A stretch of DNA of 56,118 bases, from the NCBI GenBank assembly GCA_026418195.1, contig JAOABU010000116.1, positions 66,977-123,094 of the forward strand, given 5' to 3'. Position 1 is the first letter of the stretch, and each line of letters opens with the position of its first letter. The notes beneath the pieces are model-generated. The model had not been told where the DNA came from. It saw only the letters and a program-made list of their open reading frames with translations, and made no database searches. The position numbers and the translations under genes were made by a program. Of this stretch, positions 1-56,118 are shown one piece after another. The DNA is from Spirochaetota bacterium (lineage in GTDB: Bacteria > Spirochaetota > Spirochaetia > DTKZ01).

Positions 1-316
1 TGTTGCAATTTACTACCAGGGGTTGTACATTCTCGATCCTGTTCCCGCCTTGAGTGGAGTAGCGTACATGCCCAATACCGATTTTTGAAAGTTTCCTCTC
101 TTGTAGGTATTTGTTTAAAACCGTGGACACCATCCCTAGATCTTTGTAAGCCACGATTTCCTTTCCCTTTTTGTAGGCAATTCCACAACTCTCCTGCCCA
201 CGGTGTTGGAGGCTAAAAAGGGGAAAAAAGAGAGTTTCGGGGATGTTCGTTTCCTCTTGGGAAAAGAGCCCCACTACTCCACAGTAATGTCCGATCTTTT
301 CCTCTAGGTCACTCAC
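1..316 (-). CDS. purF: Amidophosphoribosyltransferase, N-terminal part (runs off the left edge)
   Basis: First enzyme of de novo purine synthesis, transferring glutamine-derived ammonia to PRPP. Only the N-terminal ~105 residues are present. Translation of the minus strand gives a class-II glutamine amidotransferase start: CGVVGLF, then LQHRGQESCGIA, GMVS and GIGHVRYSTQGG, all PurF landmarks. The nucleophile is the Cys of CGVVG. Starting at the GTG at 316 leaves an 11-residue propeptide before that Cys, the same length I recall for the processed Bacillus-type enzyme; another in-frame GTG lies at 331, just after a stop. No strong Shine-Dalgarno is visible. It follows dus by about 30 bases on the same strand and is likely the distal gene of tatD-dus-purF. 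Confidence 0.9.
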   Translation of the reverse strand, partial: MSDLEEKIGHYCGVVGLFSQEETNIPETLFFPLFSLQHRGQESCGIAYKKGKEIVAYKDLGMVSTVLNKYLQERKLSKIGIGHVRYSTQGGNRIENVQPLVVNCN

Positions 317-347
317 AAGTCTGTATACCACTCACGAGAAATGAAGG

Positions 348-1346
348 TCAAGATGAGTGAGATTGAATGTATTCTTCTACCAACCGTTGATATTGTTCTC
401 GGCTCTCTGCATGGACGATCTTGTTCCGGAACGCAGCCGATCCCTCTATACCTTTCACATAGGCACAGAAATGCTTTCGCATCTCCCGGCACGCTAGCGT
501 CTCACCCAATGTTGAAATCGCTAGGTCCAGGTGCATGAGAGCGGTGGACAATCGGTTCTCTGTCGTAACTCTTATAGGAGGAATCCCCTTCAACAAGGAT
601 TTTACTTGAGTAAAAATGAACGGATTCCCTACCGCGCCCCTGGCAATCATCACCCCATCACAGCGTGTAGTTTCCAGCATCCGGAGCACATCCTGGGGAG
701 TAAAAAGGTCGCCCGAACCAAATACAGGTACGGAAAGATAGGATTTCAGGTGAGTGATATGATTCCAATCGGATTTTCCCCCGTACCCCTGGGTGCGGGT
801 TCGAGGGTGCAGACAAACCATCGAAGCTCCACCTTGAACAGCCGCATCCGCAGTTTCAAGGTAATTGATGGATTGAACATCCCAGCCGGAGCGAATTTTT
901 ACCGTAACGGGTATGGAAGTGTGTTCTTTCATCGTTTTTACGATCATGTAGATCAAAGAAGGATCTTTCAGTAGGGCGGCCCCTCCCCCGTGGTGGACAA
1001 CTTTAGGCACTGGACACCCGCAGTTAAGATCGATAAGGGTAGGAGTAGCCAGGGTTACGATTTTCGCTACTGCTTGGCCTGCTGCAAAAGGGGATGAAGT
1101 GAATATTTGAACACCCCAGTAGGTCTCTTCAGGAGAACGGTTGAGTAAAGAGAAGGTATTCTTGCTGCCCCGCAGAATCCCTTCCGCAGAGATCAGTTCT
1201 GTATAGGTACAATCGGCGCCCTCCCGTAATGCAATAGTACGGAAGGCGACATCCGTATACCCTGCCATAGGCGCCAGAAATAAGTTCCCTGGGATTCTCA
1301 CATCGCCTATGGTTACTGGATGGTAAAGGGAAGTCGGTCTAGACAT
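348..1346 (-). CDS. dus: tRNA-dihydrouridine synthase (DusB/NifR3-like)
   Basis: FMN enzyme reducing specific uridines in the tRNA D-loop to dihydrouridine. The 332-residue protein has the family length and motifs: LAPMAGYTD near the N-terminus (FMN phosphate/TIM-barrel strand 1), DLNCGCPVPKVV containing the catalytic Cys, KIRSGWD, and HPRTRTQGYGGKSDW with the conserved substrate and flavin-binding HxRT. The later GSGDLF and GVMIARGAVGNPF segments form the phosphate-binding end of the barrel. It overlaps the upstream tatD gene by 8 bases, so the two are almost certainly cotranscribed. Family assignment is firm; which of DusA/B/C it matches functionally is inferred from the NifR3-like sequence. 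Confidence 0.93.
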   Translation of the reverse strand: MSRPTSLYHPVTIGDVRIPGNLFLAPMAGYTDVAFRTIALREGADCTYTELISAEGILRGSKNTFSLLNRSPEETYWGVQIFTSSPFAAGQAVAKIVTLATPTLIDLNCGCPVPKVVHHGGGAALLKDPSLIYMIVKTMKEHTSIPVTVKIRSGWDVQSINYLETADAAVQGGASMVCLHPRTRTQGYGGKSDWNHITHLKSYLSVPVFGSGDLFTPQDVLRMLETTRCDGVMIARGAVGNPFIFTQVKSLLKGIPPIRVTTENRLSTALMHLDLAISTLGETLACREMRKHFCAYVKGIEGSAAFRNKIVHAESREQYQRLVEEYIQSHSS

Positions 1347-2112
1347 TCACCTGAAAAAAACGAATAGAATTCTGGAAGATCGTTTCTGTAACTACCTCAA
1401 GATCTTCGTTTCGGAGTTCAGCAATGAACTGTGCCGTATGTTTCAGATAAGCGGGTTTGTTCCGTTTTCCCCGATAGATCGAAGGAACCATGAAGGGACT
1501 CTCCGATTCGATCAACATCCGGTCCAAAGGCATTTTTTTAGCCGTCTCGTGGAGGTTCCGAGCGTTCCGATAGGTTACGTTCCCTGCAAAGGAGATGTAT
1601 ACATTCAGATCGAGAGCTTGCTTGGCGTAATTCCAGTCTTCAGAGTAACAGTGTAACACGCCCCCTCTTTTAGGAAGTTTCTCTTTTAGAATTTCTAATA
1701 CATCTGTACCCGCTTCACGGTTATGAATGATTACCGGGAGATTGAGCCGCTCCGCTAATTCTAATTGGCGAATAAAAAGCTCAATCTGACTGTCTTTATT
1801 GCCGAATTTCCTATAGTAGTCTAGTCCGATTTCTCCGAGGGCAACTACACGGGGTAGTTTGGCCCCAGTTTCTATCTTTTGTGTCCAATCCTTGGGAAGA
1901 TTGGCTACTTCAGAAGGTGCTACACCTATACTGAAGTAGACATGAGATGCGGTTTTCAGGTTTTCATACACCTGAAAGAAATCGAGTAGGTTGTTACAGA
2001 TGCTGACGATACCCTCTACCGATTCTTTTCGAGCTTCCTGGACAATGATGAGCTGTTCGATCGGATCTTCTGTAATTAAACCTATGTGTGCGTGCGAGTC
2101 AAATAAATGCAT
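1339..2112 (-). CDS. tatD: TatD-family metal-dependent hydrolase (DNase/D-aminoacyl-tRNA hydrolase type)
   Basis: Amidohydrolase-like TIM-barrel nuclease of the TatD/YcfH family. Visible metal-ligand motifs in order are DSHAHI (residues 5-10), GEIGLDYYR, IIHNREAG and LHCYSEDW. The final catalytic motif, normally ETDxPY/F, reads ESESPF here, so the usual Asp is replaced by Glu after a Ser. Length (257) is normal. The ATG at 2112 has an AAGGA Shine-Dalgarno about 8 bases upstream, and a promoter (2169-2197) precedes it. First gene of the tatD-dus-purF run; overlaps dus by 8 bases. Confidence 0.88.
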   Translation of the reverse strand: MHLFDSHAHIGLITEDPIEQLIIVQEARKESVEGIVSICNNLLDFFQVYENLKTASHVYFSIGVAPSEVANLPKDWTQKIETGAKLPRVVALGEIGLDYYRKFGNKDSQIELFIRQLELAERLNLPVIIHNREAGTDVLEILKEKLPKRGGVLHCYSEDWNYAKQALDLNVYISFAGNVTYRNARNLHETAKKMPLDRMLIESESPFMVPSIYRGKRNKPAYLKHTAQFIAELRNEDLEVVTETIFQNSIRFFQVNV

Positions 2113-2168
2113 GTCCTATCCTTGAAATTGTATGGTTTGAGATCTAGAAAAAAAATCAGCTCGGATAG

Positions 2169-2197
2169 AACATACCATGACACTGGGCAATCGTCAA
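2169..2197 (-). promoter_or_regulatory. Promoter of tatD-dus-purF
   Basis: On the minus strand TTGACG (2197-2192), a 17-base spacer ending TGG (extended -10 TGn), then TATGTT (2174-2169). The predicted start is about 50 bases upstream of the tatD ATG. It is divergent from the M23 promoter at 2205-2233, with the two -35 elements only seven bases apart. Confidence 0.55.
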
Positions 2198-2204
2198 TAT
2201 GAAA

Positions 2205-2233
2205 TTGACAAACTTCTTGTACCATGGTAAGTT
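2205..2233 (+). promoter_or_regulatory. Promoter of the M23 peptidase-bactofilin genes
   Basis: TTGACA (2205-2210), a 17-base spacer ending in TGG, then TAAGTT (2228-2233). The CCATGGTA just before the -10 matches the TCATGGTA of the divergent tatD promoter, so the two promoters look alike. Confidence 0.5.
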
Positions 2234-2276
2234 ATTTGTGGGCACGTCTTAAAACTGGGAAGGATGAGGTCCTGAA

Positions 2277-3308
2277 TTGTCTCCTGCATATCGATATAAG
2301 AAACTGGAAAACCGATTCTTTTCTCGGATATTGAGCGGATTGCTCTGGTTTTGGGGAGGAATCCAAGCAGGTATTGCTACCCTTGTGCGAATAGGGAAGC
2401 ACAAGTTTACCGTGATGCTAATTCCCCATTCCGAGCGTAGAATTTTCAACTTTCAATTGAATGTGTTTACCCTGTTTCTCATCTTACTGTTAATCTGTGG
2501 TATGGGAATCGGTTTTTTCACTCTTTCTACCAAGTATACCAGCACAGAACAGGTCTTGACTAGCCGTACTCAAAAGCTACAAGCAGCCCAAGCGAACCTA
2601 GAACTTGTACGAGAGGAAGTTGCCGAGCTTCAAAGGGTAGCGAGAAAGTTTCAAGGGAGTCTCACTACAACCCTAGAAACGCTTGGGATAAGCCTTCCCA
2701 AACAGACAAGTCCCGATATCCAACAGGGAGACCTGTCTTCGTTCCTCTCCATGAATGGGGCAGACGATGCATCGTTGCGGGAAATCAACCAAATAAAAAC
2801 GATCCGCTCTGTATTGGAATCTTCTATAGATCCCCTAAAGGAATTAAAGGACCTATTGTCCAATCAGAAAGATCTCCTGCTTGATATTCCTACCTTATGG
2901 CCTGTGAAAGGGGTAAGGGGACGTATCACTCAACGGTTTGGCCCTGCAATCCATCCCTTTACAGGACAATGGTATCTCCATAAGGGAATCGATATCGCCT
3001 TCGGATACAACATCCCTGTGGTATCTACAGCTCGAGGGAAGGTAGTTTCCATCGATTACGAACCCCTAGGATTTGGAAACTACGTCATTATCCGACATAA
3101 ATATGGATTCTATACCCGATATGCCCACCTACAAAGAATTCTTGTAAGCCGCGGTCAAGATGTGACTCAGGGGCAGGTGATTGGAACGATGGGGAATACA
3201 GGTCTTTCTACGGGTCCCCATTTACATTACGAAGTACGGATCGGTGCAGAGGTGGTGGATCCAGAAAAGTACCTGAACATTTCCTCTGCCAATCAAGATG
3301 CAGAATAG
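2277..3308 (+). CDS. Membrane-anchored M23 family metallopeptidase (peptidoglycan endopeptidase)
   Basis: Likely cleaves peptidoglycan cross-bridges on the periplasmic side. An inner-membrane segment lies at about residues 61-83, followed by a coiled-coil stretch (about 88-130), a linker, and a LytM/M23 domain from about 207. Zinc ligands are visible: H235 and D239 in HKGID, and H315/H317 in HLHYEV, with H284 as the catalytic His. The TTG start is supported by a GAGGT about 6 bases upstream; no ATG start gives the complete N-terminus. The bactofilin gene follows 9 bases later. Adjacent M23 peptidase and bactofilin genes are a known cell-shape pairing (Helicobacter Csd1/CcmA, Caulobacter LmdC/BacA), so a role in helical shape is a reasonable inference. 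Confidence 0.9.
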   Translation: MSPAYRYKKLENRFFSRILSGLLWFWGGIQAGIATLVRIGKHKFTVMLIPHSERRIFNFQLNVFTLFLILLLICGMGIGFFTLSTKYTSTEQVLTSRTQKLQAAQANLELVREEVAELQRVARKFQGSLTTTLETLGISLPKQTSPDIQQGDLSSFLSMNGADDASLREINQIKTIRSVLESSIDPLKELKDLLSNQKDLLLDIPTLWPVKGVRGRITQRFGPAIHPFTGQWYLHKGIDIAFGYNIPVVSTARGKVVSIDYEPLGFGNYVIIRHKYGFYTRYAHLQRILVSRGQDVTQGQVIGTMGNTGLSTGPHLHYEVRIGAEVVDPEKYLNISSANQDAE

Positions 3309-3317
3309 GTACCGAAG

Positions 3318-3776
3318 ATGTCGCAGAAATCGGTGGGTGTAACAGTTGAAGAACATACTCTGTTCAATTCCCTTGTTGGAGAGGGGACATCCTTCAAAGG
3401 GGATGTTACTGTCAATGGCATTTTCAGGATCGATGGAGATTTTGTAGGATCTATAAAAACCAAGGGGAAGGTGTTCATAGGACGAACAGGAAGAGCTGAA
3501 TGTACCATTCAAGCTTCATCTATCGTGATTGGGGGAATCGTGAGTGGAAGCATCATTTCAACTGAAAAAGTAGTGATTCTCTCCTCTGCCGTTGTGATGG
3601 GTCAAATCCAGGCCCCCAGGCTGATCGCTGAGGAAGGGGTATTACTCCAGGGGGAACTCCATATTACGGGAGTAGCAAAGGAACCTTCCCAATTCCCATC
3701 CCGGCGGAATGGTTCGATATTTCATAGATGGATTCGTGGGAGAGAAGAGCCTGTTCATACCTCCTCAATCCAGTGA
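3318..3776 (+). CDS. Bactofilin (polymer-forming cytoskeletal protein)
   Basis: A 152-residue protein with the bactofilin core (DUF583) at about residues 14-120: a run of short beta-helix rungs with regularly spaced hydrophobic residues and glycines (GTSFKGDVTVNGIFRIDGDF, GSIKTKGKVFIG, ASSIVIGGIVSGSI, LIAEEGVLLQGELHI). Such proteins polymerise without nucleotide and act as scaffolds for cell-wall enzymes. The short basic, Arg- and Ser-rich C-terminal tail is typical of the disordered ends of the family. Cotranscribed with the upstream M23 peptidase, its likely partner. Confidence 0.88.
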   Translation: MSQKSVGVTVEEHTLFNSLVGEGTSFKGDVTVNGIFRIDGDFVGSIKTKGKVFIGRTGRAECTIQASSIVIGGIVSGSIISTEKVVILSSAVVMGQIQAPRLIAEEGVLLQGELHITGVAKEPSQFPSRRNGSIFHRWIRGREEPVHTSSIQ

Positions 3777-3791
3777 ACCAATGTGTTGGGT

Positions 3792-4286
3792 ATGGAACGG
3801 ATCGATTTCCCGGGGGGATTTTTCCTTGTACCCCAGAAACCTGTAGAAAAGAAAGAAACCAAGCGCCTAAAAACGAGACGATTCCTATCCTTTCTATCTA
3901 AAGAAACAGAAGAGGGGGAGAGCTTAGGGGTAATCAGCACAGAATTCCTCAGTAAAGAGGAACTGTACTCACAGTTGGAGAAGACTTTAGATCAGGTGCA
4001 TCAGCTAGGGGAACGATTGAAGAACGATCCTACCCTTTCGGGTGTGATGGAATACAAGGATGCAGTGAGAGCCTTTCTTCGTCTCGTTGTAAAAGGATGT
4101 TACCGGATCGATGAAAAGACCTCCTCCCAAGGGATCCTGAATCGAAAGAAATACACTCAGATTCGGGTGATCGATGAAAAATTGGAGAGGTTAGCGGCCG
4201 AAGTTATGCAGGGACAGAGAGAGCAACTAGATATTCTAAAACGAGTAGACGAAATCTATGGGGCTCTGGTAGATCTCCTCCAGTAG
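3792..4286 (+). CDS. YaaR-like protein (DUF327)
   Basis: Mostly helical protein of about 164 residues. The segment YKDAVRAFLRLVVKGCYRIDEK followed by KKYTQIRVIDEKLERLAAEV matches the YaaR/DUF327 pattern as I recall it; the function of that family is unknown. It is followed after 39 bases by a PSP1/YaaT-like gene. In Bacillus, yaaR and yaaT flank holB, so the pair is conserved here without holB. The start is uncertain: an in-frame GTG at 3783 precedes this ATG and neither has a convincing Shine-Dalgarno. Confidence 0.65.
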   Translation: MERIDFPGGFFLVPQKPVEKKETKRLKTRRFLSFLSKETEEGESLGVISTEFLSKEELYSQLEKTLDQVHQLGERLKNDPTLSGVMEYKDAVRAFLRLVVKGCYRIDEKTSSQGILNRKKYTQIRVIDEKLERLAAEVMQGQREQLDILKRVDEIYGALVDLLQ

Positions 4287-4325
4287 AGTTCTGTAGAGGT
4301 CGATTCGAGACAGGAGACTGTACAT

Positions 4326-5234
4326 ATGGCTGATGAACTACTAGACAATAGCCCCGAGGACGAGGGCAATGTTATCACGGTTAAGCTGGACAGAGAGTTC
4401 TTTTTGGTCAAGATTCTTCATTCCAGTGAAACTGAACTCTGTGACCCCAAGAACGATGTATATACTCCAGGCGAGTACTTAATAGTAGACACCCGGTTTG
4501 GCAAGGATCTGGCAGAGATGCTTGGGGTAGTGAAGGAGTACCATCTACGAGAAACCGATGGAAGTAAGCCGATGGTATACGAGGTAGTGCGCAGGGCTAC
4601 GGACGATGACATTCGCCGATTTGAAGAGAATAAAAAGAAGGAAGAGGAAGCCTTTCGAATCTGCAGGGAAAAGATCCTGCAACACCATCTGGATATGAAA
4701 CTGGTTTCAGCCCATTACATGATGGATGAACCCAAGATCCTCTTCTTTTTTACCGCTGATGCCCGGGTCGATTTTAGGGATTTGGTGAAGGATCTAGTGT
4801 CTCATTTCAAAATGCGTATCGAATTGCGACAGATTGGTGTTCGGGATGAGGCAAGGGTAATCGGTGGAATCGGTGTCTGTGGTAGGTTGCTCTGTTGTCA
4901 TTCTATCACGGATAAGTTAAATCCCGTATCGATAAAAATGGCAAAAGTGCAGAACATGTCTCTGAACTCTGTGAAAATATCTGGACCGTGTGGCAGGTTA
5001 CTCTGTTGCCTTGCCTATGAGTATAGCTTATACCAGGAAGAACGAAAGAAGCTACCTTCCGAAGGGACGAGAATTCCGTATGAAGGGACCGTCTTCAAGG
5101 TAGTGGAGGTGAATGTTCTGTTAGGGTTGGTCAAGTTTTTAGGAGAAGATGGAAGAATCCTCGAGATTCCTGCGTCTCGGTTATCCTTCGATTCTCAACG
5201 GTCTTGCTGGACCATCCAACCGTTGAGTTCTTGA
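4326..5234 (+). CDS. PSP1 domain protein (YaaT/RicT-like)
   Basis: 302 residues containing the PSP1 C-terminal domain. The Cys-rich signature is clear: GIGVCGRLLCCHS and SGPCGRLLCCLAYEY, which in Bacillus RicT (YaaT) contributes to Fe-S binding in the complex that affects RNase Y and RNA maturation. The central region with EFLVKILHSS and DVYTPGEYLIVDTRFGKDLA is the usual N-terminal PSP1 segment. ATG at 4326 is preceded by a CAGGAG box. The stop codon overlaps the -35 element of the following tRNA promoter. Family assignment is strong; the molecular role in spirochaetes is inferred. Confidence 0.88.
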   Translation: MADELLDNSPEDEGNVITVKLDREFFLVKILHSSETELCDPKNDVYTPGEYLIVDTRFGKDLAEMLGVVKEYHLRETDGSKPMVYEVVRRATDDDIRRFEENKKKEEEAFRICREKILQHHLDMKLVSAHYMMDEPKILFFFTADARVDFRDLVKDLVSHFKMRIELRQIGVRDEARVIGGIGVCGRLLCCHSITDKLNPVSIKMAKVQNMSLNSVKISGPCGRLLCCLAYEYSLYQEERKKLPSEGTRIPYEGTVFKVVEVNVLLGLVKFLGEDGRILEIPASRLSFDSQRSCWTIQPLSS

Positions 5235-5259
5235 CAAACCGAGGGTTTATCGGTACTGT
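5231..5259 (+). promoter_or_regulatory. Promoter of the tRNA-Gln/tRNA-Glu pair
   Basis: TTGACA (5231-5236), a 17-base spacer, TACTGT (5254-5259); the tRNA 5' end is about 20 bases downstream. The -35 overlaps the stop codon of the PSP1 gene. Confidence 0.55.
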
Positions 5260-5278
5260 ATTTGCGGTTTGAAAGCCT

Positions 5279-5349
5279 TTCCCGGTAGTGTAATGGTAGC
5301 ACCACAGACTCTGGATCTGTTTGTGGGGGTTCGAGTCCTCCCCGGGAAG
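5279..5349 (+). tRNA. tRNA-Gln (CTG)
   Basis: Cloverleaf folds by eye: acceptor TTCCCGG pairs with CCGGGAA, D-arm with TAATGGTAGCA, anticodon stem ACAGA/TCTGT around loop CTCTGGA giving anticodon CTG, and T-arm GGGGG-TTCGAGT-CCTCC. The discriminator is G and CCA is not encoded. Confidence 0.93.
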
Positions 5350-5357
5350 AGCTAAAA

Positions 5358-5429
5358 GGTCCCTTCGTCTAACGGTCAGGACAGGAGATTCTCATTCTTC
5401 AAATAGGGGTTCGATTCCCCTAGGGACTA
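5358..5429 (+). tRNA. tRNA-Glu (CTC)
   Basis: Acceptor GGTCCCT/AGGGACT (one G-T pair), anticodon stem GGAGA/TCTTC with loop TTCTCAT giving anticodon CTC, T-arm AGGGG-TTCGATT-CCCCT. CCA is not encoded. It lies 8 bases after tRNA-Gln and is cotranscribed with it. Confidence 0.93.
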
Positions 5430-5433
5430 TCAA

Positions 5434-5458
5434 GCCGGCGAAAAGCCGGTTTTTTTTT
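5434..5458 (+). terminator. Rho-independent terminator after the tRNA pair
   Basis: GCCGGC-GAAAA-GCCGG hairpin (5 GC-rich pairs) followed by nine T residues. Confidence 0.9.
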
Positions 5459-5466
5459 GAATAGTA

Positions 5467-5498
5467 TTGCATAAATATACGGTTGAATTGTATATTTA
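5467..5498 (+). promoter_or_regulatory. carA promoter/operator region with a 9-bp inverted repeat
   Basis: Perfect inverted repeat TAAATATAC (5472-5480), 9-base spacer, GTATATTTA (5490-5498). It lies inside a possible promoter with TTGCAT (5467-5472) and TATATT (5491-5496, spacer 18). The Shine-Dalgarno follows immediately (5502-5508). The A+T-rich dyad suggests a repressor site, perhaps ArgR- or pyrimidine-related; the regulator is not identified. Confidence 0.4.
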
Positions 5499-5513
5499 AT
5501 CAGGAGGGAGAAC

Positions 5514-6662
5514 GTGACTAATCAAGCGGCCCTTGTGCTGGCCGATGGAGTAGTGTTCTATGGAGAATCGTTCGGACATCCAGCCCTATTCCCAGATGAA
5601 TTGACCCTGGACCGCTCTCTAGGTACGGGCGAAGTTGTATTCAACACAGGTATGTGTGGGTATCACGAGATTCTCACTGATCCTTCGTATGCAGGACAGA
5701 TCGTGGTGATGACGTACCCACTCATCGGGAATTACGGTTCGGATCCGAAATGGAACGAAAGTGGACCGGAGAAGGGGGTCTCAAGGAAAGCGGTGAAAGC
5801 GACAGGGTTTGTGGTGAAGCATCTTTACAGAGGGCCTGTACCACCTGGAAGGATCTCCTTGCATCAGTTTCTTCAAAATCAGCAGGTTCCCGGAATATCG
5901 GGAATTGACACTCGTCGCTTGACCCTGCATCTAAGGGATAGAGGTACCCCTACAGGAGTGATCGTCAGGATTCCCAAGGGGAAAAACGAACTTTCCCGAT
6001 CTCAATTGAAGGAAGTAGTAACCTTCCTAAACGCGTTTCCTCCTATGGAAGGACGAAATCTCATTGGAGAGGTAGGAACAGCAAAAGCTGCATCTGTTCA
6101 TCGAGAGGGAGGGAAACACATTGTATTGATCGACTGTGGAACAAAAGCAGGGATCGTGAATCAACTGGTAACCTTAGGGGTACGGGTTTCTATTCTCCCC
6201 TCAAGCGTGAGTTTGGGGGAAGTCCTCAACTTGAAACCTCATGGGGTCCTTTTCTCCAATGGGCCAGGAGATCCGGCTGTGTTGGGACCTCAGATCGAGC
6301 TGTGTTCCCGGTTGATTGGGAAGGTGCCCGTATTCGGGATCTGCCTTGGACATCAGTTGATTGCTCTTGCAATGGGGGGGAGAACCTTCAAGATGCCTTT
6401 TGGGCATCATGGGGTGAACCATCCTGTGGTGGATCTTCGAGATGGAAGGGTATATGTCACTTCTCAGAATCATGGATTCGCGGTGGATCCGGACACCTTA
6501 CCGGCCGGACTTCAGGTATGGATGAAGAATGCCAATGATGGCACGGTGGAGGGGTTGTATCATGAGGAGTTACCTGTACGATGTGTGCAGTTTCATCCCG
6601 AGGCCCATCCAGGCCCTTTGGATACTCTTTGGATCTTTAAAGAGTTCATGAACTATACCTAA
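5514..6662 (+). CDS. carA: Carbamoyl-phosphate synthase small (glutaminase) subunit
   Basis: Supplies ammonia from glutamine to CarB for carbamoyl phosphate, the precursor of arginine and pyrimidines. 382 residues, normal length. The N-terminal CPSase domain has FNTGMCGYHEILTDPSYAGQ; the C-terminal class-I amidotransferase domain has the nucleophile elbow FGICLGHQ (C277) and the His/Glu pair in QFHPEAHPGP (H361, E363). GTG start with a strong AGGAGGG box six bases upstream. carB follows 10 bases later. Confidence 0.97.
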   Translation: MTNQAALVLADGVVFYGESFGHPALFPDELTLDRSLGTGEVVFNTGMCGYHEILTDPSYAGQIVVMTYPLIGNYGSDPKWNESGPEKGVSRKAVKATGFVVKHLYRGPVPPGRISLHQFLQNQQVPGISGIDTRRLTLHLRDRGTPTGVIVRIPKGKNELSRSQLKEVVTFLNAFPPMEGRNLIGEVGTAKAASVHREGGKHIVLIDCGTKAGIVNQLVTLGVRVSILPSSVSLGEVLNLKPHGVLFSNGPGDPAVLGPQIELCSRLIGKVPVFGICLGHQLIALAMGGRTFKMPFGHHGVNHPVVDLRDGRVYVTSQNHGFAVDPDTLPAGLQVWMKNANDGTVEGLYHEELPVRCVQFHPEAHPGPLDTLWIFKEFMNYT

Positions 6663-6672
6663 GGAGATTAGG

Positions 6673-9600
6673 ATGCCCGCTAGGAAAGATATACAGAAAA
6701 TTCTACTCATCGGTTCCGGTCCCATCGTAATTGGCCAAGCATGCGAGTTCGATTATTCCGGGACCCAGGCTGTTTTAGCCTTGAAAGAAGAAGGATACCA
6801 GGTGGTCCTGGTAAATCCGAATCCTGCGACTGTCATGACTACCCCTGGCCTTGCCGATGTGGTATATCCCGAACCGTTGGAATTAGGGTATCTGGAAGAG
6901 ATCATCCGTCTAGAGCGACCCGATGCGCTGCTTCCCACAATGGGAGGGCAGACAGGATTGAATCTCAGTATCCAACTGTACGAATCAGGAGTTTTAGATC
7001 GGTATGGAGTAGAGGTGATTGGTTCCTCGATAGAATCTATTCAAAAAGCAGAAGATCGAGGTCTTTTTAAGGAACTGATCACTCAAATAGGGCTGGAGTC
7101 TCCCCGTTCCCAGTTGATTCATAGTATCCCAGAAGCCAGGGAAATAGCTCGGGAACTCGGGTTTCCCCTCATTGTGCGGCCGAGCTTCACCTTAGGTGGG
7201 AAGGGGGGAAGTATCATTCGGGAACCGGATCAGTTAGAGCCCTTGATTGAGCGGGCGCTTCTAGAAAGCCCCTCTCATACGGCCTTGGTGGAAGAATCCC
7301 TTTTAGGATGGAAGGAGTTCGAACTAGAGGTGATGCGGGACCGAAAGGACAATGCCGTTATTGTATGCTCTATCGAAAATATAGATCCCATGGGAGTGCA
7401 TACAGGGGACAGTATTACGATCGCTCCGATCCAGACTCTTTCCGATGAGGAATATCAGAAAATGCGATCCGCTGCCATCGAAATTCTTCGGGCAGTTGGC
7501 ATCGATTGTGGGGGCTCCAATGTCCAGTTTGCCCTGCATCCGAGAACGGGGCGAATGGTAGTAATCGAAATGAACCCCAGGGTGTCCAGATCCAGTGCCT
7601 TGGCTAGTAAAGCAACTGGGTTTCCTATTGCAAAGTGTTCAGCTCGATTAGCTGTCGGCTACACACTTGATGAAATTGTGAACGAGATCACAGGAAAGAC
7701 CGCCTCCTGTTTCGAGCCCGCCCTCGATTACTGTGCAGTAAAAATTCCAAGGTTTGAACTGGAAAAGTTTCCGGAAAGTTACCGGGAACTAGGGACTCAG
7801 ATGAAATCCGTTGGAGAGTCCCTTGCACTCGGTAGAACGTTCCAGGAAGCCTTGAACAAAGCGATTCGCGCAGCAGAGTTCGGATTCGAAGGGTTGGAAG
7901 AATTAACGGTGAGTAGAGAAGAATTGGAGCGGATGGTGACAACCTTGCACCCTCGTAAGATCTTTGCTGCCTACACACTGCTGAAACAGCAGGGAGAATC
8001 GGTGTTAGAGGAATTAGCGAAAAAAACAGCCTATGACCCCTTTTTCCTCTACGAGATGCTTCAGCAGGCCGAGTTAGAGCACCAACTCTCTCGCAAGGGG
8101 ATTACCCCAGAACTTCTCAGGCAAGCTAAGGCGTATGGTTTAAGCGATAGAAGGATAGGAAAGCTCACAGGGCTATCCGTAGAAGAAGTGTTTGCGAAAA
8201 GGACCAAGGAAGGTATCCATCGGACATACCACTTTGTGGATACCTGTGCTGGTGAGTTTGAAGCTACGACTCCCTACTTCTATTCCTCCCATGGAGAGAT
8301 CGACGAAGGAAAACCGTTAGAGAATCCTGTAGTGATTTTGAGTAGCGGTCCTAACCGTATAGGCCAGGGGTTGGAGTTCGATACCTGCTGCACCCTAGCA
8401 TCCTTTGCTTTTCGGTCGTTGGGCAGAAAAGCTATCATGGTGAATTCCAATCCAGAAACTGTTTCCACCGATTACAATGTTTCCGATCGGCTCTATTTAG
8501 AACCTTTAACGTTGGAAGATGTACGGGAAATTCTGAAAAAAGAACAGGCCAAGCAAGTTATTGTACAACTAGGTGGTCAAACTCCTCTCAACATGGCAGA
8601 AGCATTGGAGAGGGAGGGGTACGAAATTGTGGGCACCTCTGTCGCTTCCATCAATGCTACAGAGGATCGTGGGTTATTTGCTCAACTCATGAACCAGTTG
8701 GGATTACGGCAACCAAGGAATTCCATGGCTTCCAATCCCGAGGAAATCTGGAGAGCAGTAAAGCAGATAGGATATCCAGTACTGCTCCGCCCGTCCTACG
8801 TATTAGGGGGAAGAAGCATGTTCATTGCGTACTCCGATGATGAATTGAAGGAGTTCCTCCAGCGCCATCCTCAGATCACCGCAGAGCGCCCTGTTTTGGT
8901 AGATCAATTCTTGGAAGATGCGTTCGAGTACGATGTGGATGCTCTATCTGATGGGGAAAACGTCTATATCGGAGGAATCATGGAGCATATCGAAGCTGCG
9001 GGAATCCATTCGGGAGACTCGGCCTGTGTATTCCCTCCCTACAAATCGGAACCGGAAATCCTTCAGGAAATGATAGAGGCAACCGTAAAGATCGCCCGAT
9101 CTATCCAGGTAAAGGGATTTCTCAATATTCAATTTGCTGCAAAGGATGGACTTTTGTATGTGCTGGAAGTGAACCCTCGGGCATCGAGGACCGTTCCTTT
9201 CATTTCCAAAGCTTCTGGAGTGAATCTGGTGGAAAGTGCGGTAAAGATTTGGAGTGGTATCGATCTGAAAACTCAAGGACTAGTGCGAGAAAACGGGATT
9301 GGGGTAGGCACCTGCATTACCGGTTGGGCCGTGAAAGAGGCTATGTTTTCTTTTGATCGGTTGAGCGATGTAGACCCCATTTTAGGCCCTGAAATGAAAT
9401 CTACCGGAGAAGTCATTGGGTTAGGGGAGAGTTTCGGTGAGGCTTTTGCTAAGGCAGAACTTTCCGCAGGCACGATCCTTCCCACGAAAGGGAAAGTGTT
9501 CATTACCGTCCATGAAAATGACCGGAAAGCGATCCTTCCTATCGCAAAAGAATTGGAAGCTTTGGGATTTCAGATTGCCGCTACCCGGGGAACAGCAGAT

Positions 9601-9894
9601 TACCTATTCCAGCATGGTATCTTTCCAGAGGTAATTTTAAAGATTCATGAAGGGAGCCCAAATATCCTAGATCATATGCGTGCGGGACGGATACAGCTTC
9701 TCATCAATACCCCGCTAGGGAAGTATTCGCAGCGGGAAGATGGGTACATGAGGATTGAAGCGGTGAAGAGAAAGATTCCTTACACCACGACGACATCCGC
9801 TGCCGCTGCTGCTCTAGAAGGAATCCGGTACCTCTTGGAAGAAAGAAGGGTACCGAAGTCCTTCAATACTGCCTTTGCTTTTAAGAAACAATGA
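6673..9894 (+). CDS. carB: Carbamoyl-phosphate synthase large subunit
   Basis: ATP-dependent synthesis of carbamoyl phosphate from bicarbonate and ammonia. Full length (1073 residues) with the expected internal duplication: two ATP-grasp halves beginning GSGPIVIGQACEFDYSGTQA and SSGPNRIGQGLEFDTC, each followed by an NPETV-type turn and a GGxTPLN or GGQTGLN motif. The C-terminal ~140 residues (KGKVFITVHENDRK onward) form the MGS-like allosteric domain, so effector control is retained. ATG with AAGGAG seven bases before. The 3' end overlaps the convergent cimA gene by 14 bases. Confidence 0.97.
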   Translation: MPARKDIQKILLIGSGPIVIGQACEFDYSGTQAVLALKEEGYQVVLVNPNPATVMTTPGLADVVYPEPLELGYLEEIIRLERPDALLPTMGGQTGLNLSIQLYESGVLDRYGVEVIGSSIESIQKAEDRGLFKELITQIGLESPRSQLIHSIPEAREIARELGFPLIVRPSFTLGGKGGSIIREPDQLEPLIERALLESPSHTALVEESLLGWKEFELEVMRDRKDNAVIVCSIENIDPMGVHTGDSITIAPIQTLSDEEYQKMRSAAIEILRAVGIDCGGSNVQFALHPRTGRMVVIEMNPRVSRSSALASKATGFPIAKCSARLAVGYTLDEIVNEITGKTASCFEPALDYCAVKIPRFELEKFPESYRELGTQMKSVGESLALGRTFQEALNKAIRAAEFGFEGLEELTVSREELERMVTTLHPRKIFAAYTLLKQQGESVLEELAKKTAYDPFFLYEMLQQAELEHQLSRKGITPELLRQAKAYGLSDRRIGKLTGLSVEEVFAKRTKEGIHRTYHFVDTCAGEFEATTPYFYSSHGEIDEGKPLENPVVILSSGPNRIGQGLEFDTCCTLASFAFRSLGRKAIMVNSNPETVSTDYNVSDRLYLEPLTLEDVREILKKEQAKQVIVQLGGQTPLNMAEALEREGYEIVGTSVASINATEDRGLFAQLMNQLGLRQPRNSMASNPEEIWRAVKQIGYPVLLRPSYVLGGRSMFIAYSDDELKEFLQRHPQITAERPVLVDQFLEDAFEYDVDALSDGENVYIGGIMEHIEAAGIHSGDSACVFPPYKSEPEILQEMIEATVKIARSIQVKGFLNIQFAAKDGLLYVLEVNPRASRTVPFISKASGVNLVESAVKIWSGIDLKTQGLVRENGIGVGTCITGWAVKEAMFSFDRLSDVDPILGPEMKSTGEVIGLGESFGEAFAKAELSAGTILPTKGKVFITVHENDRKAILPIAKELEALGFQIAATRGTADYLFQHGIFPEVILKIHEGSPNILDHMRAGRIQLLINTPLGKYSQREDGYMRIEAVKRKIPYTTTTSAAAAALEGIRYLLEERRVPKSFNTAFAFKKQ

Positions 9895-11452
9895 AGGTAT
9901 TATAGTAGTAATCTAGGCTATCCACTAGAGCTTCCCAGGATGCTTCCACAATGTTCTCGCTTACCCCCACTGTATCCCAGGTGTTTTGATGGTGATCGGT
10001 GAAGGAAATGAATACCCGCACCTTTGCTGCGGTTCCTGCGGTTTCTGGGTTCAACACTCGGACCTTGTAATCCGTTAGGCTAATGTCTTTAATGAAAGGA
10101 TAAAAATGCTCAATGGCATTCCTGAGAGCTGCATCGAGAGTTTCTACCGGCCCTACCCCCACCGCAGCTCCCATTACATCCTTTCCATTGATCCGCAGGA
10201 AAATCCTTCCCACCGTTTTTGAGGGGCTTTCCCAAGTTTTATAGGACTCCAGATGGTAATTGTTCAACTCCATTAAGGGCTTGTAAATCTTCAAAGTCTT
10301 TCGTATGAGAAGATCGAAAGAAGCTTCTGCTGCTTCGTATTCGTATCCTTTCACCTCTCGATCTTTCAAGATCTGGATAAGGGACTCTACCTCTTCAGAG
10401 TTTTTTTCGAAGGTCCCGTATTTGGATAACTTGTCTAAAACAGTGGATTTTCCCGCTAATTCAGAAAGAAGGATCCTTCGTTCGTTGCCAACTAGCTTCG
10501 CATTGATATGCTCCATCAGGTAATCTGCTTTGGAAAGCACATCCGCATGCTGACCCGCCTTGTGACTGAAGGCGGCTTCGCCCACATAGGGTTGACGTTT
10601 GTCAGGGATGATGTTGGCCTTTTCAGCGACGAATCTCGATACGGAGGTGATCTTTTGTATATGAGGAGCGGTGGAACTGTCGATATTCATCTTCAATGCC
10701 AGGGTCGGTAGGATAGCACAGAGATTCGCATTCCCACACCGTTCTCCCCACCCATTGATCGTCCCTTGCACATGAATGGCACCTGCTTCGATGGCTAGAA
10801 GACTATTGGCCACCGCATTTCCTGTATCGTTGTGGAAATGTACACCCAAGGGTGCTAATCGATCTTGGGGCAGAGCGGCCAAGATTTTTTGCACCTCTGA
10901 AGGCAGGGTGCCTCCATTTGTGTCGCACAGTACGAGGCAATCGGCCTTTGCCTCTGTACCCGTACTGAGAACTTTCAAAGCATATGCAGGATCATCCTTG
11001 TACCCATCGAAGAAATGCTCTAGATCAAAAATGACCTTTCTACCTTGGTCCTTTAGATACGAGATGGAGTCGTATATCATTTCTAGGTTCTCCTCCAGCG
11101 AAGTGCGGAGGACTTTTTCTACATGGGCTTTCCAAGTTTTCCCTACTACTACTACCACCTCTGTCTCGGCCTCGAGCAAAGCTCGTATGTGTGCGTCTTC
11201 CTTGGCTTTGTGATTGGGTTTCCGGGTAGAACCGAAGGCGGCTATTTTAGCGTGTTCAAACGTCTCTTTTTTAATCAATTCGAAGAATGCTTCCTCTTTC
11301 TGGTTGGAGAGAGGGAATCCTCCTTCAATATAGTCTACCCCTAGTTCATCCAACTTGTGAGCTATCTGGATCTTATCAGATAAGCTGAAACTAACCTCGA
11401 TCCCTTGCATTCCATCCCGTAGGGTGGTATCGAAAATCTCGACTCTTTTCAT
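9881..11452 (-). CDS. cimA: (R)-citramalate synthase
   Basis: Condenses pyruvate with acetyl-CoA to citramalate, giving the threonine-independent route to isoleucine. 523 residues. The HMGL-like TIM barrel starts [27 protein letters not shown], with the metal-binding GVHFHNDTGNAVANSL and GTINGWGERCGNANL motifs, and ends in a LeuA-type allosteric dimer domain. DGMQGIE in place of the DGEQSPG of LeuA, together with GFPLSNQKE, fits the long citramalate-synthase subfamily rather than isopropylmalate synthase. ATGA overlap with the upstream leuA stop, so the two are translationally coupled. Confidence 0.88.
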   Translation of the reverse strand: MKRVEIFDTTLRDGMQGIEVSFSLSDKIQIAHKLDELGVDYIEGGFPLSNQKEEAFFELIKKETFEHAKIAAFGSTRKPNHKAKEDAHIRALLEAETEVVVVVGKTWKAHVEKVLRTSLEENLEMIYDSISYLKDQGRKVIFDLEHFFDGYKDDPAYALKVLSTGTEAKADCLVLCDTNGGTLPSEVQKILAALPQDRLAPLGVHFHNDTGNAVANSLLAIEAGAIHVQGTINGWGERCGNANLCAILPTLALKMNIDSSTAPHIQKITSVSRFVAEKANIIPDKRQPYVGEAAFSHKAGQHADVLSKADYLMEHINAKLVGNERRILLSELAGKSTVLDKLSKYGTFEKNSEEVESLIQILKDREVKGYEYEAAEASFDLLIRKTLKIYKPLMELNNYHLESYKTWESPSKTVGRIFLRINGKDVMGAAVGVGPVETLDAALRNAIEHFYPFIKDISLTDYKVRVLNPETAGTAAKVRVFISFTDHHQNTWDTVGVSENIVEASWEALVDSLDYYYNTFIVS

Positions 11453-12993
11453 TGTGTTTCCTTTACTTCTTTTTCTTCTTTATGGTTACCTTTTAGGGCC
11501 CGGTATCGGTTCATGGCACTCAGGTACGCCCGAGCACTGGCTTCCAAGATGTCCGTCGAAGCTCCCCGGCCTACACACCGATGTTCATCAAAGAGGACCA
11601 CCACACCGACCTCACCAACAGCTTGTTTCCCGGGGGTTACTGCTTGGACATTGTATTCCTGTAAAGAGCCTGTGATGCCAGTAGCCCGTTCGATAGCTCT
11701 GAATACTGCATCGATGGGCCCATCTCCCGTAGCTGCTTCCTCTAAGAGTTCATCTCCTCTGCGAATTCGAACCGTAGCGGTTGGAATGGATTGATTTCCC
11801 GTAATGACATTGAAGTATTCGAGAGCGTACATATCCACCTCCTGACCCAGCTGATCTCCAATGATGGCATAGATATCCTCGTCAAACACTTCTTTCTTAC
11901 GGTCTGCAATCACCAGGAACCGTTCGTAGGCTTCTTTCAGTTCCTTTTCCGAGAGTGTAATACCCAGGTCTTTCAACCTCTTGCTGAATCCATGCATGCC
12001 GGAATGACGTCCTAAGACGATCTTGCTCTCATCCCTCCCTACCGATTCAGGAGTCATGATTTCGTAGGTTTCCCGCTTTTTCAGTACTCCATCCTGATGG
12101 ATTCCGGATTCATGTGCAAAGGCATTCTCACCAACGATTGGTTTGTTGCGAGCAATGGGAAATCCCAGAATCGTGGAAAGTAATTTTGACGTAGGATAGA
12201 TCTGCCGGGTGTTGATTCCGGTGGTGTAGGGGAACTGATCCTTTCGGACATGGAGACACATCACTACCTCTTCGAGTGCAGCGTTTCCCGCACGTTCTCC
12301 AATTCCATTCACAGTAACCTCAATCTGTCGGGCTCCTACTCTGAGGGCAGCTAACGTGTTGGCTACCGCCAAACCTAGATCGTTATGACAATGCACCGAT
12401 AGCATTGCCTTGTCGATATTGGGGGTGCCTTCGAGGATAGCTTTCAAGAACCGCTCGAACTCGTATGGGGTGGTGTAACCCACGGTATCTGGAATGTTTA
12501 TAATGGTAGCTCCCTCTTTAATGACTGCTTCCAGCACCCGACAGAGAAAAGGAACTTCACTCCGAGTTCCATCTTCTGGGGAAAACTCTACCTCGGCACA
12601 TTTGGATCGGGCATACCGCACAGCATGCTTCGCCATTTCCAGGACGGTTTCTGGATCCTTTTTCAGTTTGAACTGCATGTGAAGGGGTGACGTGGAAATA
12701 AAGGTGTGTATTCGGGGATGCTCGGCTTTTTGAATCGATTCCGCCGCTAGATCGAGATCCTTCTCCACAGCCCGGGCTAGAGCCGCAATCACTACCCCTT
12801 TCACTTTTTCTGCAATGACCTGACAACCTCTGAACTGTTGGGGAGAAGAGACAGGGAATCCCGCTTCTATCACGTCTACCCCAAGACGGACGAGTTGTAG
12901 AGCTACCTCGTATTTCTGTTCCACTGTCATGGCTGCTCCCGGAGATTGCTCCCCATCCCGAAGGGTCGTATCGAACACATAGATCCGTTCCAT
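11449..12993 (-). CDS. leuA: 2-isopropylmalate synthase
   Basis: First committed step of leucine synthesis. Motifs: [50 protein letters not shown] and [14 protein letters not shown], then the C-terminal regulatory LeuA dimer domain ([11 protein letters not shown]). 514 residues from the ATG at 12993. I prefer that ATG to an in-frame TTG at 13020 because AAAGGAG lies 6-7 bases upstream of it and because the TTG falls within the attenuator's terminator T-run. Expression should depend on the attenuator upstream. cimA follows with a 4-base overlap. Confidence 0.95.
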
Positions 12994-13018
12994 TACGTGC
13001 TCCTTTCTTGGCTTTGCC

Positions 13019-13055
13019 AAAAAAATTGGCCGTCCCCCCGGCAGGAAGGACGGCC
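13019..13055 (-). terminator. Attenuator terminator upstream of leuA
   Basis: On the minus strand GGCCGTCC (13035-13028 in plus numbering) pairs perfectly with GGACGGCC (13055-13048) around a 12-base loop. The sequence AATTTTTTT follows immediately, 26 bases before the leuA ATG. Its proximal strand and loop include CTTCCTGCC (13048-13040), which can instead pair with GGCAGGAAG in the leader ORF (13093-13085). Confidence 0.88.
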
Positions 13056-13078
13056 ATAGTATCCGAATACTATACCAA

Positions 13079-13119
13079 TCTACTCTTCCTGCCTCCCGGC
13101 GGGAACTAGGGCGAGTAGA
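13079..13119 (-). promoter_or_regulatory. leu attenuator: pause hairpin and antiterminator strand
   Basis: TCTACTC (13119-13113, over Leu codons of the leader ORF) pairs perfectly with GAGTAGA (13085-13079, at the leader stop codon). The adjoining GGCAGGAAG (13093-13085) is complementary over 9 bases to 13048-13040 in the terminator. This is the classical mutually exclusive 1:2, 2:3, 3:4 arrangement. Confidence 0.75.
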
Positions 13120-13160
13120 ATGATAATTAGGCTAAGGCCCCTGGTACTATTGGTCTTCAT
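13080..13160 (-). CDS. leuL: Leu/Ile-rich leader peptide of the leuA-cimA attenuator
   Basis: A 26-codon ORF, too short for ordinary gene calling, encoding a peptide that begins MKTNSTRG and continues LSLIIILLALVP before ending GRQEE. Five Leu, three Ile and one Val fall within eleven residues. It has an AGGTG ribosome binding site (13170-13166) and lies between a promoter and the leuA terminator. Two of the Leu codons (CTA CTC) form strand 1 of the pause hairpin, so stalling for charged tRNA-Leu would free the antiterminator. The mix of Leu and Ile codons fits an operon making precursors of both amino acids. Recognition rests entirely on architecture; no homologue was searched. Confidence 0.82.
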   Translation of the reverse strand: MKTNSTRGLSLIIILLALVPAGRQEE

Positions 13161-13177
13161 ACGAACACCTAGTAATG

Positions 13178-13206
13178 TAGATATAGGAATTCTACTGTTT
13201 TGTCAA
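13178..13206 (-). promoter_or_regulatory. Promoter of leuL-leuA-cimA
   Basis: Minus strand TTGACA (13206-13201), 17-base spacer, TATCTA (13183-13178). The predicted start is around 13171, just before the leader-peptide ribosome binding site. Confidence 0.55.
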
Positions 13207-13232
13207 TCAAATTCGTTGTATAGTAAGTTCTG

Positions 13233-14930
13233 ATGGAAGGGACGTCCGTGTTCGACAAACTAGTGGCAGACCTAACTACCGAAGAAAGAAAAAATCTTCT
13301 TGAACGGATACAAAAACTTCATCCTCTATCTGAAGAGCCTATGATGGCGAACCAGCAAGACGAGGTAGAGGTGAATGTTGAACGAGAGTTCCAAGGATTA
13401 AGCCTTTTCGAAAAGATTCTCTTATGGATACGGGCTTTCTTTACTCGAAGAATCCGCGAAGAAGTGTTAGAAGAACATCTGGTGAGAAAGTTAGGTAGGG
13501 AACTTCAACGGAAGGCCCCTGGCCTCGTGGACTTGAAACGAAAAGTAGTTTTACCTTCATTTGCCGAAACAGTGGAACGGTTAAAACCACACCTTTCCGT
13601 GTTAGGTGCTTTTATCTCTCTTTTGACGGGGAATCGAAGAACTCAGTTCATTTCCTTTCTTGCAGCCTTTGAGATGGAAAACACCACGGAGCGATTGAAA
13701 ACAGAGCTGGATCCCTTTTACTTGATCGCTCTTCACTGGTATCACCTAGAGCCACCCTTTGCTTCCGATGCACTGGTAAGTCTCGAGATTCCTCCAACCG
13801 AACAACTCTCCGATGCGGACCTACGGAGAATGCTGGATAATAGGCTGGAAGATATCCTTGCAGGAATTGCTCAGGAAGAAAAGAGTAGGATGTATCTAGA
13901 TATTCGTTTCTTGGACCGCTTGTCCCAACTGGTATACTTCCCTGTAGATCGAATCCTTTCTGCTTTTCGTGCCCTACCTGAACTGCCGTATGCTCCATGC
14001 CCGTTCAATAGGCTCAGAGAACCTCTGGCCCTTTTTACAGAAATCATGTATTCCCTTCGGGATCCTATCCCTGCGGTTCTCTTAGAAACATTGGTTCTGT
14101 TCAAGATGGGAGATTTCCATCGTGAATTAGATAGAGCAGAGGAAAAACACACGATTTCTCAATCTCTCCTTCAGCTTGAAGAGGCTTTCCAGGCAATTCG
14201 CAACTTCCTGCAGAAAGTTCCGCTTCTAACCCTCATGAAGGTGCTTACCGGACGGGTCAATTATAGGTGCATTGAACGAGGGGGCGGGGAGGATTGGTTC
14301 AATCAGTTCAAACAGCACTGGAGGGCTAGGTTGGACGAGGCGTTCCGTTCGTTTCTGGATATACGGAGGAAGGACGAGCTTGGGAAGGCGATGAGTGCTC
14401 TTTTCGCTCCTACTCCCTTACCGATTCCATACGGGAAGAATGTCCGGGAATGTTCCATCTTTCTCCTTGGTTTTATTTTCCTTCGTACCTTTTTTCAAAC
14501 CATCTTTTTTTCTACATACAATCGGCCTCTTAGGATTCTATTACTGGAAGGACAATTCTACAAAGCGGATAACCGGAAGGAATATACCGAAGCATTTGGA
14601 AACCTGTTGAAACTGGGGGAAGAATTGGAAAAATCGACCATTCCGGAATCATGGGAATCCCTACCTTCAACCCAAAAGGAGACCTTGGAATCCCAGGTGC
14701 TTCGATGGTCCGAGCAATTTCGGGATTCTCTGCAGTCTTTGGTGCGCGTTTTGGATGGTGTTCTGTTTGGAGAGGCGGGGGGACGTTACGATACCCTGTC
14801 CAATCTTGGATCCATTGGTGGAAGGGGGAATGCTCAGCTATTACAATCCCTTAATGAAGTCTTGAAAGGGGCTACTGAGACAGTATCGGTGGTGGAACGG
14901 TTGATCCTATTGGAAAAGAAGCGTTCCTAA
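13233..14930 (+). CDS. Uncharacterised spirochaete-type protein (possibly DUF5312)
   Basis: 565 residues, mostly alpha-helical, with no enzymatic motif I recognise. There is no signal peptide. A hydrophobic patch at about residues 409-425 (CSIFLLGFIFLRTFFQTIFF) could be membrane-associated. The length, the helical character and the neighbouring pgeF-argS remind me of the DUF5312 proteins of treponemes, but I cannot confirm this. Start choice is open. ATG 13233 has no Shine-Dalgarno and lies eight bases after a TATAGT (13219-13224), whereas GTG 13248 has AAGGGA upstream. Gene and pgeF are separated by 2 bases, so they are probably cotranscribed. Confidence 0.75.
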   Translation: MEGTSVFDKLVADLTTEERKNLLERIQKLHPLSEEPMMANQQDEVEVNVEREFQGLSLFEKILLWIRAFFTRRIREEVLEEHLVRKLGRELQRKAPGLVDLKRKVVLPSFAETVERLKPHLSVLGAFISLLTGNRRTQFISFLAAFEMENTTERLKTELDPFYLIALHWYHLEPPFASDALVSLEIPPTEQLSDADLRRMLDNRLEDILAGIAQEEKSRMYLDIRFLDRLSQLVYFPVDRILSAFRALPELPYAPCPFNRLREPLALFTEIMYSLRDPIPAVLLETLVLFKMGDFHRELDRAEEKHTISQSLLQLEEAFQAIRNFLQKVPLLTLMKVLTGRVNYRCIERGGGEDWFNQFKQHWRARLDEAFRSFLDIRRKDELGKAMSALFAPTPLPIPYGKNVRECSIFLLGFIFLRTFFQTIFFSTYNRPLRILLLEGQFYKADNRKEYTEAFGNLLKLGEELEKSTIPESWESLPSTQKETLESQVLRWSEQFRDSLQSLVRVLDGVLFGEAGGRYDTLSNLGSIGGRGNAQLLQSLNEVLKGATETVSVVERLILLEKKRS

Positions 14931-14932
14931 GG

Positions 14933-15697
14933 ATGCTATGTATTCCCGCCGTGTGTGCTGGACGTAAGCAAGAAAAGTTGGTACATATCCCTATCATGTC
15001 AGTTGATCCTTACTGGTTAGATCTTTCCTGGTCTCCTCACCCGCAAGGGGGATTCCCGAAAGGGTATATCAGTTTGTCCCATGGAGGGGATTTCAACCTT
15101 CGTTCCCCTTTCCATACAAGAGCCATTCAGGAGGTAGGAAGGATTTTTCCAGGAAAACGGTTCTTGTACTGCCGGCAGGAGCATACGAAGATCGTTCGGA
15201 TTGTCGCTGCGAATGATGAGCCTGGTCAATTAGGAGATGGATTATTGACTCAAGAGGCAAACATCTTGCTTGGAATTACCGTTGCGGATTGTCTTCCCAT
15301 TCTTCTCTGGGATCCCAAACACCAAGTGCGGGGGCTTCTCCACAGTGGATGGAAGGGAACAGGGATCCTAGAGGAGGCAGTTGTCTTAATGGATAAAATG
15401 TATGGAACAGAACCGAAGGACCTTCACGTGCTTTTGGGTCCCTGCATCCGCTCCTGCTGTTATCGGGTAGATCCTGAACGAGGACAATGGTTTTCATCTC
15501 AGTTTGGAGAAGGAGCCTCCAGAATTCGGAACGGTGTGTATTATGTGGACTTAATTCAAGCGAATCAAACTATTGCCGAATCGTTGGGCATTCGTTCCAT
15601 CGAGGTTGTGGAAGGATGCACGTACTGTGATACACGGTTCCACTCGTATCGTAGAGAAGGTCCATCGAACTTTCAACGAATGTTGGTTCTATTCTGA
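14933..15697 (+). CDS. pgeF: Purine nucleoside phosphorylase/laccase-domain protein YfiH
   Basis: Multicopper polyphenol oxidase fold (DUF152) protein, in E. coli an editing factor for peptidoglycan precursors that also has nucleoside phosphorylase/deaminase activity. The three zinc/catalytic elements are present: RQEHTKIV, VADCLPILLWD and LHSGWKGT, plus the LLGPCIRSCCYRV segment. The annotated start is uncertain. ATG 14933 has AAGG directly against it, while ATG 14996 gives a more typical N-terminus but has no visible ribosome binding site. argS follows 11 bases later. Confidence 0.88.
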   Translation: MLCIPAVCAGRKQEKLVHIPIMSVDPYWLDLSWSPHPQGGFPKGYISLSHGGDFNLRSPFHTRAIQEVGRIFPGKRFLYCRQEHTKIVRIVAANDEPGQLGDGLLTQEANILLGITVADCLPILLWDPKHQVRGLLHSGWKGTGILEEAVVLMDKMYGTEPKDLHVLLGPCIRSCCYRVDPERGQWFSSQFGEGASRIRNGVYYVDLIQANQTIAESLGIRSIEVVEGCTYCDTRFHSYRREGPSNFQRMLVLF

Positions 15698-15708
15698 GGG
15701 GAAAAGGT

Positions 15709-17478
15709 ATGGTAGTCTTCAAAGAGCAACTGAAACAGAAGATTCTTCAGATTCTGAAAGAGTTAGCCCAACGCAAAGGGTTGGATCCAGAAGGAATAAG
15801 AGCGGAACATCTATCGGTAGAAAATCCTCCCAAACCTGAATTAGGGGACCTGGCTATTCCCCTATTTCCGTTTGCAAAGGTTTTCCGGATGCCACCTCAA
15901 ACCTTGAGTTCCCTGGTAGGGGAAGAGTTGCAGCAGAAGGATTCTTTACCCGAGGGGATAGACCGTTTCAGTATCGTGGGACCCTATTTGAACATATTTC
16001 TGAATAGATCGTTGGTTACGGGACTTCTATTCCAGCAGATTCGCACGGAAGGGGATCGGTTTGGCTCCAGTTCCATACTGAGTTCTAAGAGGATCATGGT
16101 TGAGTTCTCAAGTCCCAACACGAATAAGCCCCTGCATTTAGGGCATCTTCGGAACGATGCCTTGGGGGAGAGTGTGGCTCGAATCCTTCGATTCAGTGGA
16201 GCTACGGTTCGGACTGTGGATTTGATTAACGATCGAGGAATTCATATCTGTAAATCCATGCTAGCCTATCAGGAGTTAGGGCATGGACGAACACCAGAGG
16301 ATGAAGGGCTAAAATCCGACCATTTTGTAGGCAAGTACTATGTGTTGTACAACGAGTTGGCCAAACGGGACCCGGAGGCAGAGGATCGAGCCCGGAACAT
16401 GCTGGTGAAGTGGGAACAAGGGGATCCGGAAGTTCGCCTCTTATGGGAAAAGATGAACCGGTGGGCCATTGAAGGGATCAAACGCACGTATGAACGAACG
16501 GGTATCCACTTTGACCAGTTCTATTTTGAAAGCGAGGTTTATTTAAAAGGCAAGGAAGAAGTTCTCAAAGGATTAGAGAAGGGGATCTTTTACCAGGAAG
16601 CGGATGGTTCCATCTGGGTAAACCTGGAAGACATTGGACTGGATCGGAAAGTGCTACTTCGGAGTGATGGAACCTCTCTCTACGTCACCCAGGATATCGG
16701 AACAGCCATATCCAGATACAAAGATTGGCCTTTTGACGTCATGATCTACGTAGTAGCCAGTGAGCAAAACTATCATTTCAAAGTACTCTTTTCGATCCTG
16801 GAACGGTTAGGATACGAGTGGGCAAAGAACCTATATCATCTTTCGTATGGGATGGTGAACCTACCCGAAGGAAAGATGAAATCCAGGGAAGGAACAGTGG
16901 TAGATGCGGACGATCTATTGGATGAGCTTACTGAAATGGCCAAGGAAGAAATCAGAACCAAGGAACGAGAAGGGGAGGTGGGAGACCTAGAGGGAACAGC
17001 CGGGAAGATCGCATTGGGAGCTCTTCACTATTATCTTCTCCAACCATCTCCCTCGAAGGATATCGTTTTCAATCCCCGGGAATCCCTCTCATTTACAGGG
17101 AACACAGGTCCCTATATCCAGTACACCGGAGCCCGGATCTGTAGCATGGTACGGAAACTGGATGAAGTACCCCAGGTGAAAGAACGAACAGGGAAACCTT
17201 CCGATCTGAACACTGGAGAAGAATGGGAACTGGTAAAACTCCTTTTCGAGTTTCCCGCGATGGTGGAACAATCAGCGATTTCTTATAATCCATCCCTCTT
17301 GGCAAACTACCTATACGAAGTTTCTAAAACCTTTAGCCGCTACTACCATGAGCATCCGATCCTGTTTGCAGAGAATCCTGATGTAGCAGCCTCGAGAGTT
17401 CAGCTTTCTCGGTGTGTACTGCAGGTGCTGAAGAATGGCATGCACCTGCTAAACATCCCATTCCTGGAAGTTATGTAA
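15709..17478 (+). CDS. argS: Arginyl-tRNA synthetase
   Basis: Class I aminoacyl-tRNA synthetase of normal length (589). The N-terminal Add1 domain is followed by the HIGH motif as HLGH in SSPNTNKPLHLGHLRND, and the KMSK-equivalent loop reads GKMKSREGT. The DALR anticodon-binding domain occupies roughly the last 120 residues (GARICSMVRK onward, with SRYYHEHPI). ATG preceded by a GGGGAAAAGG stretch. Last gene of the 13233-17478 run. Confidence 0.97.
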   Translation: MVVFKEQLKQKILQILKELAQRKGLDPEGIRAEHLSVENPPKPELGDLAIPLFPFAKVFRMPPQTLSSLVGEELQQKDSLPEGIDRFSIVGPYLNIFLNRSLVTGLLFQQIRTEGDRFGSSSILSSKRIMVEFSSPNTNKPLHLGHLRNDALGESVARILRFSGATVRTVDLINDRGIHICKSMLAYQELGHGRTPEDEGLKSDHFVGKYYVLYNELAKRDPEAEDRARNMLVKWEQGDPEVRLLWEKMNRWAIEGIKRTYERTGIHFDQFYFESEVYLKGKEEVLKGLEKGIFYQEADGSIWVNLEDIGLDRKVLLRSDGTSLYVTQDIGTAISRYKDWPFDVMIYVVASEQNYHFKVLFSILERLGYEWAKNLYHLSYGMVNLPEGKMKSREGTVVDADDLLDELTEMAKEEIRTKEREGEVGDLEGTAGKIALGALHYYLLQPSPSKDIVFNPRESLSFTGNTGPYIQYTGARICSMVRKLDEVPQVKERTGKPSDLNTGEEWELVKLLFEFPAMVEQSAISYNPSLLANYLYEVSKTFSRYYHEHPILFAENPDVAASRVQLSRCVLQVLKNGMHLLNIPFLEVM

Positions 17479-17488
17479 CATAAACGTA

Positions 17489-17514
17489 GGAATTCCGTTC
17501 TTTTTTCCTACATT
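17489..17514. repeat. Inverted repeat between argS and gltB
   Basis: GTAGGAA and TTCCTAC separated by 12 bases. A T-run lies in the loop rather than after the stem, so it is a poor intrinsic terminator; it could be an argS mRNA 3' end or a regulator site upstream of the sigma-54-type promoter. Confidence 0.3.
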
Positions 17515-17607
17515 ATTGTGGGTTCCATGTTTTTAACCTTATAGGAAAACTAAACAATTATCTCTGTAACTCTCTATCCAATATATTCTTAAAATATTTA
17601 TGTAAAA

Positions 17608-17625
17608 TAGGCATGCTTATTGCAT
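17608..17625 (+). promoter_or_regulatory. Sigma-54-type (-24/-12) promoter of gltBD
   Basis: TAGGCATGCTTATTGCAT has GG (17610-17611) and GC (17622-17623) exactly ten bases apart, with the TTGCA of the -12 element. The predicted start is about 17635, giving a ~73-base leader before the gltB GTG. The -26 T of the consensus is A here. A near copy lies at 54150-54167. Confidence 0.68.
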
Positions 17626-17707
17626 AATTATACGTTGCTACCCTTGTGGGGAGATGGAACAAGACTCGCTCTACCGGTAAGGAGGGCGTTGGATAGGAGA
17701 GTGGAAA

Positions 17708-20700
17708 GTGACATTGAAAAGGCGACCAGGACCGGTTGGATTGTATGATCCCCGATTTGAGCGGGATAGTTGTGGGGTAGGCTTTATCGCTCAGATGAAA
17801 GGGATCCGGAGTCATTCGATTCTACAGGATGCCCGTCGAGTGTTAGAGAACCTTCAGCACCGGGGGGCCTCTGGGGCGGAGAAGAATACAGGAGATGGGG
17901 CGGGGATCCTCTTTGCCCTTCCTTGGGAATTCATGGAAAAAGAAGCTTCGATTCTCGGCATTAGGCTACCGGAACGGAGAGCCTATGGGGTAGGGTTGGT
18001 GTTTCTTTCTTCCGATAAGGAGGAGCGACTTCAACAGAAACTCCGCTTTGAGTCAGTGGTAGGAGAATTGGGGCAGAAGGTGTTAGGGTGGAGGGAGGTG
18101 CCACGGGATGATTCCATGATCGGTCCCCAGGCAAAAGCGTGTGAACCCGCCATGGAACAAGTGTTCATTGGGGCGCGGGAAGGCCTTTCCCAAGAAGCCT
18201 TCGAACGGAAGCTGTTCGTCATCCGTAAGCTCGCAACCCGAAGAATTCGGGACACGAAGATAGATCCCCACTCCTATTTCTACATCTGCTCCCTGTCCAC
18301 TCGGGTACTAGTGTACAAAGGGATGCTAACTCCTTCCCAGCTATTCCGGTACTTTCCGGATCTCCTCGATCCTTCAATGCAAAGCCATTTCGCCATGGTT
18401 CATTCCAGATTCTCTACCAATACATTCCCTAGCTGGGATAGGGCCCATCCGTTTCGGTACCTTTGTCACAACGGAGAAATCAATACATTGCAGGGAAACG
18501 TGAACAAAATCAGGGGACGGGAAGCGTCCATGGCAAGTACCCTCCTAGGGGACGATTTGAACCGAATCTTGCCGGTGATCGAACCTGATCTTTCCGATTC
18601 TGGAACCTTCGACAACGTGCTGGAACTACTTTACATGGCGGGACGCAGTCTGCCCGAGGCCATGATGATGATGATTCCAGAGGCGTGGCAGAATCATCCT
18701 ACCATGCCTCAAAAGAAAAAAGAGTACTATGAGTTTCAGAGTTGCATCATGGAACCATGGGATGGTCCTGCTTCCATCCTGTTTACCGATGGACAGGTAA
18801 TCGGAGCAGTTTTGGACAGAAATGGATTACGTCCCAGCCGCTATATCGTAACCGAGGATGAGCGGGTGATCCTATCCAGTGAGGTAGGAGTGTTAGATCT
18901 GGATCCTGCTCAGATTCGAGCAAGGGGAAGACTTCAGCCGGGTAAGATGTTCCTGGTGGATTTTCAGAAAGGCAGGATCGTGGAGGATGAAGAAATTAAA
19001 GAAGAAATTTGTGGTAAACATCCCTATGGTGAATGGCTCCGAACTCATCGGATCACCCAGGAGGAACTCCCTGTAAGAGGGGAACCCCACGGGTTCTATC
19101 CTCAAACAATCATCGAGAGACTTCGACTCTTCGGGTACACTTTCGAACATGTTCGTCTCATATTAAAACCCATGGCTGACACTGGAAAAGAACCCTTGGG
19201 TTCCATGGGGAACGACACTCCCTTAGCCTGCCTTTCCGACACACCGCGAATAATTTATGATTATTTTAAGCAGCTTTTCGCCCAGGTCACCAATCCACCC
19301 ATCGATTCCATCCGGGAGGAAGTGGTGATGAGTCTGGAATCCTACATTGGACCGGAGAAGAACTTGTTGGAAGAGACCCCCGGCCACGCTGCTCGGTTGA
19401 AACTCTCTACTCCGTTTCTTACCAACGAGCAGCTCAATTCCCTCAAGCATTTGGATCACAAGGGTTGGAAAGCGTTAACTGTGGACATTACGTATCCATC
19501 GGAGCCCGGGGATGAAAGGAGCTTACTTCAGTGTTTGGATCGGATCTGCCGGGAGGCTGAACAAGCTATCCATGAAGGGTACAGCTTGTTAATTCTGAGT
19601 GATCGAAAAGCAGGAAAGGATAGAATTCCTCTCAGTGCCTTAATGGCAGTAGGAGCTGTGCATCATTACCTCGTTCGCATAGGAAGAAGAACCCAGATCG
19701 GAATCCTTCTCGAAACAGGAGAACCGAGGGAGGTACATCATTTCTGCATGCTAGTAGGGTACGGTGCAGATGGGATCAATCCATATCTGGCTTTCGAAGC
19801 GATGTGGAAAATGCAGAGGGATGGGAATCTGCCCAAAACCCTAACGGACGAACAGATCGTAGCGAACTACATCCATGCTTTGGATAAAGGGATGAAGAAG
19901 GTATTCGGCAAGATGGGAATTTCTACCTTGGAAAGTTACAAAGGATCCCAGATTTTCGAAGCGGTAGGATTAGGGAAGCAAGTGATCGATCGTTGCTTTA
20001 CAGGCACTCCTTCACGGATCGGGGGAGCTAGTTTCGACGTGTTGGCTGCGGAAGCAAAACGGCGGCATTCCCTTGCCTACCCCAAGCGACCGATCCCCAT
20101 GGGGTTGGAATACCTGAATCCTGGGGAGTACAACTGGAGGGCCGAACAGGAAAAGCACATGTGGGATCCTGAGTCTATTGCATACCTCCAGATGGCGGTA
20201 CGGTACAATCGGATGGATGCGTACCGAATGTTCCAGGAACGTCAGGATGCTAGGACAAAAAATCAAGCTACCCTTCGAGGCCTTTTACGGTTCAAACCTA
20301 CCCGATCGATTCCTTTAGAAGAGGTGGAACCTGTCTCAAATATTGTGAGAAGATTCGTCACGGGCGCCATGAGTTATGGTTCCATTTCCAAGGAAGCCCA
20401 TGAAACCCTGGCGATCGCTATGAATCGGTTAGGAGGGAAATCGAACACTGGAGAAGGGGGAGAGGATCCTGAACGGTTTAAACCCTTACCCAATGGCGAT
20501 TCCAAACGTTCCGCCATCAAGCAGGTAGCATCGGGTAGGTTTGGAGTTACGATTGAGTATCTAGTGAATGCGGACGAACTACAGATCAAGATGGCGCAGG
20601 GAGCTAAACCCGGGGAAGGGGGAGAGCTACCAGGACACAAAGTAGTAGGGGAAATTGCTAAAACTCGACTTACCACACCCGGAGTCATGTTGATCAGTCC

Positions 20701-22246
20701 TCCTCCTCACCATGATATCTATTCTATCGAGGACTTAGCCCAGCTGATTTTTGATTTAAAAAACTCCAACCCCCAGGCTAGGATAAGCGTAAAATTAGTT
20801 TCCGAGATTGGGGTAGGTACTATAGCAGCCGGTGTGGCGAAGGCACATGCGGATCATATCCTCATCTCTGGTCATGATGGAGGAACCGGGGCTTCTCCCC
20901 TGACGGGTATCAAGCACGCAGGACTTCCTTGGGAACTTGGATTGGCAGAAACCCATCAAACGCTGGTGATGAACGATCTGCGAAGCAGGGTGGTTCTTCA
21001 AACGGATGGACAGCTGAAAACCGCTCGGGATGTAGTGATCGCAGCTCTCCTTGGAGCAGAGGAATTTGGATTTGCTACTGGAGCTCTCATAAGCATGGGA
21101 TGCGTAATGATGCGGAAATGCGAGAAAAACACTTGTCCGGTGGGAATCGCAACGCAGGATCCAAGGTTACGGGCAAAATTTGCAGGAAAACCAGAACATG
21201 TAATTCGGTTCTTTACATTCCTTGCGGAGGATATCCGATCCCTGATGGCTCAATTGGGATTTGCCCGCTTCAACGATATGATCGGTCGGGTTGATCTCCT
21301 GGAAGTGGATGACCGAGTGTTGGGATGGAAGTCAAAGTACATCGATCTTTCTAAACTTCTCACTCCGGCCCAGAAGTACAATCCAGAAACTAAGGTATAC
21401 TGCTGCAAGCGACAGGATCATGGAATTGAATGGGTACTGGATCAGAAAATTCTTTCTCGAGCACAAAGAGCAGTTCTTGACGGCGAACAGGTTCAGATCC
21501 ATCAGGAAGTTCAGAATACCCACCGAGCAGTTGGTACCCTGTTGAGCCATCATATCGCTAAACGATGGGGAAACCGTGGTCTTCCGGATGGAACAATTCA
21601 CATCAAAACTTACGGGTCGGCAGGGCAAAGCTTTGGAGCTTTTCTCGCCAAAGGGGTAACCTTAGAGTTAGAAGGGGAAGCGAATGACTATGTGGGTAAA
21701 GGACTTTCCGGGGGTAGAATCATCGTATATCCCCCCCGGAACGCTCGGTTCATTCCTGAACGGAACATTCTGATAGGAAACGTTGCTCTCTATGGAGCTA
21801 CAAGCGGGGAAGCCTTTTTCCGAGGATTGGCAGCCGAGCGGTTCTGCGTCCGCAACTCTGGTGCCTTTGCGGTAGTAGAAGGAGTAGGGGACCATGGGTG
21901 TGAATACATGACAGGAGGTCGAGTCGTGATCCTGGGTCCTACAGGGCGTAATTTCGCTGCAGGAATGAGTGGGGGAATTGCCTACGTGTGGGATAGGGAC
22001 GGAAATTTCCTTCAGAACCTAAACAAGGAAATGGTGGAAGTAGTTCCATTGGAGACGGATGAAGATGAACGAATCATCCTTGATTTGATCAATAAGCATC
22101 TGCACTTTACAGGCTCTACCGTGGCCCAGTGGGTTTTAAATCACTGGAAGGAGGAACGGAATACGTTCCATAAGATCATCTCTCCCGAGTATCGAAAAGC
22201 ATTGGAACTTTCGAAGGATAGAGAATTGGAGGCGATTCATGGGTAA
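17708..22246 (+). CDS. gltB: Glutamate synthase (NADPH) large subunit
   Basis: Makes glutamate from 2-oxoglutarate and glutamine-derived ammonia. 1512 residues, normal for the alpha subunit. The N-terminal class-II amidotransferase nucleophile is C22 in RDSCGVGFIAQ, preceded by a 21-residue propeptide. Further markers are the GDE-rich FMN/synthase barrel (GGKSNTGEGGEDPERF, GHDGGTGASPL) and the Fe-S cluster Cys pattern CVMMRKCEKNTCPVG. The C-terminal glutamate synthase beta-helix has regular G-rich repeats (GKGLSGGRIIVYPP, GGRVVILGPTGRNFAAGMSGGIAYV). GTG start with GGAGAG upstream. gltD overlaps its 3' end by 8 bases. Confidence 0.97.
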   Translation: MTLKRRPGPVGLYDPRFERDSCGVGFIAQMKGIRSHSILQDARRVLENLQHRGASGAEKNTGDGAGILFALPWEFMEKEASILGIRLPERRAYGVGLVFLSSDKEERLQQKLRFESVVGELGQKVLGWREVPRDDSMIGPQAKACEPAMEQVFIGAREGLSQEAFERKLFVIRKLATRRIRDTKIDPHSYFYICSLSTRVLVYKGMLTPSQLFRYFPDLLDPSMQSHFAMVHSRFSTNTFPSWDRAHPFRYLCHNGEINTLQGNVNKIRGREASMASTLLGDDLNRILPVIEPDLSDSGTFDNVLELLYMAGRSLPEAMMMMIPEAWQNHPTMPQKKKEYYEFQSCIMEPWDGPASILFTDGQVIGAVLDRNGLRPSRYIVTEDERVILSSEVGVLDLDPAQIRARGRLQPGKMFLVDFQKGRIVEDEEIKEEICGKHPYGEWLRTHRITQEELPVRGEPHGFYPQTIIERLRLFGYTFEHVRLILKPMADTGKEPLGSMGNDTPLACLSDTPRIIYDYFKQLFAQVTNPPIDSIREEVVMSLESYIGPEKNLLEETPGHAARLKLSTPFLTNEQLNSLKHLDHKGWKALTVDITYPSEPGDERSLLQCLDRICREAEQAIHEGYSLLILSDRKAGKDRIPLSALMAVGAVHHYLVRIGRRTQIGILLETGEPREVHHFCMLVGYGADGINPYLAFEAMWKMQRDGNLPKTLTDEQIVANYIHALDKGMKKVFGKMGISTLESYKGSQIFEAVGLGKQVIDRCFTGTPSRIGGASFDVLAAEAKRRHSLAYPKRPIPMGLEYLNPGEYNWRAEQEKHMWDPESIAYLQMAVRYNRMDAYRMFQERQDARTKNQATLRGLLRFKPTRSIPLEEVEPVSNIVRRFVTGAMSYGSISKEAHETLAIAMNRLGGKSNTGEGGEDPERFKPLPNGDSKRSAIKQVASGRFGVTIEYLVNADELQIKMAQGAKPGEGGELPGHKVVGEIAKTRLTTPGVMLISPPPHHDIYSIEDLAQLIFDLKNSNPQARISVKLVSEIGVGTIAAGVAKAHADHILISGHDGGTGASPLTGIKHAGLPWELGLAETHQTLVMNDLRSRVVLQTDGQLKTARDVVIAALLGAEEFGFATGALISMGCVMMRKCEKNTCPVGIATQDPRLRAKFAGKPEHVIRFFTFLAEDIRSLMAQLGFARFNDMIGRVDLLEVDDRVLGWKSKYIDLSKLLTPAQKYNPETKVYCCKRQDHGIEWVLDQKILSRAQRAVLDGEQVQIHQEVQNTHRAVGTLLSHHIAKRWGNRGLPDGTIHIKTYGSAGQSFGAFLAKGVTLELEGEANDYVGKGLSGGRIIVYPPRNARFIPERNILIGNVALYGATSGEAFFRGLAAERFCVRNSGAFAVVEGVGDHGCEYMTGGRVVILGPTGRNFAAGMSGGIAYVWDRDGNFLQNLNKEMVEVVPLETDEDERIILDLINKHLHFTGSTVAQWVLNHWKEERNTFHKIISPEYRKALELSKDRELEAIHG

Positions 22247-23702
22247 GCCTACTGGTTTCATGGAATATTCTCGTAAGGTTATTGCAGATATTCCCCCTCT
22301 AGAACGGTTGAGGCATTTCAATGAGTTTCATATTGAGTTGGAGGAGCCTGAACGGATTCGACAGGGAGCTCGTTGTATGGACTGTGGAGTCCCCTTTTGT
22401 CAGAGTAGTTTCGGGTGTCCCATCATGAATCTCATACCAGAATGGAATGATTTCATCTACCAAGGTCGGTTCGAGGAAGCTTTCTGGAGACTCCGAGCTA
22501 CGAACAATTTCCCAGAATTTACCGGCAGAGTATGTCCTGCTCCCTGCGAAACAGCCTGTGTGCTGGGTATCAATGAACCTCCTGTCACAATTAAGAACAA
22601 CGAATGCTTTATCATTGATCGTGCGTATGAATCAGGATGGATGGTCCCTCGAATTCCCCCTATACGAACGGGGAAGAGGATTGCGATTGTAGGTAGCGGA
22701 CCTGCCGGACTAGCAGCAGCGGACCAATTGAATCAAGCGGGACATGGAGTGACAGTGTTCGAACGTTCGGATCGAATTGGAGGTCTTCTCATGTACGGGA
22801 TTCCCAATATGAAACTGGACAAGGGGTTGGTGCAGAAGAGGATACGGCTCATGGAGTCGGAGGGGATAGAATTCCGTACGGACAGCTGGGTAGGGAAGAA
22901 TGTGGATCCTGAAAAACTACTGGCGGAGTACGATGCGGTAATCTTGGCAGTAGGATCTACTGTACCGCGGGATATGCAGGTTCCCGGTAGAAACCTGAAA
23001 GGGATTCATTTTGCCATGGAGTATCTCACGAGCAGCACCAAGCATCTCTTGGATGGAAAGAAACTGAATGGAAGTGGGCTTTCCGCTAACGGGAAACATG
23101 TAATAGTAATCGGAGGGGGGGATACGGGAAACGATTGTCTAGGGACTGCTCTGCGCCAAGGGTGTAAGGGTCTCAAGAACTTTGAACTCCTACCCAAACC
23201 CCCCGCAACTCGTACCGAAGAGTTTCCATGGCCTCTGTATCCCAGGGTCTTGAAAGTTGATTATGGTCATGAGGAGGCGATAGCTAAATTCGGAGAGGAT
23301 CCTCGGGAATGGGGAATCTTGACGAAAGAGTTCCTGGATGATGGGAAAGGAAATGTAAAGGGGATACGTACCGTTCGAGTTGAGTGGACAAAGGATCCGA
23401 ATGGGAAACCCGTCATGAAAGAAGTACCTAATACGGAAGAGTTCTGGAAAGCGGAACTCGTGTTACTGGCCTTAGGGTTTTTGGGACCAGAAGGGGAAAC
23501 CCTTGATGCATTTAAGGTAGAGAAGGATCCTAGGTCTACCATCAAGGCGGAGTATGGAAGTTTCTCAACGTCTAATCCGAAAGTGTTTGCTGCTGGGGAT
23601 GCGCGGAGAGGACAATCCCTCGTCGTGTGGGCCATTCATGAAGGAAGAAAGGTTGCACGGGCAGTGGATTTATTCCTGATGGGTGAAACTTACCTAACTT
23701 GA
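22239..23702 (+). CDS. gltD: Glutamate synthase (NADPH) small subunit
   Basis: Electron-input subunit passing NADPH electrons to GltB. 487 residues. Two N-terminal Cys clusters (RCMDCGVPFCQ..GCP and GRVCPAPCETAC) bind Fe-S. The FAD-binding GxGxxG is IAIVGSGPAGLAAADQL, and the NADPH-binding one is VIVIGGGDTGNDCLGTA. The C-terminal FAD segment ends FAAGDARRGQSLVVWAIHEGRKVA. It starts inside the end of gltB (8-base overlap), giving coupled subunit synthesis. The following rplU promoter begins at its last codons. Confidence 0.97.
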   Translation: MGKPTGFMEYSRKVIADIPPLERLRHFNEFHIELEEPERIRQGARCMDCGVPFCQSSFGCPIMNLIPEWNDFIYQGRFEEAFWRLRATNNFPEFTGRVCPAPCETACVLGINEPPVTIKNNECFIIDRAYESGWMVPRIPPIRTGKRIAIVGSGPAGLAAADQLNQAGHGVTVFERSDRIGGLLMYGIPNMKLDKGLVQKRIRLMESEGIEFRTDSWVGKNVDPEKLLAEYDAVILAVGSTVPRDMQVPGRNLKGIHFAMEYLTSSTKHLLDGKKLNGSGLSANGKHVIVIGGGDTGNDCLGTALRQGCKGLKNFELLPKPPATRTEEFPWPLYPRVLKVDYGHEEAIAKFGEDPREWGILTKEFLDDGKGNVKGIRTVRVEWTKDPNGKPVMKEVPNTEEFWKAELVLLALGFLGPEGETLDAFKVEKDPRSTIKAEYGSFSTSNPKVFAAGDARRGQSLVVWAIHEGRKVARAVDLFLMGETYLT

Positions 23703-23727
23703 CGCATAGTCCCGTATATGGTATAGA
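23699..23727 (+). promoter_or_regulatory. Promoter of the rplU-rsfS operon
   Basis: TTGACG (23699-23704), 17-base spacer ending TGG (extended -10), TATAGA (23722-23727). The predicted start is about 26 bases before the rplU ATG. Confidence 0.6.
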
Positions 23728-23761
23728 ATCTTCTGCAAAAAAACTCGAGTGGGAGTGAACA

Positions 23762-24076
23762 ATGTACGTATTGGTGGAAATTAAAGGAAAGCAGTACAGA
23801 GCAGAAGCGGGAGCGGTACTGAAGGTAGATAGGATTGACAAGGAAAAAGGTTCGGCTCTGGAATGGAATAGCGTACTTCTAGTGGGGAAAGAAGGGAACA
23901 TCTCGGTGGGAAACCCCTACGTTACCGGGGTCACCTTGAAGACCCGAGTGGAAGACCATGGTCGAGATGAAAAGATCATTGGGTTCAAGTATAAGAAACG
24001 GAAGAACTACCGGAAGCGGTGGGGGCACCGACAGCAATACACGTTATTGAAAGTAGAGGAAATTCTAGGGGTATAA
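23762..24076 (+). CDS. rplU: 50S ribosomal protein L21
   Basis: 104 residues, standard length. MYVLVEIKGKQYRAEAGAVLKVDRI at the N-terminus and KYKKRKNYRKRWGHRQQYTLLKVEEI at the C-terminus are diagnostic of L21. GGGAG lies upstream of the ATG. First gene of the conserved rplU-prp-rpmA-obg block. Confidence 0.98.
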   Translation: MYVLVEIKGKQYRAEAGAVLKVDRIDKEKGSALEWNSVLLVGKEGNISVGNPYVTGVTLKTRVEDHGRDEKIIGFKYKKRKNYRKRWGHRQQYTLLKVEEILGV

Positions 24077-24077
24077 G

Positions 24078-24413
24078 GTGATTCAGGTACGGGCCTCTGT
24101 ACAGAGGAACGGTTGCCTTCGAATCCTGGAAGCGACGGGACATGCTTCCAAGGTAGCTTCTGGTTTTAGTCCGGTTTGTGCTGCAACAACGGCTATCCTG
24201 CGTACGGCGGGGGAGCTTCTCTGCACAGAAAAAGGACTGGATGTGTGGGTTTCAGCTCCTGAAGAAGGCAAGTTTACGGTGCGGGTAGGAGAAGTGCCTT
24301 CCTATAAGGTAGACCGTATCCAGGGGATTACTGCTTTTCTCCTGTTTGGAATACAGAGATTGGCAGAAGATGCACCGAAGGAAGTTTCTTTCATATTCGA
24401 AGAGGGAGTATAA
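24078..24413 (+). CDS. prp: Ribosomal-processing cysteine protease Prp
   Basis: 111-residue member of the Prp (YsxB) family. In Firmicutes it removes an N-terminal extension from L27. The catalytic pair is intact: H22 in TGHA and C34 in FSPVCAATTAIL, with normal spacing. GTG start two bases after rplU; rpmA follows after 3 bases. The neighbouring L27 has no N-terminal extension, so the usual substrate is missing. Confidence 0.88.
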   Translation: MIQVRASVQRNGCLRILEATGHASKVASGFSPVCAATTAILRTAGELLCTEKGLDVWVSAPEEGKFTVRVGEVPSYKVDRIQGITAFLLFGIQRLAEDAPKEVSFIFEEGV

Positions 24414-24416
24414 GGT

Positions 24417-24671
24417 ATGGCACATAAGAAGGGTGGTGGAAGTTCTAAAAACGGTAGGGATTCCGCTGGCAGAAGGTTAGGAGTCAAACGATTCGGAAAC
24501 GAGATCGTTAAGGCGGGTGAAATTTTGGTGCGTCAGAGGGGGACCGTGATCCACCCGGGGAAGAATGTAGGACGGGGTAAGGATGACACGCTCTTTGCTC
24601 GAGCGGCAGGAAAAGTAATTTTTAAAACCCTACGAGGAAAAAAGATCGTAACCATAGAACCCATTGAGTAA
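24417..24671 (+). CDS. rpmA: 50S ribosomal protein L27
   Basis: 84 residues. The N-terminus is [27 protein letters not shown], the mature L27 start that reaches the peptidyl transferase centre. An in-frame TAA two codons upstream of the ATG rules out any Firmicute-style cleavable extension. Tight spacing with prp and obg. Confidence 0.98.
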
Positions 24672-24685
24672 ACGGTGGCTTGACC

Positions 24686-25675
24686 GTGCACCACTTCATA
24701 GATGAAGTCATTCTCGAACTTTCGTCCGGTTCTGGAGGGCCGGGATGTGTTTCCTTTCGCCGGGAAAAGTACGTCCCTAAAGGAGGCCCAGATGGTGGAG
24801 ATGGCGGGAAAGGCGGGGATGTGATATTTGTGGTGCGAAGAAACTTGAAAACTCTAAGACATCTAAAGAAAAATCCTATCTTGAAAGCGCAGAACGGATT
24901 TCCGGGGGAAGGAGCTCTTCGGCATGGCAAAGATGGGGAGTCCATTGAAATCCCAGTTCCTCCTGGAACCGTTATCAAAGATGCAGAAACAGGGGAACTC
25001 CTAAGGGATTTCACCGAAGAGGGCACCTCCTGGGTATTCCTCACCGGTGGAAGGGGAGGGAAGGGGAATGCTCATTTCAAGTCAGCAAGGAACCAGGCTC
25101 CTCGGTTTGCACAGAAAGGGCAGAGCGGAAAAACTGCTCGGGTTAAGGTAGAGTTAAATATAATTGCCGATATTGGGTTTGTCGGATTCCCCAATGCAGG
25201 TAAATCGAGCTTGTTGAAAGTCCTCACCAACGCCAAACCAGAGGTTGCACCGTATCCATTTACAACGAAAACTCCCCATCTGGGGGTTTTAACCGTAGGT
25301 GATGAAGATATAGTTTTAGCCGATATTCCTGGGATCCTGGAAGGAGCTTCAACTGGAGTGGGGCTGGGGATCAAGTTTTTAAAGCATATCAGTAGAACCA
25401 AAGGGTTGGCTTTTCTAATAGACCTCTCCCAACCGAATTATCTGGGACATTTTGACATCTTATTGAAAGAAGTAGGAGAGTTCTCTCCGGAACTGGCCCG
25501 ACGAAAGAGAGTTCTTGTGGGTACAAAGGTAGATTTGTTAGAATCTCTACAGCCTTTGGAAGAGTTGAAATGCAAGTATCCAGAAGAGAGGGTCTTGGGC
25601 ATCTCTTCCATCACCCGAGAAGGCTTGGATGCCCTAGTTCAAGCCTTTGTACGACTAGCCAAGGACGAAGGATGA
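24686..25675 (+). CDS. obg: Obg-family GTPase (ribosome assembly/stress)
   Basis: About 329 residues. The N-terminal glycine-rich Obg domain (GSGGPGCVSFRREKYVPKGGPDGGDGGKGGDV) precedes the GTPase domain with G1 GFPNAGKSSLL, G3 DIPG and G4 TKVDL. It acts in 50S maturation. I place the start at GTG 24686, which has GGTGG seven bases before and gives MHHFIDEV, matching the family; a TTG at 24680 is the alternative. nadD follows after 4 bases. Confidence 0.95.
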   Translation: MHHFIDEVILELSSGSGGPGCVSFRREKYVPKGGPDGGDGGKGGDVIFVVRRNLKTLRHLKKNPILKAQNGFPGEGALRHGKDGESIEIPVPPGTVIKDAETGELLRDFTEEGTSWVFLTGGRGGKGNAHFKSARNQAPRFAQKGQSGKTARVKVELNIIADIGFVGFPNAGKSSLLKVLTNAKPEVAPYPFTTKTPHLGVLTVGDEDIVLADIPGILEGASTGVGLGIKFLKHISRTKGLAFLIDLSQPNYLGHFDILLKEVGEFSPELARRKRVLVGTKVDLLESLQPLEELKCKYPEERVLGISSITREGLDALVQAFVRLAKDEG

Positions 25676-25679
25676 AGGG

Positions 25680-26255
25680 ATGAGACTAGCGCTTCTAGGA
25701 GGCACCTTCAATCCCATTCACATCGGGCATCTTTATATAGCAGAAGAGGTACTCATTTCATTGAAGTACGATCGAATCGTATTTGTACCATCCTATCGCC
25801 CGGCCCATAAAACAGTAAGCAATATGGATGATCCCCAAAAGAGGTTGGAAATGGTTCGCTTGGCAACGGAGGGCAGGGAAGAGTTTATCGTGGAGGATTG
25901 TGAGATCCTACGGAAGGACACCTCGTATACGATGGACACCATTGAATACCTCTACCACCGGTATCCTGTGACAGGGAAGATAGGACTCATCATAGGAGAG
26001 GACCTAGTACCTGGTTTCCCTACCTGGAAAATGGTAGATCGTCTGTTGAAAGAAGTAGAAATCATCATCGCGTATAGAACGAAACGGGAACCCTTCCCGT
26101 ATCCTGTACAAGTGCAGTACATAGAGAATGTGGTGATACCAATCTCCTCTTCCGAGATACGGGCCCGGATTAAAGCAGGAAAAGCCTTTCGATACTTGGT
26201 TCCAGACGCGGTGTATCAATATATTCGGGAACAGGGGTTGTACCAGAATGAGTGA
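25680..26255 (+). CDS. nadD: Nicotinate-nucleotide adenylyltransferase
   Basis: Adenylates nicotinate mononucleotide in NAD synthesis. 191 residues. The nucleotidyltransferase motif is LLGGTFNPIHIGHLYIAEEV, and the second conserved motif is PISSSEIRARI near the C-terminus. It serves the same pathway as nadC-nadB at 29232-31657. Overlaps the following yqeK by 8 bases. Confidence 0.95.
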   Translation: MRLALLGGTFNPIHIGHLYIAEEVLISLKYDRIVFVPSYRPAHKTVSNMDDPQKRLEMVRLATEGREEFIVEDCEILRKDTSYTMDTIEYLYHRYPVTGKIGLIIGEDLVPGFPTWKMVDRLLKEVEIIIAYRTKREPFPYPVQVQYIENVVIPISSSEIRARIKAGKAFRYLVPDAVYQYIREQGLYQNE

Positions 26256-26823
26256 GGTAGAATTAGAATCTTCCATTGAATCCTACCTTCGACTTACCCT
26301 TTCCCCTAAGAGGTTCATCCATTCCTTGAATACCGCAGAATGGAGCAGAAATCTGGCAAGCCGATTTGACATGGATCCCCAAAAGGGTTATTGGATTGGC
26401 CTGCTTCATGATGCAGCAAGGGAGCTCCCCCCAGAAGAATTGTTGCAGAGAACCAAATCCCTGGGGATCCAGCCTGATCCGATAGAACTGGAAAACCCCA
26501 TCCTACTCCATGGGTTGATTTCAGCCGAGATTGCTCGTTCTCGCTTTGGAATTAGAGAAGAAGAGCTTTTAGAGGCTATCCGTCATCATACCCTAGGGAA
26601 ACCATCCCTTCATCCCTACGGGAAGGTACTCTATGTGGCTGACTATATTGAACCTTCTAGAACTTTCGTGGACGATACGTTTAGAGCTACCATACTTTCC
26701 TTGTCATTGGATGAAATGCTCTTGAAAATCCTGGAAGAGGAGAAAAGGTTTCGTAAAAACCTTGCACCCATTACCCAGGAAATGTACGATGAGTTGAGGG
26801 GTAGGATTCTTGAAAGGGCATAG
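26248..26823 (+). CDS. yqeK: HD-domain hydrolase YqeK-like (probable Ap4A hydrolase)
   Basis: 191 residues with an HD domain: HSLNTAEWSRNLA supplies the first His, LLHDAARE the HD pair, and LHGLISAEIA and RHHTLGKP the later metal ligands. YqeK proteins are symmetric diadenosine tetraphosphate hydrolases. It sits in the conserved nadD-yqeK-rsfS string and overlaps nadD (8 bases) and the LCP gene (14 bases). Confidence 0.9.
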   Translation: MSEVELESSIESYLRLTLSPKRFIHSLNTAEWSRNLASRFDMDPQKGYWIGLLHDAARELPPEELLQRTKSLGIQPDPIELENPILLHGLISAEIARSRFGIREEELLEAIRHHTLGKPSLHPYGKVLYVADYIEPSRTFVDDTFRATILSLSLDEMLLKILEEEKRFRKNLAPITQEMYDELRGRILERA

Positions 26824-27997
26824 TCGAACAAGGTTCGATACAGGACTGATTTTCTTGGCTTCTGTGTTTGTCATCCTTTTGGTGAGCGGGCTTTACATCT
26901 ATCAACAAGTACGGGTGGACCCTGTAACCACCTCCATTCAACAGGGGAAACCCTTTGCTGTTCAACTGATGATCCACGATGGGAAAGAATTAAAGTATAC
27001 CGAGCTTTTGTTCTATTGTCCTTCAACAGGTAGGGCTGCACTGTTGGATATTCCTGGGAATCTAGGGATTATTCTACCCCAAGCGAAAAAGGTAGGTAGA
27101 ATCGATTCCCTATACAGGATTCATGCGATAGAAGCGTATCGGGACGCTATTGAGACTGTTGTTAAAGAAGAGATTCCATTCTATCTAGAACTGTCGTTTA
27201 CACAGCTGGAAAGACTTATCGACCTTCTCGGAGGAATTGAGGTATTTGTAGCTAACTCCCTTGAGATGGATGTAAAGGGAAGGAAAATCCAACTTCCCTC
27301 AGGAAACCTGCATCTGGATGGAGGGAAGGCGATGGTATACTTATCCCTCCAAGATTCTGAAGAATCAGATATCGATCGTATCATCCGAATCCAAAAGTTT
27401 ATACAATCCCTGTTAAAGAAGATAGGTGAATCCGTTGATTTCTTCACTCACCCTGACGTGATCCCCTATGTAAAAGAGTGTTTTCGAACGGATATGGAGA
27501 CTCGCGGTCTTCTTGCCTTTTTGAGCGAGATGAGGAAACTAGACATAGAGAGAATGGCGTTTCAACGAGTACTCGGAAACCAACGAAAGGTAGAAACCGA
27601 GGAATTACTTTTTCCCCATTTCGAGGGGCAGCTACTGAGACAGACGGTGAAGAAGATGCTGGAAACTTTAGCGAGTACCGAAGGAGTTAGAGGAGAGGAT
27701 GCGGGTCTAACGTTAGAAATTCTCAATGGAACCAAGATACCGGGTTTGGCTCGAAGAACCCGTGAAATCTACCAGAGCTTTGGGTTTGATGTAGTCTCCT
27801 ATGGGAATGCAGAAACCCAGGAGGTAGAAAAAACTATGGTCATTGATCGGAAAGGGAATAGAGAGGGAGCATCCAGGGTAGCCTCGATCATCAAATGTAC
27901 CAACATTGTAACAGGTCCTTCGGCAGGTGGAGGACAGAAGAACGTTGATATTACCATCGTCCTAGGAGGAGATTTCGATGGAAGATACTGTAAGTAG
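26810..27997 (+). CDS. LytR-CpsA-Psr family protein with LytR C-terminal domain
   Basis: 395 residues. One N-terminal membrane segment (about residues 13-31) precedes an LCP-like domain (LLDIPGNLGI, HAIEAYRDAIETV, IDLLGGIEVFV, LHLDGGKAMVYLS, DIDRIIRIQKFI), which in other bacteria transfers undecaprenyl-linked glycans to cell-surface acceptors. A C-terminal LytR_C domain (TLEILNGTKIPGLARRTREIY..GFDVV) follows. TTG start supported by GTAGGA upstream. It lies between yqeK and rsfS, an order I associate with spirochaetes. The glycan acceptor is unknown. Confidence 0.85.
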   Translation: MKGHSRTRFDTGLIFLASVFVILLVSGLYIYQQVRVDPVTTSIQQGKPFAVQLMIHDGKELKYTELLFYCPSTGRAALLDIPGNLGIILPQAKKVGRIDSLYRIHAIEAYRDAIETVVKEEIPFYLELSFTQLERLIDLLGGIEVFVANSLEMDVKGRKIQLPSGNLHLDGGKAMVYLSLQDSEESDIDRIIRIQKFIQSLLKKIGESVDFFTHPDVIPYVKECFRTDMETRGLLAFLSEMRKLDIERMAFQRVLGNQRKVETEELLFPHFEGQLLRQTVKKMLETLASTEGVRGEDAGLTLEILNGTKIPGLARRTREIYQSFGFDVVSYGNAETQEVEKTMVIDRKGNREGASRVASIIKCTNIVTGPSAGGGQKNVDITIVLGGDFDGRYCK

Positions 27998-28352
27998 CGG
28001 TACGGTTGTGTTGGAAGTTGCCAGATTCATTGAAGAACACAAGGGGAGAAATACCGTAGTCCTTCATTTAGGACCTCGATGTTCCTTTACCGATTATTTC
28101 ATCATCACCACCGTAACTAGCGAAGGTCATTTACGGGGTCTTTTCAACAACTTACTTTCTTTTTTGGAAGAAAAGCATATAGAACTGTTTCGGAAAAAGA
28201 AGAACTTGGATGACGTAGGTTGGCAATTGATTGACTGCGGTACCTTCGTCATCCACCTCATGACAGAAGAAAAGCGCTCTTTCTACGACTTGGAAAAGCT
28301 TTGGTTCGAATGTGAACGAATAAGTTACTCTTCGTCTTCGAAATCTTCATAA
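27978..28352 (+). CDS. rsfS: Ribosomal silencing factor RsfS (Iojap/YbeB)
   Basis: 124 residues. Binds L14 and blocks subunit joining during starvation. The core is recognisable: DYFIITTVTSEGHLRGL, KNLDDVGWQLIDCGTFVIHLMTEEKRSFYDLEKLW. ATG lies inside the end of the LCP gene (20-base overlap). The last ten residues (SYSSSSKSS) are not conserved-looking; they are read from DNA that encodes the acidic tail of the convergent gene. Confidence 0.95.
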   Translation: MEDTVSSGTVVLEVARFIEEHKGRNTVVLHLGPRCSFTDYFIITTVTSEGHLRGLFNNLLSFLEEKHIELFRKKKNLDDVGWQLIDCGTFVIHLMTEEKRSFYDLEKLWFECERISYSSSSKSS

Positions 28353-28570
28353 TCCATATCATCTAAGTCTTCTTCGTCGTAGTCATCGTCCTCCAGGTCT
28401 TCATCTTCGTCTAGATCGTCTTCTATGTCTTCGAAGTCTTCATCCTCATCTTCATCGTAGAAGTCTTCATCCTCATCGTCGTAGTCATCGAAATCTTCTT
28501 CATCCTCTTCATCTTCATCGTACATGAAGGTAATGAGGTACTCTTTTTCAAGTTCATCTTGTAAGGCCAT
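28325..28570 (-). CDS. Small extremely acidic protein of unknown function
   Basis: 81 residues from ATG 28570, which has a GGGGGGAG box 4-5 bases upstream. A short ordinary N-terminus (MALQDELEKEYLITFMYD) is followed by about 63 residues that are almost entirely Asp and Glu with spaced Phe/Tyr, in loose DED and YDDEDED repeats. It should be soluble, highly negative and disordered; acting as a nucleic-acid mimic, ion buffer or chaperone is only speculation. An apparent longer ORF starting TTG 28642 is rejected because that TTGACA is a -35 element. The last 28 bases overlap rsfS antisense. Confidence 0.72.
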   Translation of the reverse strand: MALQDELEKEYLITFMYDEDEEDEEDFDDYDDEDEDFYDEDEDEDFEDIEDDLDEDEDLEDDDYDEEDLDDMDYEDFEDEE

Positions 28571-28613
28571 AGCACTCCCCCCTCGATTGACCCTTGGGTC
28601 GAATTCTCCTGAA

Positions 28614-28642
28614 AATCTAAGAGAAGAATAAAGGTCTGTCAA
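28614..28642 (-). promoter_or_regulatory. Promoter of the acidic protein
   Basis: Minus strand TTGACA (28642-28637), 17-base spacer, TAGATT (28619-28614). The predicted start is around 28607, about 37 bases before the ATG. Confidence 0.5.
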
Positions 28643-28647
28643 CTGTT

Positions 28648-29103
28648 TTATTCACCACTCAAGGCTACAAAGAACCGAAGGGTCCCAAAATCTCCCTGTA
28701 AAGCTTTTTCCATGGTCATTACTGGTAAGGGCAGGGAAACGGTTATGCCCTTGCCTATGAAGATGGTTGGGGGAGTGAGCATGCAATTCACCCCACAGGT
28801 CTCCAATGTAACGATGGCTTTCCCTGCAATCTGGTTCACAATTTCGCCAATCGTAGCTCGATGAAAGGGGCCAAAATCCATTTCATCAAAGGTAACACCT
28901 AATCTGGAGGCCATTCCAGAAACAAGGTTTCGAGCGGTTCCTATTTCAGACTGCAGAACAAAGTATCCGCGCAGGGCTCCTGTAATCCCGAGGCTACTGG
29001 TAAGGTCATACGTCTGGGGGAAATTTTCGGTAACTTTTTTAAGTGGCAATTGGATTTCTTGAAAAAATTCTAACGCAGCAGTTAAAAAATGGTCCGTATA
29101 CAC
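28648..29103 (-). CDS. cheX: CheX-like chemotaxis phosphatase
   Basis: 151 residues with the CheC/CheX/FliY-type phosphatase fold. The active-site helix motif ExxNxxxG appears as EIVNQIAGKAIVTLE. The alternating beta strands (LGITGALRGYFVLQSE, MLTPPTIFIGKGITVSLP, FGTLRFFVALSG) fit CheX, which dephosphorylates CheY-P in spirochaetes. Spirochaetes commonly have CheX; here it stands alone rather than in a cheA-cheW-cheX-cheY operon, so it may be a paralogue with another target. GTG start with GAGG about 8 bases upstream. Confidence 0.82.
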   Translation of the reverse strand: MYTDHFLTAALEFFQEIQLPLKKVTENFPQTYDLTSSLGITGALRGYFVLQSEIGTARNLVSGMASRLGVTFDEMDFGPFHRATIGEIVNQIAGKAIVTLETCGVNCMLTPPTIFIGKGITVSLPLPVMTMEKALQGDFGTLRFFVALSGE

Positions 29104-29231
29104 ACTGGTTTCCTCATTTACTTTTCATCTTCAGTGTAATTTTTTCTTCTAATAATAGCAAATATTTTTAAAATTTCTTGCTTTTTCCCAAGGAACTTCG
29201 TACAATTCCTCCCCATCTAGGAGGAAGAGGG

Positions 29232-30089
29232 ATGCTATCCGAGGAAGAATGGAAATCCTTCCATCGATTACTGGATATTGCGTTAGAGGAAGATCTTGGT
29301 CTTCGGGGAGACGTTACATCTGAGGCCATCTTTCAAGCAGAGCAATGCATCTGCAGATTGGTGAGCAAAGACCATGGGGTATTGGCAGGGATTGAATGTT
29401 TCCTGAAAGTATTCCAGCGGATCGATCCGAAAGTCCGTTGGGTGGAGGTTCTCGAGGATGGGGTTGACCTTTCACCGGGAATGGTTGTAGCACGGCTGAG
29501 CGGACCTACGAAAAGTATTTTACAAGCGGAGCGAACCGCTTTGAATTTTGTGGGATATCTATCAGGAATTGCTACTACAACCCGGCGGATGGTTCTGGCC
29601 ATCAAAGGAAAAGGAAAAGCGGTAATCCTGGACACTCGAAAGACACTCCCCGGATATCGAGCGTTGGCTAAGTATGCCGTACGAATCGGGGGAGGAAAGA
29701 ACCATCGATTCGGTCTGTACGACATGGTTCTTATCAAAGACAACCATATCGATGCGGTAGGGTCCCTTTCCGAAGCAGTCAAACGGGTTCGTGCCCGATG
29801 GGGTAAGGAGTTTCTCATCGAAGTAGAATGTCGTACCTTAGAAGATGTGAAGGAAGCCGTCGAGGCGAGGGTGGATCGAATCCTATTAGACAACATGGAT
29901 GTACAAACAACTAGAAGCGCAGTGCAATGGGTTGGAGGAAGGGTCCCCTTGGAAAGTTCCGGTGACATGACTCTGGAGCGGGTAGAAGCATATGCAGCTA
30001 CAGGAGTAGACTTTATTTCCGCGGGCAGACTCACCCATTCGGTTCCATCCTTTAATTTCTCTCTTCAGGTGGAAAGGAAAATCACATGA
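29232..30089 (+). CDS. nadC: Nicotinate-nucleotide pyrophosphorylase (quinolinate phosphoribosyltransferase)
   Basis: Converts quinolinate and PRPP to nicotinate mononucleotide. 285 residues from ATG 29232, preferred over an upstream TTG (29178) because AGGAGG sits seven bases before it. Motifs: EEDLGLRGDVTSEAI, ERTALNFVGYLSGIATTTRRM, LDTRKTLPGYRALAKYAVRIGGGKNHRFGLYDMVLIKDNH and LESSGDMTLERV. ATGA overlap with nadB. Confidence 0.96.
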   Translation: MLSEEEWKSFHRLLDIALEEDLGLRGDVTSEAIFQAEQCICRLVSKDHGVLAGIECFLKVFQRIDPKVRWVEVLEDGVDLSPGMVVARLSGPTKSILQAERTALNFVGYLSGIATTTRRMVLAIKGKGKAVILDTRKTLPGYRALAKYAVRIGGGKNHRFGLYDMVLIKDNHIDAVGSLSEAVKRVRARWGKEFLIEVECRTLEDVKEAVEARVDRILLDNMDVQTTRSAVQWVGGRVPLESSGDMTLERVEAYAATGVDFISAGRLTHSVPSFNFSLQVERKIT

Positions 30090-31657
30090 GACCCAGTAAA
30101 TCGTTTTACGATGTCCTGGTGATCGGTTCGGGAATTGGTGGTTTGAGTTGTGCTATCTCTGCTGCAGAAAATGGGCTCTCGGTAGCTGTAATTTCGAAAG
30201 AGGCGGATCTAGAAGAATCCAACACGTTCCATGCTCAAGGGGGTATCGTAGAGCAGGGGGTGGAGGATTCACCGAAACTTCTATATGAGGATATCTGTAA
30301 AGCTGGGGCCTATCTGAACAATAGGGAAGCTGTACGGTTCGTAGCCGAGAAGGGGCCACGTTTCGTCCGAGAGTATCTGATAGAGAAAGCAGGAGTTCCC
30401 TTCAATCGAACTCCACAGGGGGAACTATCCTATACCCGAGAAGCAGCCCATTCGGTTCGAAGGATCCTGTATGCTCAGGATTCTACCGGTAGGTCCATCG
30501 AAACGAGCCTTCTAACCTACGCCAGAAGTATACCGGGAATCGAATTCCTTCCCAGCACCATGGCGGTGGATATCCTGACCAACTGCCACAATTCGAAGGA
30601 CCCCCAGGAACGGTATCGGCCCTTGAGGGCGTTAGGAGCGTATCTATTGGAAATCCCTACTCATCAGATCTATCCTCTGTTTGCTTCTCATGTAGTGTTA
30701 GCTACAGGAGGAGTAGGGAATCTTTTTCTTCATACCTCTAACCCGAAAGGTGCTACAGGAGATGGAATCGCCATGGCTTTGCGGGTTGGTTGTGAAGTGA
30801 TCAATGCGGAATACCTTCAGTTTCACCCTACCATCCTTTTTCACCGGGACAGGCAACGGTTCCTTATTACAGAAGCCTTACGTGGAGAGGGAGCTCGACT
30901 ATTGAATCGCAGAGGGGAGCCCTTCATGGCACGCTATAATCCATCCATGAAAGATTTGGCGCCTCGGGATGAGGTATCCCGAGCCATTTTCCGGGAGATG
31001 GCTCTCGATGGGAGTGGATACGTATTCTTGGATGCTAGTGCCTGCCATGTTGATCTGAAAGAACGGTTCCCTATGATCTTCGAAGTATGTGCTTCGTTGG
31101 GAATCGATATACGCAAGGACCCTATACCTGTGGTTCCAGCAGCGCACTATTTCTGCGGAGGAATAAAGGTAGATTTAGAAGGGAGGACTGCCATTAAAGG
31201 ACTCTATGCCGTAGGTGAGAACGCCTGCAATGGTATCCACGGAGCGAACCGACTTGCATCCATTTCCCTGCTGGAGTCTCTGAGTTTCGGGATTCGGTGT
31301 GGTAAGTACCTATCTACCCATCCCATTCCTTTAAAAGAGAAGCTACTCCGCTCTATTCCCGAGTGGGTGTATCCCAAAGAGGAGGAGGAGTTCGACCCCA
31401 TTCTTATCTCCAACGATCTCCTTAGCATTCAGACCCTTATGTGGAACTATGTGGGGATCATTCGAACGAAGAAACGCTTACTTCGAGCACTTTCTGATCT
31501 GAATTATATGAACCATAGAATCGAACAATTCTATAAAGAAGCTCGAGTGACCCGGGAATTGTTGGAGCTTCGAAATGCGGTGTTTACAGGATTGGCTATT
31601 ACTCGAGCAGCATTAAGAAACCAAGAATCCATTGGCTGCCACTACAGAGAAGATTGA
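30086..31657 (+). CDS. nadB: L-aspartate oxidase
   Basis: FAD enzyme oxidising aspartate to iminoaspartate, the first step of de novo NAD synthesis. 523 residues. The N-terminal dinucleotide fold is VIGSGIGGLSCAISAAENG, followed by NTFHAQGGI, LATGGVGNLFLHTSNPKGATGDGIAMA, LQFHPT, HYFCGGIKVD and VGENACNGIHGANRLASISLLES. It overlaps nadC by 4 bases. nadA is not in the window. Confidence 0.95.
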   Translation: MRPSKSFYDVLVIGSGIGGLSCAISAAENGLSVAVISKEADLEESNTFHAQGGIVEQGVEDSPKLLYEDICKAGAYLNNREAVRFVAEKGPRFVREYLIEKAGVPFNRTPQGELSYTREAAHSVRRILYAQDSTGRSIETSLLTYARSIPGIEFLPSTMAVDILTNCHNSKDPQERYRPLRALGAYLLEIPTHQIYPLFASHVVLATGGVGNLFLHTSNPKGATGDGIAMALRVGCEVINAEYLQFHPTILFHRDRQRFLITEALRGEGARLLNRRGEPFMARYNPSMKDLAPRDEVSRAIFREMALDGSGYVFLDASACHVDLKERFPMIFEVCASLGIDIRKDPIPVVPAAHYFCGGIKVDLEGRTAIKGLYAVGENACNGIHGANRLASISLLESLSFGIRCGKYLSTHPIPLKEKLLRSIPEWVYPKEEEEFDPILISNDLLSIQTLMWNYVGIIRTKKRLLRALSDLNYMNHRIEQFYKEARVTRELLELRNAVFTGLAITRAALRNQESIGCHYRED

Positions 31658-31664
31658 ATCCAGT

Positions 31665-31692
31665 TTGACAGAAGATCATTTTTTTGTATAAT
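31665..31692 (+). promoter_or_regulatory. Promoter of ispE
   Basis: TTGACA (31665-31670), 16-base spacer, consensus TATAAT (31687-31692). The ATG of ispE begins only ten bases after the -10, so the leader would be about 3-4 bases. Confidence 0.65.
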
Positions 31693-31702
31693 ACCATCCG
31701 GT

Positions 31703-32587
31703 ATGGGAGATAGGGTGTTGGTGCTGGCTCCCGCGAAGGTAAATCTACATTTGGAAGTGTTTCCTCCGCGGGAAGACGGGTATCACCCCATCCTTTCCCT
31801 ATTCCAATCCATCTCCTGGTTCGATGAACTGGAGATACGATCTTTGAAAGAAAAAGATACATGCGAAATCGAGGGGGAGTGGTCCATCCCGCAGAAAGAA
31901 AACCTAATTTGGAAAGCGGTAAGTGCTTTCCGACGAGTTACAGACTTCCATGGGGGAATCAGAATCAATGTACGAAAGAATATCCCCATGGGTGCGGGAT
32001 TGGGGGGAGGCTCTTCAGATGCTGCTTCTACGTTACTGGGTCTGAACTCGTTGTGTGGACAACCCTTGAAAGAAGATATGCTTTCCGCTTTAGGTGCAAC
32101 ACTAGGAAGTGATGTTCCTTTTTTCTGCCAGACTTCTTTAGCTATGGTGTCGGGGAGGGGAGAACGGATTTCGCCTATCCGAAGTCGGAGAGATTACAAC
32201 ATTGTAGTGGTAGTTCCACCGTTCCAAGTGTCTACTCGTGAAGCGTATCAATGGATCGATCAGGAAAAGGGCTGGACCCGACCAGAGGAGAGTAAAGGAG
32301 GAGAGAATCTAGAAACCCTATTCCATGGTCCCATCGAAAAATGGGATTTTTTCAATGCGTTTCAACCTATTTTGGAAAAACGATATACGGTATACCAGAA
32401 AATCCTTGAGACCTTTCAAGAAACGGGGGCCCTTTTCAGCTCGATTTCAGGCAGTGGTTCCAGTATGTTTGGTGTGTATAGATCAGCAGAAGAGGCGCAT
32501 GAAGGGGAGGAGGAGTTAAAGCAACACTTTTCCATAGTTAAAGTTACGATTCCTCTTGATAGGAGGCCAATCCCCATATTAGAATAG
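31703..32587 (+). CDS. ispE: 4-diphosphocytidyl-2-C-methyl-D-erythritol kinase
   Basis: GHMP kinase of the MEP isoprenoid pathway. 294 residues. LAPAKVNLHLEVFPPREDGYHPI at the start; the ATP-binding glycine motif is IPMGAGLGGGSSDAASTLLGL; GSDVPFF and SSISGSGSSMFGVY are the two later GHMP motifs. The ATG has no Shine-Dalgarno and lies nearly at the predicted transcription start. spoVG follows. Confidence 0.95.
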   Translation: MGDRVLVLAPAKVNLHLEVFPPREDGYHPILSLFQSISWFDELEIRSLKEKDTCEIEGEWSIPQKENLIWKAVSAFRRVTDFHGGIRINVRKNIPMGAGLGGGSSDAASTLLGLNSLCGQPLKEDMLSALGATLGSDVPFFCQTSLAMVSGRGERISPIRSRRDYNIVVVVPPFQVSTREAYQWIDQEKGWTRPEESKGGENLETLFHGPIEKWDFFNAFQPILEKRYTVYQKILETFQETGALFSSISGSGSSMFGVYRSAEEAHEGEEELKQHFSIVKVTIPLDRRPIPILE

Positions 32588-32623
32588 CTTTGCAACGAAC
32601 GTTTGGAAAAAAGGAGTCCTTCA

Positions 32624-32917
32624 ATGCAGATTACAGACATCCGGATTCGGAAGGTGACTACGGAAGGCAAGTTGAAGGCGTACGTTACCGTTACCTTTGA
32701 TAACTGTTTCGTTGTGCACAACGTGAAGGTCATTGAAGGTAAAACGGGGATCTTTATCGCGATGCCTAGCCGCAAGACTAAAACGGGGGAATACAAAGAT
32801 GTGGCTCATCCTATCAACTCCGAGTTTCGGAACGAGTTGCAAAAACGTATCCTGACCGCATATTCGGAGATGGGAGAATTGGCAGAGACTACAGAAGCAG
32901 AACCCGAAGACAAATAG
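32624..32917 (+). CDS. spoVG: SpoVG-family RNA/DNA-binding regulator
   Basis: 97 residues. [34 protein letters not shown] and [22 protein letters not shown] are diagnostic of SpoVG, a site-specific nucleic-acid-binding protein studied in Borrelia and Firmicutes. ATG 32624 has AAGGAG seven bases upstream; an in-frame TTG at 32603 is not needed. It sits between ispE and a tRNA-Gln/rplY block. Confidence 0.96.
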
Positions 32918-32945
32918 TTCGTCCGGGTTTGAACATACACCTCGT

Positions 32946-33018
32946 TGGGACGTCGGCAAGCGGTTAAGCCTCCGGGTTTTGATCCCGGCATGCGTAGGTT
33001 CGAATCCTACCGTCCCAG
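32946..33018 (+). tRNA. tRNA-Gln (TTG)
   Basis: Acceptor TGGGACG/CGTCCCA, anticodon stem CCGGG/CCCGG with loop TTTTGAT giving anticodon TTG, T-arm GTAGG-TTCGAAT-CCTAC, discriminator G. It lies between spoVG and rplY on the same strand and is probably cotranscribed. Together with tRNA-Gln(CTG) at 5279 it completes glutamine decoding. Confidence 0.94.
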
Positions 33019-33065
33019 AGAAAACTTTTAGAAGTATTGAACAATGAATATAGAAGGAGTAAATC

Positions 33066-33737
33066 GTGGAAACTGTAGCATTTTCGGCTGTGGAGCGTAA
33101 AGAACTGAAGAAGAGTGCAACGAGACGGTTGCGAAAAGAAGGGATGATCCCGGGTATCGTATATGGGTATGTAGGGACAATCCCTATCGCTGTCAATGCT
33201 CATGATTTCAGGTCCAAGTTCCATCGGATATCGGAAAACACGATCATCAACTTGAAGGTCGGTGACAAGATCTATGATGTGCTCATTAAAGACTATCAAA
33301 CAAATATCCTTAAAGGGACCATAGAGCATTTAGATTTCTATGCTCTCCGAAGCGATAAGCCTGTGCGTACCCGCATTCCGTTGCATCTCGTGGGTTCTTC
33401 CAAGGGTGTACGGGAGGGGGGAATACTGGAAGTACAACTACACGAATTGGAAGTGGAATGTCTTCCCAAAGACTTACAGGATCAAATTCAGGTGGACATT
33501 ACCCATCTGGAGAGTGGGCACGCTCTACACGTAAAAGATTTAAAAGTTCCTGCAGGTATTAAAGTTCTTTCCTTACCCGACCAGGTAGTAGTTTCCGTGG
33601 TGCATGCAAGAGCGGAAGTAGCTGCTAAACCGGCAGCTGAAGGAGCCGCCCCAACTCCGGAAGGAGTTGTGACACCAACCCAGGAAGGAACCAAACAGAC
33701 AACAGCATCCTCAAAGCCATCCACAGAAAAGAAATAG
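33066..33737 (+). CDS. rplY: 50S ribosomal protein L25/general stress protein Ctc
   Basis: 223 residues, the long CTC form: an L25 domain (SAVERKELKKSATRRLRKEGMIPGIVYG) and a C-terminal TL5 domain (PVRTRIPLHLVGSSKGVREGGILEVQLHELEVECLPKDLQDQIQVDI). A disordered Ala/Pro/Thr/Lys tail of about 40 residues follows. GTG start with AGAAGGAG upstream. pth follows, sharing its ribosome binding site with the rplY stop codon. Confidence 0.95.
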   Translation: METVAFSAVERKELKKSATRRLRKEGMIPGIVYGYVGTIPIAVNAHDFRSKFHRISENTIINLKVGDKIYDVLIKDYQTNILKGTIEHLDFYALRSDKPVRTRIPLHLVGSSKGVREGGILEVQLHELEVECLPKDLQDQIQVDITHLESGHALHVKDLKVPAGIKVLSLPDQVVVSVVHARAEVAAKPAAEGAAPTPEGVVTPTQEGTKQTTASSKPSTEKK

Positions 33738-33746
33738 GAGAGTTCT

Positions 33747-34319
33747 CTGGATCTCTTGGTTCTCGGATTGGGGAATCCTGGGGCAATGTATCAATATACC
33801 CGTCACAATGCAGGATTTTGGGTAATAGATCATTTAAGCCATACCCTTCAGGTCCGAATGAAGAAACCTACCTTGAAAGCGTATCAGATAGGGAAGGGAC
33901 TCGTAGGGAATCAAACGTTGTATCTTGCAAAACCATTGACTTATATGAATCGATCAGGAGAGGTGGTTCAACCTCTCTTAAAATATACCAATCTTCCTCT
34001 TTCATCCCTCCTTGTGATCTGTGACACCCTCGATCTACCACCGGGAAGAATTCGTCTTCGGAAAAAAGGATCTTCCGCAGGTCATAATGGATTGAAATCC
34101 ATTATTGCAGCTATCGGAACTGGTGAGTTTATGCGGCTCTACATCGGGATTGGGAGACCAACGGATGGAATGTCAGTGGTAGATTACGTGCTCGGAAGAC
34201 CTCGTTCGGAAGAAGCGCCTTTGTTAGAAGAGGCAGTTATTCGGTCCGGACAGGCAGTACTAGGTATCATGGAGAAAGGTCCTGAAGCGGTGATGAATGA
34301 AATCAATCGAAAAGGATAA
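33747..34319 (+). CDS. pth: Peptidyl-tRNA hydrolase (probable CTG start)
   Basis: Releases peptides from peptidyl-tRNA. Motifs: VLGLGNPGAMYQYTRHNAGFWVID, PLTYMNRSG and RKKGSSAGHNGLKSI contain the catalytic His and the conserved Asn residues. No ATG or GTG is available: between the in-frame rplY stop codon (TAG) and the first beta strand only CTG 33747 and TTG 33756 occur. AGGAG (33736-33740) is six bases before CTG but 15 before TTG. The CTG start also restores a full first strand (MDLLVLGLGNPG). tilS overlaps its 3' end by 23 bases. Confidence 0.93.
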   Translation: MDLLVLGLGNPGAMYQYTRHNAGFWVIDHLSHTLQVRMKKPTLKAYQIGKGLVGNQTLYLAKPLTYMNRSGEVVQPLLKYTNLPLSSLLVICDTLDLPPGRIRLRKKGSSAGHNGLKSIIAAIGTGEFMRLYIGIGRPTDGMSVVDYVLGRPRSEEAPLLEEAVIRSGQAVLGIMEKGPEAVMNEINRKG

Positions 34320-35745
34320 TCCGCTAGTATCCAAGGTTCGTACGTATTTACAAACCGTGCCCCTGCCTAGGGATGCTACCCTTTTGGTTGCCCTTTCGGG
34401 TGGGATAGATAGTACGGCGTTGGGAATCGCTCTAAAGGAACTCTCGCAAGAACTCGAGTTCTCCCTTATCTTTGGATACTTCAATCATCGTTTACGATCC
34501 TTCGAAGAGGAAAGGGTAGAACGTTCATTCGTTTCAGAGCTTGCATCTATCCTTAAAGTTCCTCTATTTATCGGAGAAGCGAAGCGAGGATCGATTGAAT
34601 CTCAAGCGTTGCAGGAAAAGCGCAGCCTGGAGGATGTGGCACGAGAACATCGGTATCGATTCCTATGGAGAATCGTGAAAGAACAGAAGGCTCATTTCTT
34701 AGTAACTGCCCATACTGCTCAGGACAATGAGGAAACTCAGATCCTACGGATCTTTCAAGGATCTTCCCCTGCAGGACTCAAAGGGATTCCCAGTAAGGGC
34801 AAGAGAATCCTCCGGCCATTCCTTCGAGTGACCCGAGAAGAAATAGTGGATTTCCTTAAGGAAAGAAATGTTCAGCCTATTGAAGATCCCTCTAACAGGA
34901 ATCTACGGTTTCTTAGGAATGCTGTCCGTCATCGCCTTATTCCTTTGATCAGAGAGGTATTCCCTGGGTATCAAACAGCATTAAAGCGTCTGAGCATCAA
35001 AATGAATTGGATTGAAGATTTCCTCCAAGAGGAACTTTCCCGCCGGGATCCATGGAAATTAACCGAAGGTGGGTGGGTTTGTGCCGTGGACGAGTACTTG
35101 TCTCTTCCGCCGATCCTGCGACTCTATTCACTGTACAGACTCTTCAATAAAACTCAATGGAAAAAAAGAGGAAGGTTCCCCTTTCGTTTCCTGTTCCCCC
35201 TTGTACAAGGGGTTGTGAAAAAAAATGAACGGGGAATCTGGGTGAGAGGCGACATTCGGATAAGAATAGAGAATGGCAAACTCTATTGGGAATCCAATAT
35301 TGTCCAGGAAAAGAAAAAAGGGTATCTTTACGTTTTGGAAGGGAAAATGAGTATCACCGTATCTGACAGTCTGAGGGTGGAAGTGTATCCGCTGGAACAC
35401 AGCACCGTTGCGGAGGGGGGGGAAACCTTCAATACTAGGGGATTTCATACACTTGTTCTTCGATCCCGACGTCCGGGAGACGCGATCGATTTGCAGAGAG
35501 GCAGGAAATCGGTGAAAAGACTCCTCAGTGAATTGCATGTCCCCATACAGTACCGTGAGGAGGTTCCCATCCTACAGGGGGATGATGAGATTCTGGCCGT
35601 CTTCTTAGGAGCATATGGGTTACCCACCCTTCGTACTAAATCTTCGATAAAAGACCCGGTGGATCATACTACAGCAACATTGAATCACATAACGATACAA
35701 ATACAAAAAATGAGAGGTGGAAAGGACTGTGAACAACCAGAATAA
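34297..35745 (+). CDS. tilS: tRNA(Ile)-lysidine synthase
   Basis: Modifies C34 of the CAT-anticodon tRNA-Ile to lysidine. 482 residues. PP-loop LLVALSGGIDSTALGIAL near residue 29; further TilS motifs are GYFNHRLRSFEEER, EDVAREHRYRFLW, VTAHTAQDNEETQ and RPFLRVTREEIVDFL. The C-terminal TilS domain (LVLRSRRPGDAIDLQRGRKSVKRLL) is present, so this is the long form. It overlaps pth and ftsH, which suggests translational coupling. Confidence 0.95.
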   Translation: MKSIEKDNPLVSKVRTYLQTVPLPRDATLLVALSGGIDSTALGIALKELSQELEFSLIFGYFNHRLRSFEEERVERSFVSELASILKVPLFIGEAKRGSIESQALQEKRSLEDVAREHRYRFLWRIVKEQKAHFLVTAHTAQDNEETQILRIFQGSSPAGLKGIPSKGKRILRPFLRVTREEIVDFLKERNVQPIEDPSNRNLRFLRNAVRHRLIPLIREVFPGYQTALKRLSIKMNWIEDFLQEELSRRDPWKLTEGGWVCAVDEYLSLPPILRLYSLYRLFNKTQWKKRGRFPFRFLFPLVQGVVKKNERGIWVRGDIRIRIENGKLYWESNIVQEKKKGYLYVLEGKMSITVSDSLRVEVYPLEHSTVAEGGETFNTRGFHTLVLRSRRPGDAIDLQRGRKSVKRLLSELHVPIQYREEVPILQGDDEILAVFLGAYGLPTLRTKSSIKDPVDHTTATLNHITIQIQKMRGGKDCEQPE

Positions 35746-37642
35746 TTCTAACGAACCGAGAAACCAGCCTCCGGTAAGGTTCAATTTTAACAATAACCGT
35801 TTTGCCTTGATGTTTCTCGTAGTCCTAATGAGTTTGTTCATTTTATTTTTCTTTTTTAGCGATAAAACCGTTACGACGGAGATTCCGTACTCTGTATTTC
35901 TGGGCTATGTAGAGCAGGGTGAGGTGGAATCTGTCAAGATCATTGATCAATTGGAGATCCAAGGCACATTAAAGGGTAGGGGTGGTGAATCTACCTTATT
36001 TAAAACTACCATTCCTTACTTCGATAGTGAATTGATCCCTACTTTAAGAAGTAAAGGGGTTCGAATTTCAGGGGGGCAGCGGTCAGTCTCTCCCCTGCGA
36101 GTTGTATTGGAGTTCATGCCGTGGTTCATTGGTTTCTTCTTCATCTGGTTCATGTTTCGTCAAATCCAGGGGGGAGGGAACAAGGCGTTTTCTTTTGGTA
36201 AGAGTAGAGCCAAGCTCTACATCGATGATGGCAAGAAGGTAACTTTTGCTGATGTGGCAGGACAAAAAGAAGCAAAATACGAACTGCAGGAGGTAGTGGA
36301 GTTCCTGAAGAATCCGAGCAAGTACACGAAGATGGGAGCTAAGATCCCTAAAGGAGTGCTCCTCGTTGGAATGCCCGGAACCGGAAAGACACTGCTGGCA
36401 AAAGCTTGTGCGGGGGAAGCAAATGTGGCCTTCTTTCATATGTCTGGTTCTGATTTCGTAGAAATGTTCGTAGGGGTCGGAGCGAGCAGAGTTCGAGACC
36501 TGTTCGAACAGGGCAGAAGACATGCCCCTTGTATCTTATTCATTGATGAGCTAGATGCAGTGGGGAGGACTCGAGGTGCGGGGTATGGCGGTGGACACGA
36601 TGAACGGGAACAAACCCTGAACCAGATGCTGGTCGAGATGGATGGATTCGACACAAAGGACGGTGTTATTATCCTAGCCGCAACCAACAGACCTGATGTA
36701 TTGGATCCAGCCTTGCTTCGACCGGGCCGATTCGATCGACAGGTTGTGGTAGATATGCCCGACATACAGGAACGGGAAGAGATTCTTAAGATCCACTGTG
36801 CGCGAATTCCGTTAGGAAAAGGAGTGGATCTTTCCAAATTAGCCCGAGCCACACCCGGAACCTCAGGGGCTGATTTAGCGAACCTAGTGAACGAAGCAGC
36901 GTTATTTGCGGCTCGTAAAAACAAAACAACCGTAGATATGGAAGATTTCGAAGAGGCTCGGGACAAAATTCTATTGGGAGTAGCTCGAAAGTCCAGAGTA
37001 ATTCTCCCAAAAGAGAAACGAATGACCGCAGTACATGAATCGGGGCATGCCCTTCCTCATTACTATCTAAAGCATACCGATCCTCTCCACAAAGTTACCA
37101 TCATTCCGAGGGGCCGGGCTTTGGGTTTGTCTCTTTCTCTTCCGGAAACGGATACCTATTCGCGGAGCAAGAGCTGGTTGGAGGATCGGATAAAGATCAT
37201 GCTGGGAGGATATGCAGCGGAAAAACTCGTCTATAACGACACTTCCACTGGAACAAAGAATGATATCGAACAGGCTACAGAAATCGCAAGAAAAATGGTA
37301 TGTGAATGGGGGATGAGTCCAGAGTTAGGACCGGTTGCATATGGGCAGGAGGATGAACCCATTTTCCTTGGCAAAGAAATTGCGCGGCACAAGGATTATT
37401 CGGAGGAAACCGCCCGAAAAATCGATGCGGCCATTCGGTCTATTATCACAAACGCTTTGCAGGAAGTAGAACAGCTGCTCCGCGAACATAAGGATCAGCT
37501 TCTTCTCTTAGCTGATACGTTGGTGGAACGGGAGACACTGGATGATGATGAGATTCGAGCTTTGTTGGGATTCCCGAAAAGGCAAAGTCGTTCAGAGGAA
37601 GATGGGGGTAAAGTAAGTCATCCTGAACAAGTGAAAACATGA
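35717..37642 (+). CDS. ftsH: ATP-dependent zinc metalloprotease FtsH
   Basis: Membrane AAA+ protease for quality control. 641 residues. Two membrane segments (about 26-47 and 133-152) bracket a periplasmic domain. The AAA module has Walker A GMPGTGKT (the usual second residue Pro is Met here), Walker [13 protein letters not shown], and the second region of homology [18 protein letters not shown]. The zinc site is HESGHA with the downstream Asp in the peptidase domain. GTG 35717 and GTG 35729 (with GGAAAGG before it) are both possible starts. It overlaps tilS. Confidence 0.96.
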
Positions 37643-39285
37643 GAAGAACAGAGATGCTCACTCTTTGTCTCATTGGACTCGCTGTAGGGTTAGGGATTTC
37701 GGAAGGAAAGGCTCAACCCCTGGATTTGAACCCCGTTGAAACCCTGCTGAAGGAGGGAAAAGGAAAAGAGGCCCTTTTTATCATTGATTCTTTTTTAGAA
37801 CATTTCCCTACTGAATCGGATCTTTTATATATGAAGGGGTTGGCTCTTCCCCATGAGGTTTTATCCTTGCAGAAGGCCCTCCAGTATAATAGTTGGAAGA
37901 AATATAAGGACTCGAATGCTAGACTCCTTCTTGTGGAAAGGCTTTTGCGGCGGAAACAGTTCTTGGAGGCTCAATCGGTCCTTCAAGGGATAACAACAGG
38001 AGAAACTTTACCTGAGTATTGGTATTTTCTTGCTCAAATACAGTTTGGAAAGGGGAATAAAGAAGAAGGGGATCAAACACTACGAAAAGCCATTTCTATC
38101 TTTCCTAAGGATCCCCGATTCCTTACTTTATATTTTCGGAATAAAGCTCATGCTACCCCTACGGATTCCAGCCTCTGGGAATTGATAGATTCCAAGAATC
38201 CCTACTTTCTAGAAGCTATGGCTGAGTATCTCTGCATCCTTCCCGAAGGAGACCGTCGGAACACCCTTCTTCAAGAGTACTTTCGCCTTGGGGGAAAGGA
38301 TCCGAGGGTCATCCTACCAAGGGTAGGAGTAAAAGACGATGAGTTCGAAGCCCAATGGGACAGGGTGCGAGAGTTGGGAGGATTTTCGAGTATCGAACTG
38401 TGGGAACAAGCATTCTCCCGTTTTCCAACAGGAAAGATTCGGGAAAGATTGGAGCAAGACTTACGCAAATATTCAGGGCAGATGAATCGAGATGCTGATC
38501 GGGATGGGTACATGGAAGAGGTAAGACGATTCGTAGAAGGAAACCTCACCTATCTCGCTTTGGATTCAAACCAGGATGGGGAATGGGATCTCCAGATCGA
38601 TTTTGTTGTACAGAAGCCTTACAGAATCCAAATACATCGCGGAGGAATGGAAACCATTCAGGTCTTTTTTATCGATTATCCCCGCATCGATCGCATTTTA
38701 GTACAGCAGGAGAAACTTCTTCGAGAGTACCGATATGGCAATCCCCCATTCATCTGGAAGGAAAGCCTTTTCCCTCCAACGGAAAAAATCCTCCCTTTCG
38801 TCATTGCTCCTGTTCGAATGGATGCTTTAGACCGTTTTCTTCTCTTTTCCTTCCGGGAGGCGAATCCGTACCAGCGGATCGATACGTGTACACGTTGTAA
38901 ACGAGTGAGAAAGTTCCTGTATCAAGATGGAACGATTCTTTCCTTTCAAGAAGAGCAGGAAATTAGAACCGGAGAGATTCGAAAACGGACTGTATCCTTT
39001 CGAGAGGGGATGCCGGTTGTCGGATTCATCGATGTAGATGGGGATGGTGTATCCGAGATACGTGAATTATATAGAAACGGAGCTCTAGAATCGATTGAAC
39101 TAGTGTCTGGAACAAGGACATCATATAGGGAATTCCTCTCGAATCAACTGAAAGAATGGGATTTCAATGGAGACGGGAAAATCGATGCAAGAGAATATAC
39201 GGTTGGAAGGGGAAGAAAAATGGTAGAGTTCTCCTCTCTTCTGGATACAATTTTCGATGCAAGGGCATGGTTGGAAGAGCAATGA
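37639..39285 (+). CDS. Exported TPR-like protein with EF-hand-like Ca-binding loops
   Basis: 548 residues of unknown function. The N-terminal signal peptide is about [19 protein letters not shown]. Helical repeats of TPR type cover roughly residues 30-240 (GKGKEALFIIDSFLEHFP, LPEYWYFLAQIQFGKGNKEEG). The C-terminal half carries four DxDxDG-type loops at about 285, 309, 465 and 508 (DADRDG, DSNQDG, DVDGDG, DFNGDG), reminiscent of EF-hands, plus one CTRC pair at 417-420. It overlaps ftsH by 4 bases (ATGA) and the HtrA-like lipoprotein gene by 4 bases, so all three should be coexpressed. A periplasmic or surface calcium-dependent scaffold is a guess. Confidence 0.75.
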   Translation: MRRTEMLTLCLIGLAVGLGISEGKAQPLDLNPVETLLKEGKGKEALFIIDSFLEHFPTESDLLYMKGLALPHEVLSLQKALQYNSWKKYKDSNARLLLVERLLRRKQFLEAQSVLQGITTGETLPEYWYFLAQIQFGKGNKEEGDQTLRKAISIFPKDPRFLTLYFRNKAHATPTDSSLWELIDSKNPYFLEAMAEYLCILPEGDRRNTLLQEYFRLGGKDPRVILPRVGVKDDEFEAQWDRVRELGGFSSIELWEQAFSRFPTGKIRERLEQDLRKYSGQMNRDADRDGYMEEVRRFVEGNLTYLALDSNQDGEWDLQIDFVVQKPYRIQIHRGGMETIQVFFIDYPRIDRILVQQEKLLREYRYGNPPFIWKESLFPPTEKILPFVIAPVRMDALDRFLLFSFREANPYQRIDTCTRCKRVRKFLYQDGTILSFQEEQEIRTGEIRKRTVSFREGMPVVGFIDVDGDGVSEIRELYRNGALESIELVSGTRTSYREFLSNQLKEWDFNGDGKIDAREYTVGRGRKMVEFSSLLDTIFDARAWLEEQ

Positions 39286-41063
39286 AGCGATCCATTTTCT
39301 ACTTGATAAGCCTATTCCTCCTTTTTTCTTGCAGAACCCCTACTCCTGCACCACCTGTGCGAACTCTCGAAGAGGTAACCATTTCTGAAATTCAAACCAT
39401 GATTTACAGTGAAGAACCTACCAAAGCCCTGCAGTGGATCATTGGATTACGTACCTCTACTTCCCCGGTAAAGATCCATCCAGATGAATTGGAACGGTTG
39501 GAAAAGGAAGCAAAAGAAAAAATCATCGAGAAGTTTTATCAAGCCATCGAAGCTTCTGATTTCTCCTATGCCCTTTCTCTCTATAGTTCTTTTCGAACTC
39601 TCTATGGCTCTGGTGGATTCCCAGAGTATTCGGTGGACCGATTGAAGTTCCTATTGGCTGAAACGGAGAGGCAAAAAGGGAACACCGTTCTAGCATTGAC
39701 GCATTTCCGAGGGATGAGCGATTGGGGAATGCTCTCCCCTGAAGAGCTTACTAAGTATGCCCGCTTAGCCTTAGATCTTAAAAACCTACCAGCCTGCCGA
39801 ACCATTTTGAAGGAATTGGAACGACGCAACCTAGTCGTTCCAAAAGATCTAAAAGAGGCATCCCTCCAGAACATCCCTTTGGCTGATTACTTAGCAGGGA
39901 CAGTCACCATCTGGGTGAACCGAGGGATCCGGATGGATCGAGGGGTAGGGGTACCGGACCGTGTGATTGGAAGTGGATTCTATATTGATCCCAGAGGGTA
40001 TCTGCTTACCAATTATCATGTTATCCAAAGTGAAGTGGACCCAGAGTATGAAGGGTACTCCCGACTGTTCATTCGACCTTCCGGTAGAATAGACGAACGA
40101 ATTCCTGCGAAGGTAATCGGGTTTGACCGAATCTTCGATATAGCCCTATTAAAAGCAGAAGTGAATCCTCCCTTCCTTTTTGGCATCACCGATGTGCAGG
40201 AATTGAGAGTAGGATCTAGAATCTATGCATTAGGATCCCCGGGAGGATTGGAAAATACTATCACCTCAGGCATCATCTCCGCGGTAGGAAGAAGGTTTTT
40301 CCAATTGGGAGATGCCATGCAGATGGATGTTCCTGTAAATCCCGGCAGTAGCGGTGGCCCGCTGATAGATGAAGAGGGTAGATTAATAGGAATCGTGTTT
40401 GCGGGTATTGAACAGTTCCAAGGTGTGAACTTTGCCATACCTGCCTACTGGATTCAAAAGATTCTCCCCTCCCTTTATACTCCGGGGGAAGTGGTACACA
40501 GTTGGATGGGTGTCTCTGTCCAAGAGGTCCGAGAGGGTTTAGAGGTGCTGTACGTAGCACCTGGATCTCCCGCTTATGAAGTAGGAATCCAGCGAGGAGA
40601 TCAGATTCGACAGATTGGTGATACAACTGTCTACAAGGTGCGGGATGCACAGTCTGTTCTTCTTTCCCAACGACCTGGAACTCTTCTTCGGGTTAGCGTC
40701 CAACGGAAGGACGAAACTAAATCCTATATCCTAGCACTTCAGAAACGTCCCTATATTCCTCTTGAGAAAGTGATAGAGTTTGAGCGAAAAGAAAATCTCT
40801 TTCCTGCTCTATTTGGGTTCACTGCGAGAAGTTTATCTAGTGGGTTGTTTTCGGACGATTTTATCGTGGAGAAGGTATATCAGGGGTCGGTGGCGGACGA
40901 AACGGGATTATCTGAGAATGACCCATTTACCTTAAGGAATTGGATCGTAGACAAAAAGAAGCGTCTGGTGCTCATGCAAATAACCATCAAACAACGGAAA
41001 GCAGGATTCCTTGAAGGGGGAGTACAACTTGGAGCTCTCTTGGAGCAAAACAATTTTTTATAA
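39282..41063 (+). CDS. HtrA/DegP-like serine protease, probable lipoprotein
   Basis: 593 residues. A signal peptide ends in the spirochaete-type lipobox LFSC (C17). A helical N-terminal region of about 180 residues precedes a trypsin-like domain with the full triad: H246 (TNYHV), D286 (FDIALL) and S357 (NPGSSGGPL). A PDZ domain follows (GVSVQEVREGLEVLYVAPGSPAYEVGIQRGDQIRQIG). A final region from about 500 may be a divergent second PDZ (VYQGSVADETGLSENDPF). Start ATG 39282 overlaps the preceding gene's stop and has GGAAGAG upstream; a longer reading from 39156 lacks support. Likely a periplasmic quality-control protease. Confidence 0.85.
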   Translation: MKRSIFYLISLFLLFSCRTPTPAPPVRTLEEVTISEIQTMIYSEEPTKALQWIIGLRTSTSPVKIHPDELERLEKEAKEKIIEKFYQAIEASDFSYALSLYSSFRTLYGSGGFPEYSVDRLKFLLAETERQKGNTVLALTHFRGMSDWGMLSPEELTKYARLALDLKNLPACRTILKELERRNLVVPKDLKEASLQNIPLADYLAGTVTIWVNRGIRMDRGVGVPDRVIGSGFYIDPRGYLLTNYHVIQSEVDPEYEGYSRLFIRPSGRIDERIPAKVIGFDRIFDIALLKAEVNPPFLFGITDVQELRVGSRIYALGSPGGLENTITSGIISAVGRRFFQLGDAMQMDVPVNPGSSGGPLIDEEGRLIGIVFAGIEQFQGVNFAIPAYWIQKILPSLYTPGEVVHSWMGVSVQEVREGLEVLYVAPGSPAYEVGIQRGDQIRQIGDTTVYKVRDAQSVLLSQRPGTLLRVSVQRKDETKSYILALQKRPYIPLEKVIEFERKENLFPALFGFTARSLSSGLFSDDFIVEKVYQGSVADETGLSENDPFTLRNWIVDKKKRLVLMQITIKQRKAGFLEGGVQLGALLEQNNFL

Positions 41064-41083
41064 ACCTTACTTTTCATTTTCCC

Positions 41084-41112
41084 TTGCACAAACCTCTCCT
41101 CTCTTCTATTCT
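41084..41112 (+). promoter_or_regulatory. Promoter of the hybrid histidine kinase
   Basis: TTGCAC (41084-41089), 17-base spacer, TATTCT (41107-41112). The kinase ATG is 12 bases after the -10, giving a predicted leader of about 5-6 bases without a Shine-Dalgarno. Confidence 0.55.
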
Positions 41113-41124
41113 TAGAACTGAAAT

Positions 41125-43056
41125 ATGAGCCCTTCAGATCATTTAGATCTTCTGCATGACACCGAAGTTCCACCTCGAATACTGATCGTCGAGGATGAAA
41201 ACATTGTAGCGTTAGACATCAAAATGCATCTTCGTAAGTATGGCTTTCAAGTAGCGGGTATTTTCTCCAGTGGAGAAGAAGTATTGGCCCATATTGAGGA
41301 AGCAAAACCAGATTTAATCCTGATGGATATCAAGCTACAAGGTAACCTTGATGGGTTAGAAACTTCTCGAATTATCAAAGAAAGGTATGGTTTACCCGTA
41401 GTGTTTCTAACTGCCTTTGCGGATGAAGCTACCTTACAACGGGCTAAGGTGATGGAGCCCTTTGGATATATTATAAAACCTTTTGAGGAGAAAGAGTTAC
41501 GTACTGCTATCGTCATTGGATTGTATCGTCATAGTATGGAAAAGAAGCTTCGGTATAGGGAAGAGTTATTTTCAAAAACCTTACGAAGCATCACTGATGC
41601 GGTAATTGTCTTAGATCCGCAAGAACGGATCGAGTACATGAATCCCGTTGCAGAATCCTTGCTTGGACAGTCTCTAATAAAAGCTCAAGGGAAGAAGTTC
41701 CGGGATCTATTCACCCTGCAACCTGTAATCTTAAAACTCCCTACGTTACGGTACAACAACCTGCATGAGTTTCAATCCAATGGAAAGGTTCATGAGGTAG
41801 AACTGAATAGTTCTCCCTTGGTAGACGAAAAGGGAGAGAGGACAGGCACAGTGATTATCCTACACGAAGTAACTGAACAGGTAGCAATGGAAAAAGCTCT
41901 CCATCAGAGTGAGCAGCAGTTGAGGCAAGCTCAAAAAATGGAAGCCATTGGAAGGCTGGCAGGTGGTATAGCTCACGATTTCAATAATCTGTTGACTATT
42001 ATTTTAGGGTATTCCCGAATCCTGTTGGAGGATTCTACTGTTAACCCACAGGTGCGAACCAACATCGAAGGGATTCAACAGGCTGCCTTTCGATCCATCC
42101 ATTTGACTCGGCAGTTGCTTACGTTTTCTAGACACCAGTCCTCGGAATACAGAACCATGAACCTGAACCAACTAGTGCGGGATATGGAAAAGATGGTTCG
42201 CCGCTTGATGGGGGAGGAGATACGCCTAGTACTGTCCTTGGATGCAGAACCAGCGGATGTATACGTAGACCAAGGGCAGATGGAGCAGGTAATTGTGAAT
42301 CTAGTGGTAAATGCTCGAGATGCCATCAATGGGGTAGGTACGATTTTTATTCAAACAGGAAACCTCACCATTGAGCCAGGATTCTCTACCATTACAGGCC
42401 CTCTGCAGGGAGGAGAGTACGTCACTCTTTCCATACGTGACACGGGAATAGGGATACCAGAACATATTCTGCCGAACATATTTGAACCCTTTTTTTCCAC
42501 AAAAGAGACGGGAAAAGGGACTGGCTTAGGGTTATCTACCGTGTACGGTATTGTAAAACAATCCAAGGGAGGAATCCTAGTGCGAAGTGCTCCCAATCAG
42601 GGTAGTACTTTTACCGTATTACTTCCCTTGCATGGGAAAGTTGTATCAAAACAACAATCTTCCCAACCTTCGATGCAAAATTTAATGGGAACTGAAACGA
42701 TTTTGATTGTGGAAGACGAAGAGTACATTCGAAATCTGATCTTCAAATTCCTTTCCCCCTATGGGTATAAGATCCTAGATGCTCCGAATGCGGGGGAAGC
42801 GTTGTTGCTCTGTGAGGGATTTCAAGAACCCATCCATCTATTGGTAACCGATGTGATCCTACCCCATATGGATGGGCGTCGATTGTATTACCGATTGAAG
42901 CAAATCATCCCATCGATGAAAGTACTCTTCATTTCCGGGTATCCCATGAAAATTTTGTTAGAAAAAGGACTGCTTGAAGAGGAAGATCCCTTTCTTCAAA
43001 AACCCTTCGATCTGGAAGGTTTCCTTCAGAAAGTTCGGAGCATCTTGGATATCTAA
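41125..43056 (+). CDS. Hybrid sensor histidine kinase (REC-PAS-HisKA-HATPase-REC)
   Basis: 643 residues, soluble (no membrane segment). An N-terminal receiver has phospho-acceptor D68 (LILMDIK) and the conserved KP at 118-119. A PAS-like domain covers about 150-255. The HisKA box GGIAHDFNNLL places the phospho-His at 284. The ATPase boxes are VNLVVNARDA (N), RDTGIGIP (G1) and GTGLGLSTVYG (G2). A C-terminal receiver has D576 (LLVTDVILP). The double-receiver layout implies it is itself controlled by another kinase. No output gene is adjacent, so its targets are unknown. ATG has almost no leader. Confidence 0.9.
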   Translation: MSPSDHLDLLHDTEVPPRILIVEDENIVALDIKMHLRKYGFQVAGIFSSGEEVLAHIEEAKPDLILMDIKLQGNLDGLETSRIIKERYGLPVVFLTAFADEATLQRAKVMEPFGYIIKPFEEKELRTAIVIGLYRHSMEKKLRYREELFSKTLRSITDAVIVLDPQERIEYMNPVAESLLGQSLIKAQGKKFRDLFTLQPVILKLPTLRYNNLHEFQSNGKVHEVELNSSPLVDEKGERTGTVIILHEVTEQVAMEKALHQSEQQLRQAQKMEAIGRLAGGIAHDFNNLLTIILGYSRILLEDSTVNPQVRTNIEGIQQAAFRSIHLTRQLLTFSRHQSSEYRTMNLNQLVRDMEKMVRRLMGEEIRLVLSLDAEPADVYVDQGQMEQVIVNLVVNARDAINGVGTIFIQTGNLTIEPGFSTITGPLQGGEYVTLSIRDTGIGIPEHILPNIFEPFFSTKETGKGTGLGLSTVYGIVKQSKGGILVRSAPNQGSTFTVLLPLHGKVVSKQQSSQPSMQNLMGTETILIVEDEEYIRNLIFKFLSPYGYKILDAPNAGEALLLCEGFQEPIHLLVTDVILPHMDGRRLYYRLKQIIPSMKVLFISGYPMKILLEKGLLEEEDPFLQKPFDLEGFLQKVRSILDI

Positions 43057-43073
43057 CGATCTTTCGGTATAGT
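43045..43073 (+). promoter_or_regulatory. Promoter of lepA
   Basis: TTGGAT (43045-43050), 17-base spacer, TATAGT (43068-43073). It lies at the end of the kinase gene; the lepA ATG (43084) is ten bases after the -10. Confidence 0.5.
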
Positions 43074-43083
43074 GTCATTACCG

Positions 43084-44883
43084 ATGAAAACGAAGTATAT
43101 TCGCAACTTCTGTATTATTGCGCACATTGATCATGGAAAGTCTACATTGGCAGATCGATTCATTCAACGAGCTCACTTGGTGGAGGATCGGCTGTTTAAA
43201 GATCAGATCCTTGATTCGATGGATATCGAGAGAGAGAGAGGTATCACCATTAAATCTCAGGCCGTAACGATTCCCTACCTGCGCAATGGGGAGGAGTATA
43301 TCCTGAACTTGGTGGACACTCCTGGGCATGTAGATTTCTCCTATGAAGTATCACGGGCCATTTCCTCCTGTGAGGGAGCGTTACTCTTAATTGATGCCAC
43401 TCAAGGGGTAGAGGCTCAGACTCTATCTAACCTTTACATGGCTCTGGAACATAACCTAGAAATTCTCCCTGTCATTAATAAAATAGATCTTCCAGCTGCC
43501 GATATCGAAGGAGTGAAACATCAGATCGAGCATGATCTAGGGTTGGATCCGAATTCGGCTCTCTTGGTTTCTGCTAAAACTGGACAGGGAATGGATGCTC
43601 TGTTAGAGGCTATTGTGGACCGGATTCCTCCTCCAAGGGGGAATACCGAGGGACCTCTACGGGCACTGATCTTCGATTCTCACTACGACCCCTTTCGAGG
43701 GGTGGTTATCCACATCCGGATTTTCGATGGCGAGGTATCTCCGGGTGATAGGATCATGCTTTACTCTAATCGGGCAAGTTACGAGGTAGAAGAGACAGGG
43801 ATATTCCGGATCAATCTCCAACGGACCAATATTCTTGGAACAGGAGAAGTAGGGTATCTCTTAGCAGGGATCAAGACCGTTCGAGATGTACGGGTAGGCG
43901 ATACAGTTACTCTCGCCAACCGTCCTTGTACGGAACCTCTTCCAGGTTTTCGGGAAGCAAAGCCTGTGGTATTTTCATCCATCTATCCTGTAGATCCGGA
44001 TGAGTATGAGGCTCTTCATCAGGGACTGGAAAAGTTAAAATTGAACGATGCTGCTTTAGTTTTCGAAAAAGACTCCTCCGTTGCCTTAGGCTTTGGGTTT
44101 CGGTGCGGGTTTCTAGGCTTACTTCATTTAGAAGTCGTACAGGAACGATTGGAAAGAGAGTTTGGGTTATCCATTGTACTGACCGCACCTTCCGTACGGT
44201 ACCGGATTAAATTGCGAAATGGGGAGGAAATTTTCGTGGATAACCCTGTAGAATATCCCGATCCCTCGCGGATCGAATATACGGAAGAACCTTACATCAA
44301 AGCAACCATCATTACTCCTACCGAGTACCTAGGATCCATTATGACTCTGTGTATGGAAAAGCGAGGCCAGCAGGTAGGAATGTACTACCTCGATCCAAAA
44401 CGGGTAGAAATCCTTTATGAGATGCCTTTAGCGGAAGTGCTTTTCGATTTTTATGATAAATTGAAATCGATCAGTAAAGGGTATGCCTCTTTCGACTATG
44501 AATTGATCGGTTATAGAAAGACTGATCTAGTGAAGCTCGATATCCTTGTGAACGGGAAACCAGTGGATGCTCTATCCCAGTTGGTGTATCGGGCCCATGC
44601 TCAGAGTCGTGCTAGAACCATCTGCAAACGATTGTTGGATGAGATCCCAAGACATCAGTTCAAGATTCCCATTCAGGGAGCCATTGGTGGTCAGATCATA
44701 GCCCGTGAGACCATCTCCCCAGTCCGGAAGGATGTTACGGCCAAATGTTATGGAGGGGATATCACCCGGAAACGGAAACTGTTGGAAAAACAGAAGGAAG
44801 GAAAGAAGCGGATGAAGATGGTGGGAAACGTGGAGCTTCCCCAGAGTGCATTCCTGTCGGTTCTCAAGACGTCGGAGGACTGA
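43084..44883 (+). CDS. lepA: Elongation factor 4 (LepA)
   Basis: Ribosome-associated translational GTPase. 599 residues from ATG 43084 (MKTKYIRNFCIIAHIDHGKST). G motifs: AHIDHGKST, ERERGITIKSQAV, DTPGHVDF and NKIDLPAAD. The EF4-specific C-terminal domain (QSAFLSVLKT, RKRKLLEKQKEGKKRMKMVG) is complete. A GTG at 43072 also opens the frame but falls inside the TATAGT -10 element, so I prefer the ATG. It converges with the DUF115 gene, overlapping by 20 bases. Confidence 0.96.
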   Translation: MKTKYIRNFCIIAHIDHGKSTLADRFIQRAHLVEDRLFKDQILDSMDIERERGITIKSQAVTIPYLRNGEEYILNLVDTPGHVDFSYEVSRAISSCEGALLLIDATQGVEAQTLSNLYMALEHNLEILPVINKIDLPAADIEGVKHQIEHDLGLDPNSALLVSAKTGQGMDALLEAIVDRIPPPRGNTEGPLRALIFDSHYDPFRGVVIHIRIFDGEVSPGDRIMLYSNRASYEVEETGIFRINLQRTNILGTGEVGYLLAGIKTVRDVRVGDTVTLANRPCTEPLPGFREAKPVVFSSIYPVDPDEYEALHQGLEKLKLNDAALVFEKDSSVALGFGFRCGFLGLLHLEVVQERLEREFGLSIVLTAPSVRYRIKLRNGEEIFVDNPVEYPDPSRIEYTEEPYIKATIITPTEYLGSIMTLCMEKRGQQVGMYYLDPKRVEILYEMPLAEVLFDFYDKLKSISKGYASFDYELIGYRKTDLVKLDILVNGKPVDALSQLVYRAHAQSRARTICKRLLDEIPRHQFKIPIQGAIGGQIIARETISPVRKDVTAKCYGGDITRKRKLLEKQKEGKKRMKMVGNVELPQSAFLSVLKTSED

Positions 44884-46516
44884 AAAGCTGTTTAACCCGA
44901 GATAGAAGGTTTCTATAACGCTTGATATTGGAGCGTACCTGAATCGCGGTGGCAACGTCTAAGGTATCGGAGCTAGGTAGTTCAGGAAGATTAAGAAAAA
45001 GAAAATCCAATGCTTCCAACTTTTGGTGAGTATCTGTATCCAGAGCGACTGGGGAAGCGTTGGAGGAGATCGCTTTTTCGACCCCCTCCTCTATCTCTTG
45101 CAGAGTTTCGTATACCCCTTGTACGAACTCTAACACTCTCTGGGTATTCCAAAGGGGAAGGTTCGATTGTGAAGGGGAGGAGGAGATCGGTTGGATCTTT
45201 TCGAATATCGAGGATAGAATAGGGAAATCTCCTACTGGATAAGCGCCAAAATCAAGACCCCGAGAACACAGAGTATAGACCCGCTTTTCTTGTTGGCAGA
45301 TGTCTCGTGCTACTTCTAGGAAGGATTGGAGTACAGGATCTGTTTTTACCTTCTGACCATTTACAAGTCTCTCTGTCCCTCTCTGCCGGTTCAGCCCGTT
45401 CTCTAGAAGGGGAGAAGGATTCAGCCGATGTTGTTGGGATAGGTAGAATCGGTGGGTATACGTTCCACGCGCGTGAGGTTTCCCTGGAACGTAGTGAAAA
45501 TCCATTCCTAGGCAAAGGACAGGTAGACTCGGAAAGGAACAGGTACAAGCGATATAAAGGGCAATGTTCCCTACAGATCCTAGAGGGGGAAGCATCGGGG
45601 GGAGAACTGCAGCATTTTGGGGATCCTCAAACCATCGTAGGGGTTCGAACTGGGATAGAAAGAGGTAGATAGGACCCTTCCAAATCCGCAGGATACCCGG
45701 AAACACGGTGAGATCAGCAACCAGCGGAATCCCCTGGAAGGGTAGAGCAAGGAAATCTTGGAGGTTGATGGCTTGAGCATCCACACTCACCACTAAATCG
45801 GGTCGAATTCCAACAGAACTGAGAAACGGTAAAGCAGTGTCTACTGAGATAAGATACACGGCGTCTCGAACTTTCTTGATCCATTCAAATCGATCCTCGA
45901 GGGACTCTCCTGCTCCTAAAACCAAGGGAGCTTTTTGGATCCTTAACTCTGTCACGGGAGTAGCGTTAGGTAGGTAGACCAAGTTCTGGAAGAGGTTGGA
46001 CATCCATCGATTTCCTAATCGGATCGTGGTTAACCGGTTTCGCAAAATCCTTTCCAAATAAAGGAATAACTGTTTTTCGACCTCATCGTAGAAAGATCGG
46101 TAAAGGATGTACCCACGATTCAAAGGGACCAGAAGAATCTTGCGAAAACGTTTCCAGTCGATCTTTTTTCCCAGATACTCGATTAGAGCGGGGATGGAAT
46201 CGGTTCGAATGAAGGAAACTCTAGGATCCTGTTGGATCTGGGGAACCATATACCTAAGGGTAATCTCCATCAAGAATTGATCTTTCTCTATACAGACGAG
46301 ATGGGAACTTGAAGGTAGTCTTTGCAACAGTTCTTTCATTCCGTACCCCACCAAAGGCGAGGGGACCAGAATAATGGCTTTTTCTGGTAGGCTTACCGAA
46401 ATAGCCCGCGTTCTTGTGTGTTCTTCAGGAGACTGTTCGTGATATAGGAATTTACCCTTGTAAAAAATATTGGTTCCCCCCGGCCTGGGTTCCAGGCGGG
46501 GGATCAGATCGGTCAT
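44864..46516 (-). CDS. DUF115/MptE-like (MAF flag10-type) protein
   Basis: 550 residues. The central region (PLVLGAGESLEDRFEWIKKVRDAVYLISVDTALPFLSSVGIRPDLVVSVDAQ, then PVLCLGMDFHYVPGKPHARGT) matches the DUF115 fold shared by archaeal 6-hydroxymethylpterin diphosphokinase MptE and by flagellin-modification Maf proteins. Spirochaetes carry such proteins, and a role in glycosylating flagellar or surface proteins is an inference. The N- and C-terminal extensions are not recognised. ATGA overlap with the upstream PpiD-like gene. Confidence 0.75.
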   Translation of the reverse strand: MTDLIPRLEPRPGGTNIFYKGKFLYHEQSPEEHTRTRAISVSLPEKAIILVPSPLVGYGMKELLQRLPSSSHLVCIEKDQFLMEITLRYMVPQIQQDPRVSFIRTDSIPALIEYLGKKIDWKRFRKILLVPLNRGYILYRSFYDEVEKQLFLYLERILRNRLTTIRLGNRWMSNLFQNLVYLPNATPVTELRIQKAPLVLGAGESLEDRFEWIKKVRDAVYLISVDTALPFLSSVGIRPDLVVSVDAQAINLQDFLALPFQGIPLVADLTVFPGILRIWKGPIYLFLSQFEPLRWFEDPQNAAVLPPMLPPLGSVGNIALYIACTCSFPSLPVLCLGMDFHYVPGKPHARGTYTHRFYLSQQHRLNPSPLLENGLNRQRGTERLVNGQKVKTDPVLQSFLEVARDICQQEKRVYTLCSRGLDFGAYPVGDFPILSSIFEKIQPISSSPSQSNLPLWNTQRVLEFVQGVYETLQEIEEGVEKAISSNASPVALDTDTHQKLEALDFLFLNLPELPSSDTLDVATAIQVRSNIKRYRNLLSRVKQLFSPPTS

Positions 46517-48036
46517 TGTTTCGGTATAAAGTATTTAAAGAATACCGAGTTGAAATCGTCCTTGAAGTCTTTTGAAGTGACGACGAAATTCTGGACATTC
46601 TCTTCTGTAAATCGTTGCACAATGTAGGGAAGATATACTTCCAATACTTGTAGATCTTCCATTTTTACAGTCCGTTCGTCCACGAGCTTCAGAAGGGTTA
46701 TAGCGTCTCCCAGAACAATGGGATCGGAGGTTTCATTAGGTTTCAAGGAGAAAGCGGTGATAAAGAAACTCTCTCGGAACGCCGCTCCTGCTAGGGCACT
46801 GTCTGTTCGAGAAACAGGTTTTAGAAACATCGAGTTTCCGAAATTGATGGGGAAATAGTCGGTTTCCTTTACAGAAAGACCTTTTTTTGTGGCAAGAACT
46901 TCGAATGGAGTAGACTTCGTTTCTTCTTTGAACTTTTTCGCTTCTCCGAGTAGATAATCTTCAATTTTTCCTCGCTCAAAACTCATCATGTAGGTCCGTA
47001 CTGTTTTCTTTACATCTGGATCCGAGAAATCGGCAATGATGGGACTTTCATCGCATCGGAAGATCAACCATCCATCGGAAGCCTCTACTGGTTGGGCAAC
47101 CTGTCCTTTCGCCAGCGAAAAGATCTTTGCTGTATCTTCTGGTTTTTTGATGAGGGATTCTAATTCGTAGGCATACCTGAAACCCATGTCTCCCCCTTTT
47201 TCAGCAAAGGGGTCCTTAGAATAGGAACGAGCTGCATCCTCGAAGGTTATTTCTTTTTTTTCAATGCGCTCGAATACTTTTTCCGCATCCCGTTTTCCGG
47301 TAGTGATGGTAACCAGGGAGAAGCGAGCCCGTTTGAACTTCGATTCATTGGCTTTCAGATATGCTTGAACCTCAGATTCCGGGTACGAGGTGAAGGGGAA
47401 TAGAAGATACTTTACCTTCCGTTCTGGGGATGCAAGGGATTTCAGAAACTGGATTTCTTTCCTGCTTAACGGAGTAGATCCAATATCTTCCAAGTACGCT
47501 TGGAAAATGAGATTCTCCCTTACCGTTTTTCGAATGGCATACCGTTCTGATAAGGGCGTTTGACGATACCGTTTTTCTGAGAATTCTCCGTTTTCCAAAT
47601 AGGCGGGATACGAAGCAAGACTCTCGTCGACTAAATTCTCCGATACATGAAACCCGCTTTCTTCCATTAGAGTGACTAGGGCTGTATGGAAGGTAGTCCG
47701 ATCGAACGCACCTCTCCATACCTGATACACATGAGCCTCTAAGTTATCCTTCTGATTCCCCTGGGATCGAAGCTGTTCGGCTATTAGGTCTTTCTGCTGG
47801 GAAAAATAGTTGCCTGGTACATATTCAATGGGCTTACCTTTGAAATATCCAAACACAATTCGACCGGGTCCCCCAATTTTGCCGACTACGGGAGCGCCGA
47901 TGAAGGTCACTACGATAATTACGAGAATGATGATACTAAAGATGTACAGTCCCCTAGGAGTGTGTCGCTTTGTCTGGGTTTGATCCTCTCCATAGGGTTT
48001 GGAAACGTTGGTTTTCTTCTTTGATGTAGATAGCAT
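46513..48036 (-). CDS. PpiD/SurA-like membrane-anchored peptidyl-prolyl isomerase
   Basis: 507 residues from ATG 48036. A basic cytoplasmic N-terminus (about 28 residues) and one membrane segment (GLYIFSIIILVIIVVTFIGAPVV) are followed by a SurA_N-like helical region (DNLEAHVYQVWRGAFDRTTFHTALVTLMEESGFHVSENLV) and a parvulin domain (EVQAYLK.. SKDPFAEKGGDMGF.. DGWLIFRC). It probably folds exported proteins in the periplasm. A longer reading from TTG 48072 is rejected because that TTGACA is the promoter -35. The ATG has no Shine-Dalgarno and coincides with the predicted transcription start. It is followed by the DUF115 gene. Confidence 0.85.
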   Translation of the reverse strand: MLSTSKKKTNVSKPYGEDQTQTKRHTPRGLYIFSIIILVIIVVTFIGAPVVGKIGGPGRIVFGYFKGKPIEYVPGNYFSQQKDLIAEQLRSQGNQKDNLEAHVYQVWRGAFDRTTFHTALVTLMEESGFHVSENLVDESLASYPAYLENGEFSEKRYRQTPLSERYAIRKTVRENLIFQAYLEDIGSTPLSRKEIQFLKSLASPERKVKYLLFPFTSYPESEVQAYLKANESKFKRARFSLVTITTGKRDAEKVFERIEKKEITFEDAARSYSKDPFAEKGGDMGFRYAYELESLIKKPEDTAKIFSLAKGQVAQPVEASDGWLIFRCDESPIIADFSDPDVKKTVRTYMMSFERGKIEDYLLGEAKKFKEETKSTPFEVLATKKGLSVKETDYFPINFGNSMFLKPVSRTDSALAGAAFRESFFITAFSLKPNETSDPIVLGDAITLLKLVDERTVKMEDLQVLEVYLPYIVQRFTEENVQNFVVTSKDFKDDFNSVFFKYFIPKQ

Positions 48037-48043
48037 GCGGTGA

Positions 48044-48072
48044 AAGATACCACGCAACTCTAGGGATGTCAA
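48044..48072 (-). promoter_or_regulatory. Promoter of the PpiD-like gene
   Basis: Minus strand TTGACA (48072-48067), 17-base spacer, TATCTT (48049-48044). The ATG (48036) starts eight bases after the -10, at the expected +1. Confidence 0.58.
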
Positions 48073-48093
48073 TTCAGAGGATCATCCTTTCCC

Positions 48094-48123
48094 TTGCGTT
48101 ACCCCAGAGAACTTTGAGATACT
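48094..48123 (+). promoter_or_regulatory. Promoter of rnhB
   Basis: TTGCGT (48094-48099), 18-base spacer, GATACT (48118-48123). The rnhB ATG follows after six bases, so the mRNA is expected to begin at the start codon. Confidence 0.45.
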
Positions 48124-48129
48124 GTTATT

Positions 48130-48684
48130 ATGAAAATTTGTGGAGTGGATGAGGCAGGAAGAGGTCCATTAGCAGGGCCTGTAGTGGCTGCTGCTGTGAT
48201 TCTCCCATCTGACCGCTTCCCAATAGAGAGACTGAAGGATTCTAAAGCGCTCTCTGACAAGGAGAGAAGGTCTTTGTGCGCTCTGATCAAAGATAGGGCT
48301 TTTTGGTGTATTGGAGAAGCTTCCCCTGAAGAGATCGATGCGATCAACATTCTTAGGGCTTCCCTTTTGGCGATGAAACGAGCGGTAGAAGGGCTACCCT
48401 TTCTTCCCGACCGAGTACTCGTGGATGGGTTATTCGTTCCAGACGTTAACGTTTCCTGCGAAGCGATCGTTGGAGGAGATACCAAGATACCCGAAATTAT
48501 GGCCGCTTCGATCCTAGCAAAGACTTACCGGGATGATCTTATGATTCAATGGGGTCGAGTCTATCCTCAGTATGGATTCGAACACCATAAAGGTTACCCT
48601 ACTAAAGCCCATCGAGCAGCTCTTATGAAGTGGGGACCTTCCCCGATCCATCGGAGGAGTTTCCGCTTGATTTACGCTTCATGA
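48130..48684 (+). CDS. rnhB: Ribonuclease HII
   Basis: Removes RNA from RNA-DNA hybrids and misincorporated ribonucleotides. 184 residues. The active site DEAGRGPLAGPVVAAAV carries the first Asp/Glu; VLVDG and the ASILAKTYRD segment carry the remaining acidic residues. It ends FEHHKGYPTKAHRAAL. No Shine-Dalgarno upstream. Its 3' end overlaps the convergent PUR-domain gene by 62 bases. Confidence 0.96.
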   Translation: MKICGVDEAGRGPLAGPVVAAAVILPSDRFPIERLKDSKALSDKERRSLCALIKDRAFWCIGEASPEEIDAINILRASLLAMKRAVEGLPFLPDRVLVDGLFVPDVNVSCEAIVGGDTKIPEIMAASILAKTYRDDLMIQWGRVYPQYGFEHHKGYPTKAHRAALMKWGPSPIHRRSFRLIYAS

Positions 48685-48901
48685 AGTCTGTAGCAAGGTG
48701 TAAGGCTCTGATGAAAGCTTCCAGATCTTCCTTGAACACTACGATTTGATGCCTCTCGAAATCGGTTTCTCCATGCTTTTTACTTTCCACAATATTGAGG
48801 AAAATATCCCCATTCCGATTTTCTTTGATGTTGAAAAAGTAGGTTCGCTTTTCCGACTGTGAGTGTACATGCGTAGAGAACAATTCGCCCCTGATGCCCA
48901 T
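48623..48901 (-). CDS. PUR-domain nucleic-acid-binding protein (DUF3276, BpuR-like)
   Basis: 92 residues. GELFSTHVHSQSEKRTYFFNIKENRNGDIFLNIVESKK and HQIVVFKEDLEAFIRALHLATDFM form the single PUR repeat of the DUF3276 family, which in Borrelia (BpuR) binds DNA and RNA and modulates gene expression. A short polar tail (SSGNSSDGSGK) follows. ATG 48901 has no Shine-Dalgarno and lies exactly where transcription from the upstream promoter should start. The 3' end lies antisense to the end of rnhB. Confidence 0.85.
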   Translation of the reverse strand: MGIRGELFSTHVHSQSEKRTYFFNIKENRNGDIFLNIVESKKHGETDFERHQIVVFKEDLEAFIRALHLATDFMKRKSSGNSSDGSGKVPTS

Positions 48902-48907
48902 GGACCG

Positions 48908-48936
48908 ACTATACAGGAAAAGATAAATCTTGACAA
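48908..48936 (-). promoter_or_regulatory. Promoter of the PUR-domain gene
   Basis: Minus strand TTGTCA (48936-48931), 17-base spacer, TATAGT (48913-48908). The -10 is six bases from the ATG, and the -35 overlaps that of the divergent tRNA promoter. Confidence 0.6.
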
Positions 48937-48959
48937 CTTGCCTTCAATTTTGGTATATA
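48930..48959 (+). promoter_or_regulatory. Promoter of the tRNA-Gly/tRNA-Val pair
   Basis: TTGACA (48930-48935), 18-base spacer ending TGG, TATATA (48954-48959). tRNA-Gly begins 12 bases later. Confidence 0.6.
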
Positions 48960-48971
48960 CACTGTGAACGT

Positions 48972-49043
48972 GCGCCTGTCGTATAACGGCTATTACCTCA
49001 GCCTTCCAAGCTGAAGATGTGGGTTCGACTCCCATCGGGCGCT
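48972..49043 (+). tRNA. tRNA-Gly (TCC)
   Basis: Acceptor GCGCCTG/CGGGCGC, anticodon stem TCAGC/GCTGA with loop CTTCCAA giving anticodon TCC, T-arm GTGGG-TTCGACT-CCCAT, discriminator T. CCA is not encoded. Confidence 0.93.
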
Positions 49044-49046
49044 ATC

Positions 49047-49118
49047 GGGCGATTAACTCAGCGGGAGAGTGCTACCTTCACACGGTAGAAGTCGGCAGTT
49101 CAAACCTGCCATCGCCCA
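49047..49118 (+). tRNA. tRNA-Val (CAC)
   Basis: Acceptor GGGCGAT/ATCGCCC, anticodon stem CTACC/GGTAG with loop TTCACAC giving anticodon CAC, T-arm GGCAG-TTCAAAC-CTGCC, discriminator A. It lies three bases after tRNA-Gly. A short T-run (49121-49126) follows without a separate hairpin. Confidence 0.93.
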
Positions 49119-49162
49119 CTTTTTTATTACAGATGTAAAACGTTTACAATGTAGGGCAAAAG

Positions 49163-50824
49163 TTGACGGCGTATAATCTGTTCGACCTAGTTGGGGGGCT
49201 AGCGGTATTCCTCTTCGGAATGGTGATGATGAATAACAACATCACCGCGTTCGCAGGGGACAAGCTCCGCAAGATCATGCTCCTCCTCACTAGAAGCAAA
49301 GTTCGGGGATACCTCACAGGCTTAGGAGTCACCATCCTCAATCAGTCTTCCTCTGCTACTACGGTCCTTGAAGCCATGCTGGTAGGTTCGGGACTGCTGA
49401 CCTTCCAGCAGAGTTTAGCCATCACCTTAGGTGCGGAATTGGGTTCGACGTTCCTCGGACAATTGTTTGCGTTTCCTAAAATAACGAAACTATCTACCCT
49501 CTTCATCGCAGCAGGGTTCTTTGCCTACTTAATCGTTTCATCCAAGAGGAGGAAATCTGCTGCCAATACCCTTTTAGGGTTTGGGTTCCTCTTTCTTGGA
49601 ATGGAAATGATGTCCCGTGCCATGGAACCCTTGAAGGGGTATCCTCCATTCTTAAATGCCATGAAGGCTGTCGAAGCTCCGGAGTTAGGGATCCTATTAG
49701 GCTTAGTGTTTACGATGATCATCCAGTCTTCTGGAGCTACCTCTGGAATCGTTATTGCGATGGCTATTGCTGGTTCCATCAATCTATACCAAGCAGTTCC
49801 TATCAATCTGGGTGCTTCCATCGGTACGTGCATCACCGCAATATTGGGAAGCTTGACCTTAAATCGGGAAGCCAAGCGTACCGCTTATATTCATGTAGTG
49901 TTTCAAACGATCGGAGTCTTCATCGCGTACATTCTCCTTCATATTCCCTATGGAGGCGAAAACCTGTACATTTTCTTGGCGAAGAAAATAACCTTCCTGA
50001 TTACCGGTACCATGAACAATCTACCCCGTCAGATAGCTATGGCCCATACATTGATGCCCGTCATAAACCATATAGTGGTGATTCCACTTCTTCCCTGGAT
50101 CGTAAAAGTGTTCAACCGGTTCGTTCCACCTATGCCTCCTAAGGAGGAGTTTGGAGTCCAATATTTAAACGATTCAATTCTCACCGAACCCGCCATTGCA
50201 TTGATCCAGGTAAAAAAAGAAATTTTACGAATGGCCCCAATCATTAAACGAATGTTAGAAACCAGCCAACAGATTTTCAATCATAGGGATCGAGACCTGT
50301 GTGCTCAGATCAAAGCTGATGACAAACAGTTGGACTACCTAAGAAGGGAAATCGTACTATACTTGACCAAGATTTCTAAACAGCCCCTTACAGATCAGGA
50401 AAGTCGGACTCAGGTAGGCTATCTCTTTATCGTGAACGAGTTAGAAAATCTAGCAGATGTGATTGACAAAAACGTTCAAGATCGGGCTAAAAAATTGTTG
50501 AAAAAGGGACTTCAATTCTCCGAGGAGGGAATGGAGGAGGTGAATGAGCTTTTCAAGATGGTTCAACATAATTTTATCCATGTGATGACGGTGTTCGAAA
50601 AGGACGATTTAGAGGAAGCAAAGAAACTAAGTCGACTAGCAGAAAAGAGCTGGGAAGTCCAGACCGCCCTTCGAAGGAAACATTTTGAACGGCTAAATGT
50701 GGGAGTTCAACCCTCGCTGGAAACTACGGAAATCCACATGGACCTGCTGAATCATCTCCATAGGATAGATCAACACATGTACCATATCGTGCAAGCGATT
50801 CTCGAAATGCACGGAGCCGGATAA
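49163..50824 (+). CDS. Na/Pi cotransporter family protein with PhoU-like tail
   Basis: 553 residues. The first ~330 residues contain about eight hydrophobic segments and the duplicated signature of the family, LNQSSSATTVLEAMLVG and IIQSSGATSGIVIAMA, implying sodium-coupled phosphate uptake or export. From about residue 345 a helical, charged PhoU-like domain follows (IKRMLETSQQIFNHRDRDLCAQIKADDKQLDYLRREIVLYLTKIS). TTG start with AGGG about six bases upstream; no better start exists before the first membrane segment. It converges with the sigma factor gene, 16 bases away. Confidence 0.88.
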   Translation: MTAYNLFDLVGGLAVFLFGMVMMNNNITAFAGDKLRKIMLLLTRSKVRGYLTGLGVTILNQSSSATTVLEAMLVGSGLLTFQQSLAITLGAELGSTFLGQLFAFPKITKLSTLFIAAGFFAYLIVSSKRRKSAANTLLGFGFLFLGMEMMSRAMEPLKGYPPFLNAMKAVEAPELGILLGLVFTMIIQSSGATSGIVIAMAIAGSINLYQAVPINLGASIGTCITAILGSLTLNREAKRTAYIHVVFQTIGVFIAYILLHIPYGGENLYIFLAKKITFLITGTMNNLPRQIAMAHTLMPVINHIVVIPLLPWIVKVFNRFVPPMPPKEEFGVQYLNDSILTEPAIALIQVKKEILRMAPIIKRMLETSQQIFNHRDRDLCAQIKADDKQLDYLRREIVLYLTKISKQPLTDQESRTQVGYLFIVNELENLADVIDKNVQDRAKKLLKKGLQFSEEGMEEVNELFKMVQHNFIHVMTVFEKDDLEEAKKLSRLAEKSWEVQTALRRKHFERLNVGVQPSLETTEIHMDLLNHLHRIDQHMYHIVQAILEMHGAG

Positions 50825-50840
50825 CCATACCTATTGAGAG

Positions 50841-51851
50841 TTAGTAGTAACGATGGAAATCTTGAATACGAGAGAATAACCGCAGCTTAGAGATGGCTTT
50901 TTCTTGAATTTGTCGCACCCGTTCCCGGGTTATTCCTAACAGCTTACCCGTTTCCTCCAGAGTCAGGGGGCCTTCGCCGTCCAGTCCGAACCGCAACTGA
51001 ATGATCCGCATTTCCCGTTCACTCAGCTGTTTAAGCACTTGTGTTAAAGTATCCTGAATCGTCAAATGAAAAACCGATTCGAAGGGTTCTGCATTCCCAT
51101 CGTCACGAATCAAGTCGGATAGTTGAGTTAAATTATCGTCATCTACTGTTGTGTCTAACGAAGCTGTTTCCTGGGTAAGCTGCATGATGGCACTTACCTT
51201 TTCTTTGGAAATGTTCATGTATTCCGATAATTCGCTGTTGTTGGGATCTCGCCCCAATTCTTGGGTAAGATTCTTGGCAATGAAATAGCATTTCTTGATG
51301 GTGTTCAGCATATGAATAGGGATCCGTATTACCCGTCCCTTATCGGCCAAGCTTTTTATGATTGCTTGACGGATCCACCAGGTTCCATATGTCGAGAAGC
51401 GACACCCTCTTGTATAATCGAACCGTTCGACCGCTTCAATCAATCCGATATTTCCTTCGTCGATCAGATCCAGAAGGGATAACCCTCTGTGTTGGTACTT
51501 TTTTGCAATGGATACCACCAATCGGAGGTTTGAATTGATCATGCGGTTCTTCTGTGTGCGAAGTTCCTCTTCCACTCTCCGTATTTCTTTTTCGATTCTC
51601 TCTCGATCCGAAGGATCGGTTCGCTCCTGTTTACGTAGTTCACTTAACTCTTTTCGAAGGGTTTGAATACGTTCCCCGATCTGTTGTTCTTCTTCTATCG
51701 TCAATAGGGGGTATTGAGAAATTTGTTTCAAATATAGAGCTAACGGGTCTGTATCTAATCCCTTCACTTTTCGGAGGTTGTCCACGTTCTTACGAGGTTT
51801 TTTATGGGTTTGGTTTGTATAATAGACTGGTATATGATTCTTTTTATGCAC
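50841..51851 (-). CDS. RNA polymerase sigma-70 family factor, group 2 (RpoD/RpoS-like)
   Basis: 336 residues. Region 1.2 (DPLALYLKQISQYPLLTIEEEQQIG) precedes a charged coiled-coil insert of about 40 residues. Regions 2.1-2.4 (NLRLVVSIAKKYQHRGLSLLDLIDEGNIGLIEAVERFDYTRGCRFSTYGTWWIRQAI) and region 3 follow. Region 4 ends in the helix-turn-helix LTLEETGKLLGITRERVRQIQEKAISKLR. The long region 1.1 of a primary RpoD is absent, so this is probably an accessory factor recognising ordinary -35/-10 promoters. GTG 51851 has a weak ribosome binding site; internal GTGs about 22 and 29 codons in are alternatives. Confidence 0.9.
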   Translation of the reverse strand: MHKKNHIPVYYTNQTHKKPRKNVDNLRKVKGLDTDPLALYLKQISQYPLLTIEEEQQIGERIQTLRKELSELRKQERTDPSDRERIEKEIRRVEEELRTQKNRMINSNLRLVVSIAKKYQHRGLSLLDLIDEGNIGLIEAVERFDYTRGCRFSTYGTWWIRQAIIKSLADKGRVIRIPIHMLNTIKKCYFIAKNLTQELGRDPNNSELSEYMNISKEKVSAIMQLTQETASLDTTVDDDNLTQLSDLIRDDGNAEPFESVFHLTIQDTLTQVLKQLSEREMRIIQLRFGLDGEGPLTLEETGKLLGITRERVRQIQEKAISKLRLFSRIQDFHRYY

Positions 51852-51871
51852 AAAAATCCAACATTCTATAA

Positions 51872-51898
51872 ATTATATTAAGTATTATGTATTGTCAA
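51872..51898 (-). promoter_or_regulatory. Promoter of the group-2 sigma factor
   Basis: Minus strand consensus TTGACA (51898-51893) and TATAAT (51877-51872), with a short 15-base spacer. The start codon is about 20 bases beyond the -10. Confidence 0.5.
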
Positions 51899-51950
51899 TA
51901 TCGGTATTTCCTCCGTGGAACTGTATAGATGTTTGTACTATCCCTTCCAT

Positions 51951-51977
51951 TAAGGATTTTTTCTAGACTCCGATACT
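51951..51977 (+). promoter_or_regulatory. Sigma-28 (FliA)-like promoter of the flgF-flgG operon
   Basis: TAAG (51951-51954; consensus TAAA), 15 bases, CCGATACT (51970-51977; consensus CCGATAA or CCGATAT). The flgF Shine-Dalgarno follows at about 51990. This fits flagellar class regulation. Confidence 0.5.
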
Positions 51978-52000
51978 AGGAATGATTTGAAGGAGTCGAA

Positions 52001-52849
52001 ATGATACGAGGTCTTTACATTGGAGCGAGCGGAATGGTGGCAGAGTGGAACCGTATGGACGCGGTTTCCAACAACCTCGCCAATACAGATCTTACAGGAT
52101 ACAAACGGGATACCGTGGTGTTTAAAGCGTTCCCCGAACTGCTGATGCGCAGAATGGACGATGATGGAGTAAAACGAATCCCTATGGGATCCATCGATAT
52201 CGCTCCAATTGTGGGTAAATTGGGTACTGGGGTAGAGACCAACGAGGTCTATACGGAGTTTACCCAGGGGGCTTTCAAAGAAACGGGGAGCGATTTTGAT
52301 TTTGCCCTGGAGGGGGAGGGTTTTTTTACCGTTCTTACACCCGATGGAGAACGATACACTCGAAACGGTTCCTTTGTTCTGGGTCCTGAGAGTCTTTTAG
52401 TTACCAAGGATGGGTATCCTGTACTGGGAGAGAAGGGCCCTATCAAAGTGAAAGAGAATAACTTCGTGGTGGATCAACAGGGGAATGTGTTCGTGAACCG
52501 AAGATTCGTTCCCAACGATCATCGATTAGTATCCCGTTCCGAAAATGAATGGGATCAAACAGAGAAATTAGATACCTTAAAGATTGTACGTTTCCAGCGT
52601 CCAAGATACCTGCGAAAGCAGGGATCTTCCATGTGGAAAGACACAGAGGAATCCGGAAGCGCCCTTGTAATTGAACGGGATAGAAGGCCTAAGGTTCATC
52701 AGGGATTCCTTGAAGCTTCGAATGTGAATCCCGTGACCGAGATGGTACGGATGATCGAAGTAAATCGGGCGTACGAGGCGAATCAGAAATCCATTCAAAC
52801 GCACGACACTTTATTAGGACGATTGGTGAATGAAGTGTTACGTGCCTAG
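52001..52849 (+). CDS. flgF: Flagellar basal-body rod protein FlgF (FlgG-1 type)
   Basis: 282 residues. The N-terminal rod signature MIRGLYIGASGMVAEWNRMDAVSNNLANTDLTGYKRD and the C-terminal EASNVNPVTEMVRMIEVNRAYEANQKSIQTHD are the paired helices of axial proteins. The middle (FALEGEGFFTVLTPDGERYTRNGSF) is typical of FlgF/FlgG. Shine-Dalgarno GAAGGAG. First gene of the rod operon; flgG follows after 31 bases. Part of the proximal/distal rod of the periplasmic flagellum. Confidence 0.93.
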   Translation: MIRGLYIGASGMVAEWNRMDAVSNNLANTDLTGYKRDTVVFKAFPELLMRRMDDDGVKRIPMGSIDIAPIVGKLGTGVETNEVYTEFTQGAFKETGSDFDFALEGEGFFTVLTPDGERYTRNGSFVLGPESLLVTKDGYPVLGEKGPIKVKENNFVVDQQGNVFVNRRFVPNDHRLVSRSENEWDQTEKLDTLKIVRFQRPRYLRKQGSSMWKDTEESGSALVIERDRRPKVHQGFLEASNVNPVTEMVRMIEVNRAYEANQKSIQTHDTLLGRLVNEVLRA

Positions 52850-52880
52850 TAAGGTTCCTTAGGAAAAGGAGATAGAGAGT

Positions 52881-53675
52881 ATGGTAAGATCCTTATGGAC
52901 CGCTGCATCCGGGATGAACGGACAACAGTTTAATATAGACACGATTGCCAATAACCTTTCCAACGTGAATACCACAGGATTTAAGAAAAATCGAGCAGAT
53001 TTCGAAGACCTCCTGTATCAAACCCGTAGAGTAGCGGGAACACCGGCTACAGAGGTAACCCTTGTTCCTACGGGAGTACAGGTAGGGCATGGGGTAAAAG
53101 TAGCAGCGACTCAAAAAGTGTTCACCCAGGGTTCATTGCAGAATACTGGGAACGTAACGGATCTTGCGATAGAAGGTGAAGGTTTTTTTCGTGTCCTTCT
53201 CTACGATGGTACGTATGGATACACCAGAGATGGAGCGTTTAAGATCGATTCCAACGGACAATTCGTAACCTCTAATGGATACCGCTTGATGCCAGAAATT
53301 ATCCTGCCGGAAGGATTCATCCGGGAAACCCTTTCGATTTCGCAGGATGGAAGGGTAACGGTAAAGGTTCCGGGGAATGACGATCCTATCACGGTTGGTC
53401 AGTTAGAACTCTATAGATTCATCAATCCTACTGGACTACAGGCTATCGGTGAAAACCTGTACAAGGTTTCCGCTGCTTCGGGAGATCCCATTCAAGGGCG
53501 ACCTGGATTCGACGGAATGGGAAAGACGATCCATCGGTTCCTGGAAATGTCGAACGTTTCTATTGTACAGGAAATGGTGAATATGATCGTCGCACAGAGA
53601 GCATATGAGTTCAATTCCAAGGCTATACAGACCTCGGATACGATGTTAGGTATTGCAGCAAACTTGAAACGATGA
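52881..53675 (+). CDS. flgG: Flagellar distal rod protein FlgG
   Basis: 264 residues, typical length. MVRSLWTAASGMNGQQFNIDTIANNLSNVNTTGFKKNRADFEDLLYQ at the N-terminus and LEMSNVSIVQEMVNMIVAQRAYEFNSKAIQTSDTMLG at the C-terminus are diagnostic. AAGGAG before the ATG. Paralogue of the preceding FlgF. Confidence 0.97.
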   Translation: MVRSLWTAASGMNGQQFNIDTIANNLSNVNTTGFKKNRADFEDLLYQTRRVAGTPATEVTLVPTGVQVGHGVKVAATQKVFTQGSLQNTGNVTDLAIEGEGFFRVLLYDGTYGYTRDGAFKIDSNGQFVTSNGYRLMPEIILPEGFIRETLSISQDGRVTVKVPGNDDPITVGQLELYRFINPTGLQAIGENLYKVSAASGDPIQGRPGFDGMGKTIHRFLEMSNVSIVQEMVNMIVAQRAYEFNSKAIQTSDTMLGIAANLKR

Positions 53676-53689
53676 TGGAATCATAACAG

Positions 53690-54037
53690 ATGAGTACAAT
53701 TGATCTTAACCTAGATACATCGAGGGGGACTTTTGCCCAAAGATCCTCAGAATTAGAAAATCTGAATCGGCTTCAACAGCAAACCCAGACAACGAGGGAT
53801 TCTAAAAAATTGAAGGAAGCTTGTCAGGATTTTGAAGCAATCTTCATTAAGCAGATGCTAGATGGGATGAGAAAAACCGTGCCGAGAACCGAACTATTGG
53901 AACGAACATTGGGAGAAGAAATTTTCGAGGATATGTTGTATACTGAATATGCAAAAGTGATGTCTCGGAGGGGATCCTTAGGAATAGCGGATCTACTGTT
54001 CAAACAACTTTCTACCCCTACAATTCAGAATAAATAG
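53690..54037 (+). CDS. FlgJ-type rod-binding protein (no muramidase domain)
   Basis: 115 residues. The rod-binding domain is LKEACQDFEAIFIKQMLDGMRKTVP..LGEEIFEDMLYTEYAKVMSRRGSLGIADLLFKQL, equivalent to the N-terminal half of enteric FlgJ. The peptidoglycan hydrolase half is absent, as is common outside the gammaproteobacteria. It lies 14 bases after flgG and presumably helps rod assembly. The ribosome binding site is weak (GGAA). Confidence 0.9.
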   Translation: MSTIDLNLDTSRGTFAQRSSELENLNRLQQQTQTTRDSKKLKEACQDFEAIFIKQMLDGMRKTVPRTELLERTLGEEIFEDMLYTEYAKVMSRRGSLGIADLLFKQLSTPTIQNK

Positions 54038-54149
54038 GTGTATAGAAAAGAATACAGCATGTCTTTCTTTATTTCTTACTGAATATATTTTAATTAAATA
54101 ACTACTTCCTAAAAAAAGAATTATATTCATTTAAGAGAACAAAAAATGG

Positions 54150-54167
54150 TTGGTATGTTTATTGCAT
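54150..54167 (+). promoter_or_regulatory. Sigma-54-type (-24/-12) promoter of the second sigma factor
   Basis: TTGGTATGTTTATTGCAT: GG (54152-54153) and GC (54164-54165) are ten bases apart, with TGG and TTGCA matching the consensus. The predicted start is about 54177, five bases before the ATG at 54182. It shares TTATTGCATAAWTAT and the following TTGCTA with the gltB promoter. Confidence 0.65.
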
Positions 54168-54181
54168 AAATATCTATTGCT

Positions 54182-55033
54182 ATGAAGAAGATAGATAAAG
54201 AATTAGTACCTCTCTCACAAGAAGATATTCTTAGATCTTACTTTGCCCGAATCAAAGATTTCCCCGTTTTAACTTTCGAGGAAGAGCAGGATCTTTCTCG
54301 TAGAATTAGCAAGGGAGATCAGGTGGCATGCCAGAAACTCATTGAGTCCAACTTGAAGTTGGTGGTTAAGATTGCCAAGTCCTACATGTGTCCCGATGTA
54401 CCGCTGATGGATCTTATTCAGGAAGGGAATATAGGGCTGTTGAAAGCTGTTAAGAAGTTCGATTACCGGAAAAATGTCCGGTTCAGTACCTACGCTTCCT
54501 GGTGGATCAAACAATCCATCACTCGTGCCCTTTCCAATAAACGAAGATCTATACGGTTGCCCCATCGCAAGGAAGATGCCCTCCGCAAAATCCAAAAAAC
54601 TTATTTAGACTTGAGTCAAGACTTTATGCGGGAACCATCAATAGAAGAGATTGCTGGACGCATTCGAATGAAGAGCCATGAGGTTCAGGATATTTTGAAC
54701 TTATCGGGCACGGTCGTCTCCCTAGATAGCGAAATGCATGAGGATAGTTGTAATCTCCATGACCTATTGGAAGACTATACCTACAGCCCAGAATCTGTAT
54801 TCATGAAGAAAATTATGCGGGAAGATACGGTTCGAAGTCTAAAAAGACTATTCGAGAAGGAGCGGAAAGTTCTCATGTATCGTTTCGCATTCCTAGGGGG
54901 TAAACGGTATACTCTCAAGAAGATCAGCTCTAAATTATCTATCTCCCCTGAAACGGTTCGTCAGATAGAAATTCGAGCTCTCCGAAAACTGAAGGAGCAG
55001 GCTCCCGAACTACTCGATTATGTGTATAATTGA
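54182..55033 (+). CDS. RNA polymerase sigma-70 family factor (alternative, RpoS/RpoH-like)
   Basis: 283 residues. Region 1.2/2 (FARIKDFPVLTFEEEQDLSRRI, LVVKIAKSYMCPDVPLMDLIQEGNIGLLKAVKKFDYRKNVRFSTYASWWIKQSI), region 3 (QKTYLDLSQDFMREPSIEEIAGRI) and a region 4 helix-turn-helix (YTLKKISSKLSISPETVRQIEIRALRKL). Region 4 is more divergent than in the sigma factor at 50841, so promoter choice probably differs. The ATG has no Shine-Dalgarno and is predicted to lie five bases from a sigma-54-type transcription start. There is no other good start before region 2. tsaD follows 3 bases later. Confidence 0.88.
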   Translation: MKKIDKELVPLSQEDILRSYFARIKDFPVLTFEEEQDLSRRISKGDQVACQKLIESNLKLVVKIAKSYMCPDVPLMDLIQEGNIGLLKAVKKFDYRKNVRFSTYASWWIKQSITRALSNKRRSIRLPHRKEDALRKIQKTYLDLSQDFMREPSIEEIAGRIRMKSHEVQDILNLSGTVVSLDSEMHEDSCNLHDLLEDYTYSPESVFMKKIMREDTVRSLKRLFEKERKVLMYRFAFLGGKRYTLKKISSKLSISPETVRQIEIRALRKLKEQAPELLDYVYN

Positions 55034-55036
55034 TTC

Positions 55037-56050
55037 ATGATTGTTCTTGGTATCGAAACCTCTTGTGATGAGTGCGCGATGGCCATCCTGCAGGATGGGA
55101 AAAAGGTTTTAAGTAGTGTAGTTGCTTCTCAAGTACATGTTCATAGCCCCTACTATGGGGTAGTACCCGAGTTAGCTTCCCGAACTCATCTGCAATGGAT
55201 TCTTCCTGTTTATAGAGAAGTATTGCAGAAAGCGGGGATATCACCTGCGGACCTTACGGGTATTGCGGCTACCAATCGGCCGGGGCTTCTAGGGGCCTTA
55301 CTAGTAGGATTCACCTTTGGGAAAGCATTATCGTACGCGCTTGATATACCACTCGTAGCGGTTGATCATGTTCGGGCTCACCTCTATGCCCCCCATATAG
55401 AGAGGGACATCCTGTATCCTTACATAGGTTTACTCGTTTCTGGCGGTCATACACTATTAGCTATTGTCCGGGATTTCGATCAGCTGGAAGTCATCGGAAG
55501 TACGATTGATGACGCGTGCGGAGAGGCATTCGATAAGGTAGCGAAATTTTATCAATTAGGATTCCCAGGTGGAGTAGCTATTGACAAGTTATCCCATGAA
55601 GGAGATCCAGAAGCATTCAAGTTTCCGGATCCATCCCTACACAAGGGCCACCATCGGTACGATATTTCGTATTCCGGTCTTAAAACGGCGGTGATCAATC
55701 AGCTGGAACAGTTTCGTAATCCTGGGCACGAACCTACTTTGGCGAATATTGCAGCCTCCTTTCAAAAGGCTGCCATCGATTTCTTGTTGAAACGTCTTTT
55801 TGCCGCTGTGGAAGACTTTTCCCTCCATAGGATTGTAGTAGGGGGTGGAGTAGCGGCCAACTCTTACCTTCGTAAAACCTTGTCTGCTCGAACAGATCTG
55901 GAGGTGATTTTTCCTTCTATGGAGCTTTGCACGGATAATGCAATCATGGTGGCAGGGTTAGGGAGCGAACTATTACACCGGGGAATTAGAACCCCCCTCT
56001 CTGAAACTGCGTTTGCCCGAGTTCCAGAGTTCAAAAGAGTGTACAAATAA
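55037..56050 (+). CDS. tsaD: tRNA N6-adenosine threonylcarbamoyltransferase
   Basis: Catalytic subunit for t6A37 in tRNAs reading ANN codons. 337 residues, normal length. MIVLGIETSCDECAMAIL, GVVPELASRTHL, the metal-binding pair in VDHVRAHLYAPH, LLVSGGHTLL and VVGGGVAANSYLR are family motifs. It starts 3 bases after the sigma gene, so it may be cotranscribed. After it, 56051-56118 holds nothing I can identify. Confidence 0.96.
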   Translation: MIVLGIETSCDECAMAILQDGKKVLSSVVASQVHVHSPYYGVVPELASRTHLQWILPVYREVLQKAGISPADLTGIAATNRPGLLGALLVGFTFGKALSYALDIPLVAVDHVRAHLYAPHIERDILYPYIGLLVSGGHTLLAIVRDFDQLEVIGSTIDDACGEAFDKVAKFYQLGFPGGVAIDKLSHEGDPEAFKFPDPSLHKGHHRYDISYSGLKTAVINQLEQFRNPGHEPTLANIAASFQKAAIDFLLKRLFAAVEDFSLHRIVVGGGVAANSYLRKTLSARTDLEVIFPSMELCTDNAIMVAGLGSELLHRGIRTPLSETAFARVPEFKRVYK

Positions 56051-56118
56051 TAGTAAGCTTCTCCGAAACTTGCCGATGGCTAGGAGCTAGGTAGAATAGG
56101 AGATGGCTACCTATAAAA

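Follow-up and report, generated by a model that had tools for sequence, protein, structure and literature searches.

A predicted leucine/isoleucine transcription attenuator before leuA-cimA in a Spirochaetota bacterium, with related leaders across the Spirochaetia

The window analysed here, a stretch of 56,118 nucleotides from a contig of a Spirochaetota bacterium (JAOABU010000116.1), carries on its minus strand leuA and cimA together with the upstream region that is the subject of this work. The gene leuA (11449..12993) encodes a 2-isopropylmalate synthase (TIGR00973, 719 bits) and cimA (9881..11452) an (R)-citramalate synthase (TIGR00977, 650 bits), both scores being above the curated cut-off. 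The end of leuA overlaps cimA by four bases, and the two genes are one operon. Translation of leuA starts at ATG 12993 behind the Shine-Dalgarno sequence AGGAG, downstream of the terminator described below. Through CimA, pyruvate can be channelled into isoleucine. We dropped the idea that this enzyme is the sole isoleucine route of this organism, because a threonine ammonia-lyase-like gene is present in the source genome (L103; 489.8 bits, over the TIGR01127 cut-off), which may provide a second route. The ilvB gene of the same genome (L193) has a promoter, and neither a leader nor a terminator was found before it.

Upstream of leuA, the earlier note had described a promoter, an AGGTG ribosome binding site and a 26-codon ORF, and direct reading of the minus strand found each of them in its place. 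The promoter (13178..13206) consists of TTGACA at 13206-13201, a 17-nt spacer and the -10 sequence TATCTA at 13183-13178; it was not reported by a strict sigma-70 scan because this -10 is weak. Its TTGACA is retained in two relatives of the same genus (L003 and L084) and in nearly all relatives of the class. The likely Shine-Dalgarno sequence AGGTG (13166..13170) is followed by the leader ORF (13080..13160; ATG 13160, TAG 13082-13080), which reads MKTNSTRGLSLIIILLALVPAGRQEE. The control codons (13104..13136), CTT AGC CTA ATT ATC ATT CTA CTC GCC CTA GTT, specify Leu9-Val19, LSLIIILLALV, exactly the five Leu, three Ile and one Val in eleven residues that had been counted. Nine or more Leu, Ile or Val (LIV) residues in 11 have a probability of 2.8e-4 in a composition-matched random 25-codon ORF.

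Several pairings can form in the RNA of this leader. The 7-bp protector (1:2) hairpin joins TCTACTC (13113..13119), which covers the Leu15-Leu16 codons CTA CTC, to GAGTAGA (13079..13085) over the leader stop codon. The antiterminator 5' arm, GGCAGGAAG (13085..13093), coincides with the final codons of the leader ORF and pairs over 9 bp with CTTCCTGCC (13040..13048), within the terminator's 5' arm and loop. Both pairings are exactly those proposed before. The intrinsic terminator (13019..13056) does contain the eight perfect GC-rich pairs and the T-run of the earlier description, but its full stem is longer, with 13 bp (13056-13027) including two G-U pairs around a TGCC loop, followed by an A and T7 (13026-13019). 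A small spacer hairpin (ATAGTAT-TCGG-ATACTAT, 13056..13073), absent from that description, lies between the leader stop and the terminator. The leader as a whole has a fold z-score of -4.7, none of 200 shuffles being equally stable.

This element is very probably a ribosome-mediated transcription attenuator of the leuA-cimA operon, of the classical type. A short translatable leader ORF stands between the promoter and the first gene and carries a run of codons for the amino acids of the operon (Leu and Ile before leuA-cimA); an intrinsic terminator (13-bp stem, T7) precedes the first gene; and the antiterminator, with covariation across families, excludes the terminator and is predicted to become available when the ribosome stalls and to be covered when it reaches the stop. 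We infer ribosome stalling, termination and antitermination in the cell, and the response to amino acids, in the following form. RNA polymerase would start just 5' of the 26-codon leader ORF, with a ribosome trailing it. As long as charged Leu-tRNA and Ile-tRNA are available, the ribosome would pass the Leu and Ile codons up to the stop and cover the last codons, GGCAGGAAG; no antiterminator would then form, the 13-bp terminator would fold and transcription would halt before leuA. When Leu-tRNA or Ile-tRNA is uncharged, the ribosome would stall about 7-15 codons before the stop and break the protector hairpin, leaving GGCAGGAAG free to pair with CTTCCTGCC once the latter is transcribed, so that the terminator could not be completed and leuA-cimA would be transcribed. 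An untranslated leader would have GGCAGGAAG sequestered by the protector hairpin, and transcription would by default stop at the terminator.

These steps agree with constrained folding of the nascent RNA, which ended short of the terminator 3' arm and in which the bases under the ribosome were masked. The antiterminator formed with the A site at Leu11, Ile13, Leu15, Leu16 or Leu18 and was lost when the ribosome sat at the stop codon; when the ribosome was left out, the antiterminator arm was held by the protector hairpin. In equilibrium folding the terminator outcompetes the antiterminator, and the switch must therefore be co-transcriptional, as in known attenuators. In Spirochaetales, many genes have a short ORF just 5' of them, which can enhance translation (PMC4833913); this might suggest that the leader ORF acts on leuA by translational control or ribosome re-initiation and not by control of termination. 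However, 86 nt with a strong terminator and its T7 separate the leader stop from the leuA ATG, and the partner of the antiterminator arm is the terminator, not the leuA Shine-Dalgarno sequence; we regard translational coupling of this kind as extremely improbable.

The attenuator logic proposed for the leader in the window is supported by relatives: leader, control codons, antiterminator and terminator recur in the genus and in the class as a whole, and compensatory changes accompany them. In L003, an uncultured Spirochaetales MAG whose LeuA is 96% identical, the frame, start and stop of the leader ORF are kept, and L003 and L084 both retain the leader, the control codons, the stop, the antiterminator and the terminator. 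The L084 leader is one codon shorter, a 3-base length difference that leaves the frame intact and therefore argues for translation of the leader. Separately, the leuA gene of L084 contains one in-frame TAG, a sequencing error or a sign of decay. The earlier note had named a lack of conservation of the ORF or of the alternative stems in relatives as one refutation of its reading, and the reading passed this test. The antiterminator and the terminator are kept across the class; the protector hairpin, present and strong in the window, is weakly supported outside the genus (class-wide p=0.015).

Of 297 class genomes, 122 had a LeuA, and many of their upstream regions were then scanned for short ORFs with 7 or more LIV in 10 residues followed by a terminator. 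The scan gave 29 distinct elements, all but one of them before spirochaete leuA, ilvB, ilvD, ilvN or cimA; the one exception is a non-spirochaete locus, and nothing else turned up at the same threshold when about seventy leuA loci from outside the spirochaetes were scanned. More leaders, together with some chance matches, came from a relaxed scan and from further loci. By hand count, the total is about 68 leaders from roughly two dozen families of the class and one further class of the phylum, and they directly precede leuA, ilvB, ilvD, cimA or pheA. LIV-richness was selected for by the scans and so cannot serve as independent evidence, unlike position, pairing and the I/L/V split. In family f9, an LIV-rich leader and a terminator were also seen before a protein of about 175 aa (L178, L180 and L187), which, judged by eye, looks like an acetolactate synthase small subunit. 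No ilvB leader was found in seven genomes of the related family f49, whose identity as Leptospiraceae is a guess.

Across families, the codon run, how far it lies from the stop, and the pairing are conserved, but the sequence between the control codons and the antiterminator is not. Rfam includes a Leu leader family. Among the leader, T-box and riboswitch families of Rfam, none matched the window at the gathering threshold (best lax matches E 0.9 and 7.6, well short of the cut-off), and eight sampled relatives were likewise without an Rfam match. These results bear on whether the leader RNA, as a riboswitch or T-box, might sense leucine, ppGpp or uncharged tRNA directly, the ORF being incidental. 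A terminator and antiterminator before genes for branched-chain amino acids (BCAA) are also typical of T-boxes and ppGpp riboswitches, and the Leptospira ilvB motif (WRC-14-1) was originally listed as a weak riboswitch candidate (Brewer 2021, PMC8632094). Yet no Rfam family, T-box included, matches the window element even at a lax threshold, the conserved features are those of a leader ORF and its pairing and not the intervening sequence, and the identity of the codons follows the regulated gene. Direct sensing by the RNA is thus very unlikely.

The pairing was further assessed by comparing own with swapped antiterminator complementarity. Among 25 non-redundant leaders this gave p<1/5000 at best, in a permutation that ignores phylogeny. 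The signal was limited to segments that begin between 21 and 9 nt upstream of the stop codon's 3' end (p 0.0008 to <1/5000) and was absent in these 25 leaders from all other segments between -66 and 0. The result repeated in 23 further leaders, independent of the first 25 (p<1/20000, the permutation again ignoring phylogeny). Compensatory changes can be followed from the window (GGCAGGAAG with CTTCCTGCC) to L122 (GTGGAAGGAT with GTCCTTCCAC), L012 (CGGAAGGAT with GTCCTTCCG), L009 (TGCAGGGAGA with TCTCCCTGCG) and L250 (TGCGGGAT with ATCCCGCA). As read from these sequences, selection acts on the antiterminator pairing at the end of the leader in an organism-specific way. The own-vs-swapped comparison also supports the spacer hairpin, but its folding energy is a weak signal across the class (Stouffer -2.5), and we treat it as secondary.

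The earlier note had also suggested that Leu and Ile codons together match an operon with both leuA and cimA, and the comparison of leaders by operon content bears this out. In the control region, mean I/L/V shares are 0.45/0.45/0.10 before leuA with cimA (22 leaders) and 0.66/0.20/0.14 before cimA alone (18 leaders), the two sets differing with permutation p values of 9e-5 for Ile and <1e-5 for Leu, ignoring phylogeny. The shares are 0.13/0.79/0.07 before leuA type 2 alone (2 leaders), 0.51/0.39/0.11 where ilvB or ilvD comes first (17 leaders) and 0.07/0.42/0.50 before ilvB in another class (7 leaders). Indeed, in a sister genus of the window's own family (L286), cimA alone stands behind MKKGWGGDNGIIIAICIDSEFRREA, with five Ile and no Leu; this genome, 83% complete, gave no leuA match. 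Val/Leu-rich leaders with terminators precede ilvB in another class of the phylum (L247, L249, L250, L253, L254 and L228). Two loci of another spirochaete family, L237 (before a prephenate dehydratase gene, G227) and L398 (G567), carry the Phe-rich ORF FFTFAFFSFF and then a terminator before pheA, which is probably a phenylalanine attenuator. The elements, their conservation, their mutual exclusivity and their codon specificity alike emerge from sequence and comparison.

That the codons follow the pathway also weighs on a different account, in which termination is constitutive and partial, or controlled by a protein, and the LIV-rich ORF encodes an unrelated small membrane peptide. Termination requires no translation, an LIV-rich ORF and a terminator are both there, and short ORFs of this composition would be expected to resemble membrane segments. 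A membrane peptide, however, would not track the pathway, being Phe-rich before pheA, Ile-rich before cimA and Leu-rich before leuA type 2, and the antiterminator pairing at the leader's end shows organism-specific selection. We give this account almost no credence.

Returning to the attenuator, the leader peptides of most relatives are probably translated from leaderless mRNA. TTGACA is found in almost all of 46 leaders, and in 37 of them the leader ATG lies at most 11 nt past the predicted end of the -10 (mostly 6-11 nt, as in L223, L224, L225 and L226), so that most are predicted to be leaderless or nearly so. A Shine-Dalgarno-like motif was seen in 5 of the 46, a count for which the structural genes of the window provide a crude control (motif at 10 of 32 ATGs). 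The window leader is an exception to this pattern: its ATG starts 17 nt after the -10 end and is preceded by AGGTG. L003 has AGGGA instead, and L084 and most relatives have no such sequence.

A covariance model built from 30 leaders was run on 393 genomes of the phylum. Those full-length matches outside the training set that reach or exceed about 40 bits precede cimA, leuA or ilvB and have LIV-rich leaders. Matches outside the training set include leaders of cimA in L221, L222, L223, L226 and L227, of ilvB in L220 and, in another class, L228, and of a long-type leuA, judged by eye, in L224 and L225. Several matches below 40 bits resemble plain terminators. The match L237, weak in score, lies before pheA, a gene judged by eye and confirmed by its PF00800 match.

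In enterobacteria, the leu (leuL) and ilvGMEDA attenuators combine tandem cognate codons, a protector and an antiterminator/terminator switch. The window element shares with them the leader ORF of cognate codons, the mutually exclusive antiterminator and terminator, the protector and the intrinsic terminator before the first gene. Unlike them, it has a different sequence without an Rfam match, reads Leu and Ile jointly for leuA-cimA, and uses the end of the leader ORF itself as the antiterminator 5' arm. The Corynebacterium ilvBNC leader (ilvB-II motif), which has mutational or reporter support (PMC10272879, PMC11857589), likewise has an Ile/Leu/Val-rich uORF, an antiterminator and a terminator, but belongs to another phylum, regulates ilvBNC and usually encodes a peptide of 15-17 residues. 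The actinobacterial LEU element is also a Leu-rich leader before leuA; it folds as a pseudoknot, with leucine codons and the leuA Shine-Dalgarno sequence paired in its base stem (PMC1262725), whereas the pairing partner in the window is a terminator arm. In Streptomyces coelicolor, similar-looking ilvB leaders were unresponsive to codon changes (reported in PMC1262725), which counts against the attenuation reading.

The earlier note knew of no description of such a leader in spirochaetes, but a Leptospira ilvB candidate had already been published (PMC10272879), and a claim that none existed would be too strong. Narunsky 2023 re-read the Leptospira ilvB motif as a BCAA-rich uORF and proposed attenuation; its 7 representatives, found only in Leptospira and only before ilvB, all have at least 3 consecutive Val codons (PMC10272879). 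Compared by description, it resembles the window element in phylum and in having a BCAA-rich uORF before a BCAA gene, and it is also resembled by the Val/Leu-rich ilvB leaders of another class (e.g. L250 and L253). Our spirochaete leaders agree with the 2023 view that this "riboswitch candidate" encodes a leader peptide. A 2010 paper that described a hisS leader in Firmicutes stated that, until then, control by leader peptides was known solely in Proteobacteria and Actinobacteria (PMC2965389). Our literature search found no description of an attenuator before leuA, cimA or ilvB in Spirochaetia; the large survey of Lopatovskaya 2010, outside this search, may list spirochaetes.

The mechanism itself is textbook. 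What appears new is its class-wide use in Spirochaetia, its host range, its use on cimA and a leader ORF predicted to be leaderless in most cases. We think it likely that ribosome-mediated attenuation is a general and ancient layer of spirochaete amino-acid biosynthesis, with one architecture (the antiterminator arm being the end of the leader ORF, usually leaderless or nearly so) whose codons are re-tuned as operons gain or lose leuA, cimA, ilvB and pheA, including joint sensing of Leu and Ile for leuA-cimA. A form of control familiar mainly from proteobacteria and actinobacteria would thereby reach a further phylum, and cimA as a target. Little work has been done on how spirochaetes regulate their amino-acid synthesis, and the leader codons offer a testable map of which operon would respond to which amino acid. 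Moreover, the series of cimA-only (Ile), leuA-only (Leu) and leuA-cimA (both) leaders is a clean comparative demonstration of co-evolution between control codons and operon content.

Within the source genome, the window element is the sole match of the covariance model (E 5e-13). A second attenuator was considered there and rejected, the other matches (E at least 0.008, the value of the next one) looking like plain terminators. We also dropped the conserved terminator core GCCGT-C as evidence of homology, because it also occurs in plain terminators at other places in this genome. Among these, L238, L239, L242 and L245 carry the AAGCCGTYCT-like core of the attenuator's terminator, which is perhaps a lineage-wide terminator consensus.
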